Shown here: positions 1 through 64,000 of the stretch, piece by piece
Position numbering within the stretch: the first letter of the stretch is position 1
Layout: every line of letters starts with the position of its first letter
Source of the DNA: Limihaloglobus sulfuriphilus
GTDB taxonomy: Bacteria > Planctomycetota > Phycisphaerae > Sedimentisphaerales > Sedimentisphaeraceae
Length of the DNA stretch: 64,000 nucleotides
Assembly (NCBI RefSeq): GCF_001999965.1
Contig: NZ_CP019646.1
Location: forward strand, 868,001 to 932,000
Reading direction: 5' to 3'
The notes under the pieces: model-generated
Told to the model about the DNA's origin: nothing
The model's database searches: none
What the model saw: the letters and a program-made list of their open reading frames with translations, nothing else
Position numbers and translations under genes: made by a program

Positions 1-1265
1 CTAAGGGTGAACTGGTTACGCAGGCCTACAGGTTCGGCTCCGTCGGTGAATATACCGCGGTCAGCGGTGACTGGAATGACGACGGGAAAAATGGGATAGC
101 CCTGGTTAAAGACGCGCATCCGCAGTACGGGTATGGACACCGGTTTATTTATATCTACAAAAATAAAATATCAGGAGGTGCCGCGGACGGGACCTTTGAG
201 CTGAATCTGCCCGCCGGTTACAATGACTGCGCGATTGCGGGTAATTTTGATTATAACGCCCAGAGGACACCGTCAATATTATTCGGCGGCACCTGCTATC
301 ATTATAAGTGGGATAATGAAGATTTACAGGAGTATATGATTGATTTATGGGTCGATCTGGTTAGAAAATTCGATTTTGACGGTTACAGGCTCGATCTCGA
401 GGCCTATCAGACGGTACTTGTGCCTTTTGGTAACCAGAATATATGGAAGAGGGTCATAGAAAAATGCTACAATGATTTTGATAAAAAGATACTGATCATC
501 TCGGAAATGGACGGTATGGGCAACAACAATATTCATGCCGAACAGGATACTTTCGGAGTCCTGACCAATCTGCACTGGGACCCTGCCGGGAAAAAACGCA
601 ACTTTATGGTAAATGCAAATATTGTAGATACCGCTAAGACTTTAGAAAATACCTATTACACAATGACACTGAGCTGTCACGACCACGCAGAATTTCAGGC
701 CCAGGGCAGGCGGTCAACGTTCGGTTATATGGTTTTTTCACCGTTTATGCCGTGGTGGAGGATGGGCGAAGAGATAAACGCCCTTAATCTGGCTCCAACG
801 GCGGGCACAACCGATTACGGCTATGTACTTTATTTTTCCGACATGGATTGGGATTCGCTCAAAGAGCCCGAGAAGAAGGCATTTTATGAAGACGTTCGCA
901 GAATGCTGCAACTCAGAGAAGAATATAAAGATATCATTTCGCCGTTTTGCTCGAAATTTAAGGATAGAAATTTCACTGCCATACCGGCAGAAGGCTGTAA
1001 GCTCCAGGTTTACGCCAACTACGGCAGCGGTATTGCAATTATTGTCGCGGCAAAACTCGATGAATCAGACGGCGACGTTACCCTGAATATAGATTCGCAG
1101 AAACTGGCAGAAATGGGTCTGGGCGATTTTGAAAAATTCAGGGTTACCGAAAAACTCTACAGGCCCAATGAGAGCAGGGTTTTGAGTAAATCGCAGCTCA
1201 GTGAGCTCTGCCAGTATGTTGAAAATAATAATGTTGTATTTATGGTTATTGAAGGTTTAAAATAG
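1..1265 (+). CDS. GH13-like glycoside hydrolase with FG-GAP-type insert (5' truncated by window edge)
   Basis: The reading frame is open from the first base (first full codon at position 3) through to the TAG at 1265, so the true start lies upstream. The visible N-terminal part has a GDWNDDG calcium-loop repeat and a NFDYNAQR segment that match the inserts of the two following paralogues. After it comes the second half of a GH13 barrel: the GYRLD nucleophile motif (Asp codon 393-395), ISEMDG with the acid/base Glu (504-506), and SCHDH with the third Asp (681-683). The expected role is retaining alpha-glycosidase or transglycosidase action on an alpha-glucan-like chain; the exact substrate is unknown. 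It ends 8 nt before the next paralogue, so the two are surely co-transcribed. Unlike the third copy it has no dockerin tail. Its last 375 bases are almost identical to those of the next gene. Confidence 0.85.
   Translation, partial: KGELVTQAYRFGSVGEYTAVSGDWNDDGKNGIALVKDAHPQYGYGHRFIYIYKNKISGGAADGTFELNLPAGYNDCAIAGNFDYNAQRTPSILFGGTCYHYKWDNEDLQEYMIDLWVDLVRKFDFDGYRLDLEAYQTVLVPFGNQNIWKRVIEKCYNDFDKKILIISEMDGMGNNNIHAEQDTFGVLTNLHWDPAGKKRNFMVNANIVDTAKTLENTYYTMTLSCHDHAEFQAQGRRSTFGYMVFSPFMPWWRMGEEINALNLAPTAGTTDYGYVLYFSDMDWDSLKEPEKKAFYEDVRRMLQLREEYKDIISPFCSKFKDRNFTAIPAEGCKLQVYANYGSGIAIIVAAKLDESDGDVTLNIDSQKLAEMGLGDFEKFRVTEKLYRPNESRVLSKSQLSELCQYVENNNVVFMVIEGLK
891..1265 (+). repeat. Near-identical 3' segment, copy 1 (pairs with 3188-3562)
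   Basis: This coding segment aligns without gaps to 3188-3562 at a constant offset of 2297 bases, with about 16 differences by eye. The third paralogue is clearly more diverged over the same stretch, which points to recent duplication or gene conversion between the first two copies. Confidence 0.85.
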
Positions 1266-1273
1266 GTTAGAAA

Positions 1274-3562
1274 ATGAAAAATTATCTGTTCGTCTGTATT
1301 TTAGTTTGTTCTTTATCATTTTGCATTGCAGAAGATTACTTTTACGGCTACACCGGTGACGGCACAGTTCCTCCGTCTCCCGAGTGGGCGCATGATGCGG
1401 TATTTTACAGTATAAACGTACAGCATTTCGGGAAAGCCCAGACGCCCGGCAGCTACTTTGAGAAAGCCGCGGCAGAGCTGGACTATATTAAAGACCTCGG
1501 TGCCAATACGGTAGTTGTTAATCCCGTTACCGAATTTCTTGACGAGATGGACCCTAAATTCTGGAATGCATATTACATGAAAGATCCTGCAGCGATCTCC
1601 GGGGCGTACGGCGGCGCGGAGGATTTCAAAGATTTTGTCAGCAAAGCTCATTCCTTAGGTTTGAAAGTTATTGTTGACACTCTTGTAAGGCCGCTCTATG
1701 CAGACGGCGAAGCTGCGAAAAAAATACTGGCTGAGGGAAATCACGACTGGTTCGCGCCGGGGCTTACTAAAGAGCAGCTCGAAAAGCCTTTTAAAGGTGA
1801 TTCTGTTGGCATGTATAATCCGGTTGAAGCTAAATTTACCTTTGTCTCTCAGGATATAGAGTCTCAAAACCACCGTAAAGATTATATACTTTTAAACCAG
1901 GGGGGAGCTGAAACCAAACCTGTAATTGGAGACTGGAATGGAGACCAGAGAGACAGTATCGGAATCAGAAAAAATGATGGCACATTCGTTCTTACTGATG
2001 TCACAGAAACAGGCGAAATATCAAAAATAGATTATCAGTTTATATTTGGCCCCGCAGGTGAAAATATTATTCCCATAGCCGGCGACTGGGACGGTGACGG
2101 TTATGACACCATAGGAATCTATAACAGCCAAAACGCTATATTTTATTTGAAGAACTCGCTAGAACCCGGCGATGCTGACATCATCATTCGCGGTATAAAA
2201 TCTGGCTGGATTCCAATTACAGGCGATTGGGATGGAGATGGCGCTGACGAAGTTGGGGAATATGATCCTGAGTCGGCAATTTTTTACCATTATGAAAGCG
2301 ATGGAGAGATGTACAGCAAACCATACTCCCATGGCGGCGAGAAATACGCAGCTGTGTGCGGCGACTGGAATGGTGATGGAAATGACAGTATTGCCGTCAT
2401 ATCAAAAAGTGCCGGCCAGAAAAGAGGCTTCAAGGATCTCTTTGTTTATTTTTACAGAAATGCACTTAGCAGCGGTGGAGCTCACGGAAGTTATGAGCTG
2501 AATTTAAAGGATGGATATAAATATCCTGTCGTTGGTAATGTTGACTTTAATGCAAAAAGAGGGCCTTCTTTGTTATTCGGGAATTCCTGCTATGAATTTC
2601 AGTGGGACAATCCCGGTCTGCAGGAGTTTATGATAGAAAACTGGGTTGATTTGGTCAAGAGGTTTGATTTTGACGGATATCGTCTCGATTGTGAGGCGTA
2701 TCAAACAGTTCTGGCTCCCTACGGTAACCAGAATGTCTGGAAACGCGTCTGGCAGAGATGCCACGAGCGGCTGGGTAAAGATGTTTTTCTCATTGCAGAA
2801 ATGGACGGTATGGGTCATTACAATATCCACGCCGAACAGGATACATTCGGGGTTCTGACCAACCTGCACTGGGATCCACAGGGTAAAAATCGTAATTTTA
2901 TGGTAAATGCCAATATTGTCGATACAGCCAAAACCCTGGAAAACACCTATTATACGATGACTTTGAGCTGTCACGACCATCACGAGTTTCAGGCAAAGGG
3001 CAGGCGGTCAACTTTCGGGTATATGGTCTTTTCTCCTTTTATGCCCTGGTGGAGAATGGGAGAAGAAGTTAACGCAAGAAAGTTCGTGCCACAGAAGGAT
3101 TCACAAAAGGGTTATGACGAAGTTCTATATTTCAGAGATATGGATTGGCAGGCTCTTGAAAATCCAGAGAAAAAAGCGTTTTATGAAGACGTTCGCAGAA
3201 TGCTGCATCTCAGAAAAGAATATAAAGATATCATTTCGCCGTTTTGCTCGAAATTTAAGGATAGAAATTTCACTGCCATACCGGCAGAAGGCTGTAAGCT
3301 CCAGGTTTACGCCAATTACGGCGGCGGTATTGCAATTATCGTCGCGGCAAAACTTGATGAGTCAGACGGTGACGTTACCCTGAATATAGATTCGCAGAAA
3401 CTGGCAGAAATGGGTCTGGGCGGTTTTGAAGAATTCAGGGTTACCGAAAAACTCTACAGGCCCAATGAGAGCAGGGTTTTGAGTAAATCGCAGCTCAGTG
3501 AACTCCGTCAGTATGTTGAAAATAATAATGTTGTATTTGTCGTTATTGAAGGCTTAAAATAG
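1274..3562 (+). CDS. Secreted GH13-like glycoside hydrolase interrupted by FG-GAP-like repeats
   Basis: 762 residues, with a signal peptide (about 1-19, cleaved near CIA|ED). The catalytic barrel starts around residue 40 and reaches the strand of region I at about 131-139 (GLKVIVDTLVRP). Then come four calcium-loop repeats of GDWxGDG type near residues 219, 270, 317 and 363, spaced 46-51 residues, plus a weaker one near 421. The barrel resumes with nucleophile Asp472 (GYRLD), acid/base Glu509 (IAEMD) and Asp568 (SCHDH). The full D-E-D triad suggests an active enzyme. Two features are atypical of GH13: region I lacks the usual Asn-His pair and region IV reads CHDH rather than NHD. It lies 8 nt after copy 1 and 7 nt before copy 3. 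The substrate is not deducible; an alpha-glucan or other alpha-linked glycan is the family default. Confidence 0.85.
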   Translation: MKNYLFVCILVCSLSFCIAEDYFYGYTGDGTVPPSPEWAHDAVFYSINVQHFGKAQTPGSYFEKAAAELDYIKDLGANTVVVNPVTEFLDEMDPKFWNAYYMKDPAAISGAYGGAEDFKDFVSKAHSLGLKVIVDTLVRPLYADGEAAKKILAEGNHDWFAPGLTKEQLEKPFKGDSVGMYNPVEAKFTFVSQDIESQNHRKDYILLNQGGAETKPVIGDWNGDQRDSIGIRKNDGTFVLTDVTETGEISKIDYQFIFGPAGENIIPIAGDWDGDGYDTIGIYNSQNAIFYLKNSLEPGDADIIIRGIKSGWIPITGDWDGDGADEVGEYDPESAIFYHYESDGEMYSKPYSHGGEKYAAVCGDWNGDGNDSIAVISKSAGQKRGFKDLFVYFYRNALSSGGAHGSYELNLKDGYKYPVVGNVDFNAKRGPSLLFGNSCYEFQWDNPGLQEFMIENWVDLVKRFDFDGYRLDCEAYQTVLAPYGNQNVWKRVWQRCHERLGKDVFLIAEMDGMGHYNIHAEQDTFGVLTNLHWDPQGKNRNFMVNANIVDTAKTLENTYYTMTLSCHDHHEFQAKGRRSTFGYMVFSPFMPWWRMGEEVNARKFVPQKDSQKGYDEVLYFRDMDWQALENPEKKAFYEDVRRMLHLRKEYKDIISPFCSKFKDRNFTAIPAEGCKLQVYANYGGGIAIIVAAKLDESDGDVTLNIDSQKLAEMGLGGFEEFRVTEKLYRPNESRVLSKSQLSELRQYVENNNVVFVVIEGLK
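3188..3562 (+). repeat. Near-identical 3' segment, copy 2 (pairs with 891-1265)
   Basis: This is the partner of 891-1265. The identity covers the end of the barrel and the C-terminal beta domain up to the stop codon, while upstream parts of the two genes (FG-GAP insert) differ much more, giving a mosaic pattern. Confidence 0.85.
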
Positions 3563-3569
3563 GTTAGAA

Positions 3570-5966
3570 ATGAAAAAATCTTTGCTCGTCTGTATTATTT
3601 GGTGTTTCTTATCAATCTGCACTGCGGAAAACTATTTTTACGGCTACACCGGTGACGGCACAGTTCCTCCGTCTCCCGAGTGGGCTCATGATGCGGTATT
3701 TTACAGTATAAACGTACAGCATTTCGGGAAACCCCAGACGCCCGGCAGCTATTTTGAGAAAGCCGCGGCAGAGCTCGAATATATCAAGCAGCTCGGCGCT
3801 AATACTGTTGTATTAAATCCTGTACAGAGCTTTGCCGCAGGCGAAGACCCGAGGTACTGGAACGCTTACAGCCGCAAGGATCATACGATTTCTGATGCTT
3901 ACGGCGGCGGTGAAAAGTATAAGCAGTTTGTTCAGCACGCCCACAGTTTAGGCTTAAAGGTTGTTCAGGATGTGGTCATACGCTGGCTCTGGGCTGAAGG
4001 GCCCGAGGCAACAGAAATCCTGGAAAACGGCAATCACCACTGGTTTTTCCCCGGCTGGACTCAGCAGGAGCTTGAAACACCGTTTGAAGGTGACAGTGTC
4101 GGCGTTTACAATCCTGCCCAGGGCAAATTCAGGTTTCTCAGTCTTGATGTTAATTCTGAGAATAACTTAAAAGATTTTGTATTCCAAAACCAGGGCGGCA
4201 TAACTACTAAGCCGGTTATCGGTGACTGGGACGGCGACAAGAGAGACAGTATCGGTATCTGGAGATACGGAAACTTTACGCTTACTAATATTCATACACC
4301 CGGAATAATTTCCCAGGTTGACTATAATTTTTCTTTTGGCCCGGCCGCAGACCATATCACGCCTGTTGCAGGCGATTGGGACGGTGATGGTAAAGACGGA
4401 ATAGGGGTTTATGATAATTCTACGGGTACCTTTTATCTGCGTAACAGCCTCGATTCTGGAGAAGCCGATATTGTTATAACCGGTCAGGGCTCGGGGCTTT
4501 CGCCGCTGGCCGGCGACTGGAACGGAGACGGCCGCGATCAGGTCGGAGAATATAATCAGCAGACAGGTTATTTTTATCATTACAACAGTGAAGGCACGCT
4601 TTCTATTCCGCCATATCGGTATGGCGGCGCAGGTACTTCAACGCCGGCGGTTGCCGGCGATTGGGACGGAAACGGCTCTTCTGGAATAGCAATAATTCAA
4701 ACAGATTCCGAGCGCGACAGATTTCTTTATAAAAATACCCTCTCCGGTGGAAACGCCGACAGTTACTATGACCTAAGTTTGTATGAAGGGTATGATTACA
4801 GGGTTGTCGGCAATTTTGATTACGGGGCACAGAGAACTCCGTTCAAGGTAATCGGCAGGTTTTATGATTTAAAATGGGACGACCCGGACCTTCAGGAATA
4901 TATGATAGATAAATGGGTCAACCTTATCAGGGAATATGACATTGACGGATTCCGGCTCGATCTCGAGGCGCATCAGACGGTTCTGGTTCCTTTCGGCAAC
5001 CAGAATGTATGGAAAAGGGTTATACAAAGATGTTATGATGAATTTGGTAAAAAATTCTTAACAATATCTGAGCATGACGGCATGGGCAACAACAATATTC
5101 ATGCCGAACAGGACTCTTACGGCGTGTTTACAAACCTTCATTGGGACCCATGGGGAGAAAACCGTAATTTTATGGTTAACGCCAACATCGTAGATACCGC
5201 CAAAACCCTCGAAAACACCTACTATACAATGACTTTGAGCTGCCACGACCACGGAGATTTTCAGGCCAAAGGCAGACGCGCCGCCTTTGGTTACATGGTT
5301 TTTTCTCCGTTTATGCCATGGTGGAGAATGGGTGAAGAGGTCAATGCGGTCAGCAATGCCCCCAATTATGGCACAGACGGCTACGGAAGTGTTCTTTATT
5401 TCAGTGACATGGATTGGGATGCTTTCGAAGATCAGAACAAATTGAATTTCTATCAAGACGTTCGCAGAATGCTATGGTTAAGGGCAGAGTATAAGGATAT
5501 AATCTCGCCGTTTGCCTCAAAATTCAAAAACCGCAAATTTACGGAAATATCCGCAACAGGGTGTAATTTACAGGTTTACGCGACCTACGGCAGCGGTAAG
5601 GCCGTTATAGTCGCCGCAAAACTCGATGAGCCGGATGGTAATGTAACACTGAATATCGGCCATGATAAGCTTGAAGAGCTGGGGCTGGCTGAATTTGAAT
5701 TTTTTGCCGCAACGGAAAAGCTTTATAAGCCGGCAGAGACAGATATCGTTACAGCAGAAAATCTTGAAAATTACCAGATATATGTAAAAAAGAATGATGT
5801 GATTTTTCTTGTTCTTGAAGGAACATCGCAAGATCTTTTAGGGGCAGATATCAACAAAGACGGATATGTGAACTTTCTCGATTTTTTTGAGATGTATGCC
5901 AGGTGGCAGGATTGTTCGGATCCTGCCGGCATTGACTGCGTAAATTTTAACTCCCAAGGCAGTTGA
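3570..5966 (+). CDS. Secreted GH13-like glycoside hydrolase with FG-GAP insert and C-terminal dockerin-like segment
   Basis: 798 residues, the third tandem paralogue. A signal peptide occupies about 1-19. Its first ~145 bases after the signal peptide are nearly identical to those of copy 2. Region I reads QDVVIRW, closer to the family DVVxNH but still without Asn-His. GDWxGDG-type loops again sit between region I and the nucleophile Asp464 (GFRLD); Glu501 (ISEHDG) and Asp560 (SCHDH) complete the triad. Only this copy carries a tail, residues about 757-798, with a GADINKDGYVNFLDFFEMY calcium-loop/helix typical of the dockerin-like modules common in planctomycete exoproteins. It is probably a secreted, surface- or complex-associated alpha-glycan enzyme. 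The start has AGGTTAGAA upstream. It is followed after 44 nt by the GH78-like gene. Confidence 0.85.
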   Translation: MKKSLLVCIIWCFLSICTAENYFYGYTGDGTVPPSPEWAHDAVFYSINVQHFGKPQTPGSYFEKAAAELEYIKQLGANTVVLNPVQSFAAGEDPRYWNAYSRKDHTISDAYGGGEKYKQFVQHAHSLGLKVVQDVVIRWLWAEGPEATEILENGNHHWFFPGWTQQELETPFEGDSVGVYNPAQGKFRFLSLDVNSENNLKDFVFQNQGGITTKPVIGDWDGDKRDSIGIWRYGNFTLTNIHTPGIISQVDYNFSFGPAADHITPVAGDWDGDGKDGIGVYDNSTGTFYLRNSLDSGEADIVITGQGSGLSPLAGDWNGDGRDQVGEYNQQTGYFYHYNSEGTLSIPPYRYGGAGTSTPAVAGDWDGNGSSGIAIIQTDSERDRFLYKNTLSGGNADSYYDLSLYEGYDYRVVGNFDYGAQRTPFKVIGRFYDLKWDDPDLQEYMIDKWVNLIREYDIDGFRLDLEAHQTVLVPFGNQNVWKRVIQRCYDEFGKKFLTISEHDGMGNNNIHAEQDSYGVFTNLHWDPWGENRNFMVNANIVDTAKTLENTYYTMTLSCHDHGDFQAKGRRAAFGYMVFSPFMPWWRMGEEVNAVSNAPNYGTDGYGSVLYFSDMDWDAFEDQNKLNFYQDVRRMLWLRAEYKDIISPFASKFKNRKFTEISATGCNLQVYATYGSGKAVIVAAKLDEPDGNVTLNIGHDKLEELGLAEFEFFAATEKLYKPAETDIVTAENLENYQIYVKKNDVIFLVLEGTSQDLLGADINKDGYVNFLDFFEMYARWQDCSDPAGIDCVNFNSQGS

Positions 5967-6010
5967 TAAATTGAATAGTTTGAATAAAATTAGATTAGAC
6001 CTGTATAAAA

Positions 6011-8458
6011 TTGAGCAATTTAGTTGTGAATACTCTTAACAGTAAAGAAAAATACCATGAAGTATCTGTTCAGGCCCTAAGCCAAGAAATACTATCATGT
6101 TACGGGCCCAAAGCGGATTTCCGCTGGGTACGCTGTGCCGATTTTGATTCGGCACCGTTTGTATGCGCATATAAAAGGGAATTTTTTCTCGAACATGAAG
6201 ACGAAATACGAATCTTTGTTACAGCTGATGAGCGGTATCAGCTGTATATCGATGGCGATTTTGTCGGCGAAGGCAGTGAAAGAGGCGATTTGAACAACTG
6301 GTTCTACGAAACATATGACTTGAAACTCAAAGCCGGCGCTCATGTTATTGCCGCACGGGTTTGGGCTCTCGGGGATAAAGCCCCCACGGCCCAGATAAGC
6401 GCAAATCCATGCTGTTTTATGCTTTACACTGAGAAAAAAGAGCATCTTGACCTGTTGGCAACAGGTTATTCTCAGTGGGATTCTTTGAAACTTGAGGGGT
6501 TTTCATTTCATGAGGTGCCTTTTGCTTTTGCGATCAGATGGAGAGAGGATATTGACGGCAGGAAATACAATGCCGGTTTCCGCAAAGGTTTGGGAGAGGG
6601 ATGGCAAAAGGCGGATAACTTTAAAATCACGTCTCTGGTTGAGCCTGCTTTAAAGTTGAAGCCTCGTAACCTCCCATATATGCTTAGGAGAAACATTAAA
6701 TCCTGCTCCAGAGTTTTAATAAACAGGCTAAAGCCGAAAGATTACTCAAACATTGAAAATGTAAAGATACTGCCTTCACAGGACAGCGATACCGAAAACC
6801 AGAGATGGCAATCCATCCAAAACGGCGGCAGTGTAACGGTTGATGCCCATAAAACTATAAGGGTTATCTATTCATTGGACGATTACTACTGTTTTTACCC
6901 TGAGCTGAGGCTTTCGGGCGGAACTGATGCAAGAATCTTTTTGAGATTTTCCGAAGCGGCATATTTGACCCGTGATCACGAAGAAAACAGGCATTTCAGG
7001 CACCCGAAAGGAAATCGAGATGAGATAGAGGGTAAATACTTTAAGTACGCTATGACAACTGAATACATCTCAGACGGCTCTTGCGGGCAGGTTTTTGACC
7101 CGCTTTGGTGGTTTTCCGGCATGTATTTCGAGCTTGTCATTCAGACCTTTGAAGAGCCTTTGGTTGTCGAAGGGCTGTCTCTTTCTGAAACACGCTATCC
7201 GCTGGAGATGGAAAGCTCCTTCAGATCTTCTGACAAACGGTACGACGAAATCCTTCAGATTTCTTTCAGGACTCTCCAGAACTGCACGCATGAAACCTAT
7301 ATGGACTGCCCGTTTTACGAGCAGCTCATGTATGTCGGCGATTCCAGAATTGAGTCACTCTGCACATTCGTTTCAACTCTTGATGACCGTATGCCCCTTA
7401 AGGCGATCAATATAATAAACGATTCAAGGCTTGAAAACGGGCTCAATATGTCGTGTTATCCTTACAGGGGTATGCATGTAATACCTCCGTTCTCGCTGTT
7501 GTGGATAGCAATGGTCAGCGATTATGCCTGCTGGCGGAATAATTCCGGTGAGTTGGTAACCTCGCTTCTTCCAGATATGCGGAGAATTGTTTCATACTTT
7601 GTACGCCGCAAAAACACCGATGGGCTTATATCGCCCGGAAGCGGCAGGAGATATGACGCCTTTAATTTTATTGACTGGGTTGACGGCTGGAACAATGACT
7701 GGGGGGTGCCGCACGGAGACAACGAGATAAACAGCGTTTTTCATTGGCTTTTAGTGTACACACTGGGCCTGTATGCGGATATGGAAAGCTGTTTCGGCAG
7801 CCAGATTTTTGCTCAAAGAGCACTGAATGAGGCTGAAGAAATTTCAAAAACGGTTTCTCATCTGTTCTGGAATAAAGACCGGGGACTCTATGCAGACGAT
7901 CTCAGGCATGAAAGTTTCTCTGAGCATGCCCAAATACTTGCGATACTTTCAGGTTTTGCTCCGACGGAGCAATTTGATATTATCAAGCAGACTCTTTTCG
8001 CAGACGAAAACCTTTTAAGGCCCACTACTTATTTCAGTCATTATTATTTTGAAGTTTGCCGTACTCTTGAAAACGCCGATGCCTTCTGGGATCGCATGAA
8101 GCTGTGGTATGAGCTTGAGGAGAAGAATTTCAAGACCGTCTGTGAATCAACGCTGCCGACCCGTTCGGATTGCCATGCCTGGTCATCTCATCCGCTGTAT
8201 CATTTTTATTCTACTGTTCTCGGGATACGTCCTGCCGGATTTGGCTTTGAAAAAATAGAGATTAAGCCCATGCTTGGCAGGCTTGAAAAAGCACAGGGAA
8301 GGCTTGTGCATCCGAAAGGACAGATCGAAGTTGATTTAACGCAAAGAGGAGGCCGGCTCTCCGGCAGGATTTCTGTTCCGGACGGCCTTGAGGGCTCAGT
8401 AATATTGTCGGATAAAAAATTAGATTTTACAAGACATGATGAAGTATTAGAATTTTAG
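6011..8458 (+). CDS. GH78-type alpha-L-rhamnosidase
   Basis: 815 residues. The family hydrolyses terminal alpha-L-rhamnose with inversion. An N-terminal beta-sandwich (YQLYIDGDFVGEG near residue 80) precedes the (alpha/alpha)6 barrel. The barrel contains DCPFYEQLMYVGD at 432-444; Asp432, Glu437 and Asp444 have the same spacing as Asp567, Glu572 and Asp579 of the Bacillus GH78 enzyme RhaB. A C-terminal CHAWSSHPLY segment matches the GH78 end of barrel. No signal peptide is visible, so it may act in the cytoplasm on imported oligosaccharides. The start is uncertain: no ATG lies at the 5' end, the first usable codon is TTG at 6011 and the next is GTG at 6026, neither with a clear ribosome-binding site. 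It lies in the same direction as the GH13 genes and the sulfatase. Confidence 0.82.
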   Translation: MSNLVVNTLNSKEKYHEVSVQALSQEILSCYGPKADFRWVRCADFDSAPFVCAYKREFFLEHEDEIRIFVTADERYQLYIDGDFVGEGSERGDLNNWFYETYDLKLKAGAHVIAARVWALGDKAPTAQISANPCCFMLYTEKKEHLDLLATGYSQWDSLKLEGFSFHEVPFAFAIRWREDIDGRKYNAGFRKGLGEGWQKADNFKITSLVEPALKLKPRNLPYMLRRNIKSCSRVLINRLKPKDYSNIENVKILPSQDSDTENQRWQSIQNGGSVTVDAHKTIRVIYSLDDYYCFYPELRLSGGTDARIFLRFSEAAYLTRDHEENRHFRHPKGNRDEIEGKYFKYAMTTEYISDGSCGQVFDPLWWFSGMYFELVIQTFEEPLVVEGLSLSETRYPLEMESSFRSSDKRYDEILQISFRTLQNCTHETYMDCPFYEQLMYVGDSRIESLCTFVSTLDDRMPLKAINIINDSRLENGLNMSCYPYRGMHVIPPFSLLWIAMVSDYACWRNNSGELVTSLLPDMRRIVSYFVRRKNTDGLISPGSGRRYDAFNFIDWVDGWNNDWGVPHGDNEINSVFHWLLVYTLGLYADMESCFGSQIFAQRALNEAEEISKTVSHLFWNKDRGLYADDLRHESFSEHAQILAILSGFAPTEQFDIIKQTLFADENLLRPTTYFSHYYFEVCRTLENADAFWDRMKLWYELEEKNFKTVCESTLPTRSDCHAWSSHPLYHFYSTVLGIRPAGFGFEKIEIKPMLGRLEKAQGRLVHPKGQIEVDLTQRGGRLSGRISVPDGLEGSVILSDKKLDFTRHDEVLEF

Positions 8459-8538
8459 AAAAGCCGTAAATATCAACACAATTTCAATTATGTAACGATG
8501 CTCTGATGTTAATAAATCTTAGATTTCAGGAGAATAAT

Positions 8539-9981
8539 ATGCAGCGGCATGTAGACAGAAGGATGTTTTTGAAACTGACAGCACTTACGCTTGCCGGCCC
8601 ATCTATCGCTCCAGGTGCCGCTGTAAGAGAGAAACGCCCGAATATACTGATAATAAACGGCGATGACCTGGGGGCACAGTTAGGCTGTTATGGTGATAAT
8701 TACGTGCAGACGCCGAATATAGATGCTATTGCCGCCGAGGGCATACGTTTCAGGACGGCCTGGGTTTCTCAGGCCAGCTGCAGTCCTTCACGCAGCAGTA
8801 TTTATACAGGCCTTTATCCTCACCAGAACGGGCAGATAGGGCTTTGTCACTGCGGATATTCAATGCACAGAAAATATCCCACCATTACAGGTGAGCTTAA
8901 AAAGGCCGGCTACAAGACCGGGGTCATCGGCAAGTTTCATATAGAGCCAAGAAACGCGTGTCCATGGGATATGTCTAATTTTGACAGGGAAACAAATTTC
9001 AAGAAGCGGGACGTCAAAGCGATTGCGGAGGTATTTAAAGATTTTGTTGAACAAGCTGGAGACTCTCCTTTCTTTATTATGCTTAATTACGTAGATCCGC
9101 ATTGGCCACTGAGCAGTGATAATTACCAATTGCCTGAAAATCCGCTCAAAGGCGATGATGTAGAATCGTTAGATTTTATAGGCATAAACACGCCTGAAAT
9201 ACGCCGTCAGACTGCTTACTACTACAATTGCGTTGGGCGTCTTGACCAGGGGGTTGGCCTTGTAATTGATAATCTTAAAAGGGCGGGCAAATACGATGAT
9301 ACTCTGATTATTGTGATGGGTGATCACGGCGCACCTTTTACGCGATCAAAGACAACCTGCTATAATATGGGATTAAGCATCCCATTTATAATGAGTTATC
9401 CGAAGGCAAAAGTACGTAGTTCAGTCAGCAGCCAAATGGTTTCCACCGTTGATATATTCCCGACGATTCTCGACTTTGCAAACATCCGCAAGCCGCGTAA
9501 TCTTGCAGGTCGTTCGCTTGTTGATTTTCTCAATAATCCTGCTGCCGCGACAAGAGAATATATGTTTGCGGAATTCAATGCTCACACACAGTATATCTGG
9601 TTCCCAAGAAGGACTGTCAGGGACCATAGATATCAGCTTGTATTAAACCTTCTCGACAGAGAAAATCCTGTCAAGGGGGTTGATGGGTGCGTTGTGTGGC
9701 AGGAATTTGAACGACTTCAGGCTGATTTAGAACCAGAAGTCAGAGCCGCGTATAATGCTTATAACAGACCTCCTGAGATAGAACTTTTTGATCTTGAGAA
9801 AGACCCTTATTGTTTTATTAATCAGGCTGATAACCCGAATTTTCGTAAGATAAAACAAAGATTGATCACTGAACTTGAGAAATGGCGCAGAGAGACGAAT
9901 GATCCGTACCTTGACAAGAGCCGGCTTGCCGAAATAACAGCAAAACATGATATGATGTTGAAAGAAAGAAGTTCCGGTTAA
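8539..9981 (+). CDS. Exported type I sulfatase (S1 family, CSPSR)
   Basis: 480 residues from the ATG at 8539, chosen over an upstream in-frame ATG at 8506 because CAGGAG lies just before it and translation then begins with a Tat-like signal (DRRMFLKLT). Cys81 in SCSPSRSSIYTG is the residue converted to formylglycine by a maturase; the metal ligands include the NGDDLG aspartates (about 42-43) and a later MGDHGAP motif. The layout (GLCHCG, GKFHIEP) resembles N-sulfoglucosamine-sulfohydrolase-like members of S1, but subfamily and substrate cannot be fixed by eye. It should cleave sulfate esters or sulfamates from glycans outside the cytoplasm. It sits between the GH78-like gene and the esterase-GH13 fusion. 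Confidence 0.88.
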   Translation: MQRHVDRRMFLKLTALTLAGPSIAPGAAVREKRPNILIINGDDLGAQLGCYGDNYVQTPNIDAIAAEGIRFRTAWVSQASCSPSRSSIYTGLYPHQNGQIGLCHCGYSMHRKYPTITGELKKAGYKTGVIGKFHIEPRNACPWDMSNFDRETNFKKRDVKAIAEVFKDFVEQAGDSPFFIMLNYVDPHWPLSSDNYQLPENPLKGDDVESLDFIGINTPEIRRQTAYYYNCVGRLDQGVGLVIDNLKRAGKYDDTLIIVMGDHGAPFTRSKTTCYNMGLSIPFIMSYPKAKVRSSVSSQMVSTVDIFPTILDFANIRKPRNLAGRSLVDFLNNPAAATREYMFAEFNAHTQYIWFPRRTVRDHRYQLVLNLLDRENPVKGVDGCVVWQEFERLQADLEPEVRAAYNAYNRPPEIELFDLEKDPYCFINQADNPNFRKIKQRLITELEKWRRETNDPYLDKSRLAEITAKHDMMLKERSSG

Positions 9982-10056
9982 AGACAAATATAAATAAGGA
10001 TTTAACATAGAAAGTTATGAATGAGATACCTGCACAGATTGATTGAAGGTTCGCTT

Positions 10057-13000
10057 ATGCGTAAATGTTTTTTATCATTATTGTTAATTCTCTCTTTAAA
10101 GACTGGTTTTTGCAGTCCTTATGCCCCGTTTGAACCTGACTTTGTCACTGAGTATAAAAAAGTCTCAGATGTGAGCCTGAAAATCCATGTTTTTAATCCT
10201 GACGACCACAGCCAGGCCGACAGCAGGCCGGCAATAGTATTCTTTTTCGACGGCAGCTGGCAAACCGCGTTTATAAAGCAGTTTTACCCGCATTGCGAAT
10301 ACCTCTCAAGACGCGGCATGGTGGCCTTTGCGGCGGAATACCGCGTTGAAAGTATTCACAATACCTCACCTCGGGAATGTGTTATGGATGCCAAATCCGC
10401 TATACGATGGCTCAGGAGCAATGCCGCGGCGCTGGGCATAGATCCGGACCGGATCGCGGCGGGCGGCGGTTCGGCTGGCGGCCATATTGCAGCGGCCGCC
10501 GCCGCAATCGATGGTTTCAATGAAAGCACTGACGATGTTTCAATAAGCTGCATTCCAAATGCACTTGCCCTTTTTAATCCCGTATTTGATAACGGTCCCG
10601 AGGGTTACGGGTTTGACAGGGTCAAAGATTACTGGCGGCAGTTTTCTCCGCTGCACAATATACACGCATCTATGCCGCCGACTGTAATATTTCTGGGAAC
10701 CAAAGACGAACTAATACCGGTCAGCACTGCACAAAAATACCGGCAGAAGATGCTTGAGCTTGGTCTCAGGTGTGAGCTTTGCCTTTACGAAGACCAGCAT
10801 CACGGCTTTTTTAATTTAAATCACAATGAATATTACAATAAAACTCTTTCTGTTCTTGATAGTTTCTTAGTCTCTCTTGGTTATATAAACCAAATGCAGC
10901 CGGAAAGGCAGATCGATGAATCAGGGTTGAACACTGTTAAACTGCTTGATAAACCTGTTGTCAAATGGCGGGGCGGCAGTATTCAGTTAAGAACAGGCGA
11001 GACGGTTGAGTTTTCAAATCCCCATGTAAAGGAACACGATAACAGGCAAAGCCTTATAACGGAGGCGGCCTCTGGATTTCAGATAAATGAGTGGACTGAT
11101 CATTCAAAATCAGGCGAAGGCGATAAGTGGAGCAGACGTCTTGTCTTTATCAATAACTCGGATAAGCAGGTAGATGTTACCGGCGCTAAATTTACGTTTG
11201 ACGTAAATTTCTGCGGTGATATCTGGGATAATGACAATTTTTGTATGGCGGATACTGAATACGGCCGCAGGTTTATAGTCGGGTATAACAGCAGCGAGGA
11301 TTATAACAGCATAAACGCCGCTGAAAATGACGGGCAACATACGATCGAAATAAATGTCCATGCCGGCTGGCGGCTCAAACCGGGTCAGCAGGCCGTTATG
11401 AGTGAGGCTGTTTTTGCCTTGAAAAGGCCGGATGCGGATGAGACATTCAGGGAAACTGCCGCGTGGTGGTACAAAGATGTTTTGAAAATGAAACGCCCGG
11501 ATTACCCAGACTGGTTAAGAGGTTCGGTAATGTATGAAGCGGCGGCTTCGGGGCATATCGATTCAAGTTTTTCGGATACAGGCGGCTTCGACAATTTCGC
11601 AAAGCAGGTTCCTTACCTTGCCGATATTGGGGTAAATTTTCTCTGGCTTAATTCCGTCTTCAGGCACAAGGGGCCATCACCAGATAAAGGCTGGAATCAT
11701 TATGATCCGCTGGATTTTACAAAAATAGATGAGGTTCTCGGCGGGCCCGAAAGTTTAAGACGCCTTATGGATGTCTTAAAGGATAACGGCTTTCATACTG
11801 TAGGTGAGCTTGTACCGCATGGCGGCCAGTCAGTTCAGGCACGCAGACTCACAGACCAGTGGTCAACGAGGTCGCCGGAGGGCAATATTATTCCCACGTG
11901 GAATTCGCTGCATATAGATTACAGCAGTCCGCCCTGGCAGGAGACCATGGGCAGGGCGGCGGCGATGCTTGCCGGTTTCGGTATGGAAGGTGTGCGTATA
12001 GACGTTGCGGATCCGGTTTCGATGAACTGGAGCTCACCGCGGACAAACCATGCTTCATACTCTCAGCTTGGCGGCTCGCTTGAGCTCCAGAGGAAAATCG
12101 TTGAATCAATGAAAGATGCAGGGATTGATAAACCGCTGCTGATCCCCGAATCATGTTTTGACAGGCCGGAGTTCGGCCGGCTGCCGGCAATTGGATACGG
12201 CTGGTCGTTCATTTTTAAACTCCACAACCTCCTTGAAGAGCATCGCGGTAATCCGCCTGTACTTGTAAAGCATCTGGAGCGGGTAATTACCGATAAACTT
12301 GATTCAAGCCCTCCCGGCTATCTGCTTATCTGGTCAGCGGGCAATCACGACATGCTACATCAATACGGACGACCCGCAATCAGGTTCGGAAGGGGTCTGT
12401 TCAGAGCTATATACGGGATATGCGCCTCGCTGCCCGGGGTGCCAATGCTCTATCAGGAAGACGAAATAGGCTCTTACGATACCATAAGGGCCATAAACTG
12501 GGCCAGAAGGACACTTCCCGAGTTCAAGTCTGACCACTATTGCCTCGATTCTGTTACCTTTGATGAACAGGGCAGAGTTTTCGATATTCTCAGAAGTGAA
12601 AACTCGATTTTTACAGCAGATTCAAAATCAACTCTGGTTCTTGTCAATCTCTCCGGTGAATTCATTCAAGGGACTGTCGAATTTGACGGGTTTCAGAATT
12701 CAAATCTGCCGGATCAGGTCGAAATTTTTGATGTATTAAACAGCCAAAAGTTTACCATGAATAGCGGCAGGTTTGATTATTCTCTTGGGGCCTACCAGAC
12801 TGCCTTCTTGAGAATAGGCCGCCGGTCGGAACCCCTTCCCAAACAGAACTTTACAGGGCAAAAGCTGGTTAAAGATATATATTCATCGGAATTTGAAACA
12901 CAAATCAACCAGGATAACGTCCGTGTCGTGAATGGAAAAATCGCCGCGGAGCTGAATACCGGCAGCGGCATAAGCAACTTGGAACCTGAAAGCTTCACTG

Positions 13001-13938
13001 TCAGTTACCAGGGAGAGTCAACCCTGTCTCTGAAGGTTTTCAACAGCAACAGATGGAAAGTTTCCGCTGTTGATTCTCTGATAAGCGACAGGACACTTAG
13101 ACGGCATTATCCATTCGATCCGGATACGGGTTATAAATGGAACAGAACCTCTTCCCATGGCTATCCGTATCTTTATGATAAAGTTGCCCCCGTAGGCAGG
13201 CTGTGGCAATCATTCACTGAGCCGCTGCATCCCGAAAAACCCTCTATAGTTTTCTATGATAAAGACGGCAAAGGCATCAGATTGGATGTCATTTCCAGTA
13301 ATGCGGAGAATATTGTCCTTACAGACAGAACGGACGAGTTTCCGGATGAGCCCTTTGCCCTTGAGCTGCGTTTTTATCTAAATGATCCGGATATAAGCGA
13401 TAAGGCCAGGGCATTTGGAATCAGGCCGGCCTTTGAGATAGAACCAATGCCTGATAACAATTTCGATAAAAAATTGAACGTTGAGCTTGCAATATCGGCG
13501 GCAGATATATCCGCTGAAAACCTCGAAGCAAAACGAATGCCCAACCCGAAAACTCATGTTCCTGCGGCCCTGATTGGCGAGGGCTTTGATGTGCCTGTCG
13601 GCCCTGTGCGTTTTCTCAGCGAGGGCACAGTCCTGTGGCCAGTGCTCTCAGCTCCCGCAGGCAAATATTACCTGCAGTTTGAAGCTGTTTACTCATCTGA
13701 ATCAGTTGACGGCAGAGAACTTGCAGATTGCTATGAAGTACAGTTCAACGGCAGAAAACTCGACGCTCAATGGGTAGAATTCAATACAGGCAGCACCTTT
13801 ATAGATTCTATGTACTATTTCGGATATCTTCGAACCGAACCGGTAATCATTACAGATACTTTCAGGGTCTCTTTTTCCGCCTCAAGGGGCAGATGTGTTC
13901 TCAATAAGCCTTTTAAATTGATAAAAGCAGACGAATAA
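10057..13938 (+). CDS. Secreted esterase-GH13 fusion enzyme
   Basis: 1293 residues from the ATG at 10057, which has GAAGG upstream and begins with a clean signal peptide (MRKCFLSLLLILSLKTGFCS). Residues about 30-280 form an alpha/beta hydrolase of esterase/acetyl-xylan-esterase type, with nucleophile Ser139 in GGGSAGGH, Asp217 (TKDELIP) and His249 (QHHGFF). The usual HGGG oxyanion motif is replaced by FFDGSW. Residues about 290-480 look all-beta. From about 481 a GH13-like barrel follows with nucleophile Asp649 (GVRIDVADP), Glu698 (LLIPESC) and Asp765 (SAGNHDM), so the triad is intact, including the canonical NHD missing from the tandem GH13 genes upstream. The last ~450 residues are beta-rich with no recognised name. 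It probably deacylates and cleaves one substituted glycan. The two halves share one unbroken frame. Confidence 0.83.
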   Translation: MRKCFLSLLLILSLKTGFCSPYAPFEPDFVTEYKKVSDVSLKIHVFNPDDHSQADSRPAIVFFFDGSWQTAFIKQFYPHCEYLSRRGMVAFAAEYRVESIHNTSPRECVMDAKSAIRWLRSNAAALGIDPDRIAAGGGSAGGHIAAAAAAIDGFNESTDDVSISCIPNALALFNPVFDNGPEGYGFDRVKDYWRQFSPLHNIHASMPPTVIFLGTKDELIPVSTAQKYRQKMLELGLRCELCLYEDQHHGFFNLNHNEYYNKTLSVLDSFLVSLGYINQMQPERQIDESGLNTVKLLDKPVVKWRGGSIQLRTGETVEFSNPHVKEHDNRQSLITEAASGFQINEWTDHSKSGEGDKWSRRLVFINNSDKQVDVTGAKFTFDVNFCGDIWDNDNFCMADTEYGRRFIVGYNSSEDYNSINAAENDGQHTIEINVHAGWRLKPGQQAVMSEAVFALKRPDADETFRETAAWWYKDVLKMKRPDYPDWLRGSVMYEAAASGHIDSSFSDTGGFDNFAKQVPYLADIGVNFLWLNSVFRHKGPSPDKGWNHYDPLDFTKIDEVLGGPESLRRLMDVLKDNGFHTVGELVPHGGQSVQARRLTDQWSTRSPEGNIIPTWNSLHIDYSSPPWQETMGRAAAMLAGFGMEGVRIDVADPVSMNWSSPRTNHASYSQLGGSLELQRKIVESMKDAGIDKPLLIPESCFDRPEFGRLPAIGYGWSFIFKLHNLLEEHRGNPPVLVKHLERVITDKLDSSPPGYLLIWSAGNHDMLHQYGRPAIRFGRGLFRAIYGICASLPGVPMLYQEDEIGSYDTIRAINWARRTLPEFKSDHYCLDSVTFDEQGRVFDILRSENSIFTADSKSTLVLVNLSGEFIQGTVEFDGFQNSNLPDQVEIFDVLNSQKFTMNSGRFDYSLGAYQTAFLRIGRRSEPLPKQNFTGQKLVKDIYSSEFETQINQDNVRVVNGKIAAELNTGSGISNLEPESFTVSYQGESTLSLKVFNSNRWKVSAVDSLISDRTLRRHYPFDPDTGYKWNRTSSHGYPYLYDKVAPVGRLWQSFTEPLHPEKPSIVFYDKDGKGIRLDVISSNAENIVLTDRTDEFPDEPFALELRFYLNDPDISDKARAFGIRPAFEIEPMPDNNFDKKLNVELAISAADISAENLEAKRMPNPKTHVPAALIGEGFDVPVGPVRFLSEGTVLWPVLSAPAGKYYLQFEAVYSSESVDGRELADCYEVQFNGRKLDAQWVEFNTGSTFIDSMYYFGYLRTEPVIITDTFRVSFSASRGRCVLNKPFKLIKADE

Positions 13939-13953
13939 ATTCAGGATTGCAGT

Positions 13954-15441
13954 ATGTTACAAAATATAAACAGAAGAGAATTTCTAAAGACGACTTCTAT
14001 GGCCTCCGGCGCGGTGTTAATGGCCGTATGCGGCTCATGGGCGTTATCGAACAGGAGGCAAAAGCCAAACCTTGTTTTTGTATTTGCCGACCAATGGCGT
14101 GCACAGGATACAGGTTATGCCGGCAACAGTGATGTCCTGACACCTAATCTTGATAAGCTGGAAAAGGAGAGCGTAAACTTTAAAAACGCTGTCTCATGCT
14201 GTCCGGTTTGCAGCCCCTTCAGGGCAAGCCTGATGACAGGTCAGTACCCCTTAACACATGGGTTGTTGATTAACGATTTGCAGCTGAGCACCAGAGCAGT
14301 GTCTTTTGCCCACGCACTGGCCGGTGCCGGGTATGATACTGCATATATCGGCAAATGGCATCTCGACGGCAGCGGCAGAAGCGACTACATACCACCGGAG
14401 AGAAGGCAGGGGTTTGACTACTGGAAAGTCCTTGAATGTACACATAATTATAATCATTCAGAGTATTACGCCGGCAGCAGTGACAAGGTGCGTGCATGGG
14501 ACGGATATGATGCGTATGCCCAGACGGATGATGCTGAGAAGTATATAACGTCGAGATCCGGGAGTGGCAAGCCGTTTGCCCTGTTCCTTTCATGGGGGCC
14601 TCCTCATAATCCATACCGGACAGGGCCCAAGATGTGGCTTGATTATTACAGCTCCCGGGATATCAAGATGCGGCCCAATGTATCGCCTCAGGATTACGGC
14701 AAAGCTAAAAAGGATATCACGGGTTATTATGCCCATTGCTCAGCACTTGACAGGTGCGTTGGGCAGCTGCTTTCGGCGATCCGGGGAAACGGAATTGCCG
14801 ATAACACAATCTTTGTATTCACCGCCGACCACGGTGACATGCTGTATTCCCACCGGCAGGTAAGGAAACAGAAACCGTGGGAAGAATCGGTTAGAATACC
14901 GTTCCTTGTCAAATGCCCGGATAGCTGGCAAGTCCGTCCCAGGCAAAGCGGAGAGATGATAAACTCTCCGGACATAATGCCGACAATGTTGTCACTGTGC
15001 GGTGTTGATATACCCGATACAGCCCAGGGCACGGATTATTCCGGCGTGATATTTGGGGGAAAATCCAACATAGAAAATTCTGCCCTGATAATGTGTCCCT
15101 CGCCGTTTGGTGAATGGCATCCTGCAAGGGGAGGTGTAGCATATAGAGGCGTTAGGACAAAACGTTATACCTATGTCCGTAAACTGGACGGGCCATGGCT
15201 TTTATATGACAACCTGGACGATCCTTATCAGATGAACAATCTTTGCGGAAAAACTGAATATTTGGATATTCAGCAAAAACTGGAAAAAGAGCTTGAATAC
15301 TGGCTTAAAAAAACCGGCGACGATTTCGCCTCGGGCCCTGAACTGCTCAAAAGGTGCGGTTATAGGGTTGATAAAAAACTGACTGTCCCGTTTGATAACC
15401 CGGACTATCACGGTCAGGTTTCAAAACCGGCAGCAATATAA
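13954..15441 (+). CDS. Exported type I sulfatase (CSPFR)
   Basis: 495 residues, with a Tat-like signal (NRREFLKTTSMASGA). The formylglycine site is Cys86 in VCSPFRASLMTG, which fits C-x-P-x-R; FADQW near 46 and TADHGDM supply metal ligands. The Phe in place of the common Ser/Ala/Thr at the fourth position is less usual. An AGGA lies about 8 nt before the ATG. It begins 15 nt after the esterase-GH13 fusion and belongs to the same run of co-directional genes, so it likely removes sulfate from the same polysaccharide. The subfamily is not assigned. Confidence 0.88.
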   Translation: MLQNINRREFLKTTSMASGAVLMAVCGSWALSNRRQKPNLVFVFADQWRAQDTGYAGNSDVLTPNLDKLEKESVNFKNAVSCCPVCSPFRASLMTGQYPLTHGLLINDLQLSTRAVSFAHALAGAGYDTAYIGKWHLDGSGRSDYIPPERRQGFDYWKVLECTHNYNHSEYYAGSSDKVRAWDGYDAYAQTDDAEKYITSRSGSGKPFALFLSWGPPHNPYRTGPKMWLDYYSSRDIKMRPNVSPQDYGKAKKDITGYYAHCSALDRCVGQLLSAIRGNGIADNTIFVFTADHGDMLYSHRQVRKQKPWEESVRIPFLVKCPDSWQVRPRQSGEMINSPDIMPTMLSLCGVDIPDTAQGTDYSGVIFGGKSNIENSALIMCPSPFGEWHPARGGVAYRGVRTKRYTYVRKLDGPWLLYDNLDDPYQMNNLCGKTEYLDIQQKLEKELEYWLKKTGDDFASGPELLKRCGYRVDKKLTVPFDNPDYHGQVSKPAAI

Positions 15442-15475
15442 AGCAACTAATAGAAAGACTAACCGGAGAACGCGT

Positions 15476-16555
15476 ATGACCTCAAAAGAAAGAGTCAAAA
15501 TCACTCTGCAACACAAAGAAGCTGACAGGGTTCCCATCAACTTTGCCGGCGCAAATATGGACATTGACAGGAGGCTCAAAGAACATTTTGGCCTCTCACC
15601 AGATGACAATGACGGTTTGCTGGAATGTCTCCATGTAGATTTTAGAGTGATAGAACCGCCATATACAGGAAAAACAATACATGAGAATGTCCCCGGGCGA
15701 AACATTGACCCTCTTTGGGGAATCCGTACACGCTGGATAGAAAACGAATCCGGCGGTTACTGGGATTACTGCGATTTTCCGCTCAGAGATGCAACACTGG
15801 AGCAGGCAAAGAACTGGCCGATGCCTGATCCGGATGACTTTGACTATGACAGCGTTTTAGAACAGTGCCGGAAATATAAGGATTATTTCATCGTTTTTGG
15901 AAATCCGGGCTACGGTGATGTGATAAACAGTACGGGGATGCTGCGGACAATGGAGCAGACACTGATAGACCTTATAACCGATGACCCGGTCGGGCTTGAG
16001 ATAATGAACCGTAAGGTAACAACGCAGTCAGAAATTCTCCGCAGAGTTCTGGAGACTGCTGGTGATAAGATCGATATGCTCTGGATAGGTGAAGACCTGG
16101 GAACACAGAAAACACCTATGGTAAGCCTCGATGTATTCCGCCGACACATTATTCCTCTGCACATGAAGAATATCAGCATAGCCAAAGAGTATGGCCTGCC
16201 GGTGATGATTCACAGCTGCGGCTCAAGCAGTTGGGCGTTTAATGATTTTATAGAGATGGGTATCGACGTTGTGGATACTCTTCAGCCAGAGGCGGCAAAC
16301 ATGTCGCCGGAGTACCTCAAAAAGACCTTTGGTGAGAAACTCTGTTTCAACGGCTGCATATCTACTGCCGGAGCGATGGCTTACGGAACTACCGATGAAG
16401 CGGCACAAAGCGTAAAAGATGTACTTGACGTGATGATGCCCGGCGGCGGGTACATAATGGCACCGACTCACAGCATACAGGATAACAGCCCAACAGAAAA
16501 TGTGGTCACCGTTTTTGAAACAGCTTATGAGTACGGAAAATACGGTGTGGGGTAA
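15476..16555 (+). CDS. Uroporphyrinogen decarboxylase-family protein with MtaA/CmuA-like zinc motif
   Basis: 359 residues from the ATG at 15476 (GGAGA upstream); a longer in-frame start overlaps the sulfatase and lacks family similarity. The N-terminus (SKERVKITLQHKEADRVP) is typical of the URO-D superfamily. His246-x-Cys248 (IHSCGS) together with Cys294 (FNGCIS) forms the H-x-C-xn-C arrangement used to bind zinc in corrinoid methyltransferases such as MtaA and CmuA. It is therefore more likely a methyl-transfer or demethylation protein than a haem enzyme, though no corrinoid protein is encoded in the window. It is the last gene of the glycan block, cytoplasmic, with no signal peptide. Confidence 0.75.
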   Translation: MTSKERVKITLQHKEADRVPINFAGANMDIDRRLKEHFGLSPDDNDGLLECLHVDFRVIEPPYTGKTIHENVPGRNIDPLWGIRTRWIENESGGYWDYCDFPLRDATLEQAKNWPMPDPDDFDYDSVLEQCRKYKDYFIVFGNPGYGDVINSTGMLRTMEQTLIDLITDDPVGLEIMNRKVTTQSEILRRVLETAGDKIDMLWIGEDLGTQKTPMVSLDVFRRHIIPLHMKNISIAKEYGLPVMIHSCGSSSWAFNDFIEMGIDVVDTLQPEAANMSPEYLKKTFGEKLCFNGCISTAGAMAYGTTDEAAQSVKDVLDVMMPGGGYIMAPTHSIQDNSPTENVVTVFETAYEYGKYGVG

Positions 16556-17073
16556 TTATTCATAGCCCGCATATTCCATAAAATTGTCGATACTTTCGTT
16601 TCTGTCCATGATGCGTACTGGTTAAGGTTTAATGGGACCATCTATAAAGTTTGTCTCATTTGGATAATAACCACTTACGAACAAAGTAAACGAGTTTGAA
16701 TTTTTGGCTCAAAATGCTATCACAAGAAAATGCGTTCTCTTGTGAACTGCGTCGCCTGAAAATACGAAAGCCCATACATATCATATCTTTAACACACTAT
16801 CGGTGCATCAAAATTGAGCGTGTTACGGTTAAAATCGCCCCAAAAATGCAAAATCTGCGAGGTTAATGCAAGCAAAATAAAGCTCAAATAAGCGTTGGTG
16901 ACTATAAACGCCTGGGGCTTACACTAAAAAATGAATGCTAACGGAATAGCTCGTAATGCAGCCGTCATAATTTTGTGAATTTTGAATTTGCATAACTGCT
17001 GTGTATTTAATAAAATAATAAATTCCACTTTTGGTATGATTAACGATATTTGTAGTAACATTATGGTAATAAG
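16556..17073. other. Long intergenic region between glycan block and arg operon
   Basis: 518 bases with no convincing coding frame on either strand. It contains an 8-bp perfect inverted repeat, TCACAAGA at 16720-16727 and TCTTGTGA at 16738-16745, that could be a hairpin or an operator. It also contains a possible sigma70-type promoter near its right end. Nothing else was recognised. Confidence 0.5.
16988..17016 (+). promoter_or_regulatory. Candidate promoter for argB-argD-argF
   Basis: TTGCAT (16988-16993) and TAAAAT (17011-17016) are separated by 17 bases, a good sigma70-like arrangement about 57 bases before the argB start. No operator was recognised. Confidence 0.35.
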
Positions 17074-17949
17074 ATGCAGACAGCAATAAAAAAAGCAAGG
17101 GCGATGATAGAGGCGATGGAGTATATCCGCGCTTTCAAAGACAAGATCGTAGTTGTAAAGCTTGGCGGCAGTATCCTTGAGGACTTAGAGTTACAGCGTA
17201 AACTGCTTAAGGATATAGCCTTTATGAAAATCGTTGGCATGAGGCCGGTGATAGTGCACGGCGGCGGCAAGCACATTTCGCAGGCCATGGAAAACTCGGG
17301 AATAGAACCGCAATGGGTTCACGGCCGCCGATACACAGACAAACGTACCTTAACCATAGTTGAGCGGACCCTCATACACGATGTTAATTCCGGTATATGC
17401 AAAGCCCTTAAAGAACTGGGCTGCTCTACAATGGCTCTCCATTCACTTGGCAGCTGCGTGATATTCGCAAAACCGCTTGAGATGAAAACAGAAGAAGGCA
17501 GGCGTCTTGACCTTGGTCTGGTTGGAGAGGTTGACAAGGTAAACTCCGAGCTGATAATCAATCTTTGTGCGGCGGGAACAATTCCTGTTATCGCCCCGAT
17601 AGGAATCGATAAGAACGGTCAGAAACTGAATATAAACGCCGACAGCGCCGCCGGCATGGTGGCGGCGTCGGTAAAGGCTGAAAAATTTGTTCTACTGAGT
17701 GATACACATGGGATCCTGATGGATATAAATGACCCTGAAAGCAGAATATCTTCTTTGACAGAGACTCAGGTCAAGGAACTTATCAGAGAGGGCGTAATCT
17801 CCGCCGGTATGCTTCCTAAGGTAGAAGCCTGTTTCACGGCACTTGACGGCGGTGTCGGCAAGGCGCATACAATAGACGGACGAATAGAGCATTCGCTTTT
17901 ACTGGAAATATACACTGAACAGGGCATAGGGACGCAAATAATTCGCTGA
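17074..17949 (+). CDS. argB: Acetylglutamate kinase
   Basis: 291 residues, the usual length. The enzyme phosphorylates N-acetyl-L-glutamate with ATP, the second step of arginine synthesis, in the cytoplasm. VVKLGGS (about 27-33) and VIVHGGGKHIS (about 59-69) are the amino-acid-kinase nucleotide and phosphate loops, and GLVGEVDKVN and INADSAAGMVA are further family motifs. It is the first of three arginine genes in a row (argB, argD, argF). An alternative ATG at 17104, with AAGGG just before it, would remove ten residues ahead of the conserved part. Confidence 0.95.
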   Translation: MQTAIKKARAMIEAMEYIRAFKDKIVVVKLGGSILEDLELQRKLLKDIAFMKIVGMRPVIVHGGGKHISQAMENSGIEPQWVHGRRYTDKRTLTIVERTLIHDVNSGICKALKELGCSTMALHSLGSCVIFAKPLEMKTEEGRRLDLGLVGEVDKVNSELIINLCAAGTIPVIAPIGIDKNGQKLNINADSAAGMVAASVKAEKFVLLSDTHGILMDINDPESRISSLTETQVKELIREGVISAGMLPKVEACFTALDGGVGKAHTIDGRIEHSLLLEIYTEQGIGTQIIR

Positions 17950-18016
17950 CATAAAGGCCTGATTTACTTTTATTTGCATTTTATAAGATTTTAACTCTCA
18001 AATATTTTAAATTTTA

Positions 18017-19237
18017 ATGGACTTGAAAATGACTACTCAGGAAACAATAAATCTTTTTGATAAATATGTTATAGGCAATTACGGCAGGCTTGCAAGGGTT
18101 ATAGTCAAAGGCTCTGGAAGCCGGCTTTGGGACGCAGACGGCAACGAAATACTGGACATGTTTCCCGGCTGGGCGGTAAGCGGCATCGGCCACTGCCATC
18201 CAAAAGTCGTTGAGGCAATCCAGCGGCAGGCGGCGGAGCTTATTCATATTGACAATACCTTTTATATTGAGCAGCAGGGGCGTTTGGCCCAGATGCTGTC
18301 CGAGCGAGGTTTCGGCGGTAAATGCTTTTTCTGCAACAGCGGGGCAGAAGCCAACGAGGCGGCATTAAAACTGGCCCGTCTTCACACAGACGCGAAAAAA
18401 TACAAGTTTATAACCACGGAAAAGAGTTTTCACGGCAGAAGCATCGCAACGGTTACCGCCACCGGACAGCCGAAATACCATAAGGGCTTTCTTCCGCTGG
18501 TGCCCGGGTTTAAACATATTCCTTTCAACGACATAAAGGCGTTAGAGGCGGCTTTTGATGATGAGGTGGCCGCGGTTATGATTGAGCCGATACAGGGCGA
18601 GGGCGGGATCAACGTTGCCACGGATGAATTCATCTCGGCAATCCGCCGGCTTTGTGATGAAAAGGGAGCTTTGATGATTTTTGATGAGGTTCAGACCGGC
18701 ATGGGCAGGACTGGTAAATGGTACGCCTGTCAGCATTTCGATGTTGAACCGGACATAATAACCCTGGCCAAGGCTCTCGGCGGAGGTATGGCTATAGGGG
18801 CAATGATGGCCAAACCGGAAATTGCCGATTCGCTCGTTCCCGGCACTCATGCCTCGACATTTGGCGGCAACCCAATGGCGTGTTCGGCGGCAATAGCTGT
18901 AATCGAGGCAGTAGAAGAGGAGAATCTCTTGTCCAATGCAATTGACATGGGAGCCTATACACGTGAAAAACTTGAGGAGCTTGCCGGTGAATACCAGATA
19001 ATAGACCACGTCCGCGGCATAGGCCTTATGATTGGTCTCCAGCTCAAGAGCAGCGGCGCGGAGATTGTGAGCAAATGCCTTGAAAAAGGGCTCCGTATTA
19101 ACTGCACTCAGGGCAGTGTGATACGGTTTATGCCTGCAATGACGGTTACCAGGGAGCAGATAGATTCTGCGATAGATATCTTCAGGTCTGTCCTCAAAGA
19201 TACCAAGCAGGCCGCTGAAGATGAGGAAAACCAGTAA
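18017..19237 (+). CDS. argD: Acetylornithine aminotransferase
   Basis: 406 residues. It is a PLP-dependent class III transaminase converting N-acetylglutamate semialdehyde and glutamate to N-acetylornithine. Lys252 in TLAKALGGG is the PLP lysine. NSGAEANEAALKLAR, the FHGRS segment and IFDEVQTGMGRTG are the class III signatures. It follows argB by 67 nt and precedes argF by 52 nt; the three are probably one operon. Succinyl-ornithine or other omega-aminotransferase activity is possible from sequence alone, but the neighbours settle the assignment. Confidence 0.95.
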   Translation: MDLKMTTQETINLFDKYVIGNYGRLARVIVKGSGSRLWDADGNEILDMFPGWAVSGIGHCHPKVVEAIQRQAAELIHIDNTFYIEQQGRLAQMLSERGFGGKCFFCNSGAEANEAALKLARLHTDAKKYKFITTEKSFHGRSIATVTATGQPKYHKGFLPLVPGFKHIPFNDIKALEAAFDDEVAAVMIEPIQGEGGINVATDEFISAIRRLCDEKGALMIFDEVQTGMGRTGKWYACQHFDVEPDIITLAKALGGGMAIGAMMAKPEIADSLVPGTHASTFGGNPMACSAAIAVIEAVEEENLLSNAIDMGAYTREKLEELAGEYQIIDHVRGIGLMIGLQLKSSGAEIVSKCLEKGLRINCTQGSVIRFMPAMTVTREQIDSAIDIFRSVLKDTKQAAEDEENQ

Positions 19238-19289
19238 ACCGGACTGTTTTGTCCGCTCTTGATTCAAATTAGATTATTACGAGGATATC

Positions 19290-20207
19290 ATGAAACACTT
19301 TTTATCAATAAATTCCTGCTCCAGCCAAGAGCTGCTCGAGCTGCTTGAACTCTCAATTGACCTTAAGAAACTTTACAAGTCAAACAAACGTGTTCTATGT
19401 CTTGCCGGCAAGTCTCTGGCGATGATTTTTGAGAAACCAAGCCTCAGAACCCGTATGAGTTTCCAGGTTGCCATGACAAATCTCGGCGGCGCATCGGTTT
19501 ATGTGAAACCTGAAGATGTCGGCGGCATCGGCAAGCGTGAACCGCTAAAGGATATGGCCAGGATACTGAGCGGCTATGTTGACGGCATAATGGTCAGAAC
19601 CTTTGCGCATGAAACAGCAACGGGCCTGGCTGAATATGCTTCTGTGCCGGTGATTAACGCACTTACTGACTGGTCTCATCCATGTCAGGCAATGGCGGAT
19701 ATAATGACCGCAAAAGAGCATTTCGGAAAAATAGAAGGCCTCAAATTCGCTTTCATCGGTGACGGCAATAATGTCGCCAGATCGCTGGCCTTTGGCTGTG
19801 CTAAGCTAGGTATGCGTATCGAAATCGCCAGTCCTGCCGGTTATGAGCTGGATAAGGGTTCGATTGAAAGGGCAAACGCCATTAAGCCGGGTACCGTTGT
19901 CCAGTCATCGGATCCTATACAGGCGGTTAAGGACGCAGACCTCATATACACCGATACCTGGGTGAGCATGGGCCAGGAAGAAGAAAAAGCCAAACGTATC
20001 AATGATTTCCAGGGTTTTCAGGTGAATATGGATATGCTCAAGGCGGCCGCCTCTCATGTCAGGGTTATGCACTGTCTGCCGGCATACCGCGGCTATGAAA
20101 TTACCGATGAAGTATGCGAATGTGAAAATTCGATAATCTTTCTGGAGGCCGAGAACCGCCTGCATTTTCAGAGGGCACTGCTCAAAAAGCTCATGAGCTC
20201 AAATTGA
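19290..20207 (+). CDS. argF: Ornithine carbamoyltransferase
   Basis: 305 residues. It makes citrulline from ornithine and carbamoyl phosphate. The carbamoyl-phosphate loop is SLRTR (51-55), a common variant of STRTR; HPCQAMAD and HCLPA (261-265) supply the other substrate-binding residues. A clear GAGGAT precedes the ATG. The gene ends only 6 bases from the convergent mnmE stop, so transcription from the two sides must meet here; no intrinsic terminator is visible. Confidence 0.95.
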   Translation: MKHFLSINSCSSQELLELLELSIDLKKLYKSNKRVLCLAGKSLAMIFEKPSLRTRMSFQVAMTNLGGASVYVKPEDVGGIGKREPLKDMARILSGYVDGIMVRTFAHETATGLAEYASVPVINALTDWSHPCQAMADIMTAKEHFGKIEGLKFAFIGDGNNVARSLAFGCAKLGMRIEIASPAGYELDKGSIERANAIKPGTVVQSSDPIQAVKDADLIYTDTWVSMGQEEEKAKRINDFQGFQVNMDMLKAAASHVRVMHCLPAYRGYEITDEVCECENSIIFLEAENRLHFQRALLKKLMSSN

Positions 20208-20213
20208 TGTCCG

Positions 20214-21593
20214 TTACTTGCCGATACAGAATTTAGAAAAAATATTTTCAAGAATCTTTTCGTCAATGGCTTTGTGCTGTTCTATGCCCACGAGAGTTTC
20301 GTGAGCATCTCTTAGACACAGAGAGGCGATTTCGTAATTTCCCGAGCTGATATGAGATGCTGCCTCCCGGCATGAATTTCGGCAGCTGATAAGCGAATCT
20401 TTGTGCCTCTGGTTTATTGATGAATGGACGGATTCGCCGTCAGATTTACCGGCTAATTCTTCAAGCTCAGCGGCAATCATTTTTTTTAATTTATCAATAT
20501 TTAAGCCGTTTTTACTACTTATAAGAACAGTTTCATACCCTTTGAATTCTTGCTCTGTTTTGTCTGTTTGTTCTTCGCAAAGGTCTGTTTTTGTGAGGCT
20601 TATGATTATTTTTTTCGCGGTAAATCTGTTGAGCAGTTTTATGGACTCTGCCGGGTCACCACTACAAACGTCATGGCAGAAAATAACCAGATCAGCAGCT
20701 CCAAGCGCCTCTACAGCGGCGTCCTGACCAAGCCTGTCAAGGACATCAAGGGCGGGTTTGTTAGAGAGGCCCGCACAATCAAAAAGCACGCATTCGGTGT
20801 TCTCAAGTCTAAGCCGGGCGGTTAGTATGTCGCGTGTCGTTGCCCGTGCAGAGGAAACGATGCTTCGCTGAGACTGGGTCAGGCTGTTGAGCAGGCTGCT
20901 TTTACCTGCGTTGGGCAGACCGGCGATACCAATTGAAGGCATACCGATCATGGCTTCTCTTCGGATATTCTGGTCGAGGAGTTTTTGTGTGGAGCTTATA
21001 ATTGAATTTGTACGCTCTGCTGCCTGTGACTCTGAGATAAACATTTCTGTCTCTTCGACGAAATCCATCTCCGCCTCTAACAGGCTGAGCAATTCGACAA
21101 TACCTTCTTCAATCTGTGATATCTCGCTTGAAAGCCTGCCTTTAAGCATTTTCTCAGCCGCTGTAATCTGATACAGGTTTGTGCCTGAAATCAGCTCAGA
21201 AACGGCCTCGGCCTGGGCAAGGTCAAGTTTCCCATTGAGATATGCTCTTGCAGTAAACTCTCCTGGACCGGCCGGCCGTGCGCCTGCGGCGGTAATAGAC
21301 TCGAACAAAATCATAGCCGCCGCTGTTGGAGAGATAACATGCAGCTCTATCATCATCTCGCCGGTATATGAACTTCCGTGCGGAAAGAAATATGCGAAAC
21401 AGTCGAACAGCACGCCGCGTATATCTGTTTTTACAGCTGTTATGCTTCTTTGTTTGCTGGAGATATTCTCCTCCGGCCTTAGAACACTGGAGATGATTTT
21501 CAACGCATCCGGGCCGCTGAGGCGTATTATATGCCGCAGCGCCCTGTTATCAGACGAGCTCAATGCCGCTATTGTGGTATTGGCTGTTAGCAT
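20214..21593 (-). CDS. mnmE: tRNA-modification GTPase MnmE
   Basis: 459 residues. Together with MnmG it makes 5-carboxymethylaminomethyl-uridine at the wobble position of certain tRNAs. An N-terminal tetrahydrofolate-binding domain (GPGEFTARAYLNGKLDLAQAE) is followed by a helical domain holding the G domain: GLPNAGKSSLLN (P-loop), DCAGL in place of the usual DTAGI, and TKTDL. The protein ends in CIGK, the conserved C-terminal cysteine motif. It lies downstream of yidC on the same strand, a common bacterial order. AGGGAA precedes the start. Confidence 0.95.
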   Translation of the reverse strand: MLTANTTIAALSSSDNRALRHIIRLSGPDALKIISSVLRPEENISSKQRSITAVKTDIRGVLFDCFAYFFPHGSSYTGEMMIELHVISPTAAAMILFESITAAGARPAGPGEFTARAYLNGKLDLAQAEAVSELISGTNLYQITAAEKMLKGRLSSEISQIEEGIVELLSLLEAEMDFVEETEMFISESQAAERTNSIISSTQKLLDQNIRREAMIGMPSIGIAGLPNAGKSSLLNSLTQSQRSIVSSARATTRDILTARLRLENTECVLFDCAGLSNKPALDVLDRLGQDAAVEALGAADLVIFCHDVCSGDPAESIKLLNRFTAKKIIISLTKTDLCEEQTDKTEQEFKGYETVLISSKNGLNIDKLKKMIAAELEELAGKSDGESVHSSINQRHKDSLISCRNSCREAASHISSGNYEIASLCLRDAHETLVGIEQHKAIDEKILENIFSKFCIGK

Positions 21594-21662
21594 ATGTCAA
21601 TTCCCTAAGTAAAGTTGCTATTGACATTTATTTTCGCTCATGCGGGCGGCAATGTTTGCTAA

Positions 21663-23612
21663 TCAACTGTTTTTGAACAGCGGTTTGGGCTTTTTCTTTT
21701 TCGCCTTGCCTCCGGTTTTGCTGGTAACCGGAACCTTGCCGCGGGCTTCCTGCTCTTCTTTTTCCTGTATGTGCTTGCGGATGACTTTTTGTTCTATCAC
21801 TCCTCCAAACACACTTGTCATAATGTAGAGGTTCAACCCTGACGGAGCGTTATAAAGGAATATCAGCATCATAATCGGCATCATCCAGAGCATCATTTTT
21901 TGCTGCTGCTGCATTTGCGGGTTTGCCGCGGCTGTGGATGTTGTTGACATAAGTTTCTGCTGCAGGAACATTGCCACGCCCAGCAGAATCGGCAGCAGGT
22001 TAAAGGCTGTCAATTCCCAGCCCAGCAGCGGTATTTCCACAGGGCTGAACGATACCAGAGCGTCCGGAGCCGAGAGGTCTGTTATCCAGAATGGAAGGAA
22101 TTTTGCGCCTCGAAGGTCTATACTGGCATAAATAGCTGAATACAATGCGATCCAGATAGGCATCTGAATAAACATCGGCAGCATTCCTTTTATTGGAGAT
22201 GCTCCCTGTTCGCGGTAAAGCTCTGCCATCGCCCGCTGCAGTTCCGCTTTGTTGTCGCCGTATTTCTTCTTGAGCTCTTCCATCTTGGGGCCCAGCTTGC
22301 CCATTTTCATCATTGATACCTGTCCGCTTTTAGTCAACGGATGAAGGCATGTTCTAACGAGCAATACAAGTATGATGATTATAATTCCATAATTGGGAAT
22401 GACGGCATACATGGTTTTCATTAAAGCAAGTATCGCAAATGAGATAGGGCGGAACAGGTTGCCGCAGCACATCCTGAAGTCAATCGTGTGAATAAGGCCG
22501 ATACTTCTGTAGTATTCATCGTTTTCAAATATTGCCTTAACTTTCGGCCCCAGGTATATGTTGGTTACCCGTGATTCTGATTCGCCCGGCGCCAGTTCTA
22601 TCTTCTCATAGGTAAGTACATGGCCGACATTGTCCCTGTCGTAAGCCTTTGGCTGCTGTTTTAGGCTGAGCCCCTTTTGAAGGCCGTCAAAATAGTAATT
22701 CAGCTCTTTTATTTCAAAGGGTGCGAGTTCATTCTGTTCATTCAGGCTGTCAGGTATCATTATCCCTGTGAAATATTTGTTTGAAACGGCAGTCCATCTG
22801 AGTCTGGCGGCTTCTTTGGGCCGCTCAATTGTGATTTTATTTTCCGGTATTGGATTATTGAGGTACTCAACAGCCTGTTTACGCATTTTAGTAATATCGA
22901 TTGTGCCGGAGACTATCCCGGTTCCGTCGGCCTTGGTATAGCCGGTGAGGATCTTTCTGGCATCTGTCCGAACGGCCTCACGTGCAAAACCGGTAGGGCT
23001 CTGAATATCATAAGAGAGCTTCAAAGGCATGTCGGAGAGATTTTTTATTGTGTCGGTGCATGTGAAGTGTTTGAGAGCAGGTAAAAGGGTATAAGTTCTA
23101 GTTACTTTTATAAATTCTTTATCTTCAAGCATATACACTGCTTCAAGCTCAATGTTCTGTGATCCGCTGCTGCCGCCGCGTACGCCGGTAAATTTCCAGT
23201 CAAGTTTGTATAGCGGAAGCATAAGCCCGCTGCCCTCTATAGTCAGATATCTTGCCGATAAAGGCAGTATCGTTTGGCCGCCGGTGCCGGTAACAGGTTT
23301 CATTGCCACGAGAGGTTCTGTCTCTGAGCCTCTTTCGAAAAAGCCGTTAAGCCTGGCCTGTTCGATGGAAGCGCCTTTGGAGCTGATCGCAAGCTCCATG
23401 GTAAAATTACTTTCCGGGTCAACAGAGCCGATAACAGAAACATTTTCAGGCGAATTTTTGGCTGTCAGCAGTTTTGGGTCTATAGTTAAGGTTTGTTCGG
23501 CGTCGGTTTCCAGTCCGGTCTTATTTGGATTTTCTGCCGGCTCTTCTGCGTATAGACAGCTCGTTATTAAAGCAGTTAATATAAATAGAAATATTGTAGT
23601 TTTATTTTTCAT
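21663..23612 (-). CDS. yidC: Membrane protein insertase YidC
   Basis: 649 residues, the long Gram-negative-type form. It inserts and folds inner-membrane proteins, alone or with SecYEG. An N-terminal hydrophobic segment leads into a large periplasmic beta domain (about 40-370). The conserved membrane core follows, with HPLTKSGQVSMMKMGKLGPKM, REQGASPIKGMLPMFIQMPIW and a final segment PSGLNLYIMTS. The C-terminus is very basic (GGKAKKKKPKPL), as in family members that contact the ribosome. It lies upstream of mnmE. Confidence 0.95.
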   Translation of the reverse strand: MKNKTTIFLFILTALITSCLYAEEPAENPNKTGLETDAEQTLTIDPKLLTAKNSPENVSVIGSVDPESNFTMELAISSKGASIEQARLNGFFERGSETEPLVAMKPVTGTGGQTILPLSARYLTIEGSGLMLPLYKLDWKFTGVRGGSSGSQNIELEAVYMLEDKEFIKVTRTYTLLPALKHFTCTDTIKNLSDMPLKLSYDIQSPTGFAREAVRTDARKILTGYTKADGTGIVSGTIDITKMRKQAVEYLNNPIPENKITIERPKEAARLRWTAVSNKYFTGIMIPDSLNEQNELAPFEIKELNYYFDGLQKGLSLKQQPKAYDRDNVGHVLTYEKIELAPGESESRVTNIYLGPKVKAIFENDEYYRSIGLIHTIDFRMCCGNLFRPISFAILALMKTMYAVIPNYGIIIIILVLLVRTCLHPLTKSGQVSMMKMGKLGPKMEELKKKYGDNKAELQRAMAELYREQGASPIKGMLPMFIQMPIWIALYSAIYASIDLRGAKFLPFWITDLSAPDALVSFSPVEIPLLGWELTAFNLLPILLGVAMFLQQKLMSTTSTAAANPQMQQQQKMMLWMMPIMMLIFLYNAPSGLNLYIMTSVFGGVIEQKVIRKHIQEKEEQEARGKVPVTSKTGGKAKKKKPKPLFKNS

Positions 23613-23665
23613 TTTCTTGTTTTGCTGAAAATTCTTGTTATCTGGTTACTTAGGTCACTTCTGGG

Positions 23666-24442
23666 TTATTTGCCTTCTCGCAGCCGGTCTGCTTCGAAAT
23701 TATCGAGGCCGTCAATAGAATATATCTTCTCTATTGTTTTTTCCATATCGTACTTAACCCGCACAAAATGCACTTCATTGCCTTCAACGTAGGCATAGCT
23801 TGCCCGTGTGTCACCATCGCGGGGCTGGCCCACAGAGCCAACATTTATTATTGCCCGCTCGTCTTCGATAATCGGATAAACTGAATCGAGTTCGTCGGCT
23901 GTGTAAAAATCAGGGTCATCAAGAAATACGCCCGGCAGATGTGTGTGGCCTATGAAACAGATATGATGAACTCTGTTGAAAATGAGGCCGAGTTTGGGTG
24001 AGGAGCTGAAAGCATCATCAGGGAAAACATATTCATGTATTGGTTTACGCGGCGATGCGTGAACAAATTCCAGATGGGCATGGCTGCCGTCGAGTTTCAG
24101 TTCCATATGGTGCCGCATAGGCAGGTTGATAAGGAAGTGCATCCTCTTGTCAAGAAGCTCCTTATCGGGTTCAGTTTCAAGCTCGAAACGGGTCCAAAGT
24201 GCCGCGCGCTCTGCTCCTGTATTGAAATTCGTTGGCTCATACAAGGTTGCATGGTCATGGTTGCCCATTATGCATACCTCGGTTTTGGCCATTACCAGAT
24301 CGAGACATTCTTTTGGATTGGGGCCGTACCCGACAATATCGCCAAGACAATGTATCGTTTTTATGCCCCGTTTGTCAATGTCCTCAAGCACTGCTGTGAG
24401 AGCTTCAATATTCGAATGTATATCACTTATAATTGCAAACAT
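23666..24442 (-). CDS. Metallophosphoesterase of YfcE/MJ0936 type
   Basis: 258 residues. It has all the calcineurin-like metal motifs: SDIHSN at the start, GDIVGYGP, GNHDH and GHTHLP. It would be a cytoplasmic phosphodiesterase or phosphatase with a two-metal centre; the natural substrate is unknown. No signal peptide is present. It starts 246 bases downstream of fetB on the same strand and is probably a separate unit or the tail of that operon. Confidence 0.85.
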   Translation of the reverse strand: MFAIISDIHSNIEALTAVLEDIDKRGIKTIHCLGDIVGYGPNPKECLDLVMAKTEVCIMGNHDHATLYEPTNFNTGAERAALWTRFELETEPDKELLDKRMHFLINLPMRHHMELKLDGSHAHLEFVHASPRKPIHEYVFPDDAFSSSPKLGLIFNRVHHICFIGHTHLPGVFLDDPDFYTADELDSVYPIIEDERAIINVGSVGQPRDGDTRASYAYVEGNEVHFVRVKYDMEKTIEKIYSIDGLDNFEADRLREGK

Positions 24443-24688
24443 TTATTAGTTACCTGTATTTGTATAATTATGGCAAGATGATACAAAAAAAAATGAAAAT
24501 TACCAGTTTATCCTTATATTTAATCCGTATTTTTCTGGCTGATGCAGATTAGGTTTTGTGCGTGCCCGCCAATTTAGGGTTTAAATCTATTGATATAAGG
24601 ATTTTATGGAAATTAAAGTGTTCTGTCTTTTTGTCGCTGAACCGACTTTAGGCATTATTTGAAGAGGCAGAGAGCGGCTTATATCAAG

Positions 24689-25477
24689 TTATGTAATAAA
24701 AATATCGTCAACAGGCAATCCGTAATCAGTAAAGCATTTCTTTGTGGTCAGGAGTATTCCCAGGGCAATTGTTATCGAGGTACCTGTGAAAATCGATATC
24801 ATAATTGCAATCTGATACTTAATCGCGGTAATCGGGTCGGCGCCGGCTAGTATAACACCCGTCATCATCCCCGGTAATGATACAAGGCCGATTGCTGACA
24901 TTGTTGATATTGTCGGCATAAGTGCCTTTGAAAACGCCTTTCTAAAGTGCGGCCTTACAGCTTCTGTTAGAGATGCCCCCTGAGATAACGTAAGCAGAAA
25001 CGATTTGCGGTTCTCTTTTATGGATTCATAAAAACCGGCTATGCCTATAACATCAGCTCTAAGACAGTTGCCAAGTATCATACCGCCAATGGGTATGGCA
25101 AACTGAGGTGCGAGCAGATTTTTATCTGTAAGTATAACGCCAACAAAATAAATCAGCGGTATGGCGGTGCCTGCCAGCAGTGCTATAAACAGGCTTGAGA
25201 GAAAGCGGCGCAGTTTCAGCCCGCAGCCGCGTATAATTGTGAAATCAGCTACTGTTACCATGATAATGAGCCAGGCAAGAGTCAGCCAGAAATTGTCCGC
25301 CTCAAAGACTACCTGCAGGTAAAAACCAACAAAAAGCAGCTGAACTGTCATTCGCAGTGCTGCCAGGGCGGTTTTACCTATGAGCCCAATTTTCAGCCAC
25401 AGCATAATTCCCATAGGAATGAGCAGCATTAAATACCCCAGCGACAGGTTCAGTATGTGAATGTTAGAAGTATTCAT
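24689..25477 (-). CDS. fetB: FetB-like ABC transporter permease (UPF0014)
   Basis: 262 residues with about six to seven hydrophobic segments. The family hallmark region around MILGNCLRADVIG and the SLPGMMTGVILAGADPITA segment are present. In E. coli FetAB is an iron exporter that protects against oxidative stress; the function here is taken from that family. Its ATG overlaps the stop of the ATPase gene (ATGA), and GAGGAAAAAGG lies before it, so the two are translationally coupled. Confidence 0.85.
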   Translation of the reverse strand: MNTSNIHILNLSLGYLMLLIPMGIMLWLKIGLIGKTALAALRMTVQLLFVGFYLQVVFEADNFWLTLAWLIIMVTVADFTIIRGCGLKLRRFLSSLFIALLAGTAIPLIYFVGVILTDKNLLAPQFAIPIGGMILGNCLRADVIGIAGFYESIKENRKSFLLTLSQGASLTEAVRPHFRKAFSKALMPTISTMSAIGLVSLPGMMTGVILAGADPITAIKYQIAIMISIFTGTSITIALGILLTTKKCFTDYGLPVDDIFIT

Positions 25478-26148
25478 ACCTTTTTCCTCATATTTTCTTT
25501 ATGCTGGTTACTTAAAAGACTTTGCGGGGCTGTTTTGCTTATTTCTATTTTTCTGTCGCAGAATTCAAGCAGGGCGGTGTCATGAGTAACAAGCAGGATT
25601 GTCTTTTGGATTTGGGCCAGATGGTTAATCACAGCTTTCCTGCAGTCAGGATCAAGCGCGGAGGATATTTCGTCCAGCAGCAGGATATCTCTGTCTAAAA
25701 GCAGAGCGATTATCAGGGCAATCCGCTGTTTCTCACCGCCGCTTAGTGTGTTTATCTCCTTGTCAAGAATGGAGTCGTCCAGTGCGAATTCTTCAAGAAG
25801 GCCGGGCAGTTTTTCGAGATTGCTTTTGAGATTGTGGTTTGTGTGGTAGTTGAAAGGGGCGTTGATTATTGCCCGTACAGTTCCGCTGCTTAAATCCGGC
25901 TCTTGAGGTACGTAGCCCGTTTTTATTCGGATTTGCCATGCAGTCTGTGAGCTCAGCAGAATGTTATCAACAGTGACGGCTCCGGATTCCGGCAGAACAA
26001 ATCCAAGCGGAATCTGCAGAATCGAGCTTTTACCCGAGCCTGATGGGCCGCAGACAGCGACTTTTTCACCCTTTTCAACGTCAAGGCTGAAATGTTCAAT
26101 GATTGGCAGAGAATTATATTTTACCGTGATGTTATCAAATTTTATCAT
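25474..26148 (-). CDS. fetA: FetA-like ABC transporter ATP-binding protein
   Basis: 224 residues from the ATG at 26148; a TTG four codons upstream is the alternative. It has Walker A (GPSGSGKSS), Q-loop (GYVPQEPDL), the signature LSGGEKQR, Walker B (ILLLDEISSALD) and the H-loop (LLVTHD). Pairing with the UPF0014 permease identifies it as the FetA-type ATPase. It is cytoplasmic and membrane-associated through the permease. Confidence 0.88.
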   Translation of the reverse strand: MIKFDNITVKYNSLPIIEHFSLDVEKGEKVAVCGPSGSGKSSILQIPLGFVLPESGAVTVDNILLSSQTAWQIRIKTGYVPQEPDLSSGTVRAIINAPFNYHTNHNLKSNLEKLPGLLEEFALDDSILDKEINTLSGGEKQRIALIIALLLDRDILLLDEISSALDPDCRKAVINHLAQIQKTILLVTHDTALLEFCDRKIEISKTAPQSLLSNQHKENMRKKV

Positions 26149-26201
26149 TTGCGTTCTCAATATCTGACTTAAGCAGGCGTGATTAGATATAACTGTTTGT
26201 T

Positions 26202-27353
26202 TTATCTTGAGTAGTGATTGCCGGGGTGCTGTCGTATCAGGCCTTTCAGCCGCAGCGTTATAAGTGCGGCGTTAACCTGTCCGGTGCCAAGGCCGCTGCT
26301 GCGGATGAGATGGTCGATATGGTCAGGCTTGTTTTTAATTATTTCATATAATTTTCGTTCGGCATCTGATAAATTGAGCTCTGAGATGTCCGGCTGACTG
26401 GAGAAAAGGTCTTTTTCAGCCTTGGAAGTTGTTTGAGCTACATAGTCTTTGACGGTTGCTCCGAAATAGTCAATCGCTTCCATTATGTCATCAATATTTT
26501 CTATGAGTTTTGCACCCTGTTTTATTAACTGGTGGCAGCCCTGATTGAGCGGGTTGTCAATGTTTCCGGGTACTGCCATGACCTCGCGGCCGGTTTCCAT
26601 GGCGTATTTTGCGGTTATTAAAGCTCCTGAGCGGCCGGAAGCCTGAATAACAAGCGTAGCGATTGCCAGGCCGGCTATGATTCTGTTTCTTGCCGGATAG
26701 TTCTCGCCTCGCGGTTCTGTCTCCAGCGGCAGCTCGCTTATGCACGCTCCGTGCTTTGGTATGTTGTTGAAAAGGTTGGTATTTTCCTGCGGGAAGATGT
26801 GAGCCAGGCCGCAGCCTTGGATGGCGATAGTTCTTCCACGGGCATTCACGGCGCCCTTGTGTGCCCAGCTGTCTATACCGGCCGCCATTCCGCTTATAAC
26901 GGTAAAGCCTGATGAGGCAAGGGTGTAAGCAAATCGAGATGCCTGTTCCTGGCCATAGTAGTCATGGGCTCGCGAACCTACAATGGCTATAGCGAGCTTG
27001 TCTGTTTCTATAATTGAACCCTTTACGTAAAGTATCGGCGGCGGCGAGTCTATCTGTTTTAAACCCGGAGGATATCTCGGGTCTTCGTAATGTATCAGGT
27101 GCACACCCAGTTTTTTTGCCAAGTGCAGCTCCTTGCTGACATCGAATTCGCCTATGCTGGAAACTATTTTCCGAGCCGTTTGATCGCCTATGCCTTTTAT
27201 ACGTCTCAGGTCAAGAACGGTGGCACGGGTCGCCTTGCCAACAGAGCCGAAATGTTCGAGAAGACGCAGAAACGTCTTGGGGCCGACCTCTTTGGCACGG
27301 GCAAGTGTAAGCCACTTTTCTATATCCGGTGAGTTATGATGTAATTCAGGCAT
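26202..27353 (-). CDS. dprA: DNA-processing protein DprA
   Basis: 383 residues. DprA binds incoming single-stranded DNA and loads RecA during natural transformation. It has an N-terminal helix-hairpin-helix domain (LRRIKGIGDQTARKI, about 47-61) and the Rossmann-like core with IVGSRAHDYYG, ISGMAAGID, GCGLAHIFP and SGALITAKYA. The C-terminal winged-helix region is at about 320-383. It is full length. It shares its strand with the fucose-isomerase-like gene upstream and fetAB downstream, with 53 to 60 bp gaps. Confidence 0.93.
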   Translation of the reverse strand: MPELHHNSPDIEKWLTLARAKEVGPKTFLRLLEHFGSVGKATRATVLDLRRIKGIGDQTARKIVSSIGEFDVSKELHLAKKLGVHLIHYEDPRYPPGLKQIDSPPPILYVKGSIIETDKLAIAIVGSRAHDYYGQEQASRFAYTLASSGFTVISGMAAGIDSWAHKGAVNARGRTIAIQGCGLAHIFPQENTNLFNNIPKHGACISELPLETEPRGENYPARNRIIAGLAIATLVIQASGRSGALITAKYAMETGREVMAVPGNIDNPLNQGCHQLIKQGAKLIENIDDIMEAIDYFGATVKDYVAQTTSKAEKDLFSSQPDISELNLSDAERKLYEIIKNKPDHIDHLIRSSGLGTGQVNAALITLRLKGLIRQHPGNHYSR

Positions 27354-27413
27354 AAGACTTTAAACGGCGGCATGAATACCGGCTTAAACTGTTATAAGAG
27401 ATTACTTTAAACA

Positions 27414-28820
27414 TCATGAGTGGTGATAAACTTCCCAGCCCATGTAGTTTTCAAGGGCCTCAGTTATCGCATCTGCTCTCTGACAGATATTTACGGCTAC
27501 ATGGTGCTCAAATCCCATTTTACAGATATATTCCATAAGCTCCTGCAGAGCAGGTATATACATTACTCCGTATCCGCCGAAAGTTTCCAGCTGGTCATCG
27601 GTAAATTCGCCTTCGCCCACGTAACAGGTAATGAGTCCCTCGGAATCATCGGTACTTGTGCGGCAGAAAGTTACCGGGTTTGGCGCAATGCGCCCGCATA
27701 TGGTTCCCTCTGTGTTCTGTTTGCCGACCGAGCCGGCTATGATTGCCTGGTATTCCATAGCGGCGGATTCAAAGAACGATTTTGGCAGGTTTGAGCAATG
27801 GAACAGAACGCATTTATCAGGATCATCACCGTAATTGTTGTTCCAGTCGAGAATTGCGCTTGGTTTGCCGCTCGCCAGCTGAAGAATATACATTCCGAGA
27901 AGGCCTGTAACATCAACCTCGCAGGCACTTGGCATGAGATTTTCGCTCATCATACTCATCAGTGCACAGGGAACAATGCCGTAGTTTTCTTCGAGACTGG
28001 TCCAGCACTGGATTGTCGTGGCTGAAACGTCCGCCTCGACAGCCCACTGGTCTATTGCTGTGCCGAGTCTGGCCATTTTCATCAGGTTTTTAGCCGCGAT
28101 TCCTTTCGTAGGAACATATTTCTTTATCGCGGCGAGTTTTGCCTTGAGGGTCTTGTCTGTGGCTTTGAGTTTCTCAGCCCTGGCCAGAATTTCTGAAAGA
28201 TCTACAGGTTCTACACTTATTCCGTATCTTTCGAGAATTTTTTCGCTGTAGCGAACGGTGTTAAACGCTGCGGGTCTGGCACCGATAGCGCCAAAACGTA
28301 CATTTTTAAGTCCTTTGATGATACGACAGACTGCCGCGAAATTATCAAGGTCTATGGCAAAATCCTCACCTTTGGCCGGCATTGTATGAGATGATGTGAG
28401 AGTGTAAGGTATCCCGGCCTGGTAGAGGTTGTTGCATACACTGATTTTGCCGCAGAAAGAATCTCTGCGGTTGGCTATCGTCATTTTTGAAGCCTGATCA
28501 GCCTCGGCGTGTATGAGAACCGGGACATCAAGTCCGCTTCGTCTAATTGCTTCTGTGGCTCCTCTTTCATCGCCGAAGTTGGGCAGTGTTATGATGATGC
28601 CGTCAATCTTTTCTGCGTTTGCCTTGAACAGATCAGCGCACTTTTTGGCATCGTCTAAGGTTTCTACCGTTCCGTATTTTGTTTGCCTGCCGTCAAGGGA
28701 AACAGTGTTGTATCCCGCTTTTTTCAATACAGAAAGCATTGCCTGGCGTCCGTTTTGAGCAAGTTTGTCTGGGAAGAAACCGCGATTACTTACTATAACG
28801 CCGAATGTCATGTCACTCAT
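27414..28820 (-). CDS. L-fucose/L-arabinose isomerase family protein
   Basis: 468 residues, cytoplasmic. The N-terminal Rossmann-like domain (IDGIIITLPNFGDE) and the C-terminal region with MSENLMPSACEVDVTG and FHCSN correspond to the metal-binding Glu/Asp/His region of FucI and AraI. It is shorter than classical FucI (about 590). The family interconverts aldoses and ketoses (fucose, arabinose, and in relatives sulfoquinovose); which sugar is used here cannot be read from sequence. A strong AAGGAGG sits 7 bases before the ATG, suggesting high expression. It lies among housekeeping genes rather than in the glycan blocks, but fits fucose use suggested by the GH29 gene at the right end of the window. 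Confidence 0.8.
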   Translation of the reverse strand: MSDMTFGVIVSNRGFFPDKLAQNGRQAMLSVLKKAGYNTVSLDGRQTKYGTVETLDDAKKCADLFKANAEKIDGIIITLPNFGDERGATEAIRRSGLDVPVLIHAEADQASKMTIANRRDSFCGKISVCNNLYQAGIPYTLTSSHTMPAKGEDFAIDLDNFAAVCRIIKGLKNVRFGAIGARPAAFNTVRYSEKILERYGISVEPVDLSEILARAEKLKATDKTLKAKLAAIKKYVPTKGIAAKNLMKMARLGTAIDQWAVEADVSATTIQCWTSLEENYGIVPCALMSMMSENLMPSACEVDVTGLLGMYILQLASGKPSAILDWNNNYGDDPDKCVLFHCSNLPKSFFESAAMEYQAIIAGSVGKQNTEGTICGRIAPNPVTFCRTSTDDSEGLITCYVGEGEFTDDQLETFGGYGVMYIPALQELMEYICKMGFEHHVAVNICQRADAITEALENYMGWEVYHHS

Positions 28821-28940
28821 TACTGCCTCCTTTATTAAAGGTTGAATTATTTCTTTATTTTATAACTCTCATTCTAATAGATGATTGTAGGAACATAAAT
28901 CGTAAAATCCAGTAAAATGTTTCAGCCTGGACCGGTAAAG

Positions 28941-28967
28941 AAAAAAGGCGGGTAAGGTTGAGCCGCC
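28941..28967 (-). terminator. Intrinsic terminator after DUF5684-like gene
   Basis: Read on the minus strand, GGCGG, an 11-base loop and CCGCC are followed by TTTTTT. The site begins 13 bases past the stop of the upstream small membrane protein gene. The stem is short (5 bp), so strength is uncertain. Confidence 0.5.
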
Positions 28968-28979
28968 GTATTTACTGTT

Positions 28980-29342
28980 TTAAATTGGTCCAATATACTT
29001 ACTTTCACCAAACCCGAGAATGAGGTAAAAGATAAACGGCAGGAAAATCAGGCCGAGCATAAAGCCGACACCCCTGCCGAAGTTTTTTGCCAGCAAGACT
29101 GTTACTATGATGCCAAACACAAGATTTATGTATGGAATGAAAAAGCCAATAAAAGCCCATCCGGACATTCCTGCTATCTGGCATGTAACCCAGGCGTTGT
29201 AAAAGGGGATAATACTTGCCCAGCCCGGTTTGCCGGCCTTTTGGAATATTTTCCACCAGGCTATAACGTAAAGAACTGCTAAGAAAATGCCGAGGACTAC
29301 AAACGGTATTATTGCAAAGGGCGGTAGGACATGGTCTTGCAT
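28980..29342 (-). CDS. Small membrane protein, DUF5684-like
   Basis: 120 residues with three to four hydrophobic stretches, a KAGKPGWASIIPFYNAW motif and a GFMLGLIFLPFIFYLILGFG end. These are hallmarks of the DUF5684 family of small inner-membrane proteins, whose function is unknown. The frame 29005-29367 overlapping it is a shadow. Stem-loop terminators lie on both sides, so it is probably a single-gene unit. Confidence 0.75.
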   Translation of the reverse strand: MQDHVLPPFAIIPFVVLGIFLAVLYVIAWWKIFQKAGKPGWASIIPFYNAWVTCQIAGMSGWAFIGFFIPYINLVFGIIVTVLLAKNFGRGVGFMLGLIFLPFIFYLILGFGESKYIGPI

Positions 29343-29365
29343 AAATTATTCCCAAACATGGTGTC

Positions 29366-29402
29366 AAATAGAAAAGCCCGAGGAGTGAATTCCCCGGGCT
29401 TT
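29366..29402 (-). terminator. Intrinsic terminator after EF-G2 gene
   Basis: AAAGCCCG (29373-29380) and CGGGCTTT (29395-29402) form an 8-bp stem, and on the minus strand the stem runs straight into TTTTCTATTT. It sits 20 bases beyond the stop of the EF-G-like gene. Confidence 0.8.
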
Positions 29403-29422
29403 ATATCGTTACGGTAAAAGAA

Positions 29423-31459
29423 TCAGGAGTTTTCTTCTTCCTGCTCTTTTTTGTACTTGTCAATAATCTGCTGCTGCACGTTCGGGGGTACAGGTTCATA
29501 ATGGCTCAGCTCCATAGAATAGCTGCCCTGACCGCCGGTAACACTTTTCAGCTGACTGTTATAGCTTGCAACCTCAGCCAGAGGAACAATAGCCTTGATA
29601 ACCATCATGCCGCCGGGTAAAACGTCCTGGCCCTGAATACGGCCGCGACGGCCGGCAATGTCACCGGTAATGTCACCCATAAACTCACCCGGCACAGTGA
29701 TTTCCATGTTGACCAGCGGTTCAAGTAGTGAGGGTTTGGCCTTTGCCAGAGCATCAAGAAACGCTCCCTTGCCTGCCGCACGGAATGCTACTTCTTTTGA
29801 GTCAACTGGGTGGTGTTTACCGTCGTAAATACTGACTTTAACGTCCTGCATCGGGAAGCCTGCAAGGTAGCCTGATTCCATGACATCCTGAATACCCTTG
29901 ATAATCGGGCTTTCGAACTGGCCGGGAATTGAGCCGCCAAAGATGTCCCAGCTTGTTATCAGGCTTGGATCCTGGTCACGGTCACCGGGCTCAACTCTGA
30001 GATATACCTCGCCAAACTGTCCGGCACCGCCGGATTGTTTTTTGTGTCTGTAATGGCCCTCGGCTTTGACTCCGATCGTTTCGCGATATGGGATTTTTGG
30101 CGGCTTGGTGTTTACCTTGACCTTATAGTTAGTCTCAAGCCTTTCGAGCATTATTTTCAGATGGAGGTCGTCCATACCGCTTATTACAAGCTCTTTTGTC
30201 TGTGGGTCGTGGCCGGCTGAAATACATGGGTCAGCTTCACAGAGCTTATCAAGTGCAGCGCCGATTTTAGTTTCATCGCCGCGAGAGGCCGGTTCAAGAG
30301 CCAGAACGAACATAGGTTTAGGCATCTTGGGCATTTTCAGAGAGCCTTCCATGCCGCCGTCGTGAATCATATCACCGTATTTGAGCTCATCAATTTTAGC
30401 CAGGCAGACTATGTCGCCGGCAACTCCCAGGTCTGTCTCATCGGTTGCCCCACCCAGAGCTTTGAGGATATGACCCGGGCGGAGTGATTTTTTCTCATCA
30501 TTACGCAGCATTTGTGTATCTGATTTGAGTGTACCGCTGAGAATACGGATATATGAGAACTTCATGTGGGATTTTGGGTCGAAACCTACCTTAAACACAA
30601 GGCCGCACAGAGGGGCCGACGGATCAGCTTTGATCTCAGTTGCTTCTTCGCCCTTTGTTATTTCCCGAGGCTGCATATCTACCGGTGAAGGGCAGTAGCT
30701 TGCTGTAAGCTGGAGCAATTCTTCAATACCGGCTTCATCCCTGGCATTGGTGAATATTATAGGTGTAATGCTGCCTTCGAGCATAGCTTTGCTGAATACC
30801 GCTGCAATCTGTTCGCTGCTGACATCTTCTCCGCCCAGATACGCTTCCATCAGCTCGTCGTCAGCTTCTATGACACTTTCCATGAGATTAGTGTGGCAGT
30901 CTGCTACGCTCTTAAACGCTGCGTCTCCTTCTTCGCTGTTTATACAATCCAGAATTTTAGTTTTATCAGCGCTTGGCAGATTTGCGCAGCGGCATTGGGT
31001 ACCGAATGTTTCCTGAATATTTGTTACAAGCTCTTCAAGGTCAACATTATCGGAATCAATCTTGTTGACAACAATGATTTTTGCAAGTCCCGCTTCATCT
31101 GCCGCGGCATAATGCTTGCGTGTGTTAACTTCAATGCCTGATGAAGCGCTTATAACGATTGCCGCTATGTCGGCGGCTCCTACTGACTGAAAGGCCGCAC
31201 CGATGAAGCTGGGATATCCAGGGGCGTCAATAATATTGATATTCTTGCCTTCGTAGTCAGTGTGGGCAACAGCTGCCTGTATGGAATAGCCGTGTGCCTT
31301 TTCATCTTCATCGTAGTCACAAACGGTGGATTTGTCTTCGATTGTGCCGAGACGATTTGTTTTACCGGTTTTGTGCAGAATTGCTTCTACCAAAGAGGTC
31401 TTCCCCGAGCCGGCATGTCCCAGGAAAACTAAATTTCTAATATCACTTGTATTGGCCAT
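29423..31459 (-). CDS. EF-G2-type translational GTPase
   Basis: 678 residues, with the five-domain layout of elongation factor G. The P-loop GHAGSGKTS is at 14-22, the G3 motif reads DAPG (instead of DTPG) and G4 is NKID. The switch I region reads EKAHGYSI rather than the RGITI of canonical EF-G, the known mark of the EF-G-like (EF-G2) group, whose cellular role is unclear. Domains II to V follow (GGSIPGQFESPIIKGI and YDGKHHPVDSKEVAF are domain IV). GGAGG precedes the ATG. It is unlikely to be the sole EF-G of the cell. Confidence 0.88.
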   Translation of the reverse strand: MANTSDIRNLVFLGHAGSGKTSLVEAILHKTGKTNRLGTIEDKSTVCDYDEDEKAHGYSIQAAVAHTDYEGKNINIIDAPGYPSFIGAAFQSVGAADIAAIVISASSGIEVNTRKHYAAADEAGLAKIIVVNKIDSDNVDLEELVTNIQETFGTQCRCANLPSADKTKILDCINSEEGDAAFKSVADCHTNLMESVIEADDELMEAYLGGEDVSSEQIAAVFSKAMLEGSITPIIFTNARDEAGIEELLQLTASYCPSPVDMQPREITKGEEATEIKADPSAPLCGLVFKVGFDPKSHMKFSYIRILSGTLKSDTQMLRNDEKKSLRPGHILKALGGATDETDLGVAGDIVCLAKIDELKYGDMIHDGGMEGSLKMPKMPKPMFVLALEPASRGDETKIGAALDKLCEADPCISAGHDPQTKELVISGMDDLHLKIMLERLETNYKVKVNTKPPKIPYRETIGVKAEGHYRHKKQSGGAGQFGEVYLRVEPGDRDQDPSLITSWDIFGGSIPGQFESPIIKGIQDVMESGYLAGFPMQDVKVSIYDGKHHPVDSKEVAFRAAGKGAFLDALAKAKPSLLEPLVNMEITVPGEFMGDITGDIAGRRGRIQGQDVLPGGMMVIKAIVPLAEVASYNSQLKSVTGGQGSYSMELSHYEPVPPNVQQQIIDKYKKEQEEENS

Positions 31460-31641
31460 TATGCCTCCAGGAATTAAACTTTAATTACTTACCTGTTATT
31501 CTCTTTTGTATCTCTAAGATGTTAAAACCATAAATATTACAAAAAAATTATTACCCTGCAATAACTAATAGTCAGATTTTATCAGTTAATTGTTAATAAA
31601 TTGAGTAACTCATCGACATCAGCGGTATGGATACTGTAAAA

Positions 31642-31663
31642 AAACAATGATTGCCGCTACGGC
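31642..31663 (-). terminator. Possible terminator overlapping the TPR-like gene stop
   Basis: On the minus strand GCCG-TAG-CGGC, which includes the stop codon, is followed after about 7 bases by TTTTTTT. The very short stem and the gap to the T-run make this weak. Confidence 0.3.
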
Positions 31664-33858
31664 GATGTCAGCATTGATTTTACCAGCGGATCCTGTTCTA
31701 TCTGGGCTGCTTGGCTTAGGAGTTGCTTGTATTTATTTGAAGTCTTTAATATGTATGCACTTAACAGCCTTATCTCCGGGGCGGAGCTGGATAGTTTTGA
31801 TCTGATGATCATAGTTTCGAGACTCTCAGGTATCTCTCGGTTCGCCAGTTTTGAAAGAACTCTGATATCTATTTCCTTTACGTTTTGCTCCAGAGCCTTT
31901 TCAATTGACTTAACAATAAGCTCTTTTGGAACTGCCGTATGTTTGTAGGCCGGATTAAAAACTGTTTCTATGTATAGATCTGCAAAAAAAGAAGCAGCCG
32001 TTATTTGTCGAGGCAAATCGTTTGAAGATAGGGCTTTATAGTTGTTAGAGAGGATCTGGGTGTTAAGGTCTGGGATTCTCTGAAGTGTAAAACTACTGCC
32101 CCGGCTCGTCTTTAATGGTATAAGCTGTGATTCGCCAATGTCACTGAGCAGTGTTATTTTTGGGGTGATTATGAGCCTGGCCTGCGGTGCTCTTTTTATG
32201 ATTTCAAAAAGATTTCCATGGCCAATATCAAAACTTATATCCAATTTTTCCCCCGGCATCAATGGCTTAGATAATTGCCGTATGGTATTCAGGATAAAGG
32301 CATCTTCGATTTCCAGATCACCCGAAATCGAACAGCTCAAAATTATTCCTCCGGTAAAACAGCTGTCATTTCGGATATACAGGGGTTTGTCAAGTATGTT
32401 TTCAACAGAGACTTTGATTGTCAAGCTGTCATTTAAGGTGTCATAAACGCCTTCTGTAGATATCTGCATATCGATTGCCTCGGACGGACCTGCGAAGTTT
32501 TCAGTAATGAGCGGCCCATATTTACCTGCTAAAGACTGAAAGTTCTTGTCAAGTGCCTGAGGACTATAAGGGTTTTCCGTTTCGGAGAGAATACTAATTG
32601 CCTCGAGCCCCTCATAGCTGAGAGGGTTGGAATCCGCCGCCAGGCGTATCATCTCGTAATCAATTTTGTTTACATGGCTTTGCCCCATGGCAAGCCGGGC
32701 AGCCTGGTTATTGTTTTGAGGGTTTAAAAAGATATTAACACGATCATAATCTCCTCTCTTCATGAGATTATAGGTATAGATATCTCGAACATGCTGTTTT
32801 GCGGGCATTTGTATGTACGCTTTTTTAGAGTAGTCAAATGACTTTTCAGGTTCAGCTTTGACAAAGGCATAAAACCACGCCATGTCCGTAGCTGTAACTT
32901 TACCGTCATTTATCAGATATTTTGCTGTTATTTCCTTTTCAAAATCTTCGAGACTGAATTCAGGGTCGAAACGAACCCTGTATGACTCTGCCCTGATATC
33001 AAACGTTCTCGGATCCAATCTTTCCATTATCAAGTTGTATTGTGCCAGCCTGTCACCTCCGGCGGCATTGAGAGTCTCAATCCAGGGTATGTATATGTCC
33101 GCGGAAAGATATTCATCTGTAAAATGCTCAAACACGTCAGCTGTCCAGCCGAACATCTGCACTGCATCATCATATTTGCCGTACTGGCGGAGAAACATAG
33201 CATATAGAAAAGCATTTTTAAAATCGTATGGATTCAGCTCAAGTTTGAGTTTGAGCAGCTTTGCTTTATCTTTAAGGCTCTGGTCTTGAGAGTTTTCTGC
33301 TATAAGTTCCTCGTTGGCCTGCACGTTTAGAGGGTTAAGTTTGACCGCCTTATTGAGATATTCGTTTGCCTGGTCTTTTAAAAATACTTCTCTGCAGAGG
33401 GATGAGAGCCTTAGTGCGGCGTAGGATGCGACTTCCTGGCAGCTGTTTTGGCCCTGCTCAAATACTTCTTCAAGAAATACTGTTTTTTCTTCTCTGGTAT
33501 TTAACTGCTGTAGTATGAAATCCACGGATCTTTGAAGAACAGCGGGGTATTTTGAACCATTTTTAAGCCCGAGCAAAAGATTCTTCCTGATATATTCCTG
33601 GTAGTTGTTGTGTACATCCAGCTCAGCTAAATCGACTATCAAAGGAAGGACGTCATCTGCGTTCTCGTACTGTGCAGCAGCCAGAGCAAGTGAGCCGCAC
33701 CGTGATATGGCAGCGTCATCCAATCCATCTGAGGCGACAATCTCTGTAGTGAGCTTATAGATGTCATAACTTCCACTCGCCGTTAATGTCGGAGCTGAAA
33801 AGCAAAATATAGGAAGAACAACACTTAATGTGTAAATCATTTTTCTGTTAATAAGCAT
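31657..33858 (-). CDS. Exported TPR-like protein of unknown function
   Basis: 733 residues from the ATG at 33858, chosen because GAGGA precedes it and because translation then starts with a signal peptide (INRKMIYTLSVVLPIFCFSA). The first half is helical with TPR-like units, for example YLNKAVKLNPLNVQANEEL and the stretch after it. The second half is mixed, with a beta-rich part (about 480-600) and a helical end. No enzyme motif is seen. It is presumably periplasmic. It stands between the EF-G2 gene and cstA, with a terminator upstream, and is probably a single-gene unit. Confidence 0.65.
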   Translation of the reverse strand: MLINRKMIYTLSVVLPIFCFSAPTLTASGSYDIYKLTTEIVASDGLDDAAISRCGSLALAAAQYENADDVLPLIVDLAELDVHNNYQEYIRKNLLLGLKNGSKYPAVLQRSVDFILQQLNTREEKTVFLEEVFEQGQNSCQEVASYAALRLSSLCREVFLKDQANEYLNKAVKLNPLNVQANEELIAENSQDQSLKDKAKLLKLKLELNPYDFKNAFLYAMFLRQYGKYDDAVQMFGWTADVFEHFTDEYLSADIYIPWIETLNAAGGDRLAQYNLIMERLDPRTFDIRAESYRVRFDPEFSLEDFEKEITAKYLINDGKVTATDMAWFYAFVKAEPEKSFDYSKKAYIQMPAKQHVRDIYTYNLMKRGDYDRVNIFLNPQNNNQAARLAMGQSHVNKIDYEMIRLAADSNPLSYEGLEAISILSETENPYSPQALDKNFQSLAGKYGPLITENFAGPSEAIDMQISTEGVYDTLNDSLTIKVSVENILDKPLYIRNDSCFTGGIILSCSISGDLEIEDAFILNTIRQLSKPLMPGEKLDISFDIGHGNLFEIIKRAPQARLIITPKITLLSDIGESQLIPLKTSRGSSFTLQRIPDLNTQILSNNYKALSSNDLPRQITAASFFADLYIETVFNPAYKHTAVPKELIVKSIEKALEQNVKEIDIRVLSKLANREIPESLETMIIRSKLSSSAPEIRLLSAYILKTSNKYKQLLSQAAQIEQDPLVKSMLTSP

Positions 33859-33971
33859 AAAAATCCTCATTGATAGTAATATTATTGCGGTAATTATAAG
33901 TTCTTTATGCTTTGTGGCAACTAATTTCTCAAGCATACAGGCTTGCAGGTGCCTCTGTTAAGACAGAAAAT

Positions 33972-34019
33972 AAAAAAAGCGGAAAGGATACAGTCTTCTT
34001 AACCGCAATCCTTCCCGCT
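33972..34019 (-). terminator. Strong intrinsic terminator after cstA
   Basis: The minus strand reads AGCGGGAAGGAT, an 18-base loop, ATCCTTTCCGCT and then TTTTTTTATTTT. The 12-bp stem has one mismatch and the T-run is ideal. It begins about 30 bases after the cstA stop. Confidence 0.88.
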
Positions 34020-34048
34020 GAAGTACAGTCAAATGTAACTTGCAGTTT

Positions 34049-35791
34049 TTATGCACCCGCCGATTTAGCCGCGGCAGATTCAGTGTTTTTTGTCTTAAAA
34101 AAGACAACCAGAGATTCGATAAATACCCATGCAGTAAGAATCAGCAGCGAAGCGCTGATGCCGGCGAGGAATATCTTGTTGTCCGAGTTGAATTTACGGA
34201 AATTATCGACCTGTGCCCAGTTTGTTATCGTCAGCATGATAAGGCACGGTATCGCCGTACATAGCCAGCCAAGGCGGGTTCTTTTCTTCAGGTAGATTGT
34301 TATCAGCAGAAGGGCAAAGGAGGCCAGAAGCTGATTTGCCGAGCCGAACAGCGGCCATAGGGTCATTGCTCCGGTCCCGCCTGTGCCGTTGGAAAAAGAG
34401 AGCAGAGCTGCTGTGATGACAGCAAAACTGGTGGCAACCCATATATTTGTAAGGGGTTTTATCTTAAAATCGCCGGCAAGTTCAGTGATGATATACCGTT
34501 GAAGCCTGACAGATGTATCGAGGGTTGTTCCTGCAAAAGAGGCAATAAAAACACCCATCAAGGTTACTCCCAGGGTGTGGGGAAGCCCGAAAGAGTTCAT
34601 CATATTTGCCGCACCGTTTACAACCGGTGCAAGTTTGCCGGAGAGTCCGCTCGCTCCCAGGTATGTCCCATAGTAGTTGTTCCAGGCATCAGTGCCGGTC
34701 AGCAGGCCGCTTTCAGTTTCAAAGCCCATAGCGATACCTGCGACTGCGCAAACAATTACCAGCAGTCCAAGCAGCCCCTCGAGCAGCATAGAGCCGTAAC
34801 CAACAAAAAGGGCGTCTTTTTTCATCGAGATCTGCTTAGGTGAAGTTCCGGAAGCGACAAGACTGTGGAAGCCGCTTATTGCACCGCAGGCTATTATGAC
34901 AAACATAAACGGCCAGATTGGCGGTGTGCCGGCCGGCAGATTTTGGTTAACAGCCGGGGCGGCAATGTTGAGACCGCCGAAAATCGTTGAAGCGATAACA
35001 CCGAGCATGAGCATTCCCATTGCTATAAACAACTGCCAGGCATTGATATAATCACGGGGCTGAAGCAGAACAGTAACCGGCAGGGCGGAGGCGATAAATA
35101 CGTATATAAGCAGTAGAATCGTCCAGATGCCGCTTGCAGGAATTCCGGCAATAGCTGGCATGGTAACGGGCACAAAACCTCCGATAGTTATGGAAACATA
35201 CATCAGGATTACAGCGATTATGGTGGCTAAAGGAACACTGAAACCGCGTTTATAAACCATCCGGCCCAGCCAGATAGATATTGGTATCTGCGCCCAAACC
35301 GGAATTACAGAGTTAGGGAACTGCGTAAAAACCGCCGCGATCACAACCCCAAATACAGAAATAACCAGCAACAGAGTTACGAAAACTATCAAAAAGAATA
35401 TCATTCGCACACGGGGGTTAATATAGCGTGCGGCAATTTCAGAGAGGCTTTTACCCTCATTTCTCATTGAGATGATCAGTGAGCCAAAATCGTGAACGGC
35501 TCCCATGAAGATTGAGCCTAAGAACACCCACAACACCGCCGGAAGCCAGCCCCAGATTACACCAATGGCAGGCCCGACTATAGGCCCTGTGCCGGCGATA
35601 GATGTAAAATGGTGCCCGAAAATGATGGCTTTTTTGGTCGGCACAAAATCTGTCCCGTCTTCCAGGGTTACACTTGGGGTCTGTTTGTTGTAGTCCAGCC
35701 TGAAGATCTTGTTAGCAAGGAATTTACCATAAGTATTATAAGCTATTACATAACCTGCTGAGCACACTATGAGCAGTATTAAAACATCCAT
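34049..35791 (-). CDS. cstA: CstA-family carbon starvation / peptide transporter
   Basis: 580 residues from the ATG at 35791, which has GGAG seven bases upstream; an in-frame GTG four codons earlier is less likely. It has about 15 hydrophobic segments. Family motifs are FGHHFTSIAGTGPIVGPAIG near the N-terminus, GAVHDFGSL, and SGTSPKQI in the middle. Members import peptides or pyruvate and are often induced on carbon starvation. It is shorter than E. coli CstA (about 700), matching a common shorter group. The substrate is not certain. Confidence 0.9.
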   Translation of the reverse strand: MDVLILLIVCSAGYVIAYNTYGKFLANKIFRLDYNKQTPSVTLEDGTDFVPTKKAIIFGHHFTSIAGTGPIVGPAIGVIWGWLPAVLWVFLGSIFMGAVHDFGSLIISMRNEGKSLSEIAARYINPRVRMIFFLIVFVTLLLVISVFGVVIAAVFTQFPNSVIPVWAQIPISIWLGRMVYKRGFSVPLATIIAVILMYVSITIGGFVPVTMPAIAGIPASGIWTILLLIYVFIASALPVTVLLQPRDYINAWQLFIAMGMLMLGVIASTIFGGLNIAAPAVNQNLPAGTPPIWPFMFVIIACGAISGFHSLVASGTSPKQISMKKDALFVGYGSMLLEGLLGLLVIVCAVAGIAMGFETESGLLTGTDAWNNYYGTYLGASGLSGKLAPVVNGAANMMNSFGLPHTLGVTLMGVFIASFAGTTLDTSVRLQRYIITELAGDFKIKPLTNIWVATSFAVITAALLSFSNGTGGTGAMTLWPLFGSANQLLASFALLLITIYLKKRTRLGWLCTAIPCLIMLTITNWAQVDNFRKFNSDNKIFLAGISASLLILTAWVFIESLVVFFKTKNTESAAAKSAGA

Positions 35792-35968
35792 AAAAAGCTC
35801 CACTTGTAATTGTTAATTGGTTTTAAAACTATATGATAGTATGATAATTAGATAAATCAATACTTAGATTTTTTATAAAACGCATTAAATTTTCTTGCAT
35901 TCATGGCTGAAATGATTAAATTGCTTGGTCTTTAAAGCATATACCTTGCGTATTTTGCTTAAACATAA

Positions 35969-36041
<73 letters not shown>

Positions 36042-36125
36042 TTTTGATAAATATTTAAGCAACAAGAAGTTAAAATGCTTTTGAGTGTTTTAACAGTGTT
36101 GACTTAGATATTATTTGTTATTCAT

Positions 36126-37613
36126 TCAAGTATATTTAATGCTCTCATGCCTGTCTTTTTCTACGGAATCGAACCAGTTTTCCAGCTGAGTCTGCATTTT
36201 GTTAAGCCGCTCAGGCTGCTTTTCGGCAAGATCATCCTTCTCACCGGGGTCATTTTCGATGTCATACAAAGACGGCTTTTCAGCGGTATCTATTTCTTGT
36301 TCAAGCGTCTCGTATTTGACATCCATTTCAAAGTGTTCGCGTTTAAACATCTCATGATACCAGTAGTTATCATCATCGCTTTTGACGATCGAGCCGGCAG
36401 GATACGGCCAAACGAGTTTCCACTTGCCGTCTCGCATTGATGAGTTGCAGTTCATTACAGGCTCGTTGCGGTTGTGCTGCCAGAAAAGTTTTCTGTTCTG
36501 GAAGTTCGTTTCGCCGCGGAGTACGTCCATCACATTGAAACCGTCAAGGGGCATTCCTCCTATCGGAGCTTTGCAGCCTGTCGCGGCAAAAAGCGTCGGC
36601 AGCCAGTCGGTGAAATGTATCATTTCGTTACATATAGTGCCGGAGGGCAGGCTGGACGGCCAGCTTATGATTGCCGGCACACGAATCCCCCCCTCGAGGC
36701 AGAAATTTTTCATGCCGCTGAATGGGCCGTTGTATCTCATGTAGTCATCGCCGCCGCCGAAATCGCCCAGCCACGGGCCGTTGTCGCTGGTAAAGAGCAC
36801 GATCGTGTTTTCATCCAGTCCGGTTTCTTCGAGCTTATCGAGAATCCTGCCGATGCCGGTGTCCATCTGTTCTATCATGGCGTAGATCGTGGCTACCGTT
36901 TTGTTCAAATCGCCCATTGACATGTATTTATCAACAAGGTGCTCTGGCGCCTGAAGAGGACTGTGCGGCGCATTGTACGCCATGTACAGGAAGAACGGCT
37001 TGTCCTTGTTGCGGTCAATAAAATCAACTCCTTCCTGTGAGAATACATCCGTGAGATATTCGCCGCTGCTGTGCCGCGGTGAGCCGTTATAATCAAGTAT
37101 CCAGTCGTAGTAGCCCATGCCGCCGTTTAGAAAACCTGCGAAATTCTGGAATCCGCGTGCGTTTGGGTGAAACCGCCGGTCAAAGAGACCGTTATGCCAT
37201 TTGCCCACCATGCCGGTTGCGTAGCCGGCACCGGCGAAGTAGTCGGCGATTGTTTTCTCCCGCAGGCTTATTCTGTCCAAGCAGCGGTTCGACTCGACGC
37301 TGATAGCCCCTGTGCGGTGGTTGTACCTGCCGGTTAGTAATGCGGCTCTTGCCGGTCCGCAAAGCGGCGAGCCGCTGTAATGCTGATTCATCACTACGCC
37401 GCGTGAGGCAAGACGCTCGATATTGGGGTTTGCAAGGTATTTGTTTCCGTAAATGCTCAGGTCTCCATAGCCCTGGTCGTCTGCCATTATTACGATAACA
37501 TTCGGTTTGTTGCCGTTTTTAGAGCCCAAAATATGTTTTCTGCTGCAAGCCATGTTCATTCCCATGCACGCCGTCGCGGCGGCGGTTGTCTTTATAAAGT
37601 TTCTTCTGTTCAT
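36126..37613 (-). CDS. Exported type I sulfatase (CGPAR)
   Basis: 495 residues. The N-terminus NRRNFIKTTAAATA is Tat-like; the ACS at 22-24 could also be a lipobox, making it a lipoprotein. The formylglycine residue is Cys85 in LCGPARAALLTG. MADDQGYGDLSIYGNKY, GKWHNG and TSDNGPW are further arylsulfatase motifs. It is the last gene of a four-gene minus-strand operon, and its ATG overlaps the stop of the BNR-type enzyme gene by 4 bases. It should desulfate the glycan whose products the neighbouring transporter imports. Confidence 0.9.
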   Translation of the reverse strand: MNRRNFIKTTAAATACMGMNMACSRKHILGSKNGNKPNVIVIMADDQGYGDLSIYGNKYLANPNIERLASRGVVMNQHYSGSPLCGPARAALLTGRYNHRTGAISVESNRCLDRISLREKTIADYFAGAGYATGMVGKWHNGLFDRRFHPNARGFQNFAGFLNGGMGYYDWILDYNGSPRHSSGEYLTDVFSQEGVDFIDRNKDKPFFLYMAYNAPHSPLQAPEHLVDKYMSMGDLNKTVATIYAMIEQMDTGIGRILDKLEETGLDENTIVLFTSDNGPWLGDFGGGDDYMRYNGPFSGMKNFCLEGGIRVPAIISWPSSLPSGTICNEMIHFTDWLPTLFAATGCKAPIGGMPLDGFNVMDVLRGETNFQNRKLFWQHNRNEPVMNCNSSMRDGKWKLVWPYPAGSIVKSDDDNYWYHEMFKREHFEMDVKYETLEQEIDTAEKPSLYDIENDPGEKDDLAEKQPERLNKMQTQLENWFDSVEKDRHESIKYT

Positions 37614-39454
37614 TGTACACCATACCTGTAATTGCTTACTGCTTCGTTTGTCATTAGAGCGCGTTCGTATATCTTTACGGACTTTATCCTGCCGGCAAAA
37701 TCCGGAGCTGCGATTATTTTATCACTTCCGCATACCTTTTTCAAGTTTGGACTGTAACGTCCCCAGCCAAATTGTCTCTGGCTGCCGCCGTCACAGAAAA
37801 TTCCGTTTATAACAAAAGATATTATTTTCGGGCCGCCGTCAATGATTATCGCCGCGTGATTAGCTTTTTCTGCCTGGATGACATTTTCGTCCGATGTCCA
37901 GAATGCGTTTGTTACTCCGTCAGAGATATTTATTTCGATGGAGCCGTTCCGGCCTGTTGAGACGACAAATCCGGTATTATTTTCGCGATTATCAAGGAGA
38001 ATCTGCCCCGGCAGGTTATTCTCCGGGGTAAACCATAAATCTATTGTAAAGCCGCTTCTAAGATCTAATGTTTTATAAGATGGGTCAAATACATCGCGTG
38101 TTAAAAGTGCAGACATTTTCGGCAGTTCCAGTTCGCCGCTGAGGTTTTCGCCTTTTTCGTTCAATACAAGGCCGTCTTTGATTTCCTCTGCGTTTTTGTC
38201 AAAATTAAAGAGCGTTTCCATAAAACTGCGGTCAAGTTTATGGGTTCTGGCGATACTTTTCTGCGTTTCGGTAAGATAGTATTCGCCGTCCTGCTCTATA
38301 AAGTCCGGATAGCTCATTCTGATAAACACATCATCGTCATAGATGGCAATCTCCGGCTGCGACCATTCGATACGCAGGCCATCGGCAGAATCAGTTTCTT
38401 TGCCGCAGAGCAGCCAGACGGGGTTTCTGTCTTCATAGTTTTTGCCGCCGTGGTTGTGGAACCAGTAGATATATTTCCCATTGGAGCATCTCCATGCGAA
38501 GTTTGCCGCTCTGGGGTGTTTTACTTTTTTGCCGCCGGTTGAGTATGTCATGTATTCCGGATTTGTCCAGGTGTGTCCCTTGTCGCGGCTGTAAGCACAG
38601 ACCGGGTGGCCGTCAACCGACCTGTAAACACAGAAGAACGAGCCGTCGCTCATGACCGAGAAACTCTGCTCTTCAGAGATTGGCCCGCCGCCGTGAGGAG
38701 TTCTCAGGCCGATATCCCCGTCGGGCAGTGTTTCCCAGCGGATTTTCTCGGGGTCAGTCTCGCTCATGAGGTTATCGCTTTTTAGCAAAACCCCCTCGCT
38801 TTTGGTGAAAAACCCCTCGCCGAGCCCGCCGACTTTATGGAGTGGAACATATGCGCAGCCTTCATGTGAAAACGCTTTGCCCACATTCCAGAAATAGCGT
38901 ATCTTTCCGCCGTAGGGGTTGTTACGGTCTATTTCCATCTCGCGGACGTCTATGTTATAGCGTTTATCAGACCAGCTTTTGCCGCCGTCATCGCTGTATT
39001 TGAATACGAAGTAGCCCAGGCTGTCCACTCGCTGACACATGCCGTCCACGAATGTTCCCGGGGCGGCTTTCGCCAGGCGTATATCATCAGTATTGTGGTT
39101 GTAAAAGCAGTATATCCTTCCAGTTGACGCTTTCAGCGTAACCGCGTAGGAGGCTTCAACCGAATCCGGCGGTTCCAGTGCAACCGGCTGGGACCAGGTT
39201 TTGCCTTTGTCCATGCTTCGCAGGCTGACAACATGCTGTCCCTTCTGGCCCTCACACTTGACGCCGGTAGTAACCACGCACAGCCATGCTCCGTCATCGG
39301 TTTTTACGATATACGGCTGGTCGGCGTATGACTGGGTTGGGATTTCCATGCCGTTGGAGACGTGCCGCCAGTCATACTCTGGTTGAGGGAGGTTGTCAGT
39401 ATTTAAGCCCATCGCCTGGAGCCACTCTATTTTTGACTTTTTGTCTGCGTGCAT
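37610..39454 (-). CDS. Sialidase-fold (BNR repeat) enzyme with C-terminal LamG-like domain
   Basis: 614 residues. Three or more Asp-box repeats are visible (MDKGKTWSQP, SDDGGKSWSD, SRDKGHTWTNP), indicating a six-bladed sialidase-type propeller over about residues 30-430. Residues about 440-614 form a concanavalin/LamG-like sandwich (GFTIDLWFTPE ... GRIKSVKIYERAL). No signal peptide is seen, so it may be cytoplasmic or exported by another route. The fold serves sialidases and several other exo-glycosidases and lyases; given the sulfatase neighbours, a non-sialic substrate is at least as likely. It is coupled to the sulfatase and follows the MFS gene by 21 bases. Confidence 0.78.
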   Translation of the reverse strand: MHADKKSKIEWLQAMGLNTDNLPQPEYDWRHVSNGMEIPTQSYADQPYIVKTDDGAWLCVVTTGVKCEGQKGQHVVSLRSMDKGKTWSQPVALEPPDSVEASYAVTLKASTGRIYCFYNHNTDDIRLAKAAPGTFVDGMCQRVDSLGYFVFKYSDDGGKSWSDKRYNIDVREMEIDRNNPYGGKIRYFWNVGKAFSHEGCAYVPLHKVGGLGEGFFTKSEGVLLKSDNLMSETDPEKIRWETLPDGDIGLRTPHGGGPISEEQSFSVMSDGSFFCVYRSVDGHPVCAYSRDKGHTWTNPEYMTYSTGGKKVKHPRAANFAWRCSNGKYIYWFHNHGGKNYEDRNPVWLLCGKETDSADGLRIEWSQPEIAIYDDDVFIRMSYPDFIEQDGEYYLTETQKSIARTHKLDRSFMETLFNFDKNAEEIKDGLVLNEKGENLSGELELPKMSALLTRDVFDPSYKTLDLRSGFTIDLWFTPENNLPGQILLDNRENNTGFVVSTGRNGSIEINISDGVTNAFWTSDENVIQAEKANHAAIIIDGGPKIISFVINGIFCDGGSQRQFGWGRYSPNLKKVCGSDKIIAAPDFAGRIKSVKIYERALMTNEAVSNYRYGVQ

Positions 39455-39475
39455 AAGTATAATCCTTTCAGGTTT

Positions 39476-40792
39476 TTATATCTCTCGTTTTCTTAAAAGC
39501 AACACCAGCAGTATTATGCCGGGGATTGATAAAAGTATGCTGAGGGTAAATAGTATTTCATATCCTACGGCGGACTGTATAAATCCGCTGACAAAGCCAG
39601 AAAACGTCCAGCCGACATTCTGCAGCGCCATTGCTATTGAAATCGTGGTAGCGCGAAAACTGCTTGCTTCGGCTATTCTGTAAACGACAAAAACAAACGC
39701 CGTGTATCCCAGGCCGTAGCCGAAAGTCTCGATGGCTATGGCGGCGAGGGTTTTTATGTTGACCATCGCTGTCCACTGGGCGGCCGAGCCAAACAGCGCC
39801 GGAATAAACGAGAGGTTTATCTCTGCCATCTCCTGGGGCTGAAAACGTGCCAGATAGATATACAGTGCGTTAGGGGCGGTCATGCATATCGCGAATATTA
39901 TGATCATTTTGCGATAGTGTTTTCCTTTGAGGAAGACGCCCGCCAAAACGCCGCCAATGATTGATGCCGCAACTCCGACAGTTCCCTTGGCAAAGCCGAC
40001 CTCGGCAACGGTCATGCCCAGCCCGCCTTGTTCGGCGCTGTTTAGGAAGAATGGCGATGACATGATCGTCAGCAGTCCCTCGCCAAGGCGAAATACAAGT
40101 ATATATGAAACAAAAAGCAGGGCTCCCTGCTGGGTGAAGAATTCCTTAAATGGTGCCAGGTAGCCTTGTTTTTCCTTTCTTAGAGGCGTTTTCGGATAAG
40201 GCATTATGAATAGATGCCATACAGAAGTGATAAGAACGGCGAAAGCACACATGAAGAAAAACAGACTCCAGCCGTAATGTATGTTATTTACTTTTTCGCC
40301 GAACTTTCCGCTGATTATTACAAGTACACCGGTAGTGAAGATGATAGCAATCCTTATAAAAGCGGTGTTTATGCCGACAAAAAAGCCCTGTTCCTTTTTT
40401 GTAAGAGCCTCTACGAAGAAGCCGCCGTTGGGTATGGCATATACCCCCGCCGCCAGCGCAAGCAGGCCCACAAGCACGATCGAGACGGCAACGACATGGA
40501 AGTCGATCAACAGACAAACCGCCAAAAAAAGCAGGCACACTACAAGAGCGGCCTGAGTACCGAGAATCCAGTTACGTTTTGTGCTGTATGAATCAACAAA
40601 CGGCGCAAAAAACACATTGAACGCGATCGGCAGGCCCAGGATTGTCAGAACGCCTATCAGCTGGGTGGAAACTCCAAGTGAGGCGTACATCATTGATGCT
40701 ACCTGATTTACTATGATCAGTGTTATTCCAAGTGTAAAAGCCAGTGTCGGTACGAAGTACCAGGGGTTTCGGTGTTCTGCTTTTCTTATCAT
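39476..40792 (-). CDS. MFS transporter, probably for sugars
   Basis: 438 residues with about 12 hydrophobic segments in two halves of six, an overall layout like AmpG/PucC-type or melibiose-type MFS members. It is an inner-membrane protein. It begins 7 bases after the XylR-like regulator gene and is followed by two glycan enzymes, so uptake of a mono- or oligosaccharide released by them is the obvious inference. Substrate motifs could not be identified. Confidence 0.82.
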   Translation of the reverse strand: MIRKAEHRNPWYFVPTLAFTLGITLIIVNQVASMMYASLGVSTQLIGVLTILGLPIAFNVFFAPFVDSYSTKRNWILGTQAALVVCLLFLAVCLLIDFHVVAVSIVLVGLLALAAGVYAIPNGGFFVEALTKKEQGFFVGINTAFIRIAIIFTTGVLVIISGKFGEKVNNIHYGWSLFFFMCAFAVLITSVWHLFIMPYPKTPLRKEKQGYLAPFKEFFTQQGALLFVSYILVFRLGEGLLTIMSSPFFLNSAEQGGLGMTVAEVGFAKGTVGVAASIIGGVLAGVFLKGKHYRKMIIIFAICMTAPNALYIYLARFQPQEMAEINLSFIPALFGSAAQWTAMVNIKTLAAIAIETFGYGLGYTAFVFVVYRIAEASSFRATTISIAMALQNVGWTFSGFVSGFIQSAVGYEILFTLSILLSIPGIILLVLLLRKREI

Positions 40793-40799
40793 ATGAAGT

Positions 40800-41951
40800 T
40801 TACTTTCTGGATTTGTTGCGGTATTGGGTTGGTGTCATTCCGGTTTCTGCTTTGAAGTACCTTCTGATATGTGAATCTCCCATATACCCGAGGGTGTAGG
40901 AAATTTCGGAAACGGTAAGGTTGGTATCGAGCAGCATCCTGGCGATATGCTCGACCTTTACCCTGCGTATTTCCTGATATATGGTTCTTTTGAATATTTC
41001 CTTGAATTTTCTTTCCAGATGCCGCCTGGAATTGTTTGTGATCCTTACTACATCGGCAACGCTTGTCAGGTTGCCGGCGCTGCTGTGTATGTAGCGTATG
41101 GCTTTGGTAACCTCGGAATCGGGGGTTATCAGAATATCAGTGGAATGTCTTTTCGATACGTATTTGGGCGGGACTAAAACCAATTCTGTTTTTCTTGTTT
41201 TTTTCTGTGCGGCTTTCTGGAGAAGTTCCGCGGCGAGGTATCCGGATTGTTCGAAATCCATTGTTATACTTGAAATTTCAGGATTATTCAGAGAGCATAT
41301 AAGCCTGTTATCGCCGACACTTAGGACAGCAACCCTTTCAGGTATATCTATCCCCAGCTCTTTACAGGTATTTACGAGCCGGAATGCCGTATGGTCGCAG
41401 CAGCACATTATACCGACCGGTTTTGGCAGAGATTTTAGCCAGTCAGAAAGTTTTTCTGCGTCCCAGGACCAGGTGACCATGTGGTCGTAGTAGTCGTCCT
41501 GATATGTGTGCGGAGTTATGCCGGCGGCTTTGAGTTTCTTTACAAAGGTTTTTCTTCTGTTTATGGAAAAAATCTTGTTGCTGTAGCCGTAAAAGGCAAA
41601 ATTGCTGAAGCCGATTTGCGAAAGTGTCTCGTAAGCGTTTTGAGATATCAGCTCTTCGTCCGCGATGACGTTGATGCAGTTTGCGACTTTTTTATCTATT
41701 GCGGCAATAACAGGGAGTTTTAAATTCTGGAGGTATTTTTCAAGCACAGGGGAGTATTGCGTCTGTACCAGAATGCCCGAAATCCCCGAAAGGTTGTCCT
41801 GTAAGTTCATTTCCGGCAGTCTCGTTGTTGAAAAACCGGGCTCTACATGCAAAGTCCAGTCAGTGTGATTTTTGAAGTACCGGACAACTCCCGAGGCCAA
41901 ATGATGGCTTATTGACATATCAAAAAACAGAATCAGTCTTTTTTGATGCAT
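40800..41951 (-). CDS. XylR-like AraC-family regulator with periplasmic-binding-protein sensor domain
   Basis: 383 residues from the ATG at 41951, with GAGAGG 8 bases upstream; a longer frame to 42053 lacks such support. Residues about 5-260 are a LacI/ribose-binding-like sensor (GIMCCCDHTAFRLVNTCKELG, VAVLSVGDN). Residues about 285-380 are an AraC double helix-turn-helix (LTVSEISYTLGYMGDSHIRRYF). This matches E. coli XylR in layout and length. It is the first gene of the transporter/BNR/sulfatase operon and divergent from the PEP-CTERM gene, so it probably controls both sides in response to an imported sugar. Confidence 0.88.
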   Translation of the reverse strand: MHQKRLILFFDMSISHHLASGVVRYFKNHTDWTLHVEPGFSTTRLPEMNLQDNLSGISGILVQTQYSPVLEKYLQNLKLPVIAAIDKKVANCINVIADEELISQNAYETLSQIGFSNFAFYGYSNKIFSINRRKTFVKKLKAAGITPHTYQDDYYDHMVTWSWDAEKLSDWLKSLPKPVGIMCCCDHTAFRLVNTCKELGIDIPERVAVLSVGDNRLICSLNNPEISSITMDFEQSGYLAAELLQKAAQKKTRKTELVLVPPKYVSKRHSTDILITPDSEVTKAIRYIHSSAGNLTSVADVVRITNNSRRHLERKFKEIFKRTIYQEIRRVKVEHIARMLLDTNLTVSEISYTLGYMGDSHIRRYFKAETGMTPTQYRNKSRK

Positions 41952-41991
41952 AAAAGTTGCCTCTCTATAAAATAACGCCGGATTTTCCAAA

Positions 41992-42019
41992 CTTTTAACA
42001 GGTATGAAAATAAAGTCAA
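41992..42019 (-). promoter_or_regulatory. Candidate promoter for the XylR-like operon
   Basis: On the minus strand TTGACT (42019-42014) and TAAAAG (41997-41992) are separated by 16 bases, about 40 bases before the regulator start. The -10 match is only fair. Confidence 0.35.
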
Positions 42020-42108
42020 ATAAATGTCGTATTTTGGCCACAAATAAACGCAAAGTGGTCTTGTGGGTGGTGGTTTCGTAATGTAGAATTTAGCAAAATA
42101 GCAATCTG

Positions 42109-42174
42109 AGTGTGAGGATTGTAAGTGTGAAAGTTGTTAATTTTAGTGGAGTTTAGAAAAATGAAACAGTGTGA
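42109..42174 (+). promoter_or_regulatory. Direct repeats AGTGTGA, possible regulator binding site
   Basis: AGTGTGA occurs at 42109-42115, 42124-42130 and 42168-42174. The first two are 15 bases apart, and the third lies just inside the PEP-CTERM gene. Directly repeated half-sites in a divergent promoter region next to an AraC/XylR-type gene are suggestive, but a 7-mer in triplicate is weak evidence. Confidence 0.25.
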
Positions 42175-43000
42175 AATGAGAAAATGTGTTTTAGTGTCAA
42201 TCTTAGTTATGCTTATTACGTCAGTTACATATGGCGCCATCGGCGGCTGGATGTACTGGGACGGCGAAGGCAGCGATGACCTCTGGACCACAGACGCTAA
42301 CTGGAGGCGTACCGACGGGGCATATCCTGATAATACGCCGCCAAACGCGGACTGTAATGTATCGCTGGGGTATTTTTCCACCTATTCGCCGGCTTATGCC
42401 CAGATAACCGAAGGGATGAATATAACCATCTACGGTTTCAGCATCGGCAACCGCGGCCAGGGTACTCTTGATATGACAGGCGGAACTTTGAATACGCATT
42501 ATATCAACAATACACAGAGTGACACTTCAGCGACTGCTGTTTTGAATCTGTATGGCGGCACAATCAATGTTACAACCAGTATTGGTGTGGCACGTGACGG
42601 CACAGGGACAATCAATGTCGAAGGCGGAACCATCAACTGCAACCTGGTTATGTTTGCCCTGAATTCAACCGGTGTTGGTACAATTAACCTCAACGGCGGT
42701 GAGCTGGTGGTTGATTATGACACGGAAAATCCAGACCAGAACAACCTGCAAATCCGCGACGGAAGCAAATTTGTTATCTCTGACGGTGTTCTCAGGTACA
42801 ATACCGGCGGGCTGCTGACAGTTGCAGATTTTGAAGCATTTGCAGATGCGGGTAAAATACTTGCGGATACTTCCGTTGACCCTCTAAATGAGATAAGCAT
42901 CGATACCGTTGGTGATTACATTGTTGTTACCGCAGTTCCGGAGCCTGCAACGATGCTATTGCTTGGTCTGGGCGGGTTGGTGCTTAGAAAACGCCGCTGA
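42161..43000 (+). CDS. PEP-CTERM protein with beta-repeat module
   Basis: 279 residues from the ATG at 42161 (GGAG 9 bases upstream). A signal peptide covers about 1-25. Residues about 29-250 form a module opening with GGWMYWDGEGSDDLW and continuing with ~20-residue GGT-type beta repeats (GTLDMTGGTLN, GTINVEGGTIN, GTINLNGGELV), suggesting a beta-solenoid. The end is a textbook PEP-CTERM sorting tail: VPEPATMLL, a hydrophobic stretch and RKRR, recognised by exosortase EpsH/XrtA-type enzymes. It is probably surface or extracellular matrix bound. The module recurs at the head of the next gene and of the gene at 59394. It is first in the + strand block, divergent from the XylR-like operon. Confidence 0.85.
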   Translation: MKQCEMRKCVLVSILVMLITSVTYGAIGGWMYWDGEGSDDLWTTDANWRRTDGAYPDNTPPNADCNVSLGYFSTYSPAYAQITEGMNITIYGFSIGNRGQGTLDMTGGTLNTHYINNTQSDTSATAVLNLYGGTINVTTSIGVARDGTGTINVEGGTINCNLVMFALNSTGVGTINLNGGELVVDYDTENPDQNNLQIRDGSKFVISDGVLRYNTGGLLTVADFEAFADAGKILADTSVDPLNEISIDTVGDYIVVTAVPEPATMLLLGLGGLVLRKRR

Positions 43001-43015
43001 TATAAATTGAAATTT

Positions 43016-43086
43016 ATCGGCACTGTCGGAATTATTTCTGGCGGTGCCGATATGATATAAATGCTTTCTTTCCGGCGTTTTGCCGG
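43016..43086 (+). terminator. Stem-loops after the PEP-CTERM gene
   Basis: ATCGGCAC (43016-43023) pairs perfectly with GTGCCGAT (43044-43051), and a second hairpin CCGGC-GTTTT-GCCGG lies at 43072-43086. Neither has a long T-run directly after it, so these may attenuate or protect the transcript end rather than terminate fully. Confidence 0.45.
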
Positions 43087-43150
43087 TATAATTAAGCGGC
43101 AGCAGTTGCCGTGTTAAATAGAGGTATGTTTACTTTTAAAAGGAGCTACT

Positions 43151-45610
43151 ATGTGCAGAAAAATGTTTTTAGTGCTTTTTGCTGTTATGCTTACATTTTC
43201 AGCTGCCGGAGAACTCGTCCCCGGCTGGATGTGGTGGGACGGCGAAGGTTCAGATGACCTGTGGACAACCGGTGATAACTGGAGACGTACTGACGGGGCA
43301 TATCCTGATAATACGCCGCCAAACGCGGACTGTAATGTGTCGCTGGGGTATTTTTCCACCTATTCACCGGCTTATGCTCAGATTACAGAGGGCATGGATA
43401 TTACAATTCACGGTTTCAGCGTCGGCAACAGAGGCGAGGGCACACTTGATATGACCGGCGGAACTCTCAACGCCTATTACATGAATAATACGCAAAGCCT
43501 TTCTACCGCCAGGGCTACGGTAAATATGTACGGCGGGCAAATCAATATTGAAACCTCAATTGGTGTGGCAAGAGACGGCACCGGAGTTATTAACCTCGAA
43601 GGCGGCACCATTACCTGTAAACTGGTTATGTTTGCCTTAAAATCAACGGGTGTTGGCACCATCAATCTCAATGGCGGCGAACTGATTGTCGAGTATGACC
43701 CTGCTAATCCGGACCAGGATAACCTCCAAATCCGTGACGGCAGCAGGTTTGTTATATCAGACGGCGTACTCAAATACAACACAGGCGGGCTGCTGACGGT
43801 AGATAATTTTGTCGCGTTCGTAGATGCCGGCAAGATAGTTCCTGATACTTCCGAAGACCCCCGCAGACAGGTAAGTATCGAAACAGTAGGTGATTATATT
43901 GTAGTAAGCACCTATTCTGATGACAGAATCCCTTACAACCCAACCCCTCAAAACGGCGGAATTGTAACAGAGTCAGGCACAGAGCTGGGCTGGGCTGCCG
44001 GCAGTACGGCCGTAAGCCATAACATTTATTTCAGTAACAATACAGCTGATGTTGAAAACGCCGCTGATACAAGCTCACCATTCTGTATCGCCGCGGAAAT
44101 CCCTGACCCTCAGTTTTATGTTGACGGGTTGAGTATGGGTTCTACATACTATTGGCGTGTTGATGAGGTGGAAGCCGGCGGCGAAGTTATAAAGGGTTTT
44201 GTCTGGAGTTTCAGCAGGGACCAGTATTCTGAAGCGGTTGAAACATTCGATACCTACGCTACTTACATCGATATGCTTGATAACGGCTGGGCAGAAGAAG
44301 CCGGAGCCTATGTTGATCTTGTAACAGATGCCGGCAGTGCTCAGGATGGAAACAGGGCTATGGTTATTGATTGCTACAACAGCTCGACTATGACAAAGAC
44401 CTTTGATTCATCACAGGACTGGAGTACGGCTCACAATTCAGTTTCGCTGCTTCAGGTTTATATTAAGGGTGAATTGGCTAATAATGCTTCAGGGGCGTCC
44501 GTAATCCTTACAGATAATGGCGGACAGAGTGCGGCTGTTAATTTTGAGGATCCCTCAAGACTTACAACAAACGACAATTACGATAAATTCTGGATTCAGT
44601 GGCTGATGCCGCTTGCAGATTTTACCGCTGCAAATCCGCAGCTGAATTTGACACAGATAACAACCATGTCAATTTCAATCGATATGGTTGGTTCCGGCAA
44701 GGTGTATGTGGATTCTATTTATCTGTATTCGAGCGGATGTTACTACGGAAAATCTGCCGGTGATCTTAACGGCGACTGTATGATCGATATAGATGATTAT
44801 TCTATAATGGCCCGCAGCTGGCTTAAGAGCGACCCTGCAACACCTACGGCACAGCCGATTGTATGGTATCAATTTGATGAGACATCAGGCTCAACAGCGG
44901 CTGACTCTTCGGGCAATGATTATACAGCAACCGCCAAAGCCGGCGGTGAGGCGGCAACAGCGATTTGGTCAGATCAGGGTAAATCCGGCGGATGTATAGA
45001 ATTCGACGGCACTTACTGCATGAAGTTTTCCGGCACTGAAATATCAGCCCTTAGCGAAGAGGTAACAGTATCTCTCTGGATAAACGGTGACCCTGAAGTT
45101 CAACCCGCTGCGGGAATTACTTTTGCTGCGGCCGATACGCCAATGGGATTAGCTAAACAGCTCAATGCCCATATGCCCTGGTCAAGCAGCTATGTTTACT
45201 TTGACACCGGCGGCGATAACACCAGTTATGACAGGGTGAGCTGGTTAGCTCCCGCTCAGGCTTATAAGTATGGCTGGAATCACTATGCCTTTACCAAGAA
45301 TGCCCAGACCGGTCAGCAGAAAATTTATCATAACGGCAGCCTTGTTGCCTCTGCCTCAGGCCGGACAAAGCTCATGGATATAGCTGAAATAGCTATCGGC
45401 ATGTCCACTAATGAAGCCAGCACGCCTTATATCGGCAGGGTTGACGATTTCAGGATTTATAATGTTGAACTATCCGCCGATGATATCCTGGCGATTTCCG
45501 GCTATCCGCGCCGCGGAGATTTTGCCGGTGATGACGACTTCGTTGATTCGGCAGACTTTGGTGTTCTGGCTGATGGATGGCTTTCGCAGGTCCTTTGGCC
45601 GGCAGAATAA
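43151..45610 (+). CDS. Large secreted multi-domain protein: beta-repeat module, Fn3-like, dockerin-like, LamG
   Basis: 819 residues, with a signal peptide (about 1-20) and AGGAG before the ATG. In order: the PGWMWWDGEGSDD module (about 24-255, near-identical to that of the previous gene); a short Fn3-like region common in planctomycetes (PYNPTPQNG ... YYWRVDEVE, about 258-355); a beta-sandwich of carbohydrate-binding type (about 365-530); a dockerin-like segment DLNGDCMIDIDDYSIMARSW at about 537; a LamG/concanavalin domain (about 570-785); and a second dockerin-like end (FVDSADFGVLADGWL). No catalytic site is recognised. It is probably a surface glycan-binding or matrix protein. It lies 150 bases after the PEP-CTERM gene. 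Confidence 0.82.
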   Translation: MCRKMFLVLFAVMLTFSAAGELVPGWMWWDGEGSDDLWTTGDNWRRTDGAYPDNTPPNADCNVSLGYFSTYSPAYAQITEGMDITIHGFSVGNRGEGTLDMTGGTLNAYYMNNTQSLSTARATVNMYGGQINIETSIGVARDGTGVINLEGGTITCKLVMFALKSTGVGTINLNGGELIVEYDPANPDQDNLQIRDGSRFVISDGVLKYNTGGLLTVDNFVAFVDAGKIVPDTSEDPRRQVSIETVGDYIVVSTYSDDRIPYNPTPQNGGIVTESGTELGWAAGSTAVSHNIYFSNNTADVENAADTSSPFCIAAEIPDPQFYVDGLSMGSTYYWRVDEVEAGGEVIKGFVWSFSRDQYSEAVETFDTYATYIDMLDNGWAEEAGAYVDLVTDAGSAQDGNRAMVIDCYNSSTMTKTFDSSQDWSTAHNSVSLLQVYIKGELANNASGASVILTDNGGQSAAVNFEDPSRLTTNDNYDKFWIQWLMPLADFTAANPQLNLTQITTMSISIDMVGSGKVYVDSIYLYSSGCYYGKSAGDLNGDCMIDIDDYSIMARSWLKSDPATPTAQPIVWYQFDETSGSTAADSSGNDYTATAKAGGEAATAIWSDQGKSGGCIEFDGTYCMKFSGTEISALSEEVTVSLWINGDPEVQPAAGITFAAADTPMGLAKQLNAHMPWSSSYVYFDTGGDNTSYDRVSWLAPAQAYKYGWNHYAFTKNAQTGQQKIYHNGSLVASASGRTKLMDIAEIAIGMSTNEASTPYIGRVDDFRIYNVELSADDILAISGYPRRGDFAGDDDFVDSADFGVLADGWLSQVLWPAE

Positions 45611-45625
45611 TATTGTATTAACAAG

Positions 45626-45671
45626 TGATTATGGCCGTCTTTATGGCGGTCATAATCATCATAATTGTTTT
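45626..45671 (+). terminator. Intrinsic terminator after the LamG/dockerin gene
   Basis: A 14-bp hairpin (45626-45639 with 45645-45658, two G-T pairs, loop TTTAT) is followed eight bases later by TTTTTT. It lies between the 45610 stop and the pseudopilin start; some read-through is likely. Confidence 0.65.
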
Positions 45672-45685
45672 TTAAAGGTTTATTT

Positions 45686-46549
45686 ATGAAATCCAAAAAA
45701 GGTTTTACTCTAATAGAGCTCTTAGTCGTTATCTCTATAATTGCCCTTTTGATGGCAATCCTGATGCCGGCACTTACCAAAGTGCGTGAGCAGGCCAAAA
45801 CAACTATCTGCATGACAAATCAGAACAGTTTAGGCACGTTTCTGATGATTTACACCACAGATAACAACGATTCTTATCCGATGGGTTTTGATTCCACCGG
45901 TTCGGGCTGCCCTCGTGACGGTTCGTGGAATTTTGCTATCGGTCAATATATGGACAGAGACGGCAGCCTGGACGGCAGTGCATACCGTGACAAAGCAGAG
46001 CTTAGGGCGTGTCCTTCGGCTCCGATTAAAGATAATACCATCTATTCTCTCGGCGAGGGCAACAGAGGCTGGTGGACGTTCTGGAATTCGAATCCTCAGG
46101 ACAGTTTAGTTCATTACGGCAGTTACGGTTTTAACCGCTGGATGTATGACTGCCCGCAGAGCTGGCCGTGTGCCGGTGCAGGCAGAGACGGATATCAGTC
46201 CGGCGGCAGCATAGAATGGAACTGGAAAAAATCATCTACCACCAAATCCGCCTACAACGTCCCCGTTCTCTTTGACAGTTGGTACAGCAATACCATGCCT
46301 TCTGACAGGGATCGCCCGCCGCAGAAATCAGGACAGGTTTACGATGGAACATCGGCGAACCAGGGAATGGGAATGGTATGCATTGACCGGCACAGGAATA
46401 TGAGCAATAATATACTTTTTGCGGACATGTCAATCCGCAAGGTCGGCCTAAAAGAGCTCTGGACACTTAGCTGGCATCGCCGTTTTGATACTACAACAAC
46501 TTATGAACGCTGGAACAACACGAGCGGCTGGCCCGACTGGTTGCGGTAA
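45686..46549 (+). CDS. Prepilin-type (pseudopilin) protein
   Basis: 288 residues from the ATG at 45686 (AAAGG 7 bases before). The N-terminus KSKKGFTLIELLVVISIIALL is the type III prepilin signal, processed between Gly6 and Phe7 by a PilD-type peptidase. The C-terminal part has H-x-N and ILFADMSIRKV, like the DUF1559-type pilins that planctomycetes encode in many copies. It may build a surface fibre or belong to a type II secretion-like system. No secretion ATPase or peptidase is nearby; its place inside the glycan block suggests a part in substrate contact, which is inference. Confidence 0.85.
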   Translation: MKSKKGFTLIELLVVISIIALLMAILMPALTKVREQAKTTICMTNQNSLGTFLMIYTTDNNDSYPMGFDSTGSGCPRDGSWNFAIGQYMDRDGSLDGSAYRDKAELRACPSAPIKDNTIYSLGEGNRGWWTFWNSNPQDSLVHYGSYGFNRWMYDCPQSWPCAGAGRDGYQSGGSIEWNWKKSSTTKSAYNVPVLFDSWYSNTMPSDRDRPPQKSGQVYDGTSANQGMGMVCIDRHRNMSNNILFADMSIRKVGLKELWTLSWHRRFDTTTTYERWNNTSGWPDWLR

Positions 46550-46588
46550 TCGGAAGATGCGTTTTTTTAGAGCAATCGATTTTTTATT

Positions 46589-47929
46589 ATGAATAGACGA
46601 GATTTTTTAAAGATAACTGCCGCAATTTCAACGTTTCCGGGGCAGATTGCTATTGCAGAATCTTTAACAGGTTCTGCCGGCGCTTCGGTTAAGCTGCTCA
46701 ATCCTTATGCAGATGTTGATTGGGGCAGCTGGGGCAGTTATAAGGCCGCTTTACACCTTCACACTTTGCAGAGTGACGGCTGGAATTCCGTGCGTGAAGT
46801 TACCGGAGCATATAAAAAGGCCGGTTATTCGATAATGTCCATAACGGATCATGATTTTTTTAAGCCGAATTTGCATGTCAGGCCCGGCGAGCTCCCGCCG
46901 GAAAAGGCTTCTCCCTATCCGGAAAACCCAAAGCCTGAAAACTATCCGGCGAACACTACCTGGCCATGGACTGATTACGGCGGCCATAGTCCGGAGAGGC
47001 TTGACATGGTCGGTATACAGGGAAACGAGCTCAGCTACAGGCACCATATTAACAGCTATTTCAACGATTACGGCGTATGGTATGAGAAAACCAATTATGA
47101 TGTACCATACGAAGGAGTTGTTGATGAAAACGGCAAAGAGATATGGGAAGATGACCAGCTTCTTGCTCTGGCAGCGGCTAAAAATTCGATGAAAGGGAAT
47201 GTAGAAGGCTTAGGTGCTATCTTTTCGGCACGCCTAAAGGCCGGAAGCCTGGCAATATTGAACCATCCCGGCGTAGAAGACAGTTACCGCTGGTGGCAGA
47301 GGCAGTCGCTTGACTGGTATGTTGAACGTTTTGAAAAGCATTCCTTCGATTATCTTATAGGAATGGAGGTTACCAATAACAACACGCCCAGGCGGGCATA
47401 CGATGAGGCCCTGTGGGATCAGCTGCTGGCCAGATTCATGCCGGCAAGACCGATATGGGGTTTCGGCAATGACGATATGCACAAACTATTCAGCACTAAG
47501 CAGACGTTTAATGTTTTTTATTTAGATAAGTGCACCAGCGAAAATGTCCATGCGGCTATGCAGAAAGGACATTTCTGTTTCTGCAGGTCAACAAGATCTA
47601 TAGATTATACTGTAAATGATTGTCAGCTTGATACGTTTCCCCAGATTCAAAGTATTGCAGTGGACCAAGACGCCGGCACTATAAAGATAAACGCGGTTGA
47701 CTATGATGAGATTAAGTGGATCAGCAGCCCGCTTTCTCTTGAGCCGATCGATGATTATAAAACAAGCAGCCAGCCCTGGGAGGTGGGTAATGTTGTTCAT
47801 ACGGGAAGTACACTTGATTACCGCAATACTCCCGGCATAAAGAATTATGTCAGGGCAGAACTTCTGCGAAATGACGGAAGCCATACGCAGAGAACATTTA
47901 CCAATCCATTCGGAATTGTAAAGATTTAA
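46589..47929 (+). CDS. Exported PHP-domain protein, copy 1
   Basis: 446 residues, with a Tat-like signal (NRRDFLKITAAISTF). The PHP metal motifs are present: HLHT with His56 and His58, SITDHD, a Glu in QGNELS, LNHPG and FGNDDMH. PHP proteins are metal-dependent phosphoesterases; exported ones in glycan loci have no known substrate, and a sugar-phosphate or sulfate-linked target can only be guessed. It has a close paralogue directly downstream (about 33 bases away) which differs by lacking ~30 residues in the middle. The start has no clear ribosome-binding site. Confidence 0.78.
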   Translation: MNRRDFLKITAAISTFPGQIAIAESLTGSAGASVKLLNPYADVDWGSWGSYKAALHLHTLQSDGWNSVREVTGAYKKAGYSIMSITDHDFFKPNLHVRPGELPPEKASPYPENPKPENYPANTTWPWTDYGGHSPERLDMVGIQGNELSYRHHINSYFNDYGVWYEKTNYDVPYEGVVDENGKEIWEDDQLLALAAAKNSMKGNVEGLGAIFSARLKAGSLAILNHPGVEDSYRWWQRQSLDWYVERFEKHSFDYLIGMEVTNNNTPRRAYDEALWDQLLARFMPARPIWGFGNDDMHKLFSTKQTFNVFYLDKCTSENVHAAMQKGHFCFCRSTRSIDYTVNDCQLDTFPQIQSIAVDQDAGTIKINAVDYDEIKWISSPLSLEPIDDYKTSSQPWEVGNVVHTGSTLDYRNTPGIKNYVRAELLRNDGSHTQRTFTNPFGIVKI

Positions 47930-47962
47930 GTTACATTTGAGTTTCAATCCGGAGTTATACCA

Positions 47963-49234
47963 ATGAACAGACGCACATTCATTAAGAATACCGCAGGCTT
48001 ATCAGCATATGCGGCCTTTGTCAGCGGACTATACACTTCAGAAGCATTTGGAGATAATGCAAAAAGGCAAAATAAACTTGTAGTTAACCCTTATGACAAT
48101 GTTGACTGGTCTAAAGCAGGGCAGTATAAAGCGGCTCTGCATACTCACACAATTCAGAGTGATGGGAAACATTGGGTTGATGAGGCGGTCAACAGTTACC
48201 GCAAAGCGGGATACTCAATAATGGCAATAACAGACCATGACACAGGCTCGCCAAACAGGCATGTGGCGCCCAGCGGTAATTCTTCAATTCCGGCAGAGAT
48301 GGCGAGTTTCTATCCCAGAGAGCCCAGGCCGGAGAATTTTCCCGCCAATCCCACCTGGCCGTGGACTGATTACGGCTGTTCTTCTCCGGAAAATCTGGAT
48401 ATGGTAGGAATACAGGCCAACGAACTGACATACGAACATCACATTAACAGCTACTTTAACAACGCCGGATGGAACAACAATTCCAATAATCCGGTGGACA
48501 AAGACATAAAAAACTGGAACGACCACGAGCTTCATACCGTCAGAGATAAAGGCGGGTTAGCTCTGTTGTGTCATCCCGGCTGGATGAATGAATCGCACAG
48601 GAAGCCGCTTGAATGGTATATTGAACGGTTTAGAAAACATCCGTCCGAGTATTTGTTAGGTATGGAAGTGACAAATAATGACTGCTTCAAAAATGAGCCT
48701 TACGATATCGGGCTTTGGGATCAGCTGCTTACGCGGTTTATGCCCAAAAGACCTGTATGGGGCTTTGGCAATGACGACATGCACGGGCTTTATGTACCCA
48801 GACAGACGTTTAATGTATTTCTTCTCGATGAACTTACAACAGATAATGTTCGCAAAGCTATGGAATCGGGACAGTTTGTTTTCTGCAAGTCAACAAGGCA
48901 CATCGATTACTCTAAAAGGAATTTTAAAGGCCTGGATACATATCCCAGAATACATAAAATTGCGGCGGACACATCAAAGGGCACAATTACAATAGAAGCC
49001 GAAGATTGCGATGAAATAAGATGGATTTCCGCTCCAAAATCATTTGAAACCACGGGTGACTACGTGACCTCTCTGCGGCCGTGGGAGACGGGCACAGTTG
49101 TTCATAAGGGAAAAACTCTTGATTATCTTAACACGCCGGGCATAAAAAACTACGTCAGGGCTGAGCTTCACCGCAAAGACGGCGAGCATGCCCAGAGGAC
49201 TTTTACTAATCCATTTGGTTTCAGCTTGTCCTGA
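47963..49234 (+). CDS. Exported PHP-domain protein, copy 2
   Basis: 423 residues, a paralogue of the gene before it. A signal sequence (NRRTFIKNTAGLSAYAAF) is followed by HTHT (His60, His62), AITDHD, QANELT, LCHPG and FGNDDMH, so the full set of metal ligands is kept. GGAG lies 13 bases before the ATG. The C-terminal ~100 residues are all-beta and end as in copy 1 (RTFTNPFG), suggesting a shared accessory domain. Keeping two intact copies argues for two related substrates. Confidence 0.78.
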   Translation: MNRRTFIKNTAGLSAYAAFVSGLYTSEAFGDNAKRQNKLVVNPYDNVDWSKAGQYKAALHTHTIQSDGKHWVDEAVNSYRKAGYSIMAITDHDTGSPNRHVAPSGNSSIPAEMASFYPREPRPENFPANPTWPWTDYGCSSPENLDMVGIQANELTYEHHINSYFNNAGWNNNSNNPVDKDIKNWNDHELHTVRDKGGLALLCHPGWMNESHRKPLEWYIERFRKHPSEYLLGMEVTNNDCFKNEPYDIGLWDQLLTRFMPKRPVWGFGNDDMHGLYVPRQTFNVFLLDELTTDNVRKAMESGQFVFCKSTRHIDYSKRNFKGLDTYPRIHKIAADTSKGTITIEAEDCDEIRWISAPKSFETTGDYVTSLRPWETGTVVHKGKTLDYLNTPGIKNYVRAELHRKDGEHAQRTFTNPFGFSLS

Positions 49235-49250
49235 AATATTGTTTAATATT

Positions 49251-50636
49251 ATGCGTTTAACATATACAGCGAAACTAATCATCGGTATTATAATCTACAG
49301 TGTAAGCGTTATTCAGGCCGTTGCCGGAGCTGTTTACCGCCAGGACTGTGATTTTGACTATAACGGCAAAATCGATTTTCAGGATTTTCAGGTATATGCC
49401 GATAAGTGGCTCGAGAATGATTGCGGCTTAACTGCCTGGTGCGGCGGCACTGATATAAACCGTGATGATTTAAACGACGTACTTGACTTTACTGAATTTG
49501 CGGCTGCTTACAGGGGCACCCCCTGGGATACTGATCAGCTTTTCAATACTCCACAATATGTAAGAGCACCAGAGCTGGATAGATACGGCGTGTCAGCTGG
49601 CTTTTACACCGGGCCGCAGTTTCAGGGCAGGCCGACCCGCGTATTTGCCTGGTATGGTTTGCCCGAGGGTGAAGGTCCGTTTCCAGGTGTTGTCGTAGTC
49701 CACGGCGGCGGAGGGACGGCAAACGCCGACTGGGTAGCCCAGTGGAACGCGCGAGGCTACGCGGCGATTTCTCTCGACACTACCGGCTCAATACCCTCGG
49801 GTAATTTCCCCGGCAAAATCAAGGATGAGCAGGGCGGCCCGGACGGCTGGGGCGGCTTCAATCAGATTGACTGGAACTATTCAGACCAGTGGGCATATCA
49901 TGCCGCCGCGAATATTATCTCCGCCCATTCTTTTCTAAGGTCTCTTCCCTGTGTAGATGGAAATCGCACAGGTATCGTGGGCATATCCTGGGGCGGATAC
50001 CTCACATCGCTTGCAGCCGGTGTTGATAACCGGTTTGCTTTCGTGATTCCGATATACGGCTGCGGTTATCTGTTTGAGAATTCCGGCTGGAATGCAGTTT
50101 TTGCTTCCATGAGCCGCCGGGCCAAAGACAGATGGGCAAACCTCTGGGACCCGTCAAGCTATCTCGAAAATGCACAGATGCCGATGCTGTGGCTCAACGG
50201 TACAAATGACCCGTATTTTCCGCCGGACTCGTATAAAAAGTCATATTCACTACCCGGCGGGACAGTGAACCTTGCAATAAAGGTCAGGCTCATCCACAAT
50301 CACAACGCGGTAACGGATAACGGGGAAGTGTACGCTTTCGCCGACAGTATCTGTAAAGGCGGCAGCTCGATACCGTTTTTTACCGATGGCTGGGTTGCTG
50401 ACGGCAGCGGATATGCCGCGTACAGCCCTGCGACGGAAATTACTTCAGCGGTGTTAGTATACACCGCAGATACCGGCGAATGGAAAGACCGCTATTGGCA
50501 GACTTTCGCCGCACAGGTTGATTCAGTGAATAATCTTGTTTGGGCCGAATTGCCGCAGAACGCTCAGGTGTGGTTTTTTAATATAACCGATTCTTATGGA
50601 AACATTTCGAGCAGCTCTCATCAAACGGGGCTGTAA
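49251..50636 (+). CDS. Secreted alpha/beta hydrolase (esterase) with N-terminal dockerin-like segment
   Basis: 461 residues from the ATG at 49251; a longer frame would overlap the preceding gene. A signal peptide (about 1-26) precedes a two-loop dockerin-like segment (DFDYNGKIDFQDFQVYA, DINRDDLNDVLDFTEFA; about 33-88). The hydrolase domain starts at about 130, with a VHGGGG oxyanion loop at 150-154, nucleophile Ser246 in GISWGGY, Asp320 (GTNDPYF) and His349 or His351. It resembles acetyl-xylan-esterase/dienelactone-hydrolase types, so deacetylation of a glycan is likely. Having the dockerin-like part at the front rather than at the end is less common. Confidence 0.82.
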   Translation: MRLTYTAKLIIGIIIYSVSVIQAVAGAVYRQDCDFDYNGKIDFQDFQVYADKWLENDCGLTAWCGGTDINRDDLNDVLDFTEFAAAYRGTPWDTDQLFNTPQYVRAPELDRYGVSAGFYTGPQFQGRPTRVFAWYGLPEGEGPFPGVVVVHGGGGTANADWVAQWNARGYAAISLDTTGSIPSGNFPGKIKDEQGGPDGWGGFNQIDWNYSDQWAYHAAANIISAHSFLRSLPCVDGNRTGIVGISWGGYLTSLAAGVDNRFAFVIPIYGCGYLFENSGWNAVFASMSRRAKDRWANLWDPSSYLENAQMPMLWLNGTNDPYFPPDSYKKSYSLPGGTVNLAIKVRLIHNHNAVTDNGEVYAFADSICKGGSSIPFFTDGWVADGSGYAAYSPATEITSAVLVYTADTGEWKDRYWQTFAAQVDSVNNLVWAELPQNAQVWFFNITDSYGNISSSSHQTGL

Positions 50637-50704
50637 TTTTTTCTTGATGTTTAACCTCTAAAATCGCAAATTCTCTTTAATGCTGTTTAGCAGGAAAGCG
50701 GAAG

Positions 50705-52066
50705 ATGAATAACAAAAAGACAAATATAATTTTTATACTTACCGACCATTTTCGGCCGGACGCGGTGAGTGCAGACACTCCTAATCTTCAGAATCTCGCC
50801 GCCGAAGGTGTCAGGTTTACAAACGCATACTGCGCCGCTCCGCTGTGCCAACCGTCAAGAACCAGCATTATTACCGGTATGTTCCCTTCGCAGACCGGTG
50901 TTTGCGGCAACCAGAATCCGCCGGTTTCAAATGAGCTGCGGGATGATACCTTTACCAACCGCCTGCAAAGGGGCGGATATTACACCGCTCTTATCGGCAA
51001 GCACCACTTTATAGACCGTTACGGGATCGGCATGGATATCAGGCAGGACGAAGAGGAGATAAAACGTTACGGTTTTGACAGCGTTTTGCAGGTGCTCGAT
51101 GACGGTGAAAATACTCACAACAAGGATGACTACACGGCTTATCTGGAGGAGAAGGGACTTTTTGATGAGTTTATCAAGGTTTTCCCTGAAAGGGCGTGGC
51201 AGTGCAGGCCGCATCCATTTGGAGATGATGATACTGTTGACGGTTTTATCGGCACAAACGCGGTAAAGTTTATCGAGGAATATTCAAACGATAAGCCCTT
51301 TTATCTCAATGTCAGTTTTGTCGGCCCACACCCTCCGTTCTGGCACCCTGGAAAGCTCAAGCACGACCCGGAGAAAATCGCCGATCCGATAGGAGCGGCC
51401 TTCACCCAGGACGATAAAGTTATGAAGGCGCACTATTTAGACAGGTGCAGCCTGATCGATAAGTACATTGGTAAAATTACAGATGCCCTTAATCATAAAG
51501 GTTTTTACGATAATACTCTGATAATTTTCAGCTCTGACCACGGCGAAAATGCCGGCGATTTCGGCATCTGGGACAAGCGTTTCTGCTATGAGCAGAGCTG
51601 GGGCGTTCCTCTGATATTCGCAGGTGCCAGAACCATTGGTGAGCGGCGTATGTGCGGCAGCCGCGTAAGTAAAATGCTGGTGTCGCAGCTTGATTTGTAT
51701 CCGACAATTCTCGCCGCGGCGGGCATGGAACCGGCCGCGGAACGTAATCGCTGGGGCAGGAATATTTTCAGGATGCTCGAAGATGAACCCGGCAGCGGGC
51801 ATAGTGAAATTCATGCCCAGCTTGGCACGGTGCATATGATGCGCGACGGCTGCTGGAAGATCGCCTATGACCCTGAAGCCGGCGGCGTACAGTATCTGTT
51901 TAATCTCAGGTCTGACCCGAATGAGCTTTGCAATCTTGCCGGCGCTGCCGTCTATGAAAAGGTAACGGCGAGACTGTTGGAGAGGATACTTGACCATCGT
52001 ATCCGGTTGAGCCAGTTTACACAGGTCAAGGAAGAACAGCGGGTTCAGGCCGCAAGGTATATTTAA
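50705..52066 (+). CDS. Type I sulfatase without signal peptide (CQPSR)
   Basis: 453 residues. It begins directly with the sulfatase fold (NIIFILTDHFRPDAV), with no export signal, and GGAAG before the ATG; it may therefore act in the cytoplasm on imported sulfated oligosaccharides. The formylglycine residue is Cys48 in LCQPSRTSIITG. GKHHF, SSDHGEN and SQLDLYPT are later S1 motifs. The substrate is unknown. It lies between the dockerin-esterase and the first beta-helix gene. Confidence 0.88.
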   Translation: MNNKKTNIIFILTDHFRPDAVSADTPNLQNLAAEGVRFTNAYCAAPLCQPSRTSIITGMFPSQTGVCGNQNPPVSNELRDDTFTNRLQRGGYYTALIGKHHFIDRYGIGMDIRQDEEEIKRYGFDSVLQVLDDGENTHNKDDYTAYLEEKGLFDEFIKVFPERAWQCRPHPFGDDDTVDGFIGTNAVKFIEEYSNDKPFYLNVSFVGPHPPFWHPGKLKHDPEKIADPIGAAFTQDDKVMKAHYLDRCSLIDKYIGKITDALNHKGFYDNTLIIFSSDHGENAGDFGIWDKRFCYEQSWGVPLIFAGARTIGERRMCGSRVSKMLVSQLDLYPTILAAAGMEPAAERNRWGRNIFRMLEDEPGSGHSEIHAQLGTVHMMRDGCWKIAYDPEAGGVQYLFNLRSDPNELCNLAGAAVYEKVTARLLERILDHRIRLSQFTQVKEEQRVQAARYI

Positions 52067-52097
52067 TTCAAAGTGTTATTCTGCATGGACTTGAGTA

Positions 52098-54392
52098 ATG
52101 TATAAATTTTTAATTATAATTTTTGCCTGTTCGGCCGCTCTGTCGCAGACGTTATTTGTCTCGCCGCAGGGCAGTGATTCCAACCCCGGAACGAAAGAAA
52201 AACCCTTTGCGACTATTGAAAGGGCTAAGTCTCTTGTAAGAAACGAATTGCAAGAAAAAGCCGGTTTTGTGACCGTTTATCTACGCGGCGGAACCTACCG
52301 GCTCAAACAGACGCTTGTTTTCAGTGCTGAGGATTCAGCGGCTGACGGCTTCAGCATCAGCTACAAGGCTTATGCCGATGAGCGACCTGTTATCAGCTCG
52401 GGTGTCGCGGTTACCGGCTGGCAGAAGTGCGAAGTAGAACCATCGAATCTGCCCCAGGCCGCTAAAGGCAGGCTGTGGGTCGCGGATTTCCCGAAGGGTA
52501 TAGATACATTCAAGACAATGTTTGACGATAAAGGCCGCCTGCCCAGAGCGATAGGAAAAGAGCATAAGCCGGCACTTCCAAGAACTGACCCTCGCGTTTC
52601 AGATAGAAAAACCCTGTATTTTCCCGCCGACAGCATGAGAGACTATGAAAATTTATCCGACGTCGAGATATGGATCGTGCCTACGTTTCAGTGGTGCCAT
52701 AATATTTTGCCGCTGGAAAGTGTAAATGTCAAAGAAGGATTCGCAAAGACCAGTGTTACCGGAACATACCCGCTTGCTCAGAGAGAAAAGGGCTACGACC
52801 CGAGCCGGTTCAGGGTGTGCAACGCCGCTGATGTGCTCGATGAGCCGGGCGAGTGGTTCATGGACTCAAAACTGCGGAAGATATGGCTCTGGCCAAGAGA
52901 CGTGAATAAACCGGAAAATGTTGTTATACCTTCACTTAATGAGATTGTAAGGGTTGAGGGTGAGCCGGGAAAACCTGTTTCGGGGCTTATCTTTGACGGC
53001 ATAACCTTCAAGCATGCCAAACGGGATGAGATAACAGACCAGGACGCGGGACTTCAGCACGACTGGGAATACTGGAACAAGCCCAATGTCATGGTACGGT
53101 TTGTAAACTCTAAGGACTGTACTTTGCGAAACTGTCTCCTTACCGAGAGCGGCGGCGGAGGTGCCAGGCTTGATATGTATTCACAGAATAACCGGATTGA
53201 AAACTGTGAGATTTCCTGTCTGGGCGGAACAGGTGTCGCTTTTATAGGTGATAAGGTTGGCAGGGATTTTGTCAACAGAGGCAACCACTTGATTAACAAT
53301 AATATACATCGCATTGGCCTGGAGTTCCATCACAGCGCGGCGGTTTTTCTCTGGCAGAGCGGGGAAAACAGAATCGCCAGTAACAAAATACATCACACGC
53401 CTTACAACGGTTTTTCAGTCGGCGGGGTGGTTAACCCGCATCTCTCACGTCAGTGGCGGGAAAACAACGTCCGTGAGCTGACCCGCGTTATTGATTACAG
53501 CGGACTGCCGTTTAAGGAGATGGAAACGCAGAATGACACGGATATTACCTGGCCGATGCTGCTGCCGTATCTGTATTCGCGTGACAATATCTTTGAGAAC
53601 AACGAGATATACCGCAACGTTGAAATTCTCGGCGACGGCAACCCGTTTTATATCCGCATGTCCGGTTACGGCAATATTATCCGCCGCAATTATTTTCACA
53701 GCAACTACGGCTCTCACTCTGCCGGGGCGATGCGTTTTGACGGCCAGCAGGCAGGGTGCGTCTTTGAGGAAAACGTGATTTACCAGTGCACCGGCTGCGG
53801 GGTGAATTTTCACAAGGCCAACAGAATCGTCAATAATATCATTGTCGATATCAGAGACAATGCACAGATCAAACTGACCAGGCCTGCTCATACAGGCGCT
53901 GATATAGAAAGCGATGCAGGTCATTTTATACGTTGCGTTTACGGTTCGGGCTGGACGAAGGTTGGAGTACCGAATTATGACAAGGCCCAGATACGCAACA
54001 ATGTAATGGTTCAGCTTTCGGAAGGTTTCTCTGAATTTTACGGCGATACGGTGCACTGGAAGGGGCGTACAGAGAAGTGGACAGATTTTACTTTCGTAAA
54101 AGATACTGACAACAATCTGATGTGGACACCGCATAGTCCAAAACAGCTTAGAGACTGGCTCAGTACAATACAGAAATCCGGGCTGGACAAAAACAGTACA
54201 GTTGCCGATCCGCTGTTTGTCGATTTGGAGAAGCAGGATTTCCGTTTCAGGGCCGAATCAAAGGCGCTAAAAATGGGTATAAAGCAGGTTGACGTACGTA
54301 ATTGCGGCCTGAACAGTGAATACCCGCTCTGGCTTAGCGAGCGTATTGAAGATGACAGAGACAACCCTTTAGAAATAGAAGCCTTGAGGTAA
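52098..54392 (+). CDS. Secreted right-handed beta-helix glycosidase, GH141-like, copy 1
   Basis: 764 residues, with a signal peptide (about 1-17). The opening LFVSPQGSDSNPGTKEKPFATIERAKSLV is the start of the DUF1565-type/parallel beta-helix fold, followed by VYLRGGTYRL and PVISSGVAVTGW. Helical coils with repeated N-x-I and N-x-x-H rungs fill about 300-600. This layout matches GH141 proteins, whose characterised members include an alpha-L-fucosidase and a xylanase; the call is by pattern only. It is first of three tandem paralogues and ends 3 bases before the next start. Confidence 0.72.
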   Translation: MYKFLIIIFACSAALSQTLFVSPQGSDSNPGTKEKPFATIERAKSLVRNELQEKAGFVTVYLRGGTYRLKQTLVFSAEDSAADGFSISYKAYADERPVISSGVAVTGWQKCEVEPSNLPQAAKGRLWVADFPKGIDTFKTMFDDKGRLPRAIGKEHKPALPRTDPRVSDRKTLYFPADSMRDYENLSDVEIWIVPTFQWCHNILPLESVNVKEGFAKTSVTGTYPLAQREKGYDPSRFRVCNAADVLDEPGEWFMDSKLRKIWLWPRDVNKPENVVIPSLNEIVRVEGEPGKPVSGLIFDGITFKHAKRDEITDQDAGLQHDWEYWNKPNVMVRFVNSKDCTLRNCLLTESGGGGARLDMYSQNNRIENCEISCLGGTGVAFIGDKVGRDFVNRGNHLINNNIHRIGLEFHHSAAVFLWQSGENRIASNKIHHTPYNGFSVGGVVNPHLSRQWRENNVRELTRVIDYSGLPFKEMETQNDTDITWPMLLPYLYSRDNIFENNEIYRNVEILGDGNPFYIRMSGYGNIIRRNYFHSNYGSHSAGAMRFDGQQAGCVFEENVIYQCTGCGVNFHKANRIVNNIIVDIRDNAQIKLTRPAHTGADIESDAGHFIRCVYGSGWTKVGVPNYDKAQIRNNVMVQLSEGFSEFYGDTVHWKGRTEKWTDFTFVKDTDNNLMWTPHSPKQLRDWLSTIQKSGLDKNSTVADPLFVDLEKQDFRFRAESKALKMGIKQVDVRNCGLNSEYPLWLSERIEDDRDNPLEIEALR

Positions 54393-54395
54393 AAT

Positions 54396-56648
54396 GTGAT
54401 AAAAATTTATTCTATAATGATTTTGTGTGCGGCATTGCAGGCCGCGGGCGTTGATTTTTACATCGCTCCCGACGGAAGTGATGCCAATCCCGGTACACTT
54501 GAAAAACCGTTCGCCACTATTGAAAGGGCGAAAACTGCCGTGCGAAACGCAAAGGCAGATTCTGTTGCGGATATAACAGTGCACCTGCGGGGCGGCATGT
54601 ATCAGCTCAGAGAAACTGTTGTTTTCGAGCCGCAGGACGGCGGCAGCGAATCACGGCGTGTGACATACCGCAATTACAAGGGCGAGGAGCCGGTTATATC
54701 AGCCGGCGTGAGAGTAGATGGCTGGAAAAAGCTGAAAATCAAGCCAGAGGGGCTGTCGGCAGAGGCGCTGGACAAAGTTTATGTCGCTGATATACCGGAA
54801 GGTATCGGCAGATTCTACGCCCTGTATGACGGTCTTTACCGGCTAAGGAGGGCATCGGGCGAGGATTTTGCTCCTGTTCAGGGGCCCAAAGACCCGGGCG
54901 TATGGGAGACGCGAAACCAGCTGCATTATCCCGAAGGTACGGTTTTCAAGAATTGGAACAATGTCAGTGATGTAGAAATAATTATACGCCCCTGGTGCCT
55001 GTGGACAATGAACATACTGCCGCTGGAGCGGGTTGATGAGCAGAAAAGGATCGCATACACATCTTTAACCGGCACATATCCGCTTACGAAAGAACGCTTC
55101 GGCCGTTTCGGCAGCAAGTCTGTCTGGATAGAGAACGCGATTGAACTTCTGGACAGCACGGGCGAGTGGGTTGTAAACACCAAAACCCGCAAGATTTATC
55201 TCTGGCCCAAGTCTAATATCAGCAACAGCAGTATCTATATTCCAACGCTGAGAGAATTGTTTTACGTCGGCGGCTACGAAGAACGGCAGATACCGGTGCG
55301 GAATCTCTATTTCGAAGGCCTTACGTTTGCTCACGGCGACAGGGATGTCTGGACTGACGAGCGTATCGGTCTTCAGCATGACTGGGAAATGTACGATACG
55401 GCCAACGCCATGCTTCGCCTGAGATGGGCGCGGGACTGTGAGATAACCGGCTGCGCGTTTGTCGGCTCTGCCAATACAGCGATCCGGCTTGATATGTACG
55501 CTCAAAACAACGCTATACGCGGCAACATGCTCTCGCACCTCGGCGGAAGCGGGATTGTCCTGTGCGGCTACGGCCCGGGCAGCAGAGATCTCAACAACAA
55601 TAATAAGATAATCAACAACCATATCCGCCATATCGGTGAGATTTACTGGCATAATCAAGGGATTTTGTTGTTCCAAAGCGGCAGCAACAGGATCGCACAT
55701 AATCTGATCCACAATGTCCCGTATAACGCTATCAGCGTCGGCGGCGTCAGCCCGATGCTGTTTGAGTACAGAAAACAGAATTCCATACAGGAGCTTGGTC
55801 TTCAGAAAACGATCAATATGGACGATTGCGGCCATATCATTGAAAGTGAAAAGCAGACCCGCTGGAGTGATGTTCTGGGTTACCTGCACGGCAGGGATAA
55901 TGTGATTGAGAACAACAGAATACATAATGCGGTTGAAATACTCGGCGACGGCAACGGAATCTATATAAGAATGGTTCCCGGGGGAAACACAGTCCGGAGA
56001 AACTATCTCTACGATTCAGCCGGCTACGGGGTGGCTATACGCCCGGACGGAGACCAGTTTGACTGTGAAATTTACGAAAATATAATTTCTAACTGGGCCT
56101 GCGGTGGAATTGCCATTCAGAGCAGAAATAGCGTATTCAACAATATCATCTTAAATGCCAGTATAACGGTTTCCTCGATTCCCGAGGTGGTACAGGAGCC
56201 AAACGGCTATCTCGTTTTTACCGCTGTCGGCAATAATTATGTCTATGGAGCCCCGCCGCTGGAGGAGGCACGGCTGCACAGAAACATCCTGTATCACACG
56301 CTTGATACTGAGCCGGTTTTTTATGTCACGCCTAATCCGCAATGGCCCAAGGATTATTACGATATGGTTTTCAAAGCTCTATGTGCACCTGATATTGATT
56401 ATAACGTGATATACTGGAACGGCGACAAAGACGGTTTTTTGCAGGGATACATGAAAGACATACGCGATTCACGCGGCGATGACCATAATTCCATAATCGC
56501 AGACCCGCAGTTTGTCGAGCCTGCTATGGGCGATTTTCGATTGAAATTCAGCTCGCCCGCCCACCAGCTCGGCATAAAGGAAATAGATACAAGGCAGATT
56601 GGCCTTACTAACGAATATTCAGCAACATTAAGGAAATACGCAAAATGA
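54396..56648 (+). CDS. Secreted right-handed beta-helix glycosidase, GH141-like, copy 2
   Basis: 750 residues. It starts at a GTG (54396) with GAGGT five bases upstream; the ATG two bases earlier runs straight into TGA in its own frame. A signal peptide covers about 1-17, then YIAPDGSDANPGTLEKPFA opens the fold. The closest relative is the third copy (both have VFEPQDGGS and SRRVTYRNY segments). The coil region and the DPQFVEPAMGDFRL ending are as in its siblings. Its stop overlaps the next start (ATGA). Confidence 0.72.
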   Translation: MIKIYSIMILCAALQAAGVDFYIAPDGSDANPGTLEKPFATIERAKTAVRNAKADSVADITVHLRGGMYQLRETVVFEPQDGGSESRRVTYRNYKGEEPVISAGVRVDGWKKLKIKPEGLSAEALDKVYVADIPEGIGRFYALYDGLYRLRRASGEDFAPVQGPKDPGVWETRNQLHYPEGTVFKNWNNVSDVEIIIRPWCLWTMNILPLERVDEQKRIAYTSLTGTYPLTKERFGRFGSKSVWIENAIELLDSTGEWVVNTKTRKIYLWPKSNISNSSIYIPTLRELFYVGGYEERQIPVRNLYFEGLTFAHGDRDVWTDERIGLQHDWEMYDTANAMLRLRWARDCEITGCAFVGSANTAIRLDMYAQNNAIRGNMLSHLGGSGIVLCGYGPGSRDLNNNNKIINNHIRHIGEIYWHNQGILLFQSGSNRIAHNLIHNVPYNAISVGGVSPMLFEYRKQNSIQELGLQKTINMDDCGHIIESEKQTRWSDVLGYLHGRDNVIENNRIHNAVEILGDGNGIYIRMVPGGNTVRRNYLYDSAGYGVAIRPDGDQFDCEIYENIISNWACGGIAIQSRNSVFNNIILNASITVSSIPEVVQEPNGYLVFTAVGNNYVYGAPPLEEARLHRNILYHTLDTEPVFYVTPNPQWPKDYYDMVFKALCAPDIDYNVIYWNGDKDGFLQGYMKDIRDSRGDDHNSIIADPQFVEPAMGDFRLKFSSPAHQLGIKEIDTRQIGLTNEYSATLRKYAK

Positions 56649-59008
56649 CAAGATTTATCACCAGCATTACAGTAATACTATCATTGGCACAAATACTTTC
56701 TGCCCAAACCGATTTTTATGTCTCGCCGCAGGGAAGTGACCGCAACGAGGGCACAATAGATTCTCCCTTTGCCACGATTGAAAGGGCAAGAGAGGCAGTC
56801 CGTGAAGCACTTGCGCAAACAGACGAGGATATATCTGTATATCTTCGCGGCGGCATGTATCAGCTTAAAGAAACTATTGTTTTCGAACCCCAGGACGGCG
56901 GCAGCGGATCACGGCGTGTGACATACCGCAATTACATGGGAGAGGAGCCGGTTATATCAGCTGGTGTGAGGATAGATGGCTGGGAAAAACCGCATGTTAA
57001 ACCCGATGGACTGCCCGAAGAGTCCATTGACAAGGTTTATGTCGCCGACATACCCGAAGGTATCGACAGGTTCTACTGTTTGTATGATGGTTTTTATCAG
57101 CTTCCGCGTGCACGGGGAGAGGGCTTTACGCCGGTTCAGGATGCCAACGACCCGAACAGGTCAACCACACAGCTGCATTATCCAGAAGATGCTCTGATTA
57201 AAAACTGGGAGAATATAACCGATGTTGAGATATCCATACGTCCCTGGTGTTTGTGGGCTATGAATATCCTGCCGTTTGCAAAGGTGGATGAGAAGAACAG
57301 GGTGGCATACACTGCTGTTGAGGGCTCTTACCCGCTTACCCGGGAAAGGTACGAACGTTTCGGCGACAAATCCGTCTGGGTGGAGAATGTTCTTGAGGCT
57401 CTCGATTCTCCTGGCGAATGGGTCGTCAATACCAAAACACGTAAGATATACCTCTGGCCGACGAACGATATCTCAAAAACCGATATATACGTTCCTGTTT
57501 TGACAGAGCTTATTGCTGTCAAAGGCGACGAGAAGGCTCAAACTCCGGTAATGAATATGTCATTTAAAGGCCTTAACTTTGTACATACTGACCGTGATAC
57601 CTGGAGCAATGACGATAAGGGGCTTCAGCATGACTGGGAGATGTACGACGATCCAAACGCAATGCTGCGGCTGCGGTGGGCACAGGGCTGCGAAGTTGAC
57701 GGCTGCGGTTTTATAGGCGGCGGCTCAAGCGGTGTCAGGCTTGATCTCTATTGTCAGGATATCACAGTTAAAAACTGCGAAATATCTCGGCTGGGCGGTA
57801 CCGGCATACTCCTGTGCGGTTACGGGCCGGGCAAAAAAGATTTCAATAAAAACAATTTGATTTTAAACAATCATATTCACAACATCGGCCGGCTGTACTG
57901 GCAAAGTGCGGCGATAATGGTATGGCAGAGCGGCAGTAACCGAATCGCGAATAACTACATCCACAATGTCCCTTACAACGCGGTGGTTTTCAGCGGCGCC
58001 AGCCTCATGACTTTCAGAAAAGGCATGGAAGGCCGTTTCGGAAAGAGAGAGCTTGAGCGAACTATCCAGGTTGAAGATTGTGCCGAGCTGTTTGCTTCCG
58101 ACAAAAAGCTGACCTGGCCGCGTGTTATGCCGTATCTGCACACCCGCGACAATGTCTTTGAGTTCAACGAGGTGCATCACTGCATTGAGACGCTTGGTGA
58201 CGGTAACGCCGTTTATATACGCATGTGCCCGGGGGGCAACATTGTCCGGCAGAATTATTTTCATGATATTTACGGCTCACCAAACACTGTTACCAGCGTG
58301 CTGCGTGCCGACGATGCCCAGGCGGGCTGTGAATTTGTGGAAAATATTATTTACAGATGTGTCGGTGGCGGGATTAACTCAAAGGCGGGCAACCTTATAA
58401 AGAATAATATCATAATCGACATCTTCACCGAGGATTGCCCTTTAAATGTCTATAAAGTCAAGCCAAAAGGTTATATTACATCGCAGCCCTCATCAACAGG
58501 TTACGCTGACACGGATTATATCTGGCATGATAAGACAGTAGCAACCCATAACGTTCTTTACAGTAATTCACCCGGTGAACCGGTTTTTTATAATTCAATC
58601 AATAAAAACTGGCCGGCTGAATACAAAGAAAAGATGAGTGCCGTTTACAATGCCCCTTATGTTGACAAGAATGTTATCTTCTGGGCGAATGACACAAACG
58701 GCCAATACGTTAAAAAAGTTATGCTGGAAATGAGAAAAGAACGCAGGGATGAAATAAATTCTATTCCGGCAGACCCCGGCTTTGTCGCCCGGGATAAAGG
58801 AGACTTTCGTTTCCGCCCGGGCTCACCATGTTTGAAGCTGGGTATCAAAGGTCTGAAAACAGAAGATATGGGGTTGAGCAGGCCGCTTGATGAACGATTC
58901 GAGAGATACGAACAACGGGCTAAGAATATACCCTTTTACCCGATAGTGGAAGAAGTTAAGACAACGGAAAAAACAGAAACCATACAAAAAGGATTTGGGC
59001 ATGACTGA
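56645..59008 (+). CDS. Secreted right-handed beta-helix glycosidase, GH141-like, copy 3
   Basis: 787 residues, the third tandem copy, translationally coupled to the second by a 4-base overlap. A signal peptide (about 1-20, ending SAQ) is followed by YVSPQGSDRNEGTIDSPFA. It differs from the others by an extended charged tail of about 35 residues (from DERFERYEQ to KGFGHD). The end of the frame overlaps the next gene, which starts 8 bases before its stop. Three diverged copies suggest different linkages or substituted forms of one glycan. Confidence 0.72.
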   Translation: MTRFITSITVILSLAQILSAQTDFYVSPQGSDRNEGTIDSPFATIERAREAVREALAQTDEDISVYLRGGMYQLKETIVFEPQDGGSGSRRVTYRNYMGEEPVISAGVRIDGWEKPHVKPDGLPEESIDKVYVADIPEGIDRFYCLYDGFYQLPRARGEGFTPVQDANDPNRSTTQLHYPEDALIKNWENITDVEISIRPWCLWAMNILPFAKVDEKNRVAYTAVEGSYPLTRERYERFGDKSVWVENVLEALDSPGEWVVNTKTRKIYLWPTNDISKTDIYVPVLTELIAVKGDEKAQTPVMNMSFKGLNFVHTDRDTWSNDDKGLQHDWEMYDDPNAMLRLRWAQGCEVDGCGFIGGGSSGVRLDLYCQDITVKNCEISRLGGTGILLCGYGPGKKDFNKNNLILNNHIHNIGRLYWQSAAIMVWQSGSNRIANNYIHNVPYNAVVFSGASLMTFRKGMEGRFGKRELERTIQVEDCAELFASDKKLTWPRVMPYLHTRDNVFEFNEVHHCIETLGDGNAVYIRMCPGGNIVRQNYFHDIYGSPNTVTSVLRADDAQAGCEFVENIIYRCVGGGINSKAGNLIKNNIIIDIFTEDCPLNVYKVKPKGYITSQPSSTGYADTDYIWHDKTVATHNVLYSNSPGEPVFYNSINKNWPAEYKEKMSAVYNAPYVDKNVIFWANDTNGQYVKKVMLEMRKERRDEINSIPADPGFVARDKGDFRFRPGSPCLKLGIKGLKTEDMGLSRPLDERFERYEQRAKNIPFYPIVEEVKTTEKTETIQKGFGHD

Positions 59009-59366
59009 TAAAACTAAAATCTTATTGGCAGTGATAGCTCTGGCGGCTGCCGGCGCGGTTATATATTTTACTTTAGACAAGGAAGAACCGGTAGAGCTGG
59101 ATTTTGTTTATAAATGCACTGAATGCGGCAGGGTACTTGATCTGACCCGCAATCAGGTGGCCTCGGAAATGGCAGAGCTTAGGGATAGGTATCCTGAAAT
59201 AACGCCAATGGGGCTCAAGATTGAATGCCCGGATTGCAAGACACGCACTTGCAGCTATGCCCTTAGATGCGGGCAGTGCGGGGAAGTTTTCGTTTATGAC
59301 AGCAGAGCTGAACACCCGGAAATGTGCCCTAAATGCAAATGTAACCCGCGTGAGCAGAGTGAGTAA
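59001..59366 (+). CDS. Small membrane-anchored double zinc-ribbon protein
   Basis: 121 residues from the ATG at 59001, with AAGGA upstream. One transmembrane segment (about 7-24) is followed by two zinc-ribbon-like units: C39-x2-C42 with C76-x2-C79, and C90-x2-C93 with C109-x2-C112; three other cysteines (84, 114 and a residue in the linker) are not obviously ligands. The frame overlaps the end of the third beta-helix gene by 8 bases, so the two are translationally coupled. Function is unknown; no homologue is recognised with confidence. If the ribbon part lies outside the membrane it could assist folding or metal loading of exported enzymes, but this is a guess. Confidence 0.7.
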   Translation: MTDKTKILLAVIALAAAGAVIYFTLDKEEPVELDFVYKCTECGRVLDLTRNQVASEMAELRDRYPEITPMGLKIECPDCKTRTCSYALRCGQCGEVFVYDSRAEHPEMCPKCKCNPREQSE

Positions 59367-59393
59367 TCCATAAACATATAAAGGTTTATAAAT

Positions 59394-62300
59394 ATGTATA
59401 AAAGTCTATTACTGTTTTTTGCGGCCGCATTGGCCTTGAATTCTTATGCACAACCAATTCCCGGCTGGATGTGGTGGGACGGCGGCGGCTCTGATGATCT
59501 TTGGACAACCGGCGATAACTGGAGGCGTGATGACGGGCAGTATCCGGACAACACCGTTCCAAATACTGACTGCAATGTATCGCTGGGTTATTTTTCCGCT
59601 TATTCGCCGGCTCACGCTGAGATTACCGAAGGCATGGGCATAACGGTTTATGGTTTTAGTATCGGCAACCGCGGCGAGGGAACTCTTGATATGTTCGGCG
59701 GAACTCTCAACGCCTATTACATGAATAATACGCAAAGCCTTTCTACAGCCAAAGCAACACTTAATATGTACGGCGGAGCAATCAATATTGAAACCTCAAT
59801 CGGTGTGGCAAGAGATGGTGTTGGGGTTATTAACCTTGAAGGCGGCACCATTACCTGTAAACTGGTTATGATGGCTCTCAATTCAACCGGTATCGGCACG
59901 ATTAACCTCCGCGGCGGTGAATTGGTCGTTAATTATGACCGCTCCAATCCCCAGCAGAACAACCTGAATATTCGGGCGGGCAGTAAAATTGATATCACCG
60001 GCGGGCTGCTGAAATACGAAATCGGCGGCCTTTATACTGCTGATGATTTTTATGATATGGCATCGGCCGGGAAAATCACGGCCTACGGCAATTCGCCCGG
60101 CGCCAGCCTTAGGATAACCGAGCAGGGCGGCTATCTCGTGTTGTCGGCCGAGCCGTGCGTTGATCTGCCTGAGACGGTATTTGTCGCTCCCGGCGGCAGT
60201 GACGAAAACTGCGGCACAATCTTCTCTCCTCTGGCTACATTTACAGCGGCGCGTGATATGGTAAGGCAGATGAGGAGTGAAGAGCCGAACCGTGATATAA
60301 CGGTATTCTTTAGAGGCGGGACGTACTTTTTTGATGAGACGGTTGTACTTGATTATACGGATAGCGCACCTGATGGCTGTAAGACCGTTTTCGCGGCCTA
60401 CAGCAGCGAGGAGCCGGTTTTCAGCTCTGGATACAATGTTACCGGCTGGCAGAAGCTTACAGTGGAGAATGAGCCCGATTATCTGCCCCAGGCCGCTTCG
60501 GGAAATATATGGGCGGCCGCGATTCCGGCAGAGGTCGGCGGACTTTTCAAGTCCATGTACGACGGCCGCAGCGAGCTCCCGCGTGCACGCAGCGGAGGTT
60601 TCAAGCCTGTTATCGGGCCAAATGATCCCGGTATTCATGATTTTGGCTACAGTGAACTGCATTACCCCGAGGGAACACTCTTCAGGGACTGGGCGAATAT
60701 GTCCGATATTGAGATACTCATCCGGCCGCGGGTGCTGTGGATGATGAATATCCTGCCGCTCGAGTCGGTGGATACGGTTAACCGCATTGCTCATGTTGCG
60801 GTAGATGCGGTGTACCCGATGACCGATGAGCGGTACTATCGTTTTCCCGATGAGGGGTCGGTCTGGATAGAAAATGCTGTTGACTGTCTCGATTCGCCCG
60901 GAGAGTGGGTGGTTGATACCCTGGCAGGCATGATTTACTACTGGCCGCAGTCCGGGACGCCTTCAAACGAGATTTATATCCCTCTGCTCAAGGAATTTAT
61001 AAGAGTTGAAGGAACAGAGGATTTTATCAGCCCAAAACCTGTGCAGGGAATCGTCTTTGACGGGCTTACCTTTACCTGCGGAGAGCGGGATAGCTGGGTT
61101 GACGGTGAAGCGGTAATCCAGCACGGCTGGGAATCATACAATAAGGATAACGCCATGCTGCGTTTCTGGTGGTCTCAAAACTGCAAGGTGACTAACTGCC
61201 GGTTTGAAAATTCCAGCGGCACGGGTGTCAGGTTTGATTTTTACAGCATCTGCAACAAGGTTTATAATAATACATTCACCCATTTGGGTCAGAGCGGCAT
61301 TGTGATATCCGGCTACGGCCCGGGAATAAGAAACTACAGCAGGGATAACCGGATAATTAAAAATAAAATTTTCGACTGCGGCCGCCAGTACTGGCATTCG
61401 CACGGCATCATTCTTTTCCAGACCGGCTACAATGTCGTTTCGCACAACAGAATTTATGATATGCCTTATACAGGAATTACCCTGACGGCGATAGGCGAGC
61501 AGTTCTTTACCGAATGGGGACTTCGGCGGAACGAGATGTCCGCGACAATCCGCTGGGATGAGGTGCATATAGACCCTTACGACTATACAGGAATAGGCGG
61601 GGATGCGCCTTCGTTTAGTGAAATTGAGCGGTATCTATTTACCCGAAATAATGTTGTTGAGTATAATGAGATTACTGACGTAATGCGTGTGCTGGGTGAC
61701 GGGAACGCGATATACCTGCGTTACTGCCCGCGAGGCAACCAGATACGCCGGAATTTCATACATAATATTGTCGGCGAGCATATACACGGCGGCATACGCT
61801 GCGACGACACCCAGGCCGAGGTTACTGTTATTGAAAACATAATCTATAAATGCGTACGCAAAGGTATTGTGTTCAAGGCCCGCAACTATGTTAACAACAA
61901 CATTATAGCATGTCTTTACCAGGAGGATGATCCCGCTAATATTTTCAATGTCCCGCTTGATGGCTATATCGAAATAATGGACGGCGCACAGGGTTCTCAA
62001 ATCAACAATAATATCTTCTATCACAATGGAGCTGATGGCCCAGATTATTTAGAAGAATATGCCGGCGCCGAAATACTTGAATATTGCCAGTCTCAAAATA
62101 ATATTTTCTTTGATGAACAGAACCCGGCACGAGCACAAAGCTATCTGGCTTCTCTGCCCGGCCAATCCGGGAGCTTAGCGGCAGATCCACTGTTCGCGGA
62201 TATCGCAAACGCCGATCTGAATCTCTCTGCCGGCTCACCGGCATACGGGCTTGGCTTCAAAGAAATTAAGTTTGACGCAATGGGGCTTTACTGGCCGTGG

Positions 62301-62483
62301 GATTTGAATTACAACGGAACTGTCGGCATAGATGATGTTATCTATCTCTCACAAAGATGGCTTCAGGATGATTGTTTTATTGACATGAAAGAGGAGCTTG
62401 CAAAGAGCGATTGTTTTGTTGATTACAGTGTCTTTGCGGAGTGGATTGCCAATTATAATGAAACCTCAAACATATGGGAGTGA
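59394..62483 (+). CDS. Very large secreted beta-helix protein: shared beta-repeat module, GH141-like domain, dockerin-like end
   Basis: 1029 residues, with a signal peptide (about 1-19). Residues about 22-255 repeat the PGWMWWDGGGSDDLW module of the genes at 42161 and 43151, with stretches almost identical at DNA level. From about 261 (VFVAPGGSDENCGT) the protein continues as a complete GH141-like beta-helix of the kind encoded by the three genes upstream, and at about 970 a dockerin-like segment begins (DLNYNGTVGIDDVIYLSQRW). So an enzyme-like domain is joined to both a putative binding module and an anchoring module. AAAGG lies before the start. The stop is next to the sulfatase start. Confidence 0.78.
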   Translation: MYKSLLLFFAAALALNSYAQPIPGWMWWDGGGSDDLWTTGDNWRRDDGQYPDNTVPNTDCNVSLGYFSAYSPAHAEITEGMGITVYGFSIGNRGEGTLDMFGGTLNAYYMNNTQSLSTAKATLNMYGGAINIETSIGVARDGVGVINLEGGTITCKLVMMALNSTGIGTINLRGGELVVNYDRSNPQQNNLNIRAGSKIDITGGLLKYEIGGLYTADDFYDMASAGKITAYGNSPGASLRITEQGGYLVLSAEPCVDLPETVFVAPGGSDENCGTIFSPLATFTAARDMVRQMRSEEPNRDITVFFRGGTYFFDETVVLDYTDSAPDGCKTVFAAYSSEEPVFSSGYNVTGWQKLTVENEPDYLPQAASGNIWAAAIPAEVGGLFKSMYDGRSELPRARSGGFKPVIGPNDPGIHDFGYSELHYPEGTLFRDWANMSDIEILIRPRVLWMMNILPLESVDTVNRIAHVAVDAVYPMTDERYYRFPDEGSVWIENAVDCLDSPGEWVVDTLAGMIYYWPQSGTPSNEIYIPLLKEFIRVEGTEDFISPKPVQGIVFDGLTFTCGERDSWVDGEAVIQHGWESYNKDNAMLRFWWSQNCKVTNCRFENSSGTGVRFDFYSICNKVYNNTFTHLGQSGIVISGYGPGIRNYSRDNRIIKNKIFDCGRQYWHSHGIILFQTGYNVVSHNRIYDMPYTGITLTAIGEQFFTEWGLRRNEMSATIRWDEVHIDPYDYTGIGGDAPSFSEIERYLFTRNNVVEYNEITDVMRVLGDGNAIYLRYCPRGNQIRRNFIHNIVGEHIHGGIRCDDTQAEVTVIENIIYKCVRKGIVFKARNYVNNNIIACLYQEDDPANIFNVPLDGYIEIMDGAQGSQINNNIFYHNGADGPDYLEEYAGAEILEYCQSQNNIFFDEQNPARAQSYLASLPGQSGSLAADPLFADIANADLNLSAGSPAYGLGFKEIKFDAMGLYWPWDLNYNGTVGIDDVIYLSQRWLQDDCFIDMKEELAKSDCFVDYSVFAEWIANYNETSNIWE

Positions 62484-62485
62484 TA

Positions 62486-63895
62486 ATGAACAGAAGGGAT
62501 TTTTTGTCGTCGGCATGTAAGATAGCAGCCTTTGCAGGTGCTGCGGGTTTTGTAAATACCGCATACACACAGACAGAAACCAGACCGAATATAATATTCA
62601 TCTTAGCAGATGACCTTGGATGGGGCGACCTGGGCTGTTACGGCAACCCGAGAATCAAAACGCCCAATCTTGACAAATTGGCCGCGAAGGGAACCAGACT
62701 TACACAGTTCTATACCTGCGGCAGTGTATGCTCGCCTACCAGGGTCTCCGTGCTTACCGGCAATTTCCCCGCAAGGCATGCAATTCACGGCCATTTTGCC
62801 TCAACAGATCAAAATAAGCAAAGAGGTATGCCCGATAGCCTTGATCCCGCGGTGCAGACCCTGCCGCGTCTGCTCAAATCTGCCGGCTATATCACCGGCC
62901 ATATCGGTAAATGGCATATAGGAATAGAAGACGCTTCTGAATACGGCTTCAACGAGGCAAAAACCACTAATGGCGGCGGCAGCGATGCCTATGCCATGCC
63001 CGATGGGTATCAGGCGTTCCGAAATAATTCAACAGAGACGTTTACCGATGACGCTGTTGATTTCATAAACAGGCACAAAAGCTCGCCGTTTTTTCTGAAC
63101 CTGTGGTATCTCGACCCTCATGCCACGCTTGAGCCCTCAGATGAGCTGCTCAAAGAGTATGAGCACCTGAGAGTCTCGGAGAAATTCACAGGTGCCCAGC
63201 AGATATACTATTCGATTGTAACCAATCTTGACAGGCAGGTGGGCAGGCTGCTTTCGGTGCTTGAGGAACAGGGCCTCTCTGATAATACGATAGTGATTTT
63301 CTCCAGCGACAACGGCCCCGAAGACATCTATATCTCAAACGCCTCTCACAGTGCCGCGGGCAGTCAGGGGCCCTTCAGAGGCAGGAAACGCAGCCTGTAT
63401 GAGGGCGGAATCCGGGTACCTTTCATCATCAGATGGCCCGGCAAGATCGGCGCCGGGGAGGTTGACGATACTACTGTTATGACAACCGCAGACCTGCTGC
63501 CTTCGCTCTGCCGCACAGCCGGGGTCGGCAATTACAGGCCGGTTGACGGTGAAGACCTTTCGCATGTTTTCAAAGGCAAAGAAGTCAAACGGGAAAAACC
63601 GATTTTCTGGGAGTACCGTTTCCCGGATTATTCATATCATATAAACCGCAGCCCGCTTATGGCGATGCGCCGGGGCAATTGGAAACTGCTTGCCAATCCG
63701 GACGGTTCAAGAATCGAGCTGTACGATATAAAAACAGACCCTATGGAGCTTGACAATCTCGCAGAAGAAAAACCGGAATTAACAGAAACACTGTTTACGC
63801 GGCTCTTAAAATGGCACAAATCACTGCCCGAAGGTGAAATATCGCCAAATGCCGGCTCAAACGGATACAACTGGCCGGAAACGCTGAATAGATAA
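62486..63895 (+). CDS. Exported type I sulfatase (CSPTR), arylsulfatase-like
   Basis: 469 residues from the ATG at 62486 (GGGAG upstream); an earlier in-frame GTG is possible. The signal NRRDFLSSACKIAAFAGAA is Tat-like. The formylglycine residue is Cys82 in VCSPTRVSVLTG. FILADDLGWGDLGCYG, GKWHIG and SSDNGPE are the classical arylsulfatase A-type motifs. It is the fifth sulfatase of the window and sits between the large beta-helix protein and a GH29 fucosidase, which points to a sulfated fucose-containing target. Confidence 0.9.
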   Translation: MNRRDFLSSACKIAAFAGAAGFVNTAYTQTETRPNIIFILADDLGWGDLGCYGNPRIKTPNLDKLAAKGTRLTQFYTCGSVCSPTRVSVLTGNFPARHAIHGHFASTDQNKQRGMPDSLDPAVQTLPRLLKSAGYITGHIGKWHIGIEDASEYGFNEAKTTNGGGSDAYAMPDGYQAFRNNSTETFTDDAVDFINRHKSSPFFLNLWYLDPHATLEPSDELLKEYEHLRVSEKFTGAQQIYYSIVTNLDRQVGRLLSVLEEQGLSDNTIVIFSSDNGPEDIYISNASHSAAGSQGPFRGRKRSLYEGGIRVPFIIRWPGKIGAGEVDDTTVMTTADLLPSLCRTAGVGNYRPVDGEDLSHVFKGKEVKREKPIFWEYRFPDYSYHINRSPLMAMRRGNWKLLANPDGSRIELYDIKTDPMELDNLAEEKPELTETLFTRLLKWHKSLPEGEISPNAGSNGYNWPETLNR

Positions 63896-63914
63896 AAAAC
63901 AAAGAAAGTAAAAT

Positions 63915-64000
63915 ATGCAGGAAAACAAATTTATTAAAGATGCTCTTGATGAGTTTTTCATTGATCGGAAATTCGGAGTATTCATACATTGGGGTCTCTA
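63915..64000 (+). CDS. GH29 alpha-L-fucosidase, 5' end only
   Basis: An ATG at 63915 begins an open frame running off the window. The 28 complete codons include FFIDRKFGVFIHWGL, the highly characteristic N-terminal strand of GH29 alpha-L-fucosidases (FGIFIHWG, whose His contacts fucose). GH29 enzymes remove alpha-linked L-fucose with retention. No signal peptide is visible in the part present. It follows the sulfatase by 19 bases. The catalytic residues lie outside the window. Confidence 0.75.
   Translation, partial: MQENKFIKDALDEFFIDRKFGVFIHWGL

Follow-up and report, generated by a model that had tools for sequence, protein, structure and literature searches.

An FG-GAP-type propeller predicted at the domain B position of three tandem GH13-type proteins of Limihaloglobus sulfuriphilus

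Three adjacent genes of Limihaloglobus sulfuriphilus encode secreted enzymes of the alpha-amylase family (GH13) with one common nested layout. They lie at the start of the window, by which we mean the whole 64,000-nucleotide stretch analysed (NZ_CP019646.1, positions 868,001 to 932,000), and the features given below by window coordinates are on its forward strand. In all three, sequence comparison and structure prediction gave the same architecture: the predicted catalytic triad is kept, and a long insert, modelled as an autonomously folding propeller, occupies a loop on the active-site side of the barrel. On balance we favour the view that these are secreted GH13-type glycosidases in which domain B has been replaced by a complete FG-GAP-type propeller that binds a polymeric substrate.

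The barrel and the site of insertion

The open reading frame at 1274-3562 is intact and encodes 762 residues. It begins with a putative signal peptide (residues 1-19, 1274-1330; MKNYLFVCILVCSLSFCIAE), read from the sequence and similar in all three paralogues. The N-terminal half of the GH13 barrel follows (residues 21-171, 1334-1786) and comprises beta1-beta3 and a stub of domain B; PF00128 matched it over residues 68-161 (5.8e-13; 49.3 bits against the Pfam cut-off of 22 bits), and phmmer matched this half to TreZ (1eha, 5.7e-10). The C-terminal half, alpha3-beta8, was assigned to residues 439-650 (2588-3223) from profile continuity after deletion of the insert and from a full-length relative, L059, described below. 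Residues 651-762 (3224-3559) probably form domain C.

Residues 172-438, and the equivalent stretch of the paralogues, were deleted in silico and the resulting profile was searched against the PDB. The insert-deleted profile spanned the junction in one alignment with 4gkl, its best PDB sequence match (2.4e-14), with TreZ 1eha (4.8e-14) and with many other GH13 structures. HHalign also aligned the insert-deleted barrel continuously with two GH13 profiles (E = 7e-18 and 6e-17), both drawn mainly from genomes of the same order. By profile, the barrel is GH13; since it aligns continuously without residues 172-438, sequence comparison makes the insert a true nested insertion between beta3 (region I) and alpha3, the position of domain B. 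This continuity rules out a propeller attached as a terminal appendage.

The predicted catalytic triad consists of the nucleophile D472 in beta4 (GYRLD, 2687-2689), aligned with GH13 region II, the general acid/base E509 in beta5 (LIAEMDGMG, 2798-2800), and the third catalytic Asp, D568 in beta7 (SCHDH, 2975-2977), aligned with ISCHD of L059. All three residues are invariant in the three copies, which also keep the invariant Arg R470 and the region IV His H567. Alignment to L059 supports D472 and D568; E509 is read only from its motif. The barrel was poor in the AlphaFold2 model of the full-length protein (pLDDT mostly below 50), and its fold was not confirmed, because only three closely related barrel sequences were supplied. 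Deeper barrel alignments were dropped, as distant GH13 halves fell on the propeller or on the wrong half. It is therefore topology, and not the model, that places the propeller over the active site.

The inserted propeller

The insert covers residues 172-438 (1787-2587). The earlier note had described four GDWxGDG loops in this region, spaced 46-51 residues apart between region I and the nucleophile. Their number, spacing and place held, but the first loop reads GDWNGDQ, leaving the exact motif in three of the four. The Ca-type loops are GDWNGDQRD (residues 219-227, 1928-1954), GDWDGDGYD (270-278, 2081-2107), GDWDGDGAD (317-325, 2222-2248) and GDWNGDGND (363-371, 2360-2386). Written as GDW[DN]GD, the motif starts at residues 219, 270, 317 and 363 (spacings 51, 47 and 46), between D135 of region I and D472. 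When the 267-residue insert was shuffled 20,000 times with its composition preserved, the motif appeared a mean of 0.00005 times and at most once, against four times in the protein, which rules out chance repeats. At the DNA level the four loops make up a single family of direct repeats, at intervals of 153, 141 and 138 nucleotides. Ahead of loop 1 there is a half repeat (DSVGMYNPVEAKFTF, residues 176-190), and a degenerate fifth repeat, VVGNVDFNAKR, is found at residues 419-429 (loop GNVDFNAKR, 421-429).

Pfam FG-GAP_3 matched residues 318-375 of the 762-residue protein (P0001) with 26.2 bits (1.3e-5), just under the cut-off of 26.9; the corresponding scores were 25.8 bits in P0002 and 20.2 bits in P0003.

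AlphaFold2 modelled the insert confidently even within the full-length protein, with blocks mostly at 81-97 pLDDT from residue 201 to 420. Modelled alone (residues 165-447, 20 sequences), it reached a mean pLDDT of 88 and a pTM of 0.87. The predicted strands form four complete four-stranded blades (residues 215-411) and a closing blade that starts with strand 417-421 and continues with 177-182, 187-191 and 201-206, a pattern that recurs in the full-length model. The last blade of the model unites both ends of the insert, as expected of the ring closure that a nested insertion needs. Read from strand order, with the hairpin at 432-441 unplaced, the propeller is likely five-bladed, with six as the alternative. 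These models predict with high confidence that the insert folds as a separate domain of propeller type, the outcome for which the earlier note had proposed structure prediction. Repeated blades and DxDxDG-type Ca loops, the marks of an FG-GAP/integrin-type propeller, are both present; the seven blades of integrins are not, strand order pointing to five.

A Foldseek search of the PDB with the insert model placed propellers on top, led by UmbA4 (9oee, 1.5e-7) and followed by the fungal GlcNAc-binding lectins PAL, PVL and that of Agrocybe (about 1e-4) and then by ITFG2, BBS1 and integrins. TM-scores were moderate (0.35-0.5 of the query), which we attribute to differing blade numbers. By sequence the insert had just one match in the PDB, again UmbA4 (6.1e-4). 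Teichuronic acid is the ligand of that propeller, whose Ca-type loops are conserved while its pockets vary (PMC13274773). The earlier proposal of a propeller-like domain at the domain B position is supported on three counts: the barrel is continuous with GH13 once the insert is deleted, the insert is modelled as a separate domain, and its nearest folds include carbohydrate-binding propellers. Copying of the propeller from elsewhere in the genome was also considered and rejected: no other match was found there at E <= 0.01, and the FG-GAP proteins encoded upstream have a different repeat subtype.

Paralogues, gene neighbourhood and relatives

The earlier note had seen the same layout in the gene at 3570 and in the visible part of the first gene, and this holds. 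The second paralogue (3570-5966) encodes 798 residues with the same architecture and an added dockerin-like C-terminal tail (PF00128, 1.1e-12; FG-GAP_3, 1.6e-5; Dockerin_1, 0.035, below cut-off); its propeller spans residues 171-430 (4080-4859). The upstream paralogue is cut by the window start, and its visible part (3-1265) consists of the end of the insert (3-293) followed by the C-terminal barrel half. The full copy in the genome (G000:C1:866974-869265) encodes 763 residues in the same layout.

The three tandem paralogues are 62-68% identical. Identity is 50-52% in the inserts, compared with 67-75% in the barrel halves, and within the insert 72% of Ca-loop positions are invariant against 31-32% of the rest. 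Insert dN was 0.39-0.42 with saturated dS (ps about 0.8), values that fit purifying selection; the faster divergence of the insert could alternatively reflect relaxed constraint.

The C-terminal domain behaves differently, with 96% amino acid identity and a dS of 0.13 to the upstream paralogue (P0003) against a dS above 1 elsewhere. At the nucleotide level, the genes at 3-1265 and 1274-3562 share about 96% identity over their final ~390 bp (window 3179-3570), again with dS 0.13. Judged by this identity, the stretch is a recent gene-conversion tract confined to the C-terminal domain. A second high-identity tract joins the 5' ends of the genes at 1274 and 3570 (1334-1510 versus about 3630-3806; 82-98% nucleotide identity in 60-base steps), which suggests conversion there too. 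The propellers have not been homogenised. The dockerin-like tail of the 798-residue paralogue (window 5820-5927, ADINKDGYVNFLDFFEMYARWQDCSDPAGIDC) is very similar to that of a sulfatase encoded upstream of the window (L075 7591-9135), suggesting an anchoring or sorting signal common to the two proteins.

Downstream of the paralogues are genes for an alpha-L-rhamnosidase-like protein (6011), sulfatases (8506 and 13954) and an esterase-GH13 fusion (10021). Upstream, outside the window, lie those for the dockerin-tailed sulfatase, an MFS sugar transporter, a GntR/LacI-type regulator and a CBM9-like protein. The neighbourhood thus holds three sulfatases in total, and the natural inference from its gene content is that the cluster serves the breakdown of a sulfated, rhamnose-containing polysaccharide. 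The fusion (10021-13938; 1305 residues) joins an alpha/beta-hydrolase of BD-FAE type to a GH13 domain and completes the set of four PF00128 genes found in the genome, all of which lie in this cluster. Just upstream of the window, in the cluster of the GH13-propeller genes, two further secreted FG-GAP proteins (L075:12434-13399 and L075:14414-16240) carry the repeat subtype GDVNGDGYADR, one with PEP-CTERM and the other with a LamG-like domain and a dockerin-like end.

Scanning 84,980 species genomes by peptide pattern gave 35 loci, all of which match the insert and none the barrel; the scan used exact 8-residue patterns, which distant barrel relatives would escape. Among the proteins that carry this propeller type are N-acetylmuramoyl-L-alanine amidase, GH25, apiosidase-like, subtilase, M23 and VanY proteins. 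In cell-wall hydrolases and proteases elsewhere, it is attached at a terminus. When 397 genomes of the class were searched with a profile of the C-terminal barrel half, the three genes of the window were the only matches; in 392 genomes of the phylum the profile gave one more, weak match (L059). This 582-residue open frame comes from a distantly related genome of the phylum and is a full-length relative by HHalign (6.6e-20 over 424 columns). It is the nearest full-length relative of the barrel; its domain B is short (HPEWFREGSWGMTDFDWFGGHEDL), and it lacks a propeller. Barrel relatives were also sought in viral contigs and plasmids, and none was found there. GDWxGDG arrays, of up to eight copies and mostly at 47-residue spacing, occur in five other genomes of the phylum (L090-L112; G093, G074, G178, G259 and G327), none in frame with a GH13 barrel. 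Within the 397 class and 392 phylum genomes sampled, the combination of GH13 barrel and propeller appears private to the window's genome.

Possible roles of the propeller and known precedents

Domain B is a small lid over the active site, placed between beta3 and alpha3, and gives the substrate cleft its shape. It is the most variable part of GH13 enzymes and helps to determine their specificity, and in GH13 structures the beta3-alpha3 loop lines the active-site cleft. In the reading we favour, the propeller would bind a stretch of polymeric substrate and then present it to the barrel, much as CBM58 acts within domain B of SusG or CBM4 modules in the beta3/alpha3 loop of GH10. As this loop emerges on the face of the barrel that holds the active site, the propeller would form one wall of the cleft or a platform beside it. 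The polymer is probably a sulfated polysaccharide, as sulfatase and rhamnosidase genes are neighbours. The three copies would have diverged chiefly in the propeller, each coming to recognise another part of the substrate. A bolder version, which we advance tentatively and with rather less than even confidence, is that these proteins represent an undescribed GH13-type group in which a lectin-like Ca-loop propeller, as domain B and cleft wall, sets specificity for a sulfated polysaccharide not known as a GH13 substrate.

Carbohydrate binding, as suggested by the models and by analogy, is one option among several, because FG-GAP propellers also serve protein-protein contacts; those of integrins and ITFG2 are protein-binding. 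The main rival explanation is that the propeller is a structural or docking module (a Ca-stabilised spacer, a surface anchor, or a partner contact as in integrins) that landed by chance in the beta3-alpha3 loop and makes no contact with substrate. We judge this unlikely, though it deserves serious weight. Integrin and ITFG2 propellers are indeed among the fold matches, but the best match in both sequence and fold, UmbA4, is a proven glycan binder. The propeller type is a mobile add-on of the unrelated secreted enzymes listed above, from the amidase and GH25 proteins to the apiosidase-like, subtilase, M23 and VanY proteins, yet many of these hosts act on cell-wall glycans. The two free-standing FG-GAP proteins upstream would be possible partners, and the dockerin-like tail on one paralogue means that the cluster may assemble on a surface; a module serving only such contacts, however, would be sitting in a loop that lines the GH13 active-site cleft.

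A second alternative concerns the barrel itself. Canonical GH13 region I reads DxxxNH, and its Asn-His pair is near-universal. In the 762-residue protein region I is D135-T-L-V-R-P (1676-1693), in which both residues are missing; P0002 reads DVVIRW, lacking both, and the third copy, DVVVRH, has lost half of the pair. With the pair missing, subsite -1 may be unusual, or activity altered, in the DTLVRP and DVVIRW copies. The pair is typical of most GH13 subfamilies but not of all (PMC11239784). The loss could be taken to mean that the barrel has no hydrolytic activity and that the whole protein is degenerate, serving only binding or surveillance, and curated GH13 subfamily models do score far below their cut-offs. 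We consider this improbable, given that D472, E509, D568, R470 and H567 are kept in all three copies and that the barrel is more conserved than the insert. L059, whose acid/base motif reads IIIEG, likewise lacks the Asn-His pair, and the region I change may therefore be a family feature. Nor is the layout an artefact in which a GH13 gene became joined to an FG-GAP gene through misassembly, a frameshift or a fused gene model: nothing points to one beyond the unusual architecture and its limitation to one genome, and three tandem paralogues with identical nested layouts in single open frames of a one-contig genome refute it.

The substrate-binding reading has its closest precedent in SusG of Bacteroides thetaiotaomicron, a GH13 enzyme with CBM58 inserted in domain B, as cited in PMC7848910. 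Like the present proteins, SusG is a secreted or surface enzyme from a polysaccharide-use cluster whose domain B harbours a foreign domain that folds on its own, and a Foldseek search with the full-length model recovered SusG (6bs6) over 517 columns at rank 24. The CBM58 of SusG, a CBM family in its own right, sits inside a domain B that is otherwise present, whereas here a propeller with four Ca-type loops fills nearly the whole B position; Pfam gave no CBM58 match in the 762-residue protein, the insert being of FG-GAP type. The GH10 xylanases Xyn10C and Pm25 carry CBM4/CBM22 modules nested in the beta3/alpha3 loop (PMC7848910), binding modules in the same TIM-barrel loop but in another GH family and with another inserted fold. 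UmbA4 of Streptomyces umbrella particles shares repeated Ca-type loops and is bacterial, secreted and glycan-binding (PMC13274773), but it has six blades against a probable five, is 14% identical, and its propeller is the C-terminal lectin domain of a toxin-particle protein and not part of an enzyme barrel. Psathyrella velutina-type lectins (PVL, PAL and the Agrocybe lectin) and integrin alpha propellers share the FG-GAP/Ca-loop fold, though theirs have seven blades and are eukaryotic, stand-alone or receptor domains.

Among GH13 subfamilies, GH13_48 and GH13_49 (Thermotoga neapolitana maltogenic amylase 4gkl; H. japonica amylase) come nearest, since no other PDB entry matched the insert-deleted barrel by sequence as well as 4gkl did. 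Their features are a Cys directly before the nucleophile, a GQ ending CSR-VII and the NH of CSR-I (PMC11239784). The 762-residue protein has none of these (GYRLD, RMGEE and no CSR-I NH), which rules out membership. Assignment to an existing subfamily failed more generally with the curated NCBIfam models, whose scores were an order of magnitude under their cut-offs (best, TreZ, 54 bits against 539). The earlier note knew of no GH13 subfamily described in this way; the open-access full texts searched agree, but SusG with its CBM58 is a close precedent that the note did not name. Those texts held no description of FG-GAP/VCBS repeats with GH13, or of a propeller inserted in a glycosidase barrel. 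Neither the GH13 barrel, nor the propeller, nor the placing of a binding domain inside domain B is new by itself; the open-access literature searched contained no GH13 enzyme whose domain B is an FG-GAP propeller.

Three tandem nested-propeller copies and a propeller-free relative amount to a natural experiment on how TIM-barrel enzymes gain substrate-binding walls. They would join the few glycosidases known with nested domains (SusG-CBM58, GH10-CBM4), and they suggest that GH13-type chemistry may serve on sulfated polysaccharides.
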